DNA from: Methanobrevibacter sp.
GTDB taxonomy: Archaea; Methanobacteriota; Methanobacteria; Methanobacteriales; Methanobacteriaceae
Assembly: GCF_017468685.1 (NCBI RefSeq)
Contig: NZ_JAFUHT010000075.1
Location: 1-38,659 of the forward strand
Reading direction: 5' to 3'
DNA length: 38,659 bases
Position 1 is the stretch's first letter, and each line of letters starts with the position of its first letter. Below the pieces are notes generated by a model. It saw only the letters and a program-made list of their open reading frames with translations, did no database searches and was not told the DNA's origin. Positions 1 through 38,659 of this stretch are shown here, in pieces. A program made the translations under genes and the position numbers.

Positions 1-219
1 AAAAATTAAATTAAAAATCAGGAAATTTAAAAACAATAATAAAGAAAAAAATAAAAAAATTAGAAAAAATTATTTATTGGACGGTCTCATTATTACTCTT
101 TTTTCAGTAAAGTCAAAATTCAAATCCATACAAAGTAATATTAAATTTAAAAGTATTTAAAATATATAGCTTAAATTAATCAAATCAAAAAAAATAATGG
201 TATGAAAAATTAAAAATGC
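1..219. other. AT-rich intergenic, no gene seen
   Basis: Very AT-rich stretch downstream of the exported protein that ends at 220. I see no open frame of useful length, tRNA or strong GC-containing hairpin. On the minus strand there is a T-run (complement of 188-196) shortly after the stop codon, which could terminate the 220-2067 transcript. Confidence 0.5.
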
Positions 220-2067
220 TTAACCGATGCTTTGACGAGTATTATGCTTATGCCAGTTAGTTCCAAAACTAGCATAATATGAATTAATGCTATTTTTGGT
301 TGAATCAGACAACTTATAATTAAGTTTCACAATCAGACTTTCAGACCATTGCGGAGAAAATTTCTTTTTCATGAAACTCACTTTAACCCATTTGGTTGGA
401 ATATTGTCATAGCTGCCATAAGAATTACTTACTAAAACCTTCTTACCATTGCTGCTAATGTCCAATATAGAAACATAATGCCTATTAGCATGAAATACCA
501 AAGCACAACCTCCTTTTTTCAATTCATCCAATGCTTGAGAAAATGTTGACTTGTAAAAATAAGTCGCTTCAAAGTTATTCTTTTGCAATGCCTTAATCAT
601 ATTAGGACATTTTGTCCCTTCACGATTAGTTTTAGCAAGTTTAGCCAGGTATTTTTCACATATGTAATTTTTTAAGACCTGGCTGCACATGCTGCAGGAA
701 GTTGGCCCACATGTATAACCGGTATTCTGTGAATCTCTTACATAAGGATAAGTGTATGATTTTCCTTTAAGGGATACTGTAATCTTGCCCGGCCAATACC
801 CATTCTTATTTTTCTTGACAAGTTTTGCATTTATTGCCCTTTCAATCACATTCCATTTTTCCCGTTTAATTATATGATTCAGTTTTGGATGACTTTTTGT
901 TTTAAAGAATGTGTATTTTGTAAGTTTACCATTTAAAAACAGACAATAGCTATCTCTTTTTAAGACTTCACGATATTGGGATTTCTTAAGAGTGTATTTT
1001 GCGTTACCGTCTCCCATAACATAATTTCCCGGCATGACATCAATATCAGGTTTGCCGTTTTTAGTTGGAATCGATTCTTTTAAAGGATCTTTAACATTGC
1101 CCTCATAACATTTGATGCTTTTGGCAGAATAATACTTGCCTACTTTTGCCTTAACAGTATATGATTTAGCATTGACTTTAGGTTTAAAAATAGCTATTCC
1201 TTCAGAATTTGCTTTTTTAGATAATTTTTTACCACCAATCATTAATGTGACTTTTTTAGATACTGCCTTTCCAGCAATTTTTAGATAAACCCTCAGATAT
1301 CCATCTGTAATCAGTTTGGAATTTCCAATGTTGATTGATCTTGAACTTGCAACATGGACATACACTTTCTTAGAAGAAGACTTGAATTGTTTATCTGCTT
1401 TAAATTTAATCTTTATTGAACCTGATGACTTAACTTTAAGTTTTACCTTGCCTTTTGAATTTGTTTTCTTATTATATGTCCTGCCATTGAATTTGATTGT
1501 CACTTTCTTTCCTGAAACGGAATTTCCATTGCTGTCAACTAAATGGAAATAAATATATTTCCCCTTGATGACAAAATTTGCAGATTCTACAAGTTTGGTT
1601 TTGAGTTTGACAACTTTAATACTGAATATTTTTGAAGTGGGATTATAATCATCATCTCCCTCAAATGAAACAGTCAACTTATATGATTTGGCTGCAAGGT
1701 TTATTGCTAATTTTGCAACTCCATTGGAATTTGTCTGAATAGTTTTGACATTATTATTAATGGTAATTTTTAAATTTTTAGAGGCTAACGGAGTGCCTGA
1801 TGAATTTTTAAGGTAAATTTCAAGAGAATCTATACTGTTAACAGTTTTTGATTCAATGGATATTGCAGGTGTTGTCTTTACTGCTTCTCCACTTTCATTG
1901 CTTTGTGAAATATTAGAATCATCAGCAATTGTCTCACAGACATACTCATCTGTTAAATTGGTATTTTGAATAATATCTGATGAATTTGTGTCATTTGCTG
2001 AAATTACTGTCAAATTGAAAAATAATAAAAATAATAGAATAATTATAAACTTTGTTCTCTTGTGCAT
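220..2067 (-). CDS. Exported adhesin-like protein with Ig-like repeats and C39-like cysteine peptidase domain
   Basis: 615 residues. Residues 1-24 form a signal peptide (basic start, hydrophobic core, then Ser-Ala-Asn). About residues 68-325 contain three beta-rich, Lys/Ser/Gly-rich Ig-like repeats, each with an NSxG turn of the kind common in methanogen adhesin-like proteins. The C-terminal part (about 440-590) looks like a papain-fold peptidase of the C39 type: candidate nucleophile Cys453 in TCGPTSC, His530 in NRHYVSIL, and Asn548 in SNSYG where Asp is more usual. It probably acts outside the cell on cell-wall peptides or surface proteins. A pseudomurein endopeptidase role is possible but unproven. 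The start is supported by AGGTG a few bases upstream. It is separated by a terminator from the operon behind it. No C-terminal membrane anchor is visible. Confidence 0.8.
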   Translation of the reverse strand: MHKRTKFIIILLFLLFFNLTVISANDTNSSDIIQNTNLTDEYVCETIADDSNISQSNESGEAVKTTPAISIESKTVNSIDSLEIYLKNSSGTPLASKNLKITINNNVKTIQTNSNGVAKLAINLAAKSYKLTVSFEGDDDYNPTSKIFSIKVVKLKTKLVESANFVIKGKYIYFHLVDSNGNSVSGKKVTIKFNGRTYNKKTNSKGKVKLKVKSSGSIKIKFKADKQFKSSSKKVYVHVASSRSINIGNSKLITDGYLRVYLKIAGKAVSKKVTLMIGGKKLSKKANSEGIAIFKPKVNAKSYTVKAKVGKYYSAKSIKCYEGNVKDPLKESIPTKNGKPDIDVMPGNYVMGDGNAKYTLKKSQYREVLKRDSYCLFLNGKLTKYTFFKTKSHPKLNHIIKREKWNVIERAINAKLVKKNKNGYWPGKITVSLKGKSYTYPYVRDSQNTGYTCGPTSCSMCSQVLKNYICEKYLAKLAKTNREGTKCPNMIKALQKNNFEATYFYKSTFSQALDELKKGGCALVFHANRHYVSILDISSNGKKVLVSNSYGSYDNIPTKWVKVSFMKKKFSPQWSESLIVKLNYKLSDSTKNSINSYYASFGTNWHKHNTRQSIG

Positions 2068-2133
2068 GAATTCACCTAATTTAATTATACATTATATTTA
2101 GGTTATTTAAATAATTAATCGAAAAAAAAGAAG

Positions 2134-2156
2134 AATGGAAAAATTATTTTTCCATT
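2134..2156 (-). terminator. Hairpin plus T-run ending the eha transcript
   Basis: Ten-base-pair stem (2134-2143 with 2147-2156, loop TTA) that begins at the epimerase stop codon. On the minus strand it is followed by CTTC and eight T. There is no other obvious stop signal between here and 17240, so this is the likely 3' end of the long operon. Confidence 0.7.
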
Positions 2157-3151
2157 TAGAATTCAGCTGATTTTTGAATGTTTTCCCAATTTTCAACAAA
2201 CCAGTCATGAGTTTTTTCAAGTCCATCATCAAATGAGACTTTAGGGGAATACCCTAAGATATCCTTTGCCTTTTCAATTGAAGACAATAACTTGGTTTTA
2301 GCATCCCAATCACGACGAGCAACATAATGGATTCCCGCTTCATTTCCAGTTAATGCATTTACTTTGTTTGCCATATCTATTACTCTGTGATCTTTTCCGG
2401 AACCTAAGTTGATTGCTTCCCCAATTGCCTCTTCTTCAATTCCCATTGCAATTAATCCATTACAGATATCATCTACAAATGTCCAATCACGTGTTTCTGA
2501 ACCATCTCCTGTGATTGGCAGTGCTTGTCCGTTTTTAGACCAATACATAAAATTAGGAATAACATTTCTGTATTTTCCAGGAACTTCTCCAGGACCGAAT
2601 ACATTAAAAAATCTTGCATTTACAATATTCATATCATACAGATTGTGGAAATAGTTAGTGTAGAGTTCTCCCAAGAGTTTTGTTACTTGATAAGGGGTGT
2701 GAAGTGAAATTGAAATATCATGTTCTTCAAAAGGCATTTTGGAGTCAAGTCCATAAACTCCACATCCAGATGAAGAGTAAACAAACCTTTCAACACCAGT
2801 GAGTTGTGCATATTGAAGTACTTTCAAAATACCTATACCATTTACCATCAAATCTTTTTCAGGGTTGTCAACACTGTTTTGGTTTGCAAAGTGTGCTGCT
2901 AAATGATATACATAATCAGGCTTTTGTTTAAATACTCTTTTTAAAACAGCATCATCTAAAATATCGCCTTTAATAAATTCGATTGCATCCCTATCTGCAA
3001 TATTCCATTCATATGCTGAAGACATATTATCCAATATAATAACTTTTTCAGCACCTAAATCTGCAAATTTACGTGTTAGGTTACTTCCTACACAACCTGC
3101 TCCACCAGTTACCAGGATTGTTTTATCTTGATATTCATTATATTCACTCAT
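2156..3151 (-). CDS. NAD-dependent sugar-nucleotide epimerase/dehydratase
   Basis: 331 residues from ATG 3151, chosen over an upstream GTG at 3160 because GTGAT sits just before it. Extended short-chain dehydrogenase fold: NAD-binding TGGAGCVGSN near the N-terminus, a substrate-domain SSSGCGVYG, and the catalytic YxxxK pair in YQVTK. The family interconverts UDP- or dTDP-sugars (GalE, Gmd or RmlB-like). The exact substrate cannot be read from the sequence. It is the last gene of the eha-led run, 15 bases after the CBS gene, and is followed at once by a terminator. A second, different epimerase (17354-18286) lies on the other side of eha. It probably supplies surface polysaccharide or glycoprotein precursors. 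Its place in the hydrogenase operon may only be co-transcription. Confidence 0.85.
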   Translation of the reverse strand: MSEYNEYQDKTILVTGGAGCVGSNLTRKFADLGAEKVIILDNMSSAYEWNIADRDAIEFIKGDILDDAVLKRVFKQKPDYVYHLAAHFANQNSVDNPEKDLMVNGIGILKVLQYAQLTGVERFVYSSSGCGVYGLDSKMPFEEHDISISLHTPYQVTKLLGELYTNYFHNLYDMNIVNARFFNVFGPGEVPGKYRNVIPNFMYWSKNGQALPITGDGSETRDWTFVDDICNGLIAMGIEEEAIGEAINLGSGKDHRVIDMANKVNALTGNEAGIHYVARRDWDAKTKLLSSIEKAKDILGYSPKVSFDDGLEKTHDWFVENWENIQKSAEF

Positions 3152-3166
3152 ATATATCACGTTAAA

Positions 3167-3802
3167 TTATTTTTTAGCTCTGCCAACTCTGCGAGCCACT
3201 ACCATTTCACCTACAGAGATTAAACCTGCAAAGAATTTTTCAAGTCCTCCAGTTGACCAGATAGCTTCTCCAAAAGTGGAATTCATAATATTTGCCTCAT
3301 ATTCTTCGGCAGAAATCTTTTTACCTGTGGTTTTCTTAGATACTAAAGCAGATGCAGACATTAATTCATCCCAACTAACACCTTTTAGCTGATTTTGCAT
3401 CGCCTTGTATAAACTTTCGACTTTTATATCATATAAATCTGACAATAACTCAACAATATCACATGCACGTACCATTCCGATAACCTGATTATCGTCATTT
3501 ACAACAGGTACTGTGACAAACTTGTTGTTTGCAGTTAAGATAACAGCTTTTCTTGCAGGATCATTTTCATGAACTGTGGAAACTTCTTCACAACTGCTCA
3601 TTATATCTGAAATTTTCTCATTTCCTTCTCTTAAACCTTTTGTAATGTCAAATGCTGTAATCCATCCAATTAATTGTTTTTTATCATTAACTACAGGACA
3701 AGTAAAACGTCTTACATCTTCCATTGCTTTTGAAGCATCTATAACACTATCATTAGCATTCAAGTATACAAAATCTTTATCCATTAATTCTTTTGCTTTC
3801 AT
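3167..3802 (-). CDS. CBS-domain protein
   Basis: 211 residues from ATG 3802, which follows a G-rich ribosome site. A longer frame to 3832 would overlap the gene before it. Residues about 1-60 and 65-125 form a CBS pair (MKAKELMDKDFVYL at the start, then IGWITAFDI and IGMVRACDI strand-helix units). A C-terminal extension of about 80 residues is of unknown fold. CBS pairs usually bind adenine nucleotides or S-adenosylmethionine and act as energy sensors. It sits after a polyferredoxin at the 3' end of the eha operon, so a regulatory role linked to hydrogenase or electron flow is a reasonable guess. No catalytic domain is seen, although such proteins are sometimes mislabelled as IMP dehydrogenase-related. 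Confidence 0.85.
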   Translation of the reverse strand: MKAKELMDKDFVYLNANDSVIDASKAMEDVRRFTCPVVNDKKQLIGWITAFDITKGLREGNEKISDIMSSCEEVSTVHENDPARKAVILTANNKFVTVPVVNDDNQVIGMVRACDIVELLSDLYDIKVESLYKAMQNQLKGVSWDELMSASALVSKKTTGKKISAEEYEANIMNSTFGEAIWSTGGLEKFFAGLISVGEMVVARRVGRAKK

Positions 3803-3818
3803 AAACAGCCCCCTATTT

Positions 3819-4646
3819 TTATTCAATTTCAACTCTTTTTAATGCTCCTACCGGACAATGATGTGTACATTCAATGCATCTTATACATTTATCATTGTCA
3901 AGAACAACTTCACCGTCAACTAATTCAATTGCCCCGGTTGGACAATTCTCTTCACATAAATAACAATTTACACAGGATTCATGATTCACGTCAATAAATC
4001 TGGAATGAACAATAGGTCCTATATACCTGTCTAATTCAATAGCAAAGTTATTTAGTGAAATTTCTCTACAAGCTCCACATCCAATACACATTTTCTCATT
4101 AATATACGGATACAACTCATCATCGATTAAATCAATTCCTAAATCCATATTCTTACTTTCAAAAAACTCTCTGAATTCTAGAGTAAATGCGCCTGTTGGA
4201 CATAATTTTGAACAATCATCCCAATTATTATCAACCGTATAATCAATTGATATACTGTTCATACGAACTACTCTATGAGAACAACTGACATTTGAAAGAT
4301 TATATTCAATAACTTCCCGTTCATCCTCATGATTATAACTAATATTATTGTTAATTAATTTAATCGCTGAAACTGGACAAGTTTGAACACATATCTCACA
4401 TTTTACACATTTATCAGTTATTTTAGCCATTCTAAAAATATTAGCTGGTTCAATTGCATTAACTGGACATTCACCAACACAGGTGTTACATCTTACACAT
4501 CTTGGTGAAACAGCAAATATTTCTTCATCTGCACTAAAATCCTCTAGTTCAAATTGGAAATCATCACCGTCATCATCTAATTCAACAGACTTCAATAAAA
4601 CTTCACGTTCCAAGTTTTTCATCTGTTTTATAAAAGATACATTCAT
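3819..4646 (-). CDS. Polyferredoxin, multi-[4Fe-4S]
   Basis: 275 residues with four complete CxxCxxCxxxCP motifs, starting at Cys50, Cys80, Cys225 and Cys254. Between them lie two partial motifs: DDCSKLCP (Cys145, Cys149, with Cys122 upstream) and CIGCGAC (Cys187, 190, 193) without its distal Cys-Pro. The halves may combine into one or two further clusters, as in two-cluster ferredoxins where each motif lends a ligand to the other cluster. Residues 1-45 are an acidic leader with no cysteine. It is soluble and presumably carries electrons. It lies between the PfkB kinase and CBS genes at the end of the eha operon and is separate from EhaP and EhaQ. It may carry electrons between Eha and the formylmethanofuran or heterodisulfide reductase systems. 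That partner is an inference. Confidence 0.88.
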   Translation of the reverse strand: MNVSFIKQMKNLEREVLLKSVELDDDGDDFQFELEDFSADEEIFAVSPRCVRCNTCVGECPVNAIEPANIFRMAKITDKCVKCEICVQTCPVSAIKLINNNISYNHEDEREVIEYNLSNVSCSHRVVRMNSISIDYTVDNNWDDCSKLCPTGAFTLEFREFFESKNMDLGIDLIDDELYPYINEKMCIGCGACREISLNNFAIELDRYIGPIVHSRFIDVNHESCVNCYLCEENCPTGAIELVDGEVVLDNDKCIRCIECTHHCPVGALKRVEIE

Positions 4647-4667
4647 TTTAATACCAACTAAATTAAT

Positions 4668-5603
4668 TTATTTAAAGAAATCCTCCAAATCTTTTAAATT
4701 TGGGAATTTTTCCATTCCAAATCCTTCAATAGATTTGCTTGCTACCCAATTTCCGATTCTGCAGGATTTTTCCAAATCATATCCTTTTAGATATGAATAT
4801 AAAAATCCGCTATTGAAACTATCTCCGGCACCTGTAGTATCTACAACATCACATGAGTATGCGTCAACTTCACATTCCTCAGTATTATTTATTGCAAATA
4901 CTCCATCGGACCCTTTTTTAACTACAATAGTTTCAATTCCTAAATCCAAAAATCCAATAGCCAATTCTTTTAAAGAATCTTTATTATTATCACATAATAA
5001 TCTTAATTCTGATTCATTGATGAGCAATATATCTGTACGTTCAAGAATCGGTTTTAACTCATCAAATCCTTTCTTGACATATAACATTCCAGGATCAAAA
5101 CTTAATACACATTCATCATTAAGTTTTTCCAATAATTCAATTTGAGTTTTAAATGAATCGCCTACAAATGATGTATAATGCATTATTTTGCATCTCATAA
5201 TATTCAATGGATTAATTTCACCTATACGTATCTCATCATTGACTCCAGGGTCAATGTAAAGGCATCTTTCTCCATCATTGTCAACAAAACCCAAACATTT
5301 TCCTGTTGATCCATTTTCTGCATAAATTAAATTATTAGTGTAAACTCCATTAATTGCCAAGTGATATTCAATTAAATCTCCATCTTCATCTTCAGCTATC
5401 TTTCCAATAATTGATGTGGAACAGCCTAATCTGGATAAACCCACTATAGTATTTGCAGCTGAGCCTCCCGGAGTATCAGTTTCATTTTTAATAAAGCTTT
5501 CTTCATCTTTAGAAACTATATTTTCAACGGAGTACAGTTTATCTACATTCAATGCTCCAAATCCGATAACTTCTGCATTTAAATCATTATCATAAATTTC
5601 CAT
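4668..5603 (-). CDS. PfkB-family carbohydrate kinase
   Basis: 311 residues. It has the two PfkB signatures: an N-terminal GGSAANTIVGLSRLG and a C-terminal DTTGAGDSFNSGF, which contains the catalytic Asp and the anion hole. The family phosphorylates ribose, fructose, adenosine or related sugars with ATP. The specific substrate is not clear. It follows the Ftr paralogue by 9 bases and precedes a polyferredoxin, so it is co-transcribed with eha. A sugar or nucleoside kinase in a hydrogenase operon is unexpected. To my recollection a ribokinase-like gene also follows eha and ftr in Methanothermobacter, which would make the linkage conserved. Start at ATG 5603 with AAGG upstream. Confidence 0.87.
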   Translation of the reverse strand: MEIYDNDLNAEVIGFGALNVDKLYSVENIVSKDEESFIKNETDTPGGSAANTIVGLSRLGCSTSIIGKIAEDEDGDLIEYHLAINGVYTNNLIYAENGSTGKCLGFVDNDGERCLYIDPGVNDEIRIGEINPLNIMRCKIMHYTSFVGDSFKTQIELLEKLNDECVLSFDPGMLYVKKGFDELKPILERTDILLINESELRLLCDNNKDSLKELAIGFLDLGIETIVVKKGSDGVFAINNTEECEVDAYSCDVVDTTGAGDSFNSGFLYSYLKGYDLEKSCRIGNWVASKSIEGFGMEKFPNLKDLEDFFK

Positions 5604-5612
5604 TTTAAAACC

Positions 5613-6503
5613 TTACTTTAAAATATCTAATAGATTAATATTTTTATCTCCAAGTTTTCCATCGAAATTACCTGCAGATATTCCAATTACTCCTTCAAAT
5701 TCCAAAGCTGCATCAATACCTGCTTTTATAGCTTCATTCATAGATTTTTCATCAATAGCATTTATTACAACTTCAGGAATGTAATTAACGCCATCAGGAA
5801 CTTTAGATTCATCACCTAAGCGTTCTTTTAAAGATGGGCAATAAACATGATTTGTTGTCGGGCCAATTTCTGGGAAATTTGTTTCAGGCTTTGAAGCAGC
5901 AGAACAAATATCAAACGGTGCAGTTGCACCTTCAACACTCATAATTGCTTCAATAATGGCATCACCAGCATTTATAACTGCTTCCGGAGTTGCACATAAA
6001 TACCAGAAGTTTCCTCCCATAGTTCCATCATTTATCTTAAATTTTTCTTCGATTTGAAAATCAGGAACTGCAATTGGTACATTAATCATTGTTCTTCCAA
6101 ATTCCTCTACAATCCACTCGTACCCATCACCACAGTGACCTACAATGTCCATCATCTCAATAAATTCATTACTGTCTTTATCTGAGTAATCAAAAATACG
6201 TGTGAATGGTTTTACCAATACATCTTGCCTTAATCTGTAAGAGAGTTCAAATGCAAATTTTTCAATATCATCTCCTCCCAACCAGTATTGTACGATTGCA
6301 CCAAACCTACCATCAGGAGTTTGTGATTCATCTAAAAAGCCTTCAACACCACCTTCAACTCTTCCAATCACTGCACTTGGAGTTGAAGTTGAATCAAATG
6401 CTGCTCTTTTAACGATTGATTCTGTTGGACCTGTAATTAATGCCCTTACGTATTTGCCTTCAAAAGCTTCAAAGAATGTATCTTCAACTTTATCATAATT
6501 CAT
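5613..6503 (-). CDS. Formylmethanofuran:tetrahydromethanopterin formyltransferase paralogue (Ftr-like)
   Basis: 296 residues from ATG 6503, with AGGTG six bases before it. It aligns by eye with Ftr from end to end: VEDTFFEAFEGKYVRALIT at the start, TPDGRFG, MGGNFWYLCATPEA, APFDICSAASK, YCPSLKE, VVINAI, and ISAGNFDGKLG near the end. The catalytic Glu of Ftr (before VIN in YEIVIN) appears kept, in PEVVIN. It is clearly diverged from the standard enzyme, for example in residues 30-110. Ftr moves the formyl group from formylmethanofuran to H4MPT in CO2-reducing methanogenesis. The copy linked to eha is known in related methanogens as a second Ftr. Activity is not shown here. It could be an enzyme or a structural partner tying Eha to the formylmethanofuran step. 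Confidence 0.88.
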   Translation of the reverse strand: MNYDKVEDTFFEAFEGKYVRALITGPTESIVKRAAFDSTSTPSAVIGRVEGGVEGFLDESQTPDGRFGAIVQYWLGGDDIEKFAFELSYRLRQDVLVKPFTRIFDYSDKDSNEFIEMMDIVGHCGDGYEWIVEEFGRTMINVPIAVPDFQIEEKFKINDGTMGGNFWYLCATPEAVINAGDAIIEAIMSVEGATAPFDICSAASKPETNFPEIGPTTNHVYCPSLKERLGDESKVPDGVNYIPEVVINAIDEKSMNEAIKAGIDAALEFEGVIGISAGNFDGKLGDKNINLLDILK

Positions 6504-6512
6504 TTTTAACAC

Positions 6513-7556
6513 CTAACCTAATCCACCTATATCCTGACCACGAATATTGTTTCTCATTTCTTTACTTTGAGTTAATATCTCTTCATAGTTTTCATCAGTT
6601 ATTATTTGAATTAAAGGATATTTACCTGTAAAAACTTTGAAAAATTTATTTTTTATTTCTTCATCTATATTGTAGTCACTGAATAATTCTTTTAAATCAT
6701 CTGAAATATTATAATCTTCAATAAATTTTAAAACTTTAGTTTTATCATTATCTGCATAAATATTAGCTATTACCGCTGTTGTTATTGCGCTTGGTGAAAC
6801 AATTGCGATTTCAGCAACTTTTAAAGGATATTCATTACCATTGAATGATATGCTGATTCCATTATTTTTATGGGCAAAATCCAATGGTTCCACATCAGTA
6901 ATGCTGTCACCAATGTATAGAATTTCATTGACATTTATTTTATCCCTTTTTATTATTTCATCGATTGCTAATTTTTTGCCTTGACCCCCAACTACTTCGA
7001 TTTGTCTGATTTTTTCATAAATTGCCATTTCAGGAATTTGTTTAAAGAAAATATCATCAAACAACTCATAGTCTTTAGGATTATTTAAAATCAAATCTTT
7101 AAATTCTTTGATTTTTTGAATTTCATCATCATTTAATTTAAGCTCATCTACATCAACATTTGTGTAAAATGTATTTTCAAATGGAACTTCCATATAATTA
7201 GATACAGCTTCAATATATTGACCATAACTGGTGCTAACTATATAAGTATTCATAGATTCTTTCAAGTATTTTAATAAGAATTTTGAATCGTTAACTGAAT
7301 AAATATTATTTTTTGAAAACTCAACCAAATCAGAATTACTTAGATTTTCAACTACAAAGAATGGTAAAATCAATTTTAAAGTATTACCTGCCTTATAATT
7401 TTGCTTTTTGACAATATCCACTAAATAATCATCATATAAACTAAGAATTTTAAATAATTCTCCACCATCTTCAATGAAATTTGCAGATAATTCAAATGCA
7501 TTATCATTCAAGGTTAATGGACCTTCACAATCTGTAATAAATGATTTTTCAAACAT
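6513..7556 (-). CDS. ehaR: Energy-converting hydrogenase A subunit R, HAD-like protein
   Basis: 347 residues, soluble. HAD-superfamily features: motif I as DCEGP at Asp9 (Glu in place of the usual second Asp), and motif IV as GDSITDVEP around residue 220. The middle and C-terminal parts are helical with many Asp and Lys residues. It is positioned directly after ehaQ and before the Ftr paralogue, as in the known eha operon, where the corresponding gene is called ehaR. The biochemical role in Eha is not known. The HAD motifs suggest phosphatase chemistry on a small phosphorylated compound. Start supported by AGGTG upstream of ATG 7556. Confidence 0.8.
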   Translation of the reverse strand: MFEKSFITDCEGPLTLNDNAFELSANFIEDGGELFKILSLYDDYLVDIVKKQNYKAGNTLKLILPFFVVENLSNSDLVEFSKNNIYSVNDSKFLLKYLKESMNTYIVSTSYGQYIEAVSNYMEVPFENTFYTNVDVDELKLNDDEIQKIKEFKDLILNNPKDYELFDDIFFKQIPEMAIYEKIRQIEVVGGQGKKLAIDEIIKRDKINVNEILYIGDSITDVEPLDFAHKNNGISISFNGNEYPLKVAEIAIVSPSAITTAVIANIYADNDKTKVLKFIEDYNISDDLKELFSDYNIDEEIKNKFFKVFTGKYPLIQIITDENYEEILTQSKEMRNNIRGQDIGGLG

Positions 7557-7559
7557 GAT

Positions 7560-8918
7560 TCACCTAAAGTTAACAATTCTAATTGCATCCAATGGACAAA
7601 TTGCTTCGCAAGTTCTGCAGTAAATACATTTTTCACTATCAAAGTCGATTTTATCATCATTCAATGTTAAAGCTTCAGTAGGGCAGTTTTTAGCACAAAT
7701 AGCACATGCCTGACATTTTTCATCAGAAAGGGAAAAGTCCCCTATTCTTGGCTTATACAGATAAGACCTAGCATAGTACAAATCCTGATCCTTGCTGTAG
7801 AAGTAATCATCATAAGCACCGATAGCATCAAATTGACATGCTTCAACACATTTTCCACAATAAATACAATTATCATTAATTTTTATTGGATTAGGACCAT
7901 TTAATTCAATTGCTTCAACAGGACAGACATTATAACATTCACCACAAGCAATACATTTTTTCTCATAAACTTCAATGTTTCTGTCCATTAAATAAGATCC
8001 GACAAGCTTTGTGAACTTATCCACTTCAATACTGGAGTCAAGACTAATTTTCAGCTCTCTTTCCATCATATCATTTACTTTACATTCAATGAAATGTTCA
8101 AAGTTTTGATCATTAAACTCCAAAGCTATTGATTTTCCAACTTTCTCCAATACTTTATTTAAACTAATTAAGTCAAGAGATAATCTTTTAATATCATAAT
8201 CCATAATACTGGAAACAATATCATAAGATTTTATCTCACTATACATTTTATAAGCTTTCTTACGTGAAGAGTATCTAATTGCAGTTGAAGGACAGGAATG
8301 CATACATTCCTCACATCTTGCACAATATCCAGGATTAATATAAGGCAGTTTATTAGTTCTTCCAACGTTGATTGCACCCATTGACGGACAGACTCTTGTA
8401 CAAGTCATACATCCAATACATTTATCCTGGTTGACAACAATTGCCTTACCTCCCTTAACAGTCTTAGGAAGCAATTCTCCATATTTAATTGCATCAGTCG
8501 GACAAACTCTAAAGCAATATCCGCATCTTACACATGTATCTTTGTCGATTTCACTGTGAGGTTCATGTTTTCCATCAGCTTTAATGTGAATTGAACCGTT
8601 TTTACATGCCTGAACACATGCTCCACATGCCTTACATAATTTTGTATTGATGTTTGGAACATTTTCTTTTAAAGGAGGATCCATATTAACATCAAGAGAT
8701 ATTGCGTCAAATGGACAAGCATTACGACATAATACGCAACCAAAGCAAGTACTTTTTAATTTAATAAGACCATCAGTTTCATCCAGATAAATTGCATCAA
8801 TAGGACAGGAATCTAGACATGGCTTGTCGCTGCATTTTGCACATTTTGTCTGATCAACGACATAATCAACGTCGACATGTCTTAATGGTCTTGGTGTTTT
8901 AGTAAAACTATCAATCAT
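7560..8918 (-). CDS. ehaQ: Energy-converting hydrogenase A polyferredoxin, 10[4Fe-4S]
   Basis: 452 residues from ATG 8918, preceded by GGAGTG; a GTG nine bases upstream is less well placed. I count ten cluster motifs. The first is spaced irregularly (CAKCSDKPCLDSCP), the third ends in Cys-Lys and the eighth in Cys-Gln. Between motifs six and seven lies a cysteine-free helical insert of about 75 residues (about 235-310). The 10-cluster polyferredoxin is the published hallmark of the eha, not the ehb, operon. It should form a long electron wire from the hydrogenase small subunit to external acceptors. The start overlaps the ehaP stop region, so translation is probably coupled. Confidence 0.93.
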   Translation of the reverse strand: MIDSFTKTPRPLRHVDVDYVVDQTKCAKCSDKPCLDSCPIDAIYLDETDGLIKLKSTCFGCVLCRNACPFDAISLDVNMDPPLKENVPNINTKLCKACGACVQACKNGSIHIKADGKHEPHSEIDKDTCVRCGYCFRVCPTDAIKYGELLPKTVKGGKAIVVNQDKCIGCMTCTRVCPSMGAINVGRTNKLPYINPGYCARCEECMHSCPSTAIRYSSRKKAYKMYSEIKSYDIVSSIMDYDIKRLSLDLISLNKVLEKVGKSIALEFNDQNFEHFIECKVNDMMERELKISLDSSIEVDKFTKLVGSYLMDRNIEVYEKKCIACGECYNVCPVEAIELNGPNPIKINDNCIYCGKCVEACQFDAIGAYDDYFYSKDQDLYYARSYLYKPRIGDFSLSDEKCQACAICAKNCPTEALTLNDDKIDFDSEKCIYCRTCEAICPLDAIRIVNFR

Positions 8919-8923
8919 AACAC

Positions 8924-9952
8924 TCACTCCATAAATATATCATCATTTAGATTAGATGCCTTTACTGTAACATGAATATTTTCACCATCATCAAGTGAGA
9001 ATTTTGAAATGAAGTATTTGATTACTGAAAACGGACATGTCTGATAACAAATACTGCATCTTAAACATCTATCTTTATCTCTAACAATTGTGTCTTCTTT
9101 TTCATCAAATGAAATACAACCAGTTGGACAGTCAGGAATACATAATTGGCATTTCTTACATTTATCCTTATCCCAATCGATAATTCTGACTTTAAGCCTA
9201 TTGACAGCATTAGTAATAATTTCAAGAGCAACTTCCTCATCAGGAATTATTTTTAATGCCTTATCCCATATCTCAGATAAAGGAACATCATATTGTAAAA
9301 GTCCATCTTTTTCCAAAGACCTCAAGTCCTCTTCTTTACTGTTGATATAATTTTCAAGGTAATCAACACATAACAGAATTAAATCTTTTTGATCTTGCAA
9401 GTTTTCAACAAATACTGCTTTCATAGCACCATTTACAGGACAGACTTCAACACATTCCCCACAGGAAATACATGTAAGCTGATTAACAACAACTTTGCCA
9501 TCAATTTCACTAATTGCATCTACAGGACATTTTTTCAAACATTTTTTACATTTAATACATAAATAATCGTCAACAATATATTGCCTTTTTGATGGAATTA
9601 TATTGAATTCAGGTAAAATCAAATGATTTAAACCGCATTCCAATGTTTTTGGATTAGTTGGGCAAACTTCAGCACAAAAACCACAACGAATACATGCACC
9701 TGCTTTAATTACAGGATATGTCATGCCCTCTCCTTCTTCAGAGTCTTCGTCACGAACTAATTTGATTGCATTAGGTGAAGGACAGGAAACGGTACATGCA
9801 CCACAACCTATACAATATTCCTTATTAACTGTTGGGAAATCTCTGAAACGTTCAGGTTTTTCAGCAAGTTCCGGTTCTGATTTTGCATTAGCAAATGCAT
9901 CAGCCCATGCCCTGCGGGCAAAATCATAAATATACCACATAAGAGATGACAT
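8924..9952 (-). CDS. ehaP: Energy-converting hydrogenase A polyferredoxin, 6[4Fe-4S]
   Basis: 342 residues with six CxxCxxCxxxCP motifs: CIGCGACTVSCP, CIRCGFCAEVCP, CIKCKKCLKKCP, CISCGECVEVCP, then after a helical insert (about 165-255) CKKCQLCIPDCP and CLRCSICYQTCP. The N-terminal 30 residues (WYIYDFARRAWADAFANA) are a helix that could dock on the hydrogenase. Six clusters is the number reported for this eha subunit. It sits one base after the ehaO stop, with its ribosome site GAGGTGAT inside the ehaO end. It carries electrons from the small-subunit cluster towards ferredoxin. Confidence 0.93.
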   Translation of the reverse strand: MSSLMWYIYDFARRAWADAFANAKSEPELAEKPERFRDFPTVNKEYCIGCGACTVSCPSPNAIKLVRDEDSEEGEGMTYPVIKAGACIRCGFCAEVCPTNPKTLECGLNHLILPEFNIIPSKRQYIVDDYLCIKCKKCLKKCPVDAISEIDGKVVVNQLTCISCGECVEVCPVNGAMKAVFVENLQDQKDLILLCVDYLENYINSKEEDLRSLEKDGLLQYDVPLSEIWDKALKIIPDEEVALEIITNAVNRLKVRIIDWDKDKCKKCQLCIPDCPTGCISFDEKEDTIVRDKDRCLRCSICYQTCPFSVIKYFISKFSLDDGENIHVTVKASNLNDDIFME

Positions 9953-9953
9953 T

Positions 9954-11078
9954 TTATATCACCTCATCAAATTCTTTAATAACGGTTTTTCCAACCTCAT
10001 TTGTAATAGCCACTCTTTCAGCACATGCAACACATGGGTCGCTTGTTGCATAAGTTGCAACTGCATCAGCAACTGTTGGCACATCACGAATCATGTATTT
10101 TGCACATGAATCCATATTTGGAATACTTGGAGTTCTTATTGAAATATTTTTGATTAAATTACCATTAGTTTCAATCATATAGGTTACTTCACCACGAGGA
10201 GCTTCGTTTTTACGCATTGCATAACCTGATTTAATTTCAGCAGGAGTACGAACTTCACCATCAGGTATGTTTTCAATTGCTTGCCTAACAAGACTGATTG
10301 ATTCAGGAATTTCATCAAATCTTGTCATTGTTCTTGCGTAATTATCTCCTTCAGTTCGCCTAATCACTTTAAAATCAAAATAATCATCATAAGTATAATG
10401 ACCTTCACGATAATCTTCTTTTACACCAGATGCTCTACCAATCGGACCTACTGCACGACCTTTAATAGCTTCTTTTTTAGACATGTATCCTATTCCTTTA
10501 CATCTTAAAGCCAATGCAGGACCTTCAGCAAATAGTGCCCTAACAGTTTCAAATCTATCTTCAATCTTTTTAAGGTTTTCAAGAATCGGCTCGAAATGGC
10601 GCTCATCAGCATCCATTCTAACTCCACCAACCACATTCCATCCCATATTAACCCTATTTCCAGTTAAAAGTTCAATGGAATCCATTGCATATTCCCTTAA
10701 TTCCAAAACATGCATGAATAGAGTTTCATGATCCATTGATTTAAAGAATGTTGAGTTTCCAAGCAAATGACTTTGGATTCTGTCCAGTTCATTTGCAATA
10801 ACTCTTAAGAATTGTGCTCTTGGCGGCACGGCCACATCTGAAATTTTTTCAATAGTTTCAGCGAATGTTTGTGTGTGTTCATATGAACAAATTCCACATA
10901 CTCTTTCAGATAGATATATTCCTTTCTGCCAGGTTTTTCCTTCAATAATCTTTTCAATTCCCCTGTGAACATAACCATATTCAATTTCTGCTTTAACTAC
11001 TCTTTCACCTTCAGTTTGCAACTTCAATCTGACAGGTTCTTTTAAAGCCGGGTGAATTGGACCAATAGGTACTATCAT
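9954..11078 (-). CDS. ehaO: Energy-converting hydrogenase A, [NiFe] large subunit
   Basis: 374 residues. Carries both nickel-binding pairs: Cys61 and Cys64 in [10 protein letters not shown], and Cys349 and Cys352 in DPCVACAER. It resembles NuoD/EchE of group 4 [NiFe] hydrogenases. A tail of 22 residues follows the last Cys. Whether it is cut off during maturation cannot be told here. The enzyme splits H2 on the cytoplasmic side and, driven by inward ion flow, reduces low-potential ferredoxin. It overlaps the ehaN stop by four bases (ATGA type), so the two are translationally coupled. All four metal ligands are present, so the catalytic core looks intact. Confidence 0.96.
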
Positions 11079-11524
11079 TTTTGTTCCCTCCCTCGATCAG
11101 CAATAGCTTGAGGACCCACAGCTAAAATGGCTTCCAGTATTTCACTAGGTCTTGGTGGACATCCCGGAATTTCTGCTGCAACTGGGATGAAATTTGAAGC
11201 AGGTGCATTTACATGACCCCCTTCCTGTGCAAATACATCTCCAGATATTGGGCAGTTTCCAACTGCTACTGCTATTTTTGGTTCAGGAGCTTTATCATAT
11301 ATTCTTTTTAAGTTATCTTTCCATTGTTCGGTTACAGCACCGGTTAACAATAGAACATCAGCTTCACGAGGATTATTGTGAACATATATTCCATATTGCT
11401 CTAAATCATATCTTGGAGATAATAATGCAACACATTCTACGTCACATCCATTACATCCACCACAATTTACAATACAGACATGAATTGAGCTTTTTCTCAC
11501 AACATCCTTAATAGCGTCTAACAT
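11075..11524 (-). CDS. ehaN: Energy-converting hydrogenase A, small subunit
   Basis: 149 residues, NuoB/EchC-like. The proximal [4Fe-4S] ligands are all visible: Cys24 and Cys27 in [10 protein letters not shown], the Cys of GNCPISG, and the Cys of PGCPPRP. Two additional cysteines (17 and 21) lie just before the first pair. It relays electrons from the NiFe site of EhaO to EhaP and EhaQ. The length is typical of the small subunit without the medial and distal cluster domain. It is followed directly by ehaO with a four-base overlap. Confidence 0.96.
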
Positions 11525-11557
11525 TGTACTCCCTCTTTTAATAATTGTAAATAAACA

Positions 11558-11950
11558 TTAATATTTAGCTTCTTTTTTTAATAATTCAAATAATTCTAAA
11601 TGGCCTTCTTTTAATGCATCTTCATAAGATTTTCCATTTTTAACTTCTTTAACTAATTTCATTTTAAGATTTTTAGCATCTTCATCAGATATCAATTCCA
11701 AAGTTCCATTAAACCAGCACAATCTTAAATCAGCATTAAATTTTTGATATAGACAGATATCCTGTGCTGATTCATGAGTTGCATGCAATGCCTCAAGAGA
11801 AGACATATCTAGAGAATTAAAGAAAACCTCCTCTAATTCTTCAACAGTACAATCAAAATCCTTGGAAAACGGAATTATAATATCTCTTTGCCAAGCATAA
11901 CTTTTTATAATTCTTTTTTGCATTAATTTTAATTTTGCATCATTATCCAT
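11558..11950 (-). CDS. ehaM: Energy-converting hydrogenase A subunit M, hydrophilic
   Basis: 130 residues from ATG 11950, which has GTGAT five bases upstream; the GTG at 11959 lacks a site. No membrane segment and no cysteine cluster. It is mostly helical and acidic-basic mixed, with one Trp in the N-terminal SYAWQRDIIIPF. It belongs by position to the small archaeal family found between the membrane subunits and the small subunit in eha operons. Function is unknown; a structural or assembly role in the peripheral arm is inferred. Confidence 0.82.
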   Translation of the reverse strand: MDNDAKLKLMQKRIIKSYAWQRDIIIPFSKDFDCTVEELEEVFFNSLDMSSLEALHATHESAQDICLYQKFNADLRLCWFNGTLELISDEDAKNLKMKLVKEVKNGKSYEDALKEGHLELFELLKKEAKY

Positions 11951-11960
11951 TCCAATCACA

Positions 11961-12263
11961 TCATACTGTAAATTTTAATAACAAATACATAAAAATTGCA
12001 ATAATTAAACCTACTGCAGTTTCTTTTCTACCATAACCCGGTCTTTCCCCCATTACAAATCCTCCAAGGAGAAAACCTATTGCTGATAAAACAACATTGC
12101 CTGAGCAAAATGCTAAACACCATCCTAATATTGATATAACTGCATAGATCATATTGAATTCAGTTACTGCTACAAACGGTTCACCATGTTGTTTGTAGCT
12201 ATAAACTAAACCTAAAATAGACCCTACAGCAAATGCAAGTATATAAATCATATAATTTAACAT
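11961..12263 (-). CDS. ehaL: Energy-converting hydrogenase A subunit L, membrane
   Basis: 100 residues with three predicted membrane spans (about 3-20, 37-70 as a pair, and 82-98) and short loops. Strong GGAG ribosome site before ATG 12263. Eha-specific small membrane subunit, named by its order between ehaK and ehaM. It has no recognisable ion-channel motif. Confidence 0.82.
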   Translation of the reverse strand: MLNYMIYILAFAVGSILGLVYSYKQHGEPFVAVTEFNMIYAVISILGWCLAFCSGNVVLSAIGFLLGGFVMGERPGYGRKETAVGLIIAIFMYLLLKFTV

Positions 12264-12271
12264 AATATCTC

Positions 12272-12526
12272 CTACATAGGTTTATAAAGCAATATAAATG
12301 AACATACTATTGCTAAAAATGTTATTATAAAACATAATTTCTCTATACTTTCTATCTTGTGTGCAAAATTACCACGAGCAAGCAATACAAATATTGCAAG
12401 GATGACTCCTATAATCACTATAGGCACAATCTGATAGGAATGTAAAACAGTTGTCAGCAATCCTACAACAATCATTCCAATAGCAACCAGTGCAGTAAAA
12501 TATACAATTACATCTTCACTGTTCAT
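12272..12526 (-). CDS. ehaK: Energy-converting hydrogenase A subunit K, membrane
   Basis: 84 residues from ATG 12526, which overlaps the ehaJ stop by four bases and follows GGAGTGG. A longer frame to 12571 would run 49 bases into ehaJ and lacks a site. Three predicted membrane helices, with a basic loop ([14 protein letters not shown]) before the last. Named by position. Confidence 0.82.
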
Positions 12527-13395
12527 GCTACCACTCCGGTGAATATCATTAATACTGTTCCAAAGAAGCAAATAGCTCCAATGGTTATTTGAGTCATAAC
12601 AGAATGATTTGGACTTAATATTGGAGTAGCTGCATTAATAAATCCAGTTACAAATGAAATTACTATCATTCCAATCAAATATCCAATTGCATTCAATGGA
12701 CCAAAGAAAATTGTTAAAAATACCCAAAGCATAACATACCATGCAATTGATTCTGAAAATAACATGAATCCTCTTAAAAATCCAAAGTGTTCGGTTTCAA
12801 ATCCTGAAATTAAAGCTTTGTCTTTAGTAATTGCAAACGGAGAGTATGGAGATTTAGTTATGATTAGCATAAAGAACATTAAAGCTGCAAGTGGAATTGA
12901 AAATACTAATGGACCATGGATAGATTGATAAGTAATAATTTCTCCAATATTCATTGTACCAGTTACCAGATAAACAAAAACTATTGCTGCAAATAGAGGC
13001 AGTTCAGTTGCCGCTGACAATACTGCCCTTACACAACTTAATTTTCCATATGGTGAACCGGAACTTGAACCAGAGTTATGCTCTACAATTTTATAAACTG
13101 CATAAACACCAAATAATATTAATAAAGAATCATGAGCAACCGGACCTGCAATAACACCAACAATCCAAACTAAAGCCAATATAAATACAATACCTATATA
13201 AAATACTTTAGATACAGTTTTGGGAATAGCTGTTTCTTTAAAAAAGAACTTTAAAGAGTGGATTAAGTGTTGGACTATAGGTGGTCCAGGACGTTTTTGG
13301 ACACGTGCCATTACTTTTCTGTGCAATCCTAAAAGCAAACTTCCTGCAAAAAATGCAATTATAACTTGAATTAAAATATCTGCCATCAAATTCAT
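12523..13395 (-). CDS. ehaJ: Energy-converting hydrogenase A membrane subunit, NuoH-like
   Basis: 290 residues, about eight membrane helices. NuoH/EchB/HyfC family: the cytoplasmic loop [14 protein letters not shown] after the first helix is the family signature, and the middle carries acidic and polar residues on helices ([24 protein letters not shown]) typical of the quinone- or cluster-facing side. It anchors the hydrogenase module to the membrane and takes part in the coupling of electron and ion transfer. Start at 13395 supported by GAGTGG. Confidence 0.93.
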
Positions 13396-13404
13396 AATAC
13401 CACT

Positions 13405-13620
13405 CTAATATCCGGTAAACGGTTCTTTGACCCTTTCTTCTACATCTTCAGGTTTTGGCTTAGCCATTGTTAATAGACCAAGGGACAAAACCCATAATGG
13501 AATACCAAAAATAGCTACGGCATAAACAATCCATGCTTCAAAATCTATAACCAAACAAGCAAGAATAGCTATTGTTGATAAAGCCAATAATATAATACAT
13601 GTAATCTTTTGATTAACCAT
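13405..13620 (-). CDS. ehaI: Energy-converting hydrogenase A subunit I, membrane
   Basis: 71 residues from ATG 13620. The longer frame to 13656 would overlap ehaH by 29 bases, while ATG 13620 lies directly after the ehaH stop at 13628. Two membrane helices, then a charged tail (KPKPEDVEERVKEPF) that should be cytoplasmic. Named by order in the operon. Confidence 0.8.
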   Translation of the reverse strand: MVNQKITCIILLALSTIAILACLVIDFEAWIVYAVAIFGIPLWVLSLGLLTMAKPKPEDVEERVKEPFTGY

Positions 13621-13627
13621 ACTCTCA

Positions 13628-14299
13628 CTACCACAATACCAATAATAATATTTCAACAGCTCTTACAATAATAAACAATGAACTTAAGTGAATAATAACA
13701 ATATAAGGAGATCCTGCTGTCCTAAACATTTCTGCTTTACTTGCAAAGAAAGGTGCTACTCCACTTTCACCTAAAATACCAATCAACATCAATACTGCAC
13801 CAAATACCACCATCGGACTTGCAGGCATTTGAGACAATACTGCAAGTGACAATGTTCCGGTTGATGCAAGGATAATTGATGCACCACCAAATAACGGTAA
13901 ACTACACATCATGGCAATTAAACCATAATTAAATGCTGAATTTAAAACGCTAGTTTGTTTTACAGCTGACACTATACCAATATTTAAAATACCAACTAAA
14001 GCCATGAACAATGTGAAGTTAAACAAATCTCCAGTAATCATTGCTCCAGCAGATGCAATACCACAGATGATTGATAAAAATCTTCTTTGTTTAAGTTCTT
14101 TTGGACCTACCTTAACTTCAGTATTATGTAGATAATGCATAGTAGCTTCTATTTGAGTTTCAGGTTTACTTAATGCAATCAATAATGTAAATCCGAGCAA
14201 TACTGCAAACAAGAACAAATTGAATGGAGTTAAATATAATACAATATCTCCAAGTGAAATTGTTCCGAGTAAATTTCCTCCAAGTGTAACGAAATCCAT
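13628..14299 (-). CDS. ehaH: Energy-converting hydrogenase A subunit H, antiporter-like membrane protein
   Basis: 223 residues, about six membrane helices. The segment [21 protein letters not shown] followed by [11 protein letters not shown] resembles the GDLFN...E core of MrpD/NuoN antiporter-like subunits. The whole is much shorter than those (usually 450 residues or more), and the key Glu of the family seems replaced (FMALVG). It is probably part of the ion-translocating module. N-terminal basic loop [10 protein letters not shown]. Named by order. Confidence 0.83.
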
Positions 14300-14307
14300 T
14301 TTCTCAC

Positions 14308-14991
14308 CTACTCATTATCAATATCTTCCCTCATAAGCAGTCCTATTAAGCCTACTTTTGAAGCTACTTTTAGTAATAATCCACATGCCGCTAAGAATAA
14401 ACTTAATAACCAGTATTGAGGAGCTACAAAGAATAATAAGAAACCTATTATCCATAAACACCATGCAATACCGGATACTCCAGCAATTCCATCCAACATC
14501 AATACTGGAAGTCCTCTTGCTTTTTTAGATAATGCGTACAATACAATTCCTCCACCAGCTACTGCTCCACCAGTAAAACCAGTTAAGAAAATTCCATATC
14601 CTATTAAAACCAATGCTATAAAATTAGGCGCAGTAGTCATAATTTCCATATCTAAAGAGAATGCCTGTGGGAAAATTGAAGAGGATTTAGTTAAATTTGC
14701 TCTTGGATCCTGTTCAATTTTGCGCATTTCCCTTGTGATTAAAATCTCTGAAATAGCTAAGGTTTCAGCCAACTCAACTACTAAACCTGGTAAAATTAAA
14801 GCTTCTGCAAGGTCAGTTCCAACTGCAGAAACGACAAATATCATCGCAAGACCGACAAGGTCAGTTAATATAAGAATATGCAATTCTTTTCTTTTCATTG
14901 CAATGGCCATTGTTGCAATAAAACCAACAATTAGCCCAGCATAAATTGCCGGAAGATACATATTAATAAATTGCTGAGGAACATATAGCAT
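14308..14991 (-). CDS. ehaG: Energy-converting hydrogenase A subunit G, membrane
   Basis: 227 residues with six or seven membrane helices. A conserved-looking polar stretch ([21 protein letters not shown]) places several Glu residues in or beside the membrane, suitable for ion transfer. The start codon overlaps the ehaF stop (TTAATG). Eha-specific; function beyond membrane subunit is unknown. Confidence 0.83.
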
Positions 14992-15584
14992 TAATTATCC
15001 CTCCTCAATTGTTTTGACCTTGCTTTTTCATCATTTGCTTTAACATGACTGGCTACTTTAGTTGAATCGTTTATAGCCTTTTTAACGTCTTTTTTAATTT
15101 CACTTTCATCATTTTTACGATTCATTGTATAATTAATAGATAGCCATGAAGCAATGATAAATGACATCATTAAGATTGAAGATTCAAGTATTGTATCAAA
15201 ACCCCTTGTATAATACAATATCTCATCTATAAGTCCACCAGGAGATGAATATATAGATGTTCCGAAGTACGGTGAAATTGATGATATCCATTGAGCCAAT
15301 GGTGACATATAACCTGTAATCATTCCCAAACTGGCTGCATTATCAGGATACTGAGGATTAATCTCACCAGCTTCAGTTAAAGGCACACCTCCTCTGTCAT
15401 AAGGTGCAATAGCCAATCCTTCATCAATTTGCTCTTGAGGAGCAGGTCTAACATATAACTGATCTGGGTTTAATGCCATAGGCACAATCAGACCTATGAT
15501 TAAAATTATTCCAAGGCTGAATGCAAAAAGGCGAGGAATATTTTTCGGTTCTGCCAGTTTATTCCATAATGCTCCAATCCTCAT
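14991..15584 (-). CDS. ehaF: Energy-converting hydrogenase A subunit F, membrane
   Basis: 197 residues. One membrane helix near residues 18-38, a large external loop (about 40-130, with [10 protein letters not shown] and [20 protein letters not shown]), a second helix (about 133-152), and a charged Lys-rich C-terminal tail in the cytoplasm. The [12 protein letters not shown] segment before the second helix recalls MrpB-type subunits. Overlaps ehaE by four bases. Confidence 0.83.
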
Positions 15585-15841
15585 ACATCTGCCCCCATTT
15601 CTTCTAAACGAATGATAGCTCTAAATAAAATTAAACTGATAATAACTGTTGTTGCAAGCAATGTCAATAAGGCCAATACATGATTATAACATAATAAAAC
15701 CAAGCATACTCCAATTGATGCAACTTCAGTATTGAATGTCCTGACAATCGGATCATTTACTCCCGGACCCCAAGCAGTTGCGAGGCTTCCAACAATTGCC
15801 AAGAATATTCCAAAGTAGAAAAATAATGAAACACTAAGCAT
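15581..15841 (-). CDS. ehaE: Energy-converting hydrogenase A subunit E, membrane
   Basis: 86 residues from ATG 15841, which follows GGTGAT at the end of ehaD and overlaps it by eight bases. The longer frame to 15892 would overlap ehaD by 59 bases and begin with a basic non-membrane segment, so I reject it. Two or three membrane helices. Resembles small Mrp/Mbh-like membrane subunits. Named by order. Confidence 0.82.
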
Positions 15842-16103
15842 CTGCATCACCACTTGCAATTTTCTTTTCTCTAATCTCTTTAAGTTTAACAATAGATAAA
15901 ATAAATACTAAAGTTGATAGAGGTCCTGCCAATGCTGCAAATAATGCAACATCCAAATATTTAAACAATGCAATAACTAAAACAAAACCTGCATCCAGTA
16001 TAGAAAACATTATAACCTTATCCAATGGTTTTTTTAGAAATATTATACCAAATGCTCCAATTATCATCAATGCCATTGCAATTATTGATACTAGAAATTC
16101 CAT
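15834..16103 (-). CDS. ehaD: Energy-converting hydrogenase A subunit D, membrane
   Basis: 89 residues, three membrane helices, and a Lys/Arg/Glu-rich tail. The motif [20 protein letters not shown] resembles the DVAxxEAxxG helix of MrpB/MbhD-like proteins, but with Ala where the family often has Glu. Start supported by GGAGTGA. Part of the membrane arm. Confidence 0.82.
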
Positions 16104-16107
16104 CTTA

Positions 16108-16356
16108 TCACTCCAATATTATCTCATCATCTAGTCTTTTTAAAGTATAAGCAATAGCATTAGCACTAATTGTTGAACAAATAAAGAATGCTGCAGCAAC
16201 AACAAGAGCAAATGGAGTATTTATTAATAATGCAATAATTGCTGAAACTCCAAAACCGATTACATTTAAGTACAATAACCTTTCAGCCCTATTTCTTGTC
16301 ACTAAAGCTCTTAATGCTACAAATATGACTATAATCCCAATAATTTCAACATACAT
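16108..16356 (-). CDS. ehaC: Energy-converting hydrogenase A subunit C, membrane
   Basis: 82 residues from ATG 16356. It lies four bases past the ehaB stop (16361-16363) and has AGTGATT before it. The frame to 16374 would start inside ehaB. Three membrane helices with a basic loop (TRNRAERLLYLN) after the first. Named by order. Confidence 0.82.
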   Translation of the reverse strand: MYVEIIGIIVIFVALRALVTRNRAERLLYLNVIGFGVSAIIALLINTPFALVVAAAFFICSTISANAIAYTLKRLDDEIILE

Positions 16357-16360
16357 ATAA

Positions 16361-16858
16361 TCACTCTTTAGCATGCCTATTGAATTTGTCGGCGATTTTT
16401 CCTAAAACCACAGAGATTTTAACCTGATCAATACCCATGATTGTAAATATTGCAATAACCATTCCAACAATATACATTTCTGGGGTTAAACCAATGAATG
16501 ATGTTAAAAATATTATCACAGTGGCAGTTAAACAGCCTGTAGTTCCCGCATAACCCGGATCAGCACATAATCTATTTCCAATAAATATTAAAAATGCTGC
16601 AATTATTCCTCCAGGAATTCCTAAAACTAAATATCCAATAGAAGCCATTAATGTACCGGCAGATGCATCAGGAGAACATAAAATGTTTCCTTGGAAGAAT
16701 CCACCAGCAATATCTCCCCCTCTTTTTTCGACGTCTTGTCCAATTATCCTGGCTCCTTTAACACCAGGTTGCTCGGGAAGTCCGAAATATGTATCTACAA
16801 TTACAAAATTCAACCAACAAAGAATTGCGGCAATAATAATTCCAATTACCTCATTCAT
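16361..16858 (-). CDS. ehaB: Energy-converting hydrogenase A subunit B, membrane
   Basis: 165 residues, four membrane helices (about 3-22, 72-92, 105-120, 124-142) and an external loop with [15 protein letters not shown] between the first two. Start overlaps the ehaA end by eight bases. An Eha-specific membrane subunit of unknown detailed role. Confidence 0.84.
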
Positions 16859-17240
16859 TTATATCCTCTCCTGTATTTTCATCCAGAGGTTTTGGAAATA
16901 CAAAATCAAATAAATATTTCACAAATAATGCAGATAAAACACCAATAACAATAGCTAAAATCAATCCATTATACATGAAAGTGTAGTTTAAAACAAGAAA
17001 TATGGAAAGAATACCAATAGCTATTATTGGAGTCGGATATAATGCACTAACATCAAAAGAATACCTATATGGTTTGCTAGGAAGTAAAGGTAGTCTTAAA
17101 ATTAAGGCTACTACAATAGAACAAATAATAGCTACAATATAAGCTAATACAATATCATATGAAGAAATGCTTATATTGCCAAGCCCATAAAAATTACTAT
17201 ACGAAGCAAAATATATGGTATCAAACACCAAATCAAACAT
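16851..17240 (-). CDS. ehaA: Energy-converting hydrogenase A subunit A, membrane
   Basis: 129 residues, three membrane helices (about 28-50, 69-87, 91-112), ending in an acidic tail ([10 protein letters not shown]). First gene of the operon: strong GAGGAG ribosome site at 17250-17255 and a TATA box about 45 bases upstream of the ATG. The position at the head of the membrane subunits gives the name. Confidence 0.84.
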
Positions 17241-17249
17241 ATTATTAGA

Positions 17250-17289
17250 CTCCTCTTAAATAATAAATATACATATAAAAATATATAAA
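17250..17289 (-). promoter_or_regulatory. Promoter and ribosome site of the eha operon
   Basis: On the minus strand TTTATATA occupies 17282-17289, which would place the start of transcription near 17259, just before the GAGGAG site (17250-17255). The leader would be about 20 bases. A second AT-rich element at 17272-17280 is an alternative TATA box. No clear operator palindrome is seen. Confidence 0.6.
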
Positions 17290-17306
17290 AGTTATTACTT
17301 AAAAAT

Positions 17307-17348
17307 AATATATAATTGCTTAATTATAATTTAAATTAACTAATGGTG
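17307..17348 (+). promoter_or_regulatory. Promoter and ribosome site of the 17354 epimerase
   Basis: TATA-like AATATATAA at 17307-17315 and GGTGG at 17344-17348, five bases before the ATG. The eha promoter and this one are back to back in a 113-base divergent region. Confidence 0.5.
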
Positions 17349-17353
17349 GCTTA

Positions 17354-18286
17354 ATGAAAAATAAAAATATTTTAATAACCGGTGGAGCAGGATTTATCGG
17401 CTCTCACATTGCTGATAATTTAATCGACAACAATAACATTCGCATTGTTGATAATTTCTCCACAGGAAACATTAAAAATTTTAAAAATCCCGATCATGAA
17501 AATTTACAGATAATCACAGCAGACATCTGCAATGCAAATTTAGATGAACTGACTTCTGGAATAGATTATATTTTCCATCTTGCAGCTATGGCAAGTGTTC
17601 CATTAAGTGTTGAAAACCCAGTTGAATGTAATGAAACAAATTTAAATGCAACTGTAAAACTTTTAAATTCTGCAGTTAAAAATGATGTGAAAAAAATTGT
17701 ATTTTCATCTTCATCTGCAGTTTATGGAGAAAACAGAAATATGCCACTGAAAGAAACTGAGCCACCAATGCCAACTTCACCTTATGCTGCATCAAAAGCA
17801 AGCTGTGAATTATATTTAAAATCATTTTACGAAAGTTATGGTCTGAATTATACTGCATTGAGATATTTTAACGTTTTCGGACCAAAACAGGATAAAAACT
17901 CACAATATGCAGCAGTGATTCCTAATTTTATCAGTGCAATCCTTGAAGAAAATCAGCCTGAAATCTATGGTGACGGTGAACAGACCCGTGATTTTGTTTA
18001 TGTTAAAGACATTGTTAAGGCAAATGTTGCTGCATGCAAATCCGATTACAATGGAATTGTTAATATTGCATCAGGTGAAAAATTAACGATTAATAGATTA
18101 TATGAAATTATCAAAGAGACTCTTGGAAGTGATTTGGAACCAAAATATTTGCCTGAAAGGCCAGGAGATATTAAACACTCCCTTGCAGATGTCAAGAACA
18201 TGGAAAAAATTAATTTGAAAATTGACTCCAGTGATTTTAAGTCTCAGCTAGAAGAAACCGTAAAATGGTTTGAAACTATTTTGTAG
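17354..18286 (+). CDS. NAD-dependent UDP-sugar 4-epimerase family protein
   Basis: 310 residues, extended short-chain dehydrogenase. NAD motif TGGAGFIGSH at residues 8-17, SSSSAVYGEN with the catalytic Ser, YAASK with the catalytic Tyr and Lys, RYFNVFGPKQD, and DGEQTRDFVYV. This pattern is typical of UDP-glucose or UDP-N-acetylglucosamine 4-epimerases. It would feed UDP-galactose-type sugars into pseudomurein or glycoprotein synthesis. The start follows GGTGG. The next gene begins five bases after its stop, so the two are co-transcribed. Confidence 0.88.
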   Translation: MKNKNILITGGAGFIGSHIADNLIDNNNIRIVDNFSTGNIKNFKNPDHENLQIITADICNANLDELTSGIDYIFHLAAMASVPLSVENPVECNETNLNATVKLLNSAVKNDVKKIVFSSSSAVYGENRNMPLKETEPPMPTSPYAASKASCELYLKSFYESYGLNYTALRYFNVFGPKQDKNSQYAAVIPNFISAILEENQPEIYGDGEQTRDFVYVKDIVKANVAACKSDYNGIVNIASGEKLTINRLYEIIKETLGSDLEPKYLPERPGDIKHSLADVKNMEKINLKIDSSDFKSQLEETVKWFETIL

Positions 18287-18291
18287 ATACT

Positions 18292-19101
18292 ATGGATAAA
18301 AGTGTAACAGACTTTAATGTTCGCCTCAGAACAATAAAGCTAAGAGAATTATTTGTTGGAATAATAATTACCCTGATTTTATCAGGAATTTTGATGATTA
18401 TATTTCCACAGATTGAAGAATCTGACGAATTATTATTTATTGTAATATTTCTTATCGGATCTTTATTGTTTGTTTGGGCTTTAAGAGGAACAAAAGGTCT
18501 GGACAGAAATATTGAGAATATCTTTGAAGACCACAATAAAAAAGAGATTCTGTATGTTTTTGCAATCAACCTACTATTTGCATTCCTATTCACATTCCTA
18601 ATATCTTCATTGGATATTCTGATAAGCTTAGCCGATCCGACTTGGATATCCCTTGGAGAAATAGACACAATTGAAATCGATTCAAGCGTCATCATATTGG
18701 ATGCCATAGGTGCTATAATATTTGCACCAATAATGGAAGAGTTAATCTTTAGAGGAGTAATGTTTAATCGGTTAAAAATTAGAGTTGGAATTATTCCTGC
18801 AATGTTGATTTCCTCATTCATATTTGCCATTGGCCATGAATTTGGAGGAATGACAAGTGCTTTTCTATTTGGAATCTGCATGTGTTTATTGTATTTGAAA
18901 ACAGACAATATTCTAATTCCAATGAGCGTTCATTTCATCAATAATGTTGTTGCAACAATCATGAATGTTACCAATTTAGATATTTTAATATCTCAGTTCC
19001 CTTGGATTATTCCCTCAACAATCATATCAATAATTGGAACTGTTTATTTAATTAAATACATAATTCAAGAAACTAGAAAAGTTAAAAAGCAGTACAGCTA
19101 A
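18292..19101 (+). CDS. CPBP family intramembrane metalloprotease
   Basis: 269 residues, about eight membrane helices. The CPBP (CAAX protease/Abi) motifs are present: EELIFRG (Glu149, Glu150, Arg154), FAIGHEF (His182), and HFINN (His214). Members act as Rce1-like membrane proteases or in immunity-protein processes. The substrate here is unknown. Downstream of the epimerase by five bases, so likely in one transcript. It ends 28 bases before the convergent pseudogene. Confidence 0.88.
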   Translation: MDKSVTDFNVRLRTIKLRELFVGIIITLILSGILMIIFPQIEESDELLFIVIFLIGSLLFVWALRGTKGLDRNIENIFEDHNKKEILYVFAINLLFAFLFTFLISSLDILISLADPTWISLGEIDTIEIDSSVIILDAIGAIIFAPIMEELIFRGVMFNRLKIRVGIIPAMLISSFIFAIGHEFGGMTSAFLFGICMCLLYLKTDNILIPMSVHFINNVVATIMNVTNLDILISQFPWIIPSTIISIIGTVYLIKYIIQETRKVKKQYS

Positions 19102-19129
19102 AAAAAAGAAAAAAATAATTTAAATAAAA

Positions 19130-19965
19130 TTATCTTATCTTTTCTTTTAAATCAAATAGAGAAACACCTATAAAATCCGCAAACTCCTCAATGGAACGAT
19201 TTTCCAATATAAGATTAATAATACTTTCTTTTCCTTTTCTCATTTCTTCCTTTCGAATTTGCGCCATAATTCCTTCAAATTTTTCACTCATATCAATCAT
19301 CTCCAATAATTCATTTTGTTTTTCAAGTTCAACATACTCAACAATATTCAAATACATGCCCATCACCACCCCATCCAATTCGGACTCTGGAATAGAATTA
19401 GGATTATTGCCAATGTTTTTACACATTTCCTCGACAACCAAATATTCACTTTCACCCAATTCAAAAATTGGAAAAGCAATTATTAGAGAACATTCGTATG
19501 AACTCAATAACTCATTATTTTTAAATTTGTTTCTAATTGCTTTTAAATCTTTTCTTTTATCAATTTCTTTAGTTTTGATAATTTCCGGACAAAATTTCAT
19601 GTTGGAAACTTAATACTCTGTAATTTTTCCTCCTTTTGAAATAACAATAAATATTGATTTTGTATTAACATCATCCTTACAAAATTCGGGTTTATAATAT
19701 TTATACAACTGTTTAAAGTCATTTTTACTCAACTGATTTTTCTTGAATTCAAAGATGATAATCTTACCCGATTTAGTTGAAACCTTGAAATCTAAAAATT
19801 ATCAAAAATTTTTGGTTTTGTTATATTTTCAAAGATTATCCTTTCACTGGGCAGCACATCTTCAATTTATTCGTCAATACCCAATGCATTCAATATATGT
19901 ACCAAAAAATACATGAAACCTATTTTTAAAAGCAAATCTCTATTTCTTTGTTGTTCTATTGCCAT
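19130..19965 (-). pseudogene. Degraded PD-(D/E)XK nuclease-like (Rpn/transposase-like) gene
   Basis: Reading from ATG 19965, with a strong GAGGAG site before it, the frame gives MAIEQQRNRDLLLKI... and stops at codon 33 (TAA, 19867-19869). It then continues in the same frame to about 19798, where a run of five T (19794-19798, minus strand) needs a sixth to restore the frame DNF-LDFKVSTKSG. The restored frame holds IIIFEFKKN, the E-x-K part of a PD-(D/E)XK core. It meets a third lesion, TAA at 19610-19612, before running on, in frame, into the 156-residue open tail that ends at 19130. The tail resembles the C-terminal part of a large Methanobrevibacter family of hypothetical proteins. One single-base deletion and two nonsense codons imply an inactive gene. 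Only the tail could still be translated from ATG 19600. Confidence 0.82.
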
Positions 19966-20073
19966 AGTTACTCCTCTTGTAATTCAACATTGATGATGGT
20001 CAAACTATTATTTAAATTTAAAAATAAATAATTAGTTCACTGAATACTATGTTTAAAGAGATATATAAACTAT

Positions 20074-20130
20074 TTGTATTAATTAAAGTAATTTTAACAT
20101 GTTAAAAGCAATATTACAAAGCTAATACAA
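20074..20130. repeat. Nested inverted repeat
   Basis: Outer eight-base arms TTGTATTA (20074-20081) and TAATACAA (20123-20130) enclose a perfect 16-base palindrome TTTTAACATGTTAAAA (20092-20107). It lies in the 189-base space (19966-20154) between the pseudogene promoter side and the 3' end of the next minus-strand gene. It could be a terminator for that gene or an operator. No open frame is seen in this space. Confidence 0.45.
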
Positions 20131-20154
20131 TTTAAATCAGAAAAAAATAAGTAA

Positions 20155-20526
20155 TTAGTGGAATCCGCATCCACTACAAGTTTCACATTTTTCCTCTTCT
20201 AAAGGATCATATTGCTTATCCTCCTGAAGAGTTGCTGAGATGAAATATTGATCTAATTCATCTTTATTTTTAAGTACCGGTGAAATTCCTTTAAAATCAC
20301 ATTTTATATCACCAGTTCCACCAATATCCACTAAGATTGGTTCACCTAATTTAAATCTTTTAAAATAAGCTTCAACTTCATTAATTAAAGCTCCAGGTAC
20401 TCTGAAATTAAAAGATAAAATATTATTTTCCTTCATTTTTAGGCCAACGTATTTTTGGTCAATTTCGTAATTTAAACCTAATTGTTTTTTAAAAATTACA
20501 TTAGTACCAATATCATTAGATGACAT
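20155..20526 (-). CDS. Small protein with C-terminal CxxCxxCxxH tail, function unknown
   Basis: 123 residues. The body is beta-rich (FRVPGALINEVEAYFKRF, PILVDIGGTGDIKCDFKG) with no membrane helix. The end reads EEKCETCSGCGFH, giving Cys114, Cys117, Cys120 and His123, the very last residue: a likely metal or Fe-S binding tail. I do not recognise a family. It is a single-gene unit with a very good ribosome site (AAGGAGAT) and its own TATA box, divergent from the XRE-cupin regulator. The strength of these signals suggests notable expression. Confidence 0.82.
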   Translation of the reverse strand: MSSNDIGTNVIFKKQLGLNYEIDQKYVGLKMKENNILSFNFRVPGALINEVEAYFKRFKLGEPILVDIGGTGDIKCDFKGISPVLKNKDELDQYFISATLQEDKQYDPLEEEKCETCSGCGFH

Positions 20527-20532
20527 TTTTTA

Positions 20533-20578
20533 ATCTCCTTAAGTTATTAAATTAGAATTATTGTTTGAACTATATAAA
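20533..20578 (-). promoter_or_regulatory. Promoter and ribosome site of the Cys-tail gene
   Basis: Minus-strand TTTATATA at 20571-20578, predicted transcription start near 20548, and ribosome site AAGGAGAT at 20533-20540, six bases before the ATG at 20526. Confidence 0.65.
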
Positions 20579-20664
20579 ACTTTCCTATGATTGTCACAAA
20601 AGTTACAATTTAAAAAAATATTGTTCAAGAAATTTATAATGAATTATCATGATTTTTAATAAGG

Positions 20665-20717
20665 TTTATATAATTCGAAAATTAAAACATATAATATTAT
20701 AATATATATTATAATAT
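20665..20717 (+). promoter_or_regulatory. Promoter with 24-base palindrome at the start site of the XRE-cupin gene
   Basis: TATA box TTTATATAA at 20665-20673. The expected start of transcription, about 25 bases on, falls on a perfect 24-base palindrome (20694-20717, all A and T). A repressor site in this position would block initiation, so self-regulation by the XRE-cupin protein is likely. Because the palindrome has no G or C, chance cannot be ruled out. The ribosome site AGGTG is at 20741-20745. Confidence 0.55.
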
Positions 20718-20752
20718 ACTTAAAAATCAATTAGAAAAATAGGTGTTTATGA

Positions 20753-21304
20753 ATGAATGAATACAATAAAGATATTGGAAACAGAATTAGAGAATTGAGA
20801 GAACTATCAGACATTACTATTAAAGAAATTGCAGATGAATTGAATATTACCCAAGAAACTTACATCCAATATGAAAACGCTGAAGTAGACATTCCAGCAA
20901 GTTTTTTATATGAACTTGCACACATTTTTAAAGTTGATTTAGGATTATTATTAACCGGTGAAGAATCAAGAATGAGCATCTTTGATGTAACCCGTGCAGA
21001 CAAGGGAGTTTCAGTTGACAGAAGAAAAGAATATACTCATCAAAACCTATGTTCTAAATTCATTCACAAAAAAGCCGAAACATTCCTTGTAACAGTGGAT
21101 CCTGAAAAGAATCCGGTTCCTTCACTTAACTCACACCCCGGACAGGAGTTTAACTATGTCCTTGAAGGTTCCTTAAAAATTTATATACACAACAACGAGA
21201 TTATCTTAAACGAAGGAGATTCAATCTTTTTCGATTCAGCACACAGACACGCAATGGTAGCACTTAACGACAAACCCGCTAAATTTTTAGCAGTAATAAT
21301 ATAA
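20753..21304 (+). CDS. XRE-family regulator with C-terminal cupin domain
   Basis: 183 residues. Residues 8-62 form an XRE helix-turn-helix ([25 protein letters not shown]... then [21 protein letters not shown]). Residues about 110-183 form a cupin barrel ([18 protein letters not shown], then [15 protein letters not shown]) with metal- or ligand-binding His residues. Regulators of this build sense a small molecule through the cupin. It is the first gene before the acyl-CoA synthetase and oxidoreductase genes, 19 bases upstream of the synthetase, so it probably controls them and itself. Its ligand may be a fatty acid or acyl-CoA (inference). Confidence 0.9.
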
Positions 21305-21323
21305 TATTTATGGAGTAATTTAA

Positions 21324-22991
21324 ATGACCTCAGTAATTGGAGATTTTGTGGAAAGAGTTGACTTTGACTCTTATGAAGACTTTTTTGAAAACTTTAAACT
21401 CAAATATGAAGATGATTATAACTTCGGATTTGATGTTGTAGACAAATATGCAGAAATATACCCTGATAAAATAGCTTTAATCTGGACAAATGACCATGAT
21501 GAAACTCATACTTTCACTTTCAAAGACATGAAAGAATATTCAAACAGAGCTGCAAACCTATTCAAACGTTTAGGAATTAAAAAAGGTGACTGTGTAATGC
21601 TCACCTTAAAAAATAGGTATGAATGGTGGTTCTGTATGGTTGCATTACATAAAATCGGTGCAATCGCAATTCCTGGAACACACATGTTAAAACTTCACGA
21701 TATCGATTTCAGATTAAGCCAGGCTAATGTTAAAATGGTTGTGTCCATTGAAGAAGATTCATTACTTCCAGATTATGAAAAAGCACAAGAATCCTTAGGA
21801 ATTGATTTGAAAAAATTAGTAATTGAAACTGAAAGGGACGGATGGCTTAACTTTAACGAAGCTATTATGAAAGAAAGTCCAGTGTTTGAAAGACCAACAG
21901 GTGAAGATAAAACCTATGCTGAAGAGATATTTTTGATTTACTTCACATCAGGTACCAGCGGACTTCCAAAAATGGTTTCACACAAACATACCTATTCATT
22001 AGGACATATCCCAACTGCTAAATATTGGCATAATGTTGTAGAAGACGGAATTCACCACAGTGCAGCAGATACCGGATGGGGAAAAGCTGTATGGGGAAAC
22101 ATTTACGGCCAGTGGATTAGCGGAACCGGAATATTCATCTATGATTATGACAGATTCAACGGAATAAAACTGCTTGAAAACGTAATCAAATTCAAAGTGA
22201 ATACTTTCTGTGCACCGCCAACAGTTTACAGATTCCTAATTAAAGAAAATATTCAGGGATATGACTTTTCAAATATTACCTATGTAACTACTGCAGGTGA
22301 ACCACTTCCTCCTGAAGTATCTGACAGGTTCTATGACATTTCAGGACTCAGAATCAAGGAGGGATTCGGTCAAACTGAAACCACATTATCCATTGGAACA
22401 TTCATTTGGTTAGATGCAAAAGTTGCTTCAATCGGGAAACCTTCCCCATTATTCAATTTAGAATTACTTGATGAAAACGATGAAAAAGTAGAAATCGGTG
22501 AAGAAGGGGAACTTTGTTTCAAATTACAAGATGGTCCAAATCCAGGATTATTCAAAGATTATGTGAATGATGAAGAAAAATACAGACAGCAAATCCATGA
22601 CGGATACTACCACTGCGGAGACACCGCATGGGTTGATGAAGACGGTTATGTCCACTTTGTCGGAAGAAACGATGACATTATCAAATCTTCAGGTTATCGT
22701 ATCGGACCGTATGAAGTTGAAAGTGCAGTATTGTCACACGAAGCAGTTTCAAACTGTGCTATTACCGCTTATCCTGATGAAGTGAGAGGTCAAATCGTAA
22801 AGGCAACAATTGTCTTGCAGCATGGCTTCGAACCATCAGATTCACTTACTAAAGACATTCAAAATCATGTTAAAAACGTAACAGCTCCTTATAAATACCC
22901 TAGGATGGTTGAGTATGCGGATGAACTTCCTGAAACCATCAGCGGTAAAACAAGAAGAGTTGAAATCAGAGAGAAAGATTACAATAAATAA
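21324..22991 (+). CDS. AMP-forming acyl-CoA synthetase
   Basis: 555 residues, ANL superfamily. The ATP-binding motif is TSGTSGLPKMVSHKH, the adenylate motif is GFGQTET, the hinge region is CGDTAWVDEDGYVHFVGRNDDIIKSSGYRIGP, and the C-terminal catalytic Lys is in ETISGKTRR. It converts a carboxylic acid, ATP and CoA to acyl-CoA, AMP and PPi. It groups by eye with medium- or branched-chain acyl-CoA synthetases (no N-terminal Acs extension) rather than acetyl-CoA synthetase. It directly precedes the 2-oxoacid:ferredoxin oxidoreductase genes, which suggests that the acyl-CoA is then carboxylated. Likely substrates are isobutyrate, isovalerate or 2-methylbutyrate, but acetate or others are possible. 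Start supported by GGAG. Confidence 0.9.
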   Translation: MTSVIGDFVERVDFDSYEDFFENFKLKYEDDYNFGFDVVDKYAEIYPDKIALIWTNDHDETHTFTFKDMKEYSNRAANLFKRLGIKKGDCVMLTLKNRYEWWFCMVALHKIGAIAIPGTHMLKLHDIDFRLSQANVKMVVSIEEDSLLPDYEKAQESLGIDLKKLVIETERDGWLNFNEAIMKESPVFERPTGEDKTYAEEIFLIYFTSGTSGLPKMVSHKHTYSLGHIPTAKYWHNVVEDGIHHSAADTGWGKAVWGNIYGQWISGTGIFIYDYDRFNGIKLLENVIKFKVNTFCAPPTVYRFLIKENIQGYDFSNITYVTTAGEPLPPEVSDRFYDISGLRIKEGFGQTETTLSIGTFIWLDAKVASIGKPSPLFNLELLDENDEKVEIGEEGELCFKLQDGPNPGLFKDYVNDEEKYRQQIHDGYYHCGDTAWVDEDGYVHFVGRNDDIIKSSGYRIGPYEVESAVLSHEAVSNCAITAYPDEVRGQIVKATIVLQHGFEPSDSLTKDIQNHVKNVTAPYKYPRMVEYADELPETISGKTRRVEIREKDYNK

Positions 22992-23006
22992 TATTAGATG
23001 ATATAA

Positions 23007-23291
23007 ATGACAGAAGAAATATCTTATCCAGTTATTAATAAAGAAATCTGCAAAGGCTGTATGAGATGTATAGTCGGATGTCCTCAAAATGCAATATTAC
23101 TATCACAAGACATGAACAACGCAGGATATCAATTTGCATATTATAGTGGAAATGGCTGCACTGGATGTAAAGACTGCTACTTTACTTGTCCAGAGCCATT
23201 AGCTTTAGAAGTACATCAGATTAAAAATATTGTTAACGACACAGTTGCAAAGATGATTAAATCTAAAGTGGCAAACAAGGGGGAAAATTAA
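23007..23291 (+). CDS. vorC: 2-oxoacid:ferredoxin oxidoreductase, ferredoxin subunit (VorC-like)
   Basis: 94 residues with two [4Fe-4S] motifs: CKGCMRCIVGCP and CTGCKDCYFTCPEP. This is the delta-type ferredoxin subunit of the 2-oxoacid oxidoreductase encoded by the next two genes. It is 15 bases after the synthetase. The ribosome site (GATGAT) is weak, so translation may depend on coupling. The three-gene order ferredoxin, alpha, fused beta-gamma fits the VOR (2-ketoisovalerate) enzyme of methanogens. KOR and POR have four separate subunits in these organisms. Confidence 0.82.
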   Translation: MTEEISYPVINKEICKGCMRCIVGCPQNAILLSQDMNNAGYQFAYYSGNGCTGCKDCYFTCPEPLALEVHQIKNIVNDTVAKMIKSKVANKGEN

Positions 23292-24404
23292 ATGAGTAAT
23301 CAAATGGTTAAAGGAAACACTGCAGTTATTGTTGGTGCGATGTATGCAGGATGTGACTGTTTTTTCGGATACCCAATTACTCCGGCTAGTGAAATATTAC
23401 ATGAAGCATCAAAATATTTCCCAATGGTTGGAAGAAACTTTGTTCAGGCTGAAAGTGAAGAAGCTTCAATCAACATGGTTTATGGTGCATCAGGAACAGG
23501 TCACAGAGTTATGACTGCTTCATCCGGACCAGGTATCAGCTTAATGCAGGAAGGATTCACATACCTTGCAGGTGCAGAATTGCCTGCAGTTATCGTTGAC
23601 ATCATGAGGGCAGGACCTGGACTTGGAAACATCGGACCGGAACAAGGTGACTACAATCAGATCGTCAAAGGTGGAGGTCATGGAAACTATAAAAACATAG
23701 TTTTAGCTCCAAATAGCGTTCAGGAAATGTGTGACTTAACAATGAAAGCATTTGAACTTGCTGACAAATGGAGAAATCCTGTTGTAGTTTTAGCTGACGG
23801 TACTCTTGGTCAAATGGCTGAACCATTAGTGTTCCCTAAAGAAGCTATTAAACCTGAAATTGATGAATCATGGGCAGTTAGAGGTAACAAAGAAACCATG
23901 GGAAACCTAATCACTTCAATTTATAATGACTTTGATGAATTGGAAGATTTCAACTACAAGCTTCAGGAAAAATATGCAAAAATCGATGCTGAAGAAGTAA
24001 TTGTTGATGAATATCAGGTTGATGATGCAGACATTGTTTTAGTATCCTTTGGTATCAGCAGCCGTATTGCAAGATCAGCTGTTGATAAAAGCCGTGAAAA
24101 AGGTTTAAAAGTTGGACTTTTAAGACCAATTACATTAAATCCATTCCCAGTTGATAGAATTAAAGAATTAGCTGATAAAGGTGTTGAATTCATTTCAGTC
24201 GAAATGAGTAATGGTCAATTGTTAGCTGACGTTCAATTTGCAGCATTAAGAAGAGATGGCACTCACCTTGTCAACAGAATGGGTGGAAACCTAATTGAAC
24301 TTAAACATGTTCTTGCAAAAATCTATGAAATAGCCGGAATCGATGAAGAAATTGACACTTCAAAAAGAAGTTCTGAAAAGGCAAGTCCGAATATAATTGA
24401 TTAA
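23292..24404 (+). CDS. vorB: 2-oxoacid:ferredoxin oxidoreductase, alpha subunit (VorB-like)
   Basis: 370 residues, PFOR alpha-type domains I and II. It begins [31 protein letters not shown], with the GYPITPSSE-like signature. It then has [21 protein letters not shown] and a C-terminal transketolase-like part ([26 protein letters not shown]). It forms the active site with the TPP-binding beta domain. Its ribosome site GGGGG overlaps the end of vorC. Substrate choice between branched 2-oxoacids, 2-oxoglutarate and others cannot be settled by eye. Operon context favours branched-chain. Confidence 0.88.
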
Positions 24405-24418
24405 AGGATGTGGAAAAA

Positions 24419-25858
24419 ATGAGTGAACAATTAAATAAAGATTATGAAGAACAGATACGTAGAAATCCACAATCCCTTTTAGAAGAGTATCCTAGAAAAG
24501 GAACCAATATCCAATCTACTCACTACTGTGCAGGTTGTGGACATGGAATTATACATAAATTAATAGCTGAATGTATGGATGAACTAGGAATACAGGAAAG
24601 ATGTGTAATGATTTCCCCTGTAGGATGTTCAGTTTATGCTTATTTCTACTTTAACTGTGGAAACTTCCAGACTGCTCACGGTAGAGCACCTGCAGTTGCA
24701 ACTGGTATTTCAAGAGCTGAAGATAATGCAATTGTCATGAGTTATCAGGGAGATGGAGACCTTGCTTCAATCGGTTTAAATGAAACCCTTCAGGCTGCAA
24801 ACCGTGGAGAAAAAATTGCAGTATTCTTTGTAAACAATACAGTTTACGGAATGACTGGTGGTCAAATGGCTCCAACAACATTGATTGGTGAAAAGACCGT
24901 AACATGTCAAACCGGAAGAGATCCTGATTATGCAGGCCATCCTACCCATATGTGTGAGTTAATAAATACTTTAAAGGCACCAGTATTCATTGAAAGAGTA
25001 TCTCTTGCAAATCCTTTAAAAATCAGATTAGCTAAATTTGCAATTAAACAGGCATTAACCGTTCAAAAAGAAGGTAAAGGTTATTCTTTTGTTGAAATAT
25101 TATCACCTTGTCCTACTAACTTAAAACAAGATGTTAAACGTGCACAGGAATTTATTGAAAATCAGATGGAAAAAGAATTCCCTGTTAAAAACTTCAGGAA
25201 CAATTTATACAGAAAAGAACCTGTACAAAGACCAGCTAGTGATTTTTCAACTGAATCCTTAGATAAAATATTTAATGTTACAAGAGGAGAAGATTCAGGT
25301 TATGTTGATGATGATATCAAACCATTAAGCATTAAGGTTTCCGGATTCGGTGGTCAGGGAGTATTAAGTGCAGGTCTTACAATAGCTCAGGCTGCTTGTG
25401 CTGAAGGAAAACATGTGTCATGGTATCCTAGTTACGGACCGGAACAAAGGGGAGGAAAATCCAACTGTTCTGTTGTAATATCCAATGAAACAATTGGTAC
25501 TCCTGTTGTTGATGACATTGACATTCTCATTGCATTAAACAAACCGTCTTTAGAGCAATTCTCACAGGACGTTAAAGAAGGTGGAGCAATACTTTATGAT
25601 GCGAAAATAGGTGATTTTGAAACTGACCGTGACGTTAAAGTTATTGCAATGCCTTGTGTGGATATTGCAGAAGAACATGGAAATGCCAGAACTGCAAATA
25701 CTGCTTTAATAGGTGCATTAACTGAATTGAGTGATGTTTTAAAACGTGAATCTTATGAAAATGCTATCCGTGAAATGTTTGCATCAAAACCAAAAGTCAT
25801 TGATGTTAACATTGACGTGTTAGAAGCGGGAGCTGAATGGATTAAAAACAATTCATAG
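24419..25858 (+). CDS. vorA: 2-oxoacid:ferredoxin oxidoreductase, fused beta and gamma subunits (VorA-like)
   Basis: 479 residues from ATG 24419; a GTG at 24410 is nine bases earlier and overlaps the likely ribosome site. The N-terminal half is the TPP-binding beta subunit: [26 protein letters not shown] and [13 protein letters not shown] (GDG...NN). The C-terminal part, from about residue 295, is the gamma subunit ([37 protein letters not shown]). These are separate genes in KOR and POR, so the fusion is informative. The enzyme reversibly makes a 2-oxoacid from acyl-CoA, CO2 and reduced ferredoxin. In a methanogen it runs in the biosynthetic direction, drawing low-potential ferredoxin of the sort Eha and Ehb supply. 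Confidence 0.87.
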
Positions 25859-25867
25859 TGTGATTTA

Positions 25868-27178
25868 ATGACATATAAAGAAAATGCTGAAAAATATATT
25901 GAAAATTACGGTTTAAGTATAGGAGATACCATTAAAGTAAACAAGGAAGATATCTCCTATACTGGTATTTTACTTGACAGACCGGAAGATGCTGATGACG
26001 GATATTTGGTTTTGAAATTATCTAGCGGTTACAATATTGGAGTGGCTATTGACAATACTACTGCCGAGCTAATCGAAAAGGGTGACAAGCCAAAAATTGG
26101 TTATGATGAAACTGAGATTCCACAGGATCCATCAAAACAGAACATTTCCATCGTATCAACCGGTGGAACAGTATCTTCAGTTATTGATTACAGAACTGGA
26201 GCAGTGCATCCTAAATTCACTGCATCTGATCTTGTTAAGGCAAATCCGGAACTGTTGGATTATGCCAACTATAACGTTAAGGCTTTATATAATATTTTAA
26301 GTGAAAACATGAAGCCTGAGTATTGGGTTAAGGCTGCAGAAGAAATAGCTAATGACATTTCAGAGGGTGCAGATGGTGTTGTGATTGCTCATGGTACCGA
26401 TACAATGCACTACACTTCCGCCGCTTTAAGTTTCATGTTGAAAACACCGGTTCCAATCATTATTACCGGTGCTCAGAGAAGTTCAGACAGGCCTTCAAGT
26501 GATGCCAACATTAACCTGATTGATTCTGTTGTTGCTGCTAAATCAGACATTGCAGAAGTATGTGTCTGTATGCATGGAAGCTTGAATGATGAATACACTT
26601 ACTTGCACAAGGGAACAAAGGTCAGGAAAATGCATACTTCAAGAAGGGATACATTCAGAAGCATTAACGCTCAGCCTATTGCTAAAATTCAAAATAAAAA
26701 AATCAATATCAATCCTGATTATAACTACACTAAACGTGGAACAAATGAACTTGAATTGAACACTAATATTGAAGAGAAAGTGGGATTCATCAAGAGTTTT
26801 CCTGGAATTTCTGAGGAATACATTGAATATCATATTGATAAAGGTTATAAAGGCCTTGTCATTGAGGGAACCGGTCTTGGACATGTTCCAAATAACCTTA
26901 TCAACTCATTTAAAAGAGCACAAGATGAAAACATTCCAGTTATCATGACTTCACAATGTCTTTATGGTAGAGTTAACATGAACGTTTACTCAACCGGACG
27001 TGAAATACTTGATGCCGGTGTGATTTCAGGTCTTGACATGACTCCTGAAACCACATATGTCAAATTATGTTGGGCAATAGGTCAAAGTAGCAATTACAGT
27101 GAAGTTAAAGAGATTATGCAAAGTAATGTTGCAGGTGAATTTTCTAAAAAATCCTCAATTAAGGATTTCTTGAACTAG
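25868..27178 (+). CDS. gatD: Glutamyl-tRNA(Gln) amidotransferase subunit D
   Basis: 436 residues. N-terminal beta-rich domain (about 1-85), then an L-asparaginase-like amidase. STGGTVSS holds the first catalytic Thr and [11 protein letters not shown] the second Thr-Asp pair, with [13 protein letters not shown] and a later EGTGLGHVP. It releases ammonia from Gln or Asn for conversion of Glu-tRNA(Gln) to Gln-tRNA(Gln). The archaeal GatDE enzyme replaces GlnRS. It is nine bases after vorA, so it may share the transcript, and is followed by gatE. Confidence 0.96.
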
Positions 27179-27189
27179 GGTGGTAAAAT

Positions 27190-29055
27190 ATGGATTATGA
27201 AAAATTAGGATTAAAAATGGGACTTGAAATTCACCAACAATTAAACAGTGAACATAAACTGTTCTGTCCATGTAAAACAGAGCTTGTTGATGATGATTTT
27301 GATGAATTGGTTCAAAGGAAACTCAGACCAACCCAGTCAGAGCTTGGTGAAATTGACCGTGCAGCATTACAGGAATCATTAAGGGGATTGAATTTCAAAT
27401 ATGAGAACTTTGAAAAACACACTTGTCTTGTTGAAAATGATGATGAACCACCTCACAGTTTAAACGAAGAAGCATTGGATATTTGTATTACTATTGCATG
27501 TTTGATGAATATGCATATTGTTGATGAATTCCATACCATGCGTAAACAGGTTATTGACGGAAGTAACACTGGTGGTTTCCAGAGAACCGGTATGGTTGCA
27601 ACTGACGGTTACCTTGACACCCCTTACGGAAAAGTTGTTATTGAAAGTCTAGGCCTTGAAGAAGATGCTGCAAGAAGAGTTGAAACCAAAGACGGCTTTA
27701 CAGAATTCAGACTTGACCGTTTAGGAATACCATTAGCTGAAATTACAACAGACCCTTCAATGCACCATCCAGATCAGGTAAGAGAAGTTGCATATATGCT
27801 CGGTCAGATTTTAAGAAGTACAAATGTTAAAAGAGGTCTTGGAACAATCAGACAGGACTTGAACATTTCCATTGCTGAAGGTGCACGTGTTGAGATTAAA
27901 GGTGTACAGGACTTGGATTTGATGGCTGAAATCGTTAACCGTGAAGTTCAAAGACAATTGGAATTAATCGATATCAAAAAGGAACTTGAAGCTAGAAATG
28001 CGGAAGTGCTTGAAGAGATTCATGATTTGGATGAACTGTTTGAAGATACTGAATCTAAAATATTGAAATCCGCTGAAACCATTAAGGCAGTTGTTCTTAA
28101 AGGTTTTGATGGTTTGATTGGTCGTGAAGTGCAACCTGGCAGAAGATTCGGTACTGAAATTGCAAGCTATGCTAAAAAACGTGGAGTATCCGGTATTTTC
28201 CACTCAGATGAACTTCCAGCTTATGGAATTACCCAAGAGGAAGTTGACAAAGTCAATGATTTCTTAAACATTGGTGAAGATGATGCATTCATTATTGTTG
28301 CCCATGACGAAGATATTGCTGTTTCAGCATTAGAGGAAGTTAAAAGAAGAGCAAACTTAGGTTTGGAAGGTGTTGTTGAGGAAACCCGTAAGGCACTTGA
28401 TGACGGTAACACCGAATACATGAGACCTCTTCCTACTGCAAACAGGATGTATCTTGAAACAGATATCCCACTATTCAAAATCACACCCGACAGGGTTGAA
28501 CCTATCGCTAACAATCTACCAGAATTACCTGACGTGAAACAGGCCAGAATCATTGAAGAGTACAAGTTAAGTGAAGACTTGGCAACACAGCTTGTGAAAA
28601 GACAAGAAGCTGACATGTTTGAAGACATTCTAGCGGATGTTGATGTTGATGCAACACCAGTGGCTTCACTTCTTGCATATGATTTACGTGAAATCAAAAG
28701 GGAAGGACACGACATTAACATGCTAACTCTCGACCACTTTAAAGGAATATTCACTCTTCTATCAGAAGGTAAAATCGCTAAAGACAGTGTCCGTAAATTA
28801 GCTGTTGAGACAATTAAATCTCCAGAAATGGACATTGCAGAAATTGCTGAGAAAAGCAATTTAACCATGCTCAGTGAAGATGATGTTAAAAACATTATTG
28901 CTGAGATTGTAGCTAACAATGAAGGTATGGTTAAAGAGCGTCAAATGGGAGCTATGGGTCCATTGATGGGAATGTGCATGAAGCAACTTAAGGGAAAGGC
29001 TGACGGAAAGTTAGTTAATCAGGTTGTACGTGAAGAAATTCAAAAATTATTATAG
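27190..29055 (+). CDS. gatE: Glutamyl-tRNA(Gln) amidotransferase subunit E
   Basis: 621 residues, usual length for GatE. It starts [17 protein letters not shown], the GatB/GatE signature. The kinase and amidotransferase core follows ([33 protein letters not shown]), then the AspRS-like insertion (about 290-420), and a C-terminal helical plus YqeY-like tail that binds tRNA. Strong GGGTGG site. A terminator follows directly. Confidence 0.96.
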
Positions 29056-29092
29056 GAAAATCAATTTTGATTTTCCATTAAACTCTTTTTTT
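29055..29092 (+). terminator. Terminator after gatE
   Basis: Ten-base-pair stem GGAAAATCAA (29055-29064) with TTGATTTTCC (29067-29076), then a T-run at 29086-29092. The stem begins with the last base of the gatE stop codon. Confidence 0.75.
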
Positions 29093-29117
29093 AAACAAAA
29101 ACACTAAAAATCAACAT

Positions 29118-29155
29118 AAATATATACTAATTTTTACATATATTATCGTGGTGAT
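29118..29155 (+). promoter_or_regulatory. Promoter and ribosome site of thi4
   Basis: TATA-like AAATATATAC at 29118-29127 and a GGTGAT site ending at 29155. The leader would be only about ten bases. No thiamine riboswitch is visible. Confidence 0.5.
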
Positions 29156-29158
29156 AAT

Positions 29159-29947
29159 GTGGAAAAATTAGATGACATTATTGTTTCAAGAGCAATCATT
29201 GAAGAATTCATGAATGATTTTCTAGACTACACAGATATTGATGTAGCTATTGGTGGAGGAGGTCCATCAGGAATTACTGCCGGATATTACCTGGCTAAAG
29301 CAGGATATAAGGTAGCATTGTTTGAAAGAAAACTCTCCATAGGCGGAGGAATGTGGGGAGGAGGAATGATGTTTAACAAAGTTGTTGTCCAGGAGGAAGG
29401 TCGAAGAATCCTTGATGAATTTGGAATCAACTACAAAAAATATCAGGACAATTATTATGTTGTAGACTCCATCGAGTGCACCTCAACACTTACATCTAAA
29501 GCTACTCAAGCTGGCCTTAAAGTGTTTAATCTCATGTCAATTGAGGATTTAATGGTACGTGAAAATGGAATTAACGGAGTAGTGCTCAACTGGAGTTCAG
29601 TTGAAATGAGTGGTCTACATATAGACCCACTTACAGTTAGATCCAAAGCAGTTATTGATGCTACAGGACACCCATTAGAGATTATCAAAATCGTACAGGA
29701 CAAAATGGAAGAAGACTTAAACACAAAAACAGGTAAAATCATGGGTGAGAAATCAATGTGGGCAGACCGTGCTGAAGGCAAGATTCTTGATAACGTTAAT
29801 GAAGTATATCCTGGATTATATGTAACCGGTATGGCTGCTAATGCAGTTCATGGATCACAACGTATGGGACCAATCTTTGGCGGAATGCTGCTCTCTGGTG
29901 AGTATGTAGCCAAAAAGGTTGCTGAAGATTTGGAAAACAGAAAATAA
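29159..29947 (+). CDS. thi4: Sulfide-dependent thiazole synthase, Thi4 family
   Basis: 262 residues from GTG 29159; the overlapping ATG at 29157 is closed after four codons. FAD/NAD-type Rossmann motif [19 protein letters not shown] at 31-49 and [13 protein letters not shown]. Yeast Thi4 has a sacrificial Cys; here the aligned place is His154 (SGLHIDP). This is the hallmark of methanogen enzymes that use free sulfide and turn over repeatedly. It makes the ADP-thiazole precursor of thiamine from NAD, glycine and sulfide, with Fe(II). The family is often mislabelled ribose-1,5-bisphosphate isomerase. Transcribed alone. Confidence 0.92.
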
Positions 29948-29950
29948 TTT

Positions 29951-30058
29951 TACCTAAAACACCATCACCAATTTTTAGGTATACCTAAAAAAATGCAAAG
30001 CTTTATATACTATGACAACAAACTATTAAGTAGAGATGAAATTTAGGATTACCTAAAT
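29951..30058. promoter_or_regulatory. Cluster of TTTAGG-N4-CCTAAA operator-like sites around a promoter
   Basis: A perfect 20-base palindrome, TTTTTAGGTATACCTAAAAA, lies at 29972-29991. A second copy of the same arms, ATTTAGG-ATTA-CCTAAAT, lies at 30041-30058. A half-site TACCTAAAA is at 29951-29959. Between the two full sites is TTTATATA (30002-30009), whose predicted start of transcription is near 30032. One full site is thus just upstream of the promoter and one just at or after the start. The arms recall DtxR/IdeR-type metal-regulator boxes (TTAGG...CCTAA). The regulator is unknown. Confidence 0.7.
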
Positions 30059-30243
30059 CTCTACATTATTAGTCAAATAATAATACTCTCCAAAATTAGA
30101 AATGTGTTGAATTAGTTTTCTCACAATTTTACTAATTTAATACAAGTCGTTCGGAAAATTAAAAAAATCTGCCAAAAAAATAATTTTCCTCAATTCGGGT
30201 GTTTAAACTAGTCACTTAAACACCATATTATCTCTCTTTTTTT
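30031..30243 (+). ncRNA. Candidate structured small RNA or attenuated leader
   Basis: From the predicted start near 30031 there are four hairpins in a row. The first is 30031-30063 (outer TAGAGA/TCTCTA, inner TTTAGG/CCTAAA, 12 pairs with a five-base bulge). The second is 30110-30116 with 30131-30137 (7 pairs). The third is GGAAAATTA 30153-30161 with TAATTTTCC 30181-30189. The fourth is GGTGTTTAA 30198-30206 with TTAAACACC 30216-30224. Seven T follow at 30237-30243, as at a terminator. No open frame longer than a few codons exists. It could be a separate RNA of about 210 bases or the leader of the marR gene at 30294. AT-rich sequence gives chance hairpins, so expression is unproven. Confidence 0.5.
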
Positions 30244-30293
30244 ATCCGCAAATTTTTAATACTCTAAAAATAATTATTAATTGTGGTGATATT

Positions 30294-30740
30294 ATGGACG
30301 ATTGGGAAAATGACAGAATTCTACTTACTCCAACCAATCTTTATATGGAATACATCTTATTAAGTTACAATAATTTTTTAAGACAAAAATTGGATGATGT
30401 TAAAATTACCTATGGAGAATTGACTTACATTTATAACATTAAATTCTTTCCTTCAATCTCACAAAGAAAGCTTGCCGAGACATTATTTGTATCTGAAGCG
30501 AATGTTGCAAAAATGGTCAAGAAATTAGTTGAAAAGGGTTTGGTTGAAAAGCAAAAGGACAAAGCAAATAAAAGTCGCAATATATTAAAGTTGACTGAAA
30601 AAGGAGAAGAGGTTTTTGTTAAAATTAATGTCATTACATGCGGTTGGGAAAGAAATATCACCAAAAACATGTCAAATGAAGAATATTTTAAATTTAAGCA
30701 AACATTGTATGAGATTACAAAGGAATCAACCGATTTGTAA
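30294..30740 (+). CDS. MarR-family transcriptional regulator
   Basis: 148 residues. Winged helix-turn-helix at about 45-105: SQRKLAETLFVSEANVAKMVKKLVEKGLVEKQ, then a wing with KSRNILKLTEKGEEVF. Helices at both ends make the dimer. It contains only one Cys (in ITCGWERN), which could sense redox state. GGTGAT site before ATG 30294. It lies 85 bases upstream of a glutathione peroxidase gene with an inverted repeat at its start site, so it most likely regulates the peroxidase and thioredoxin reductase genes. Confidence 0.9.
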   Translation: MDDWENDRILLTPTNLYMEYILLSYNNFLRQKLDDVKITYGELTYIYNIKFFPSISQRKLAETLFVSEANVAKMVKKLVEKGLVEKQKDKANKSRNILKLTEKGEEVFVKINVITCGWERNITKNMSNEEYFKFKQTLYEITKESTDL

Positions 30741-30750
30741 TTAGGCAATG

Positions 30751-30800
30751 TTTATATACTTCATTAATTAAAATATTTAATAAGTCTTAACTTAGTTAAG
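30751..30800 (+). promoter_or_regulatory. Promoter and inverted repeat of the peroxidase gene
   Basis: TATA box TTTATATA at 30751-30758. The expected start of transcription is near 30781. CTTAACT-T-AGTTAAG, with seven-base arms, lies at 30786-30800, just past that point. This is a good site for repression by the MarR protein encoded immediately upstream. Ribosome site AGAGGTG follows. Confidence 0.65.
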
Positions 30801-30825
30801 TCTTTAAAAACAGAGGTGAAAAACA

Positions 30826-31365
30826 ATGTCAATTTATGATTTTGAAGTAAAAGACAGTGACGGAAACACAGTTTCCTTATCCGAATTTAAAGACAAAGTA
30901 CTTTTAATCGTTAACTCAGCAACAGAATGTGGATTCACCCCACAATACACTGAATTAAATGAAATTTATAATGAATTCAAAGACGAAGGATTTGAAATTC
31001 TTGATTTCCCATGCAACCAATTCGGTGATCAGGCACCCGGAACAACCGAAGAAATCAAAGAAGTATGCCGCAACAAATGGTTAGTACCATACTCCATATT
31101 TGATAAAATTGATGTAAACGGTGAAAATGCAGATCCTTTATTTGAATACTTGAAAAACGAACAACCATTTACCGAAATCAAAGGTAAAGGAGCAACCGCT
31201 TTAAAGTTAATGTTAAGAAAAAAAGACAAACATTACAAAGACAACAATGACATCAAATGGAACTTTACCAAGTTTTTAGTTGACCGCAAAGGAAATGTTG
31301 TTCGCAGATTCGAACCAACTGAAGACTTGGGTGACGTTAAGGATGCAGTTAAAGATTTAATCTAA
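30826..31365 (+). CDS. Glutathione peroxidase family, thioredoxin-dependent type
   Basis: 179 residues. Peroxidatic Cys35 in TECGFTPQY (Cys, not selenocysteine), Gln69 in FGDQAPG, and Trp145-Asn146 in KWNFTKF complete the catalytic tetrad. Cys63 in FPCNQ is the usual structural Cys. Cys81 in EEIKEVCRNKW matches the resolving Cys of thioredoxin-using members. Methanogens of this group lack glutathione, and the next gene is a thioredoxin reductase. It is therefore best read as a thioredoxin-dependent peroxidase that removes H2O2 or organic peroxides in the cytoplasm. Confidence 0.93.
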   Translation: MSIYDFEVKDSDGNTVSLSEFKDKVLLIVNSATECGFTPQYTELNEIYNEFKDEGFEILDFPCNQFGDQAPGTTEEIKEVCRNKWLVPYSIFDKIDVNGENADPLFEYLKNEQPFTEIKGKGATALKLMLRKKDKHYKDNNDIKWNFTKFLVDRKGNVVRRFEPTEDLGDVKDAVKDLI

Positions 31366-31384
31366 TTAAATCTTATCTTTTTTT
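31352..31384 (+). terminator. Hairpin and T-run between peroxidase and thioredoxin reductase genes
   Basis: Ten-base-pair stem AAGATTTAAT (31352-31361) with ATTAAATCTT (31365-31374); the peroxidase stop codon lies in the loop. Seven T follow (31378-31384). The next gene starts eleven bases later with no promoter between, so this would act as a partial terminator that lowers the second gene relative to the first. Confidence 0.6.
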
Positions 31385-31395
31385 AGGTGTGAAAA

Positions 31396-32307
31396 ATGGA
31401 AAAATATGACATTATCATCATCGGAGCAGGACCCGGAGGTCTGACTGCAGCAATATATGCCGGCCGTCAGGGTACTAAAAATCTGATTATAGACCGTGAC
31501 CTTGCAGGAGGAATCGGGCGTGAAGTGCCTGAAATGGAAAACTATCCTGGATTTGAAAACATTTCAGGACTGGAATTAATTGAAAAAATGAAAGTGCAGG
31601 CTACAAAGAATACTGAGCTTCATGAAATGGAAAACGTTCTGGAAATTACAAAAAACGATGATGAATACCGCTTTACAGTTAAAACAGATAAAGCAGAGTA
31701 TCTCTCAAAAACAGTTATTCTTGCAACAGGAAGCTCACACAGACACTTGAATGCAAAAGGAGAAGATGTTTTTGCAGGAAAAGGTGTCAGTTACTGTGCA
31801 ACTTGTGACGGATTTTTCTTCCAGGGCCGTGACATCATCATGGTCGGTGGAGGAAACAGCGCACTTCAGGAAGCATTATACCTAAACAATTTAGGCGCTA
31901 ACGTTACACTCATCCATAGAAGAGATGAATTCAGAGCCCAAAAACACTTGCAAAATCAGATTAAAGAAGCCGGAATTAAAACTATACTTAATGCAACTGT
32001 TGAAGAAATAAAAGGTGAAATGCTTGTTGAATCAGTTACATTAAAAGACACCAAGACTGGTGAACTTACAGACTTGCCGATTAATGGAGTATTCATTAGT
32101 GTAGGATACATTCCACATACCGAACTTGCACAGCAACTTGGTGTCGAATTGGACGAATCAGGACACATCATAATCGACAAAAATCAAAAAACCAATGTTG
32201 ACTATGTTTATGCAATCGGTGATGTTTGTATTGGATTAAAGCAATGGGTTGTTGCATGCGGTGAAGGTGCAGTGGCTGCAACTTCCGCATATCATGACAT
32301 AAGCTAA
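31396..32307 (+). CDS. trxB: Thioredoxin reductase
   Basis: 303 residues, flavoprotein. FAD motif IIGAGPGGLTAAIYAG at the start, redox pair Cys134 and Cys137 in CATCDGFF, pyridine-nucleotide motif GGGNSALQEA, and IHRRDEFRA. The HRR...R pattern is that of NADPH-binding enzymes. Some methanogen reductases use F420 instead and lack it, so NADPH is favoured here. C-terminal FAD motif YAIGDVC. AGGTG site before ATG 31396. It pairs with the peroxidase upstream. Confidence 0.92.
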   Translation: MEKYDIIIIGAGPGGLTAAIYAGRQGTKNLIIDRDLAGGIGREVPEMENYPGFENISGLELIEKMKVQATKNTELHEMENVLEITKNDDEYRFTVKTDKAEYLSKTVILATGSSHRHLNAKGEDVFAGKGVSYCATCDGFFFQGRDIIMVGGGNSALQEALYLNNLGANVTLIHRRDEFRAQKHLQNQIKEAGIKTILNATVEEIKGEMLVESVTLKDTKTGELTDLPINGVFISVGYIPHTELAQQLGVELDESGHIIIDKNQKTNVDYVYAIGDVCIGLKQWVVACGEGAVAATSAYHDIS

Positions 32308-32450
32308 TTATAACGTTCCTGCAAGAAAATATAAATAAAGAATGCAATAATCAATACAACAATAACTGGCAGTAACCACATGAATATTTTAAGCAATAAT
32401 ACTGCTACAAATATTGCAATTATAATAAATATCAAATCTTGTAATTCCAT
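32304..32450 (-). CDS. 48-residue membrane protein
   Basis: Short open frame not overlapping any other gene except four bases of the trxB stop (convergent). The translation begins MELQDLIFIIIAIFVAVLLL and ends QERYN. Two hydrophobic segments (about 6-25 and 26-43) are separated by a Lys, a Pro and a Trp, making a hairpin or a long single span. Minus-strand TATA box TTTATATA at 32475-32482 sets the start of transcription at about 32453, within a few bases of the ATG, so the message would be leaderless. No known family recognised. Confidence 0.6.
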   Translation of the reverse strand: MELQDLIFIIIAIFVAVLLLKIFMWLLPVIVVLIIAFFIYIFLQERYN

Positions 32451-32538
32451 GTAATTCACATATATTAATTGTAATATATAAATTTTAAGTGAATTTATGG
32501 AAACCTTTCTATTTTTTCACATATTTTAAAAAACTATA

Positions 32539-32582
32539 ATATATATAACTACTAAAAATAATATCATTATATTTTAATGGAG
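32539..32582 (+). promoter_or_regulatory. Promoter and ribosome site of the guaA genes
   Basis: TATA-like AATATATAT at 32539-32547 and GGAG at 32579-32582. The site sits six bases before ATG 32589 and argues against the in-frame ATG at 32577, which lies two bases upstream of it. Confidence 0.55.
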
Positions 32583-32588
32583 CATAAT

Positions 32589-33146
32589 ATGACTATAGTA
32601 GTTATTAATAATAAGGGACAATACAATCATAGAATCGCAAGAAGCTTACAATACCTGAACATTCCTTCAGAATTAGTTTCAAATACTCTTTCAATAGAAG
32701 AAATTGAAGCTAAAAACCCAATAGGGTTGATTTTAGGAGGAGGACCTTCCCTTGAAGGTGCAGGAAATAGTGAAAAATATATCAAACATTTTGATATACC
32801 GATTTTAGGAATCTGTCTTGGACATCAATTAATTGCTAAGGCATATGGTGGAGAAGTCACTACATCAGATACTGAAAGTTATGCTCAAGTTAAAATAAAT
32901 ATCAACAATGATGAAAATTTATTCAAAGGATTGGCACCTGAAATGGATGTTTGGTCATCACATAAAGATGAAGTTAAAACAATTCCTGAAGATTTTGAAA
33001 TATTAGCCAGTTCCAATTTATGCGATGTTGAATCCTTTAAACATAAAGATAAAGAAGTATATGGAATTCAGTTCCATCCAGAAGTACATCATACTCCAAA
33101 AGGTGAAAACATCTTTAAAAACTTTTATAAAATTTGTCAAGGATAG
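32589..33146 (+). CDS. guaAA: GMP synthase subunit A, glutamine amidotransferase
   Basis: 185 residues from ATG 32589. Class I amidotransferase: nucleophile Cys in LGICLGHQL, His and Glu in FHPEVHH, oxyanion region [10 protein letters not shown]. It releases ammonia from Gln for GuaAB to turn XMP into GMP. In archaea the two domains are separate proteins. It is followed by a small acidic protein and then guaAB. Confidence 0.95.
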
Positions 33147-33154
33147 GTGTAATA

Positions 33155-33415
33155 ATGATTGATAATGCTGATGATTTAAGAGACAAAGCAAATGAATTCA
33201 AAATTGGTTTAAAAAAACAATACGTTAACATTCCAATTGGTGATGAAGAATATGGATTTAGAATATCCGGTATCGGTGCTAAATCTGTAAAATTAGAAAA
33301 ATATGTCAAATTTGATGATATTTTCGAAGCTATTGAATCAGGAAATGACAATGGTCTCGAAGCTATGATCAAACAAATTATTGAAGATTACGAAGAAGAT
33401 GAGGAAGAGGAATAA
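33155..33415 (+). CDS. Small acidic protein between the GMP synthase subunits
   Basis: 86 residues from ATG 33155 (AGGTG upstream); the longer frame to 33134 overlaps guaAA. The middle is beta-rich ([32 protein letters not shown]), then a helical part ends in an acidic run ([10 protein letters not shown]). No membrane helix, cysteine or known motif. It is spaced eight bases after guaAA and one base before guaAB, which implies co-expression. I do not recognise a family. A role as linker or regulator between the two GMP synthase subunits is a guess from position. Confidence 0.82.
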
Positions 33416-33416
33416 A

Positions 33417-34343
33417 ATGTTAAGTCCTAAAGAGTTTATCGATGATGCAATCGAAAAAATCAAAGCACAAATTGGTGATGAAAAAGCAATTATTGCTTTA
33501 TCTGGTGGAGTAGACAGTTCAGTCTGTTCTGTTTTAGTTCAAGAAGCAATTGGTGATAATTTAACTGCAGTTTTTGTAGACCATGGTCTTTTAAGAGAAG
33601 GTGAAGTTGAACAAGTTACCAACACTTTCAAAGACAGATTAAATTTCAAATTTGTTGATGCTTCTGATGAGTTTATGGATGCACTTGCAGGAGTAGAAGA
33701 CCCTGAAGAAAAACGTAAAATCATTGGTAAAGTTTTCATTGACGTATTTGAAAGGGAAGCAATTAAATCAGGAGCAAAATTCTTAGTACAAGGAACAATT
33801 GCACCAGATTGGATTGAAACAAAAGGTGAAATCAAATCTCACCACAACTTAGCTCTTCCAAGTGGTATGGAATTGGAATTATGCGAACCAATCCGTGATT
33901 TATACAAAGATGAAGTAAGAGAAATCGGGGATGAATTGGATTTACCTGCAACTACCGTTTACAGACAGCCATTCCCAGGACCTGGACTTGGCGTGCGTGT
34001 TGTTGGTGCACTTACAAGAGAAAATGTTGAAGTCTGCAGAAAAGCAAATAAAATCGTTTGCGATGAAATTGAAAAGGCAGGAATTGATAAAGAGGTATGG
34101 CAATACTTTGCTGTTTTAACCGACACCAAAGTAACTGGTGTTAAAGGAGATCAAAGAGATTTCGGATACCTTGTAGTGGTTAGAGTAGTCAACTCAATTG
34201 ATGCGATGACTGCATCCGTTGCTGAACTTCCATGGGAAGTTGTACAAATCATTTCAAAAAGAATCACATCAGAAATTTCTGAAGTCACACATGTTGCTTT
34301 ATCAATAAGTGATAAACCACCTGCAACCATCGAATTCTGTTAA
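33417..34343 (+). CDS. guaAB: GMP synthase subunit B, ATP pyrophosphatase
   Basis: 308 residues from ATG 33417, which follows GAGGAA. An upstream in-frame ATG at 33381 would lie inside the preceding gene. PP-loop [13 protein letters not shown], later [13 protein letters not shown], and a C-terminal dimer domain ending KPPATIEF. It adenylates XMP and uses ammonia from GuaAA to form GMP. A strong terminator follows. Confidence 0.96.
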
Positions 34344-34373
34344 AAATACTAATTTTTAGTATTTTTATTTTTT
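34342..34373 (+). terminator. Terminator after guaAB
   Basis: Eleven-base-pair stem AAAAATACTAA (34342-34352) with TTAGTATTTTT (34356-34366), loop TTT, followed by a T-rich tract to about 34384. Confidence 0.8.
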
Positions 34374-34391
34374 TACTTTTTTTAGAAAATT

Positions 34392-35573
34392 ATGAAAACC
34401 ACAAAAAATGCATATTTAGCCAAATTAACAGAACAGATTCAGATGAAATCTGTTAAGGTTGGCAAGAATCTGGAAGGAACAACCCCTCCATCAGTTTTTA
34501 TTGGAAGATGGTCATATCCTAAAGTATATGCCGGACCGATGATGAGTTCTCAAATGGGCGATACCCACATTATGGACTCTCCTGAAGAATGGTTAGGGCA
34601 AAATAAAACCCAGGATGAAATTATAAACTACCGAATGAATCTTGTTCGTGGAAAACAACTGATAAAAATTGATGATTTGGAAAATCCCTTTGTTGAAAAA
34701 CTTCAGGATATTTCACTTGCATCCAAATCAATTGACAGTGAAGCGACATTTGGAAAAAGACCAAGAGGATCCATGCTTACAGAAGACAGCATGCCTCATG
34801 GACCAAGTGCAGTTATTGAGAAATTTGACATTGATGCTGTGCGCTGGGATAAACAATTGGAAAAAACATTCTATGATACAGATTTGAAAGCAACCGAAGC
34901 AGTATTAAACTTACACAATAAAGATGTTCCGTTCACTGCAATGCAAAAGGCTTTTTCTGTTGGTGCAATTGGAACTAAAAATAAAAGAAAACTTGTTCCA
35001 ACCCGTTGGTCAATTACTGCATGCGATTCAACACTTGCAGATTTGTTTTTAAAAGAAGTCAGAAAATTTGAAAGGCTTGACACATATAGGGTCTATGAAT
35101 TTGGTGCATTGAACAATTATTATATCATCATTTTAACCCCAACAGAATGGCAATATGAATGGTATGAAGCATTTATTAAGTTAATGAAAAATGAAGAGTT
35201 GATTTTTTCAGATTATGAAACCAACGGCGGTAAAAAAGAGTACTCCATTGTTGGAGGATGTTATTATACTGCAAAAATGGCCGTTTTGGATTATTTAATG
35301 AAAATTAAAAAACAATCAGGATTATTAATCTTAAGGGAAGCCTATGACGGATATGTGCCTTTAGGTGTTTTTAATGTTAGGGAAAATATTAAAGAAGCAA
35401 TGCTTAGACCATATCTGGAATTTGAAACCCTGGAAAAATGTTTGGAATATGCCGGAACAAAATTAAGAATACCAATAAGCAGATATGTGAAACAAGGAAC
35501 ATTACTTAATGAAATGCTCCATACAAAGCAAACCACATTGGATATGTACTTTAAAAGTGAGAAAAATGTTTAA
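34392..35573 (+). CDS. nreA: DNA repair protein NreA
   Basis: 393 residues. Nre family by the conserved blocks [27 protein letters not shown], and [21 protein letters not shown]. The C-terminus carries QTTLDMYF (residues 380-387), a PIP box for the sliding clamp PCNA, as known in haloarchaeal NreA. No N-terminal zinc-ribbon Cys motif is present, unlike in many Nre proteins. Linked to repair of DNA damage in archaea; the activity is not known. It starts at ATG 34392 shortly after the guaAB terminator, without a clear ribosome site. Confidence 0.9.
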
Positions 35574-36519
35574 ATTTAAAACCCCTTCCGATAAGACTTT
35601 AGAGATTATGTCTGAAGTTGCAAAAGGCAATTGTGAAAAAAACTATGAGGAAAGCTGTATTGCTAAAATCAGAGATTTGACACGCAAAGAACATGTGAAA
35701 ATGACTTCAAGTGGAAACAACAGCATATTTATTGCTCTTGCAAGCATTGAAGGTGATGTAATAATTCCAGACCAGGGAGGATGGCACGGATTTAAACAGA
35801 TTGGAAAATTTTTAAATAAGAATATAATCTCCTTAAAAACAAACATGGGATTAATAAATACTGACTATTTAGATGAATTGAAATTTAAGGAGAATTCAGC
35901 ATTAATATTTACAAGTTTTGCAGGTTATACTGCTGAACAGGATATTGAAAGCATCATCAAATATTGTCAGGAAAATGAAATTATAACAATTGAAGATGCC
36001 TCTGCAGGTGTTGGAGACAGCAAAAAAATGTTGGGATGTGAATCAGACATTATTCTTGCATCCACAGGATCACCTAAAATGATTAATGTTGGCAGCGGAG
36101 GATTCATTGCAAGTAATGATGATGAAACATTCAGCAATAGCAAAGTTCCCCAAAAACTAAGCAAACCTAATGAAATTATATGTAGTGGTATAGATAATGA
36201 ACTTGATAATGTAAAAAGTAACTTGGAACTTTCATTAAATGCAACAGACTATGTAAAAAAACATATACATAATACAATTCATTCAAATAAAAGAGGCGTA
36301 AATGTAATTATACCCCATGATAATGCAAAGTCAATATGCTGGGATTTGAAAAAAACATTAACCACCACTAAAAGTGGATTCATAACAACTTGCCCAAACT
36401 ATAACAGAGTAAAGCAAAAGGCAATATGTGTTGAAATAAAAAATCTTGATTATAATTGCCTTAAAAAAGAAAATTTAAAAATAATAATAGATGCCGTTAA
36501 TAGTCAACTACAAGTTTAG
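35566..36519 (+). CDS. Archaeal PLP-dependent aminotransferase-fold protein
   Basis: 317 residues from ATG 35566, overlapping nreA by eight bases, with GTGAG before it. Fold-type I PLP signatures: [15 protein letters not shown] at the cofactor phosphate loop, Asp144 in IEDASAG (pairs with PLP nitrogen), and Lys171 in [16 protein letters not shown], the likely Schiff-base Lys. DegT-like by these motifs, but shorter than usual (370 or more). Substrate unknown. It overlaps the convergent cgi121 gene by 23 bases. Confidence 0.85.
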
Positions 36520-36991
36520 AAATTCGATCAATAATTATTTCTTCCAAAGACATAACTTCAAGCTCGACATCATCAATTTTATAAATTTTAACCAGATTAT
36601 CAAAATCAGGTGCAAATACACTATCATCTAAAGTGAACAGTTCAGATAATTCATCCAGGTAATCCTTATGACAATTAATTAAAACCGCACAAAGATTCAT
36701 TTTTCCTTCACTTAAACCTAAAATATTAAATGCCTTAGAGATTTGCCTTTGGCCAGAACACCTTAAAACAATTTCAACACTTAAATCCTTAGCAAGATTT
36801 TCACCACGTTCAAAAGCAAGTATAGCCTGATTAACGCCATGAATTATATGATTTTTAGAAACAATAGAATCTGCATTCAAAAGTTGAATGATTTCCCCAT
36901 CCCGTTTAATGGAATCCACTTTATCAAGAACACCGCCAACAGAATCGATTTGAGATGTAAAACCTATAATTTCAATATTGTCCATATTCAC
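36497..36991 (-). CDS. cgi121: KEOPS complex subunit Cgi121
   Basis: 164 residues from GTG 36991 (GAGGG six bases upstream), or 162 from ATG 36985. Matches Cgi121 by IIHGVNQAILAFERGENLAKDLSVEIVLRCSGQRQISKAF, then a C-terminal strand-helix part. With Kae1, Bud32, Pcc1 it makes the t6A modification of tRNA, where Cgi121 binds the tRNA 3' end. It directly follows cimA by one base, so the two are co-transcribed. Confidence 0.9.
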   Translation of the reverse strand: MNMDNIEIIGFTSQIDSVGGVLDKVDSIKRDGEIIQLLNADSIVSKNHIIHGVNQAILAFERGENLAKDLSVEIVLRCSGQRQISKAFNILGLSEGKMNLCAVLINCHKDYLDELSELFTLDDSVFAPDFDNLVKIYKIDDVELEVMSLEEIIIDRISKLVVDY

Positions 36992-36992
36992 T

Positions 36993-38462
36993 TTAATCCC
37001 TCAACAACCTATTTACTCCAGCAACATATGCTTTCACACTTGCCTTAATAATATCAGATTCAGTAGCACGGGCGGAAACAACCTTATCTCCTTGTTGAAG
37101 TTTAATAATCACATCAATAAAAGCATCAGTACCACCAGTAATTGAATCAACGTGATATTCTATTAAATTGACATCCTTAAATAATTCCAAATCATTCAAA
37201 GCATTAATAGAAGCATCAACAGGACCCAAACCAACACCTGCGTTTAATATTTCATCATCATCAATGGTAATTTTAACAGATGCAGTAGGCATTATTTTGT
37301 TACCTGAAACAACTGTTACCTCATCAAGTTTAATTCTATCCTCATGATTGATTTCTAAAACATTATCAGCAATAACCTGCAAATCCACATCAGTTATTTT
37401 TTTACCTTTATCAGCTAAATCTTTAATATCATCACAAATCTGCTTAAGTTGAATTTCATCAACATTTAAACCCAATTCCTTTAATTTGTTATCCAGACCA
37501 TGAGTCCCCATATGTTTGCCTAGAATAAACTTACGTTTACGGCCTACAAGTTCAGGAGTAATCGGCTCATAAGTAGCAGAATTTTTAATAACCCCATCAG
37601 AATGGATGCCTGACTCATGAGCAAAAGCATTTTCACCAACAATGGCCTTATTAGGTTGAATATAAACACCAGTAGACCTTGCAACTAATTTAGAAATGTC
37701 ATAAATCTCATTAATCTTTACATTAGTGGAAAATTGAGGAAGCAACCTGTCGATACTGACAACACACTCCTCAAAAGAAGTATTGCCTGCTCTTTCACCT
37801 ATACCATTAATAGTAGTATGAATCTCACTGGCACCTCCTTTAAGAGCAGCTAATGTGTTTGCAACTGCAAGACCAAAATCATTATGACAATGACAAGCAA
37901 TAGGAACAGGTAAATCATTTAACTGTGAGTATAATTCATAAGATGAATCAGGTGTTAAGATACCTACAGTATCACAGACACAAATCCTATCAGCACCATG
38001 ATTGATAGCATTTAAATAAACTGTCTTTAAAAAATCAGTATCACTTCTAGATGCATCCTCGGCTGATAATTCAACTATCAAACCATGATCTTTACAGTAG
38101 TCAACAGCATTATTTGATAAATCTATAAGTTTCTCATTAGTAATATTTAATTTTTCATGAATATGTAATTCAGAAGTAGGCACTACAAGATTGACACCAT
38201 CAACATCACAATCAAGACAATAATCAATATCAACTGTTAATGGTCTTGAAAAACTTAAAATTTCAGCATTAAAATTTTGACTAGTGATTTGTTTAATAGA
38301 TTCTCTTTCACCTTCAGAGGTAATAGCAGAACCCGCTTCAATATACTCAACGCCAATCTCATCAAGCTTATTAGCAATTCTTAATTTTTCTAAAGAAGTT
38401 AATGAAACACCTGGAGTTTGCTCTCCGTCTCGTAATGTAGTATCTAGAATTTTAATATTCAT
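36993..38462 (-). CDS. cimA: (R)-citramalate synthase
   Basis: 489 residues. TIM-barrel: DTTLRDGEQTPGVSLT at the start, EAGSAITSEGERE, AEDASRSD, CDTVGILTP, HCHNDFGLA metal site, and NGIGERAG. The C-terminal domain (about 360-489) is the LeuA-type regulatory domain, with VVSGNKIMPTASVKI, GVGLGPVDASINA and SITGGTDA. Length and sequence fit archaeal CimA (about 491), which joins acetyl-CoA and pyruvate in the isoleucine pathway. LeuA (isopropylmalate) is the main alternative. AksA is shorter. GGTGAT site before ATG 38462. Downstream of the 5S rRNA gene. Confidence 0.82.
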   Translation of the reverse strand: MNIKILDTTLRDGEQTPGVSLTSLEKLRIANKLDEIGVEYIEAGSAITSEGERESIKQITSQNFNAEILSFSRPLTVDIDYCLDCDVDGVNLVVPTSELHIHEKLNITNEKLIDLSNNAVDYCKDHGLIVELSAEDASRSDTDFLKTVYLNAINHGADRICVCDTVGILTPDSSYELYSQLNDLPVPIACHCHNDFGLAVANTLAALKGGASEIHTTINGIGERAGNTSFEECVVSIDRLLPQFSTNVKINEIYDISKLVARSTGVYIQPNKAIVGENAFAHESGIHSDGVIKNSATYEPITPELVGRKRKFILGKHMGTHGLDNKLKELGLNVDEIQLKQICDDIKDLADKGKKITDVDLQVIADNVLEINHEDRIKLDEVTVVSGNKIMPTASVKITIDDDEILNAGVGLGPVDASINALNDLELFKDVNLIEYHVDSITGGTDAFIDVIIKLQQGDKVVSARATESDIIKASVKAYVAGVNRLLRD

Positions 38463-38502
38463 AAAAAATCACCAAAAATTGCAATAGATGTATTAAGTAA
38501 TG

Positions 38503-38510
38503 AAAAAAAA
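38503..38510 (-). terminator. T-run between 5S rRNA and cimA
   Basis: Eight T on the minus strand, 35 bases after the predicted 3' end of 5S rRNA, likely ending the rRNA transcript. The rest of 38463-38545 is AT-rich spacer, with the cimA ribosome site at its end. Confidence 0.5.
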
Positions 38511-38545
38511 GTTAAAATAAGTAAGTAATAATTGTAATAGAGAAA

Positions 38546-38659
<114 letters not shown>

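Follow-up and report, generated by a model that had tools for sequence, protein, structure and literature searches.

What occupies the interval between the thi4 gene (ending at 29947) and a marR-like gene (starting at 30294) in the stretch of Methanobrevibacter sp. DNA analysed here (38,659 nucleotides, the window)? We find that it holds a predicted RNA element (Table 1). The earlier note on this DNA had described a pair of exact operator sites, a TATA box, a half-site, serial hairpins and a T-run, and all of these lie where it had placed them. The two exact TTTAGG-N4-CCTAAA boxes stand 68 bp apart and are the only ones in the 38.7 kb, compared with none in 100 dinucleotide shuffles; when two mismatches were allowed, the window contained five sites, which is near chance (mean 3.1), so that only the exact form of the box is informative. 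Folding of the predicted transcript (30030-30250) gave −46.3 kcal/mol vs −25.2 ± 3.5 kcal/mol for shuffled sequences (z −6.1), and the predicted structure comprises five hairpins: H1, which holds box 2, a small AT-rich one, H2, H3 and the terminal stem H4. In agreement with the note's remark that no protein frame is present, no conserved reading frame was seen across copies of the element, and a peptide-coding RNA was rejected because other copies lack the short ATG frame that H1 has in the window. As to the surroundings, a glutathione peroxidase gene and a thioredoxin-reductase-like gene come after the marR-like gene, and the three may form a redox cluster (30294-32307); the window ends with a 5S rRNA gene on the minus strand (38545-38659).

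Table 1 Operator, promoter and predicted RNA features of the thi4–marR interval, in window positions
Feature	Position	Strand	Remarks
Half-site CCTAAAA	29953-29959		
Operator box 1, TTTAGGTATACCTAAA	29974-29989		Exact TTTAGG-N4-CCTAAA; 5' of the TATA box
Archaeal TATA box TTTATATA (promoter of the RNA)	30002-30009	+	Read in the sequence
Small RNA, ~214 nt	30030-30243	+	Ends inferred, the 5' one from the spacing to TATA and the 3' one from the T-run
Hairpin 1 (H1), outer stem GUAGAGAU/AUCUCUAC	30030-30064	+	Box 2 at the tip
Operator box 2, TTTAGGATTACCTAAA	30042-30057		Exact site; doubles as inner stem of H1
Small AT hairpin AUUAUUA-GUCAAA-UAAUAAU	30065-30084	+	Predicted in most copies, weak energies
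Conserved unpaired segment UCUCCAAAAUUA	30087-30098	+	Proposed seed (anti-Shine-Dalgarno)
Hairpin 2 (H2), loop holds CACAAUUU	30104-30143	+	Covariation, pairs changed on both sides
Hairpin 3 (H3)	30153-30189	+	Unpaired CUGCC loop at 30169-30173
Hairpin 4 (H4), GGUGUUUAA/UUAAACACC, with T-run	30198-30243	+	Terminator; covariation
T-run	30237-30243	+	

Is the element peculiar to this locus? A blastn search with the 346-bp region matched all 25 same-genus genomes tested, mostly several times each, and returned just two short, marginal matches from genomes outside the genus. From 36 copies we built an alignment (A1) and a covariance model (R1), against which the window copy scores 157.5 bits. R1 has matches in 64 of 67 Methanobrevibacter genomes and in 37 of the 37 of good quality, usually with one to six copies per genome among the matches listed. 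Among 60 genomes sampled from the order, it was present in all 19 members of the genus and in none of the 41 others, 29 of which belong to the same family. An exact double-box search across 85,000 species gave 80 loci, 78 of them in Methanobrevibacter and two in haloarchaea, and R1 is present at 66 of the 80. No Rfam family matched at the gathering score, and Rfam searches at E up to 5 gave chance matches only, far below threshold. On comparative grounds, we regard the existence of the RNA family as close to certain: the element is a previously unnamed, multi-copy predicted small RNA that occurs genus-wide in Methanobrevibacter.

Both promoter and fold recur from copy to copy. Of 81 copies, 72 have an exact box 1 and 77 a box 1 with no more than one mismatch; for box 2 the figures are 63 and 72. 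The boxes are spaced 67–72 bp apart, and in 78 copies the TATA motif starts 25–27 bases ahead of the R1 model start. All 80 copies tested had a fold z below −3 (median −5.2). The outer stem of hairpin 1 covaries, with model position 8 being U-A 36 times, A-U 20 times, U-G 15 times and C-G twice (pairs taken from single-copy folds), and its variants have changed in step (GUAGAG/CUCUAC, AAGUGA/UCACUU and AGUGAUGU/ACAUUGCU). The earlier note had suggested that one sequence could serve as both DNA operator and RNA fold. The first part of this idea stands, inasmuch as box 2 forms the tip of hairpin 1; the second does not, because box 2 is missing from nine copies and most of these keep the outer stem, so that box 2 is an operator hosted by hairpin 1 and not needed for it. 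The downstream copies of one tandem array (L052) likewise lack box 2 and keep hairpin 1. In the small hairpin, one group of copies has an alternative AUUAGU/ACUAAU pairing. Covariation in two stems of the model, H2 and H4, exceeded that in all 500 shuffles and in all slid versions for two overlapping sets of copies; the covariation check that the note had proposed came out in favour of the stems, with the reservation that fitting the alignments to the model works in the model's favour.

Between the small AT hairpin and hairpin 2, the copies share the unpaired segment UCUCCAAAA, with UCUCCRAA in 67 of 80; its mean unpaired probability is 0.85 vs 0.48 for the whole RNA. The corresponding mean for the CUGCC loop is 0.96 (70 copies), and the loop of hairpin 4 carries CUCC in roughly one in three of the other copies (22/59). 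The window's genome contains a divergent fourth copy (L042:4756-4979, that is G000:C50:12812-13028; 39.8 bits), which has both boxes and an altered body without UCUCCAAAA.

What might the RNA pair with? The best-conserved of its unpaired segments, AUCUCCAAAAU, has the reverse complement AATTTTGGAGAT, and the complementarity of the seed to leaders spans 11–13 nt, Shine-Dalgarno included. In the window's genome, perfect seed matches ahead of start codons include those of fdhA, fwdF, fwdB, hypC and a NifU-like gene, and a slightly shorter match lies at an Mrp/NUBPL gene. The pattern AATTTTGGAGA-N(2-11)-ATG occurs 80 times in 21 genus genomes, against 11 times for the reversed pattern, and 62 of the 78 seed-complement matches read were gene-like starts, compared with 7 of 31 for a control that kept TTGGAGA and permuted the four upstream bases. 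This control seed, TATATTGGAGA, retains seven bases of complementarity and so cannot count as a clean negative; its matches still included hypC together with a rubrerythrin and a NifB-like gene. Counted by genome, the matched families were FwdF (21 of 21), NifU-like (10), HypC (9), FdhA (6) and FwdB (3), the NifU-like, HypC and FdhA matches thus recurring in merely 6–10 of the 21. Each of these is an iron-sulfur or hydrogenase-maturation protein, and no further gene family recurs in two or more of the 21 genomes among the seed-complement matches. Identities were assigned by Pfam and NCBIfam, partly by eye for FwdB, and the genomes share ancestry, so that the counts are not independent events.

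We also examined 660 leaders, a 35% sample of one closed genome. The 11-mer occurred in two of them (hypC and a biotin-ligase-like gene), and predicted duplexes as strong as those for fdhA, hypC, fwdF and fwdB were found for 0–0.2%. Within this sample from one genome, genes with iron-sulfur motifs did not pair more strongly as a class (p 0.17), and the case for targets therefore rests on specific recurring genes. Even among these, the conservation at fwdF is partly explained otherwise, because the site shares bases with the end of the preceding coding sequence and leaders outside the genus, which read ATTTTGGAGG, are nearly as complementary (−12.6 to −15.2 vs −15.5 to −18.6 kcal/mol within the genus); for the latter reason, we do not count the co-distribution of the fwdF site and the RNA as decisive. 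In one genus without the sRNA, fwdB leaders carry the same 11-mer, and GGAGA is present in four of them. Start-region complementarity to iron-protein mRNAs is recurrent and specific (fwdF, NifU-like, hypC, fdhA and fwdB), yet confounded for fwdF and fwdB. Better evidence for the putative targets comes from several unrelated iron-related families that share the extended complement, together with a second RNA, described below, that carries the same seed.

These confounders bear on the question of whether a DtxR-regulated RNA might have a different main partner, either because it binds Shine-Dalgarno sequences at large through its C-rich unpaired segments or because it sequesters a protein, the match to iron genes then reflecting no more than a shared leader style. 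The UCUCC and CUCUCCUC loops do resemble the 16S anti-Shine-Dalgarno, and both the absence of a class-wide bias among the 660 leaders and the similarity of fwdF and fwdB leaders in genera without the RNA are compatible with such broad binding. It is harder to reconcile with complementarity that reaches 6–7 bases 5' of the Shine-Dalgarno and with the iron-related nature of all families recurring in at least two genomes. We consider a different main partner unlikely, while not dismissing it, and prefer selective pairing with the leaders of iron-related genes.

As to the regulator, the window's genome encodes one DtxR-family (PF02742) protein, of 240 aa. Aligned to IdeR (1fx7), it keeps the H-x3-C-x2-E-H iron-site residues (VHEQACEMEH vs VHAEACRWEH). 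The dtxR gene itself has a box with one mismatch ~50 bp 5' of its start, followed by a TATA-like sequence, and boxes lie within 350 bp of feoB in all 12 feoB loci read, in eight of them nearer to feoB than the sRNA's own pair. The genome holds 15 exact boxes where well below one is expected, so that the genome-wide count proposed in the earlier note also speaks for the motif, its version with one or two mismatches being near background. Seven of the 15 belong to copies of the RNA, which would make the RNA a main output of the DtxR regulon. The N4 spacing of the box arms differs from that of the classical DtxR/IdeR box, which has 19 bp with N9 between TTAGG and CCTAA. Elsewhere among methanogens, DtxR and FeoB of Methanococcus voltae respond together to the iron source (PMC8516115). 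We rate control of the RNA by DtxR as likely; binding of DtxR to the boxes is inferred.

The same system could in principle sense manganese or another metal in place of iron, given that the best NCBIfam matches of the regulator are MntR models, all of them below cut-offs. The regulator nevertheless has, as IdeR does, a cysteine in an iron-type site, a residue with a role in iron rather than manganese selectivity, and both the boxes at 12 of 12 feoB loci and the iron-related target candidates point the same way, which leaves another metal improbable. Iron thus remains the signal that we favour.

Exact boxes were also observed, with gene names assigned by eye, upstream of the fwd operon (L044, G000:C12:13136), between hcgG-like and hmd genes (L049, G000:C54:65274), upstream of a heavy-metal P-type ATPase (L046, G000:C45:3943) and upstream of argG (L043, G000:C83:34778); the link of hmd to a box would fit iron sparing via hydrogenase exchange. 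In the haloarchaea Haloarcula pellucida and Halomicroarcula rubra (L378:7042-7128 and L411:6260-6344), two to four TTTAGG-N4-CCTAAA boxes precede an operon that begins with a diaminobutyrate-aminotransferase-like frame and, as read by eye, is probably for siderophore synthesis.

Is the RNA made on its own account? Its copies lie between genes, either alone or as arrays of two to four, and in both orientations, whether adjoining feoB, near type-II-secretion-like genes, in the gatE–marR interval or elsewhere; these varied contexts and orientations indicate that the copies are independent transcription units. One closed genome carries copies at 563839-564085 and 564160-564380, and tandem arrays of three to four are found at L053:3978-5126, L052:3351-4335 and L103:12279-12725. 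The earlier note had offered an attenuated marR leader as an alternative, and in the window marR does start 51 bases past the T-run on the same strand, as a cis-acting 5' leader would require. That reading fails elsewhere: marR adjoins only some copies, others have different neighbours and often lie on the opposite strand, the RNA in L056 is directed away from marR, and tandem arrays of two to four copies occur. The copy orientations refute a cis-acting marR leader as a general explanation, and we give it next to no credence. No more tenable is the view of the element as a repeat dispersed in the DNA or a cluster of operators, serving as decoy sites or forming a mobile element, with an incidental RNA fold. 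Such a view would account for elements that are multi-copy, palindromic and at times in tandem arrays, but not for compensatory stem changes, conserved unpaired segments, the conserved TATA spacing and T-run, or recurring syntenic loci such as the one flanking feoB.

We therefore return to an independently transcribed, DtxR-controlled RNA, for which the following mechanism can be proposed. When iron is plentiful, an Fe(II)-loaded repressor of the DtxR/IdeR type would sit on both boxes around the TATA box and keep the RNA gene off, and the same repressor would also control feoB and dtxR itself. When iron is short, the repressor would leave and the ~214-nt RNA would be made. Its unpaired AUCUCCAAAAU would then pair with the Shine-Dalgarno sequences of mRNAs for FwdF and FwdB (formylmethanofuran dehydrogenase), FdhA (formate dehydrogenase), HypC (hydrogenase maturation) and the NifU-like and Mrp iron-sulfur carriers, and this pairing would lower translation of iron-rich proteins and so spare iron. 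The first of the earlier note's two proposals, a regulated RNA of about 210 nt under a DtxR-type operator with a link to iron sparing, finds support in genus-wide conservation, covariation, the operator at dtxR and feoB, and seed complementarity to leaders of iron-sulfur enzymes. Sequence comparison supports the RNA family, its structure, the operator architecture, the presence of the regulator and the complementarity. That the RNA is a DtxR-repressed, trans-acting iron-sparing sRNA acting by Shine-Dalgarno pairing is in our judgement probable; transcription, iron response, pairing and repression are all inferred.

The genus also contains a second structured RNA of ~400 nt that cannot be aligned with the first. 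It has the same double-box/TATA promoter and was seen in a further group of Methanobrevibacter, among whose records is one of M. olleyae (L358, L359, L368, L371, L372, L374, L392, L396, L397, L409, L413 and L431), often in tandem pairs 480–580 bp apart, and it carries GCAATCTCCAAA, CTTCCTCCC and CTGCC elements. Its fold z is about −4 to −5 (mononucleotide shuffles), and AAUCUCCAAA is present in 11 of 18 copies vs roughly 5% of stretches drawn at random from these loci. The broadest claim that we would make, and one that we favour only by a modest degree when taken as a whole, is that Methanobrevibacter, when short of iron, holds back the iron-rich enzymes at the entry to methanogenesis (Fwd, formate dehydrogenase and hydrogenase maturation) by means of a multi-copy family of anti-Shine-Dalgarno RNAs under DtxR control. 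Because at least two unalignable architectures share the double-box promoter and the AAUCUCCAAA seed, such RNAs may have originated in archaea separately from their bacterial counterparts and, inside the genus, have undergone replacement or rebuilding.

In bacteria, the control of iron-sparing RNAs by a repressor is textbook knowledge; Fur is the repressor of RyhB, PrrF1/2 and FsrA, and PrrF is duplicated. The logic would be the same, namely a repressor-controlled RNA that lowers the synthesis of iron proteins; these RNAs differ in being bacterial and in their use of Hfq (RyhB and PrrF) or FbpABC (FsrA), and no homology to them was seen. The C-rich motif of FsrA acts on Shine-Dalgarno sequences (comparison in PMC9410917). 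Among methanogen RNAs, sRNA162 of Methanosarcina mazei (PMC3510493) is likewise a trans-acting sRNA, but it has no known tie to iron or DtxR, comes from another archaeal order and showed no similarity. A review of archaeal sRNAs mentions iron solely for antisense RNAs in Pyrobaculum (PMC5867862), and our literature search found no archaeal iron sRNA and no Methanobrevibacter sRNA of relevance. In Mycobacterium tuberculosis, the iron-sparing sRNA MrsI has an IdeR site in its promoter and targets that include the hydrogenase maturation gene hypF (PMC8628891); it resembles the Methanobrevibacter RNA in the promoter site for a DtxR-family regulator and in a (here putative) hydrogenase maturation target, and differs in being bacterial, a single gene of about 100 nt with a six-base seed, and unrelated in sequence.

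The closest functional analogue would be IsrR of Staphylococcus aureus, which is repressed by Fur via two boxes and uses C-rich unpaired regions for Shine-Dalgarno pairing, with fdhA among its targets (PMC9410917). Two repressor boxes at the promoter, C-rich anti-Shine-Dalgarno regions, iron sparing and even the target name fdhA would be common to both. IsrR is bacterial, is controlled by Fur and has an experimentally shown function, whereas that of the Methanobrevibacter RNA has not been shown; Rfam gave no sequence similarity between them, and the Methanobrevibacter RNA stands apart in having several copies per genome and one operator within its first hairpin. Methanobrevibacter species are the dominant methanogens of gut and rumen, and the RNA is directly testable in culturable ones; if the proposal is true, it would give a regulatory point of entry into how the main methane producers of the human gut and of ruminants use iron. 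By analogy, what is shared with the bacterial iron-sparing RNAs is the logic, and what differs is the domain, the use of the regulator, the sequence and the copy number. The RNA would then be an archaeal counterpart of RyhB and IsrR, and its two repressor boxes, C-rich seed and fdhA target, as in IsrR, would represent a case of convergence across domains.
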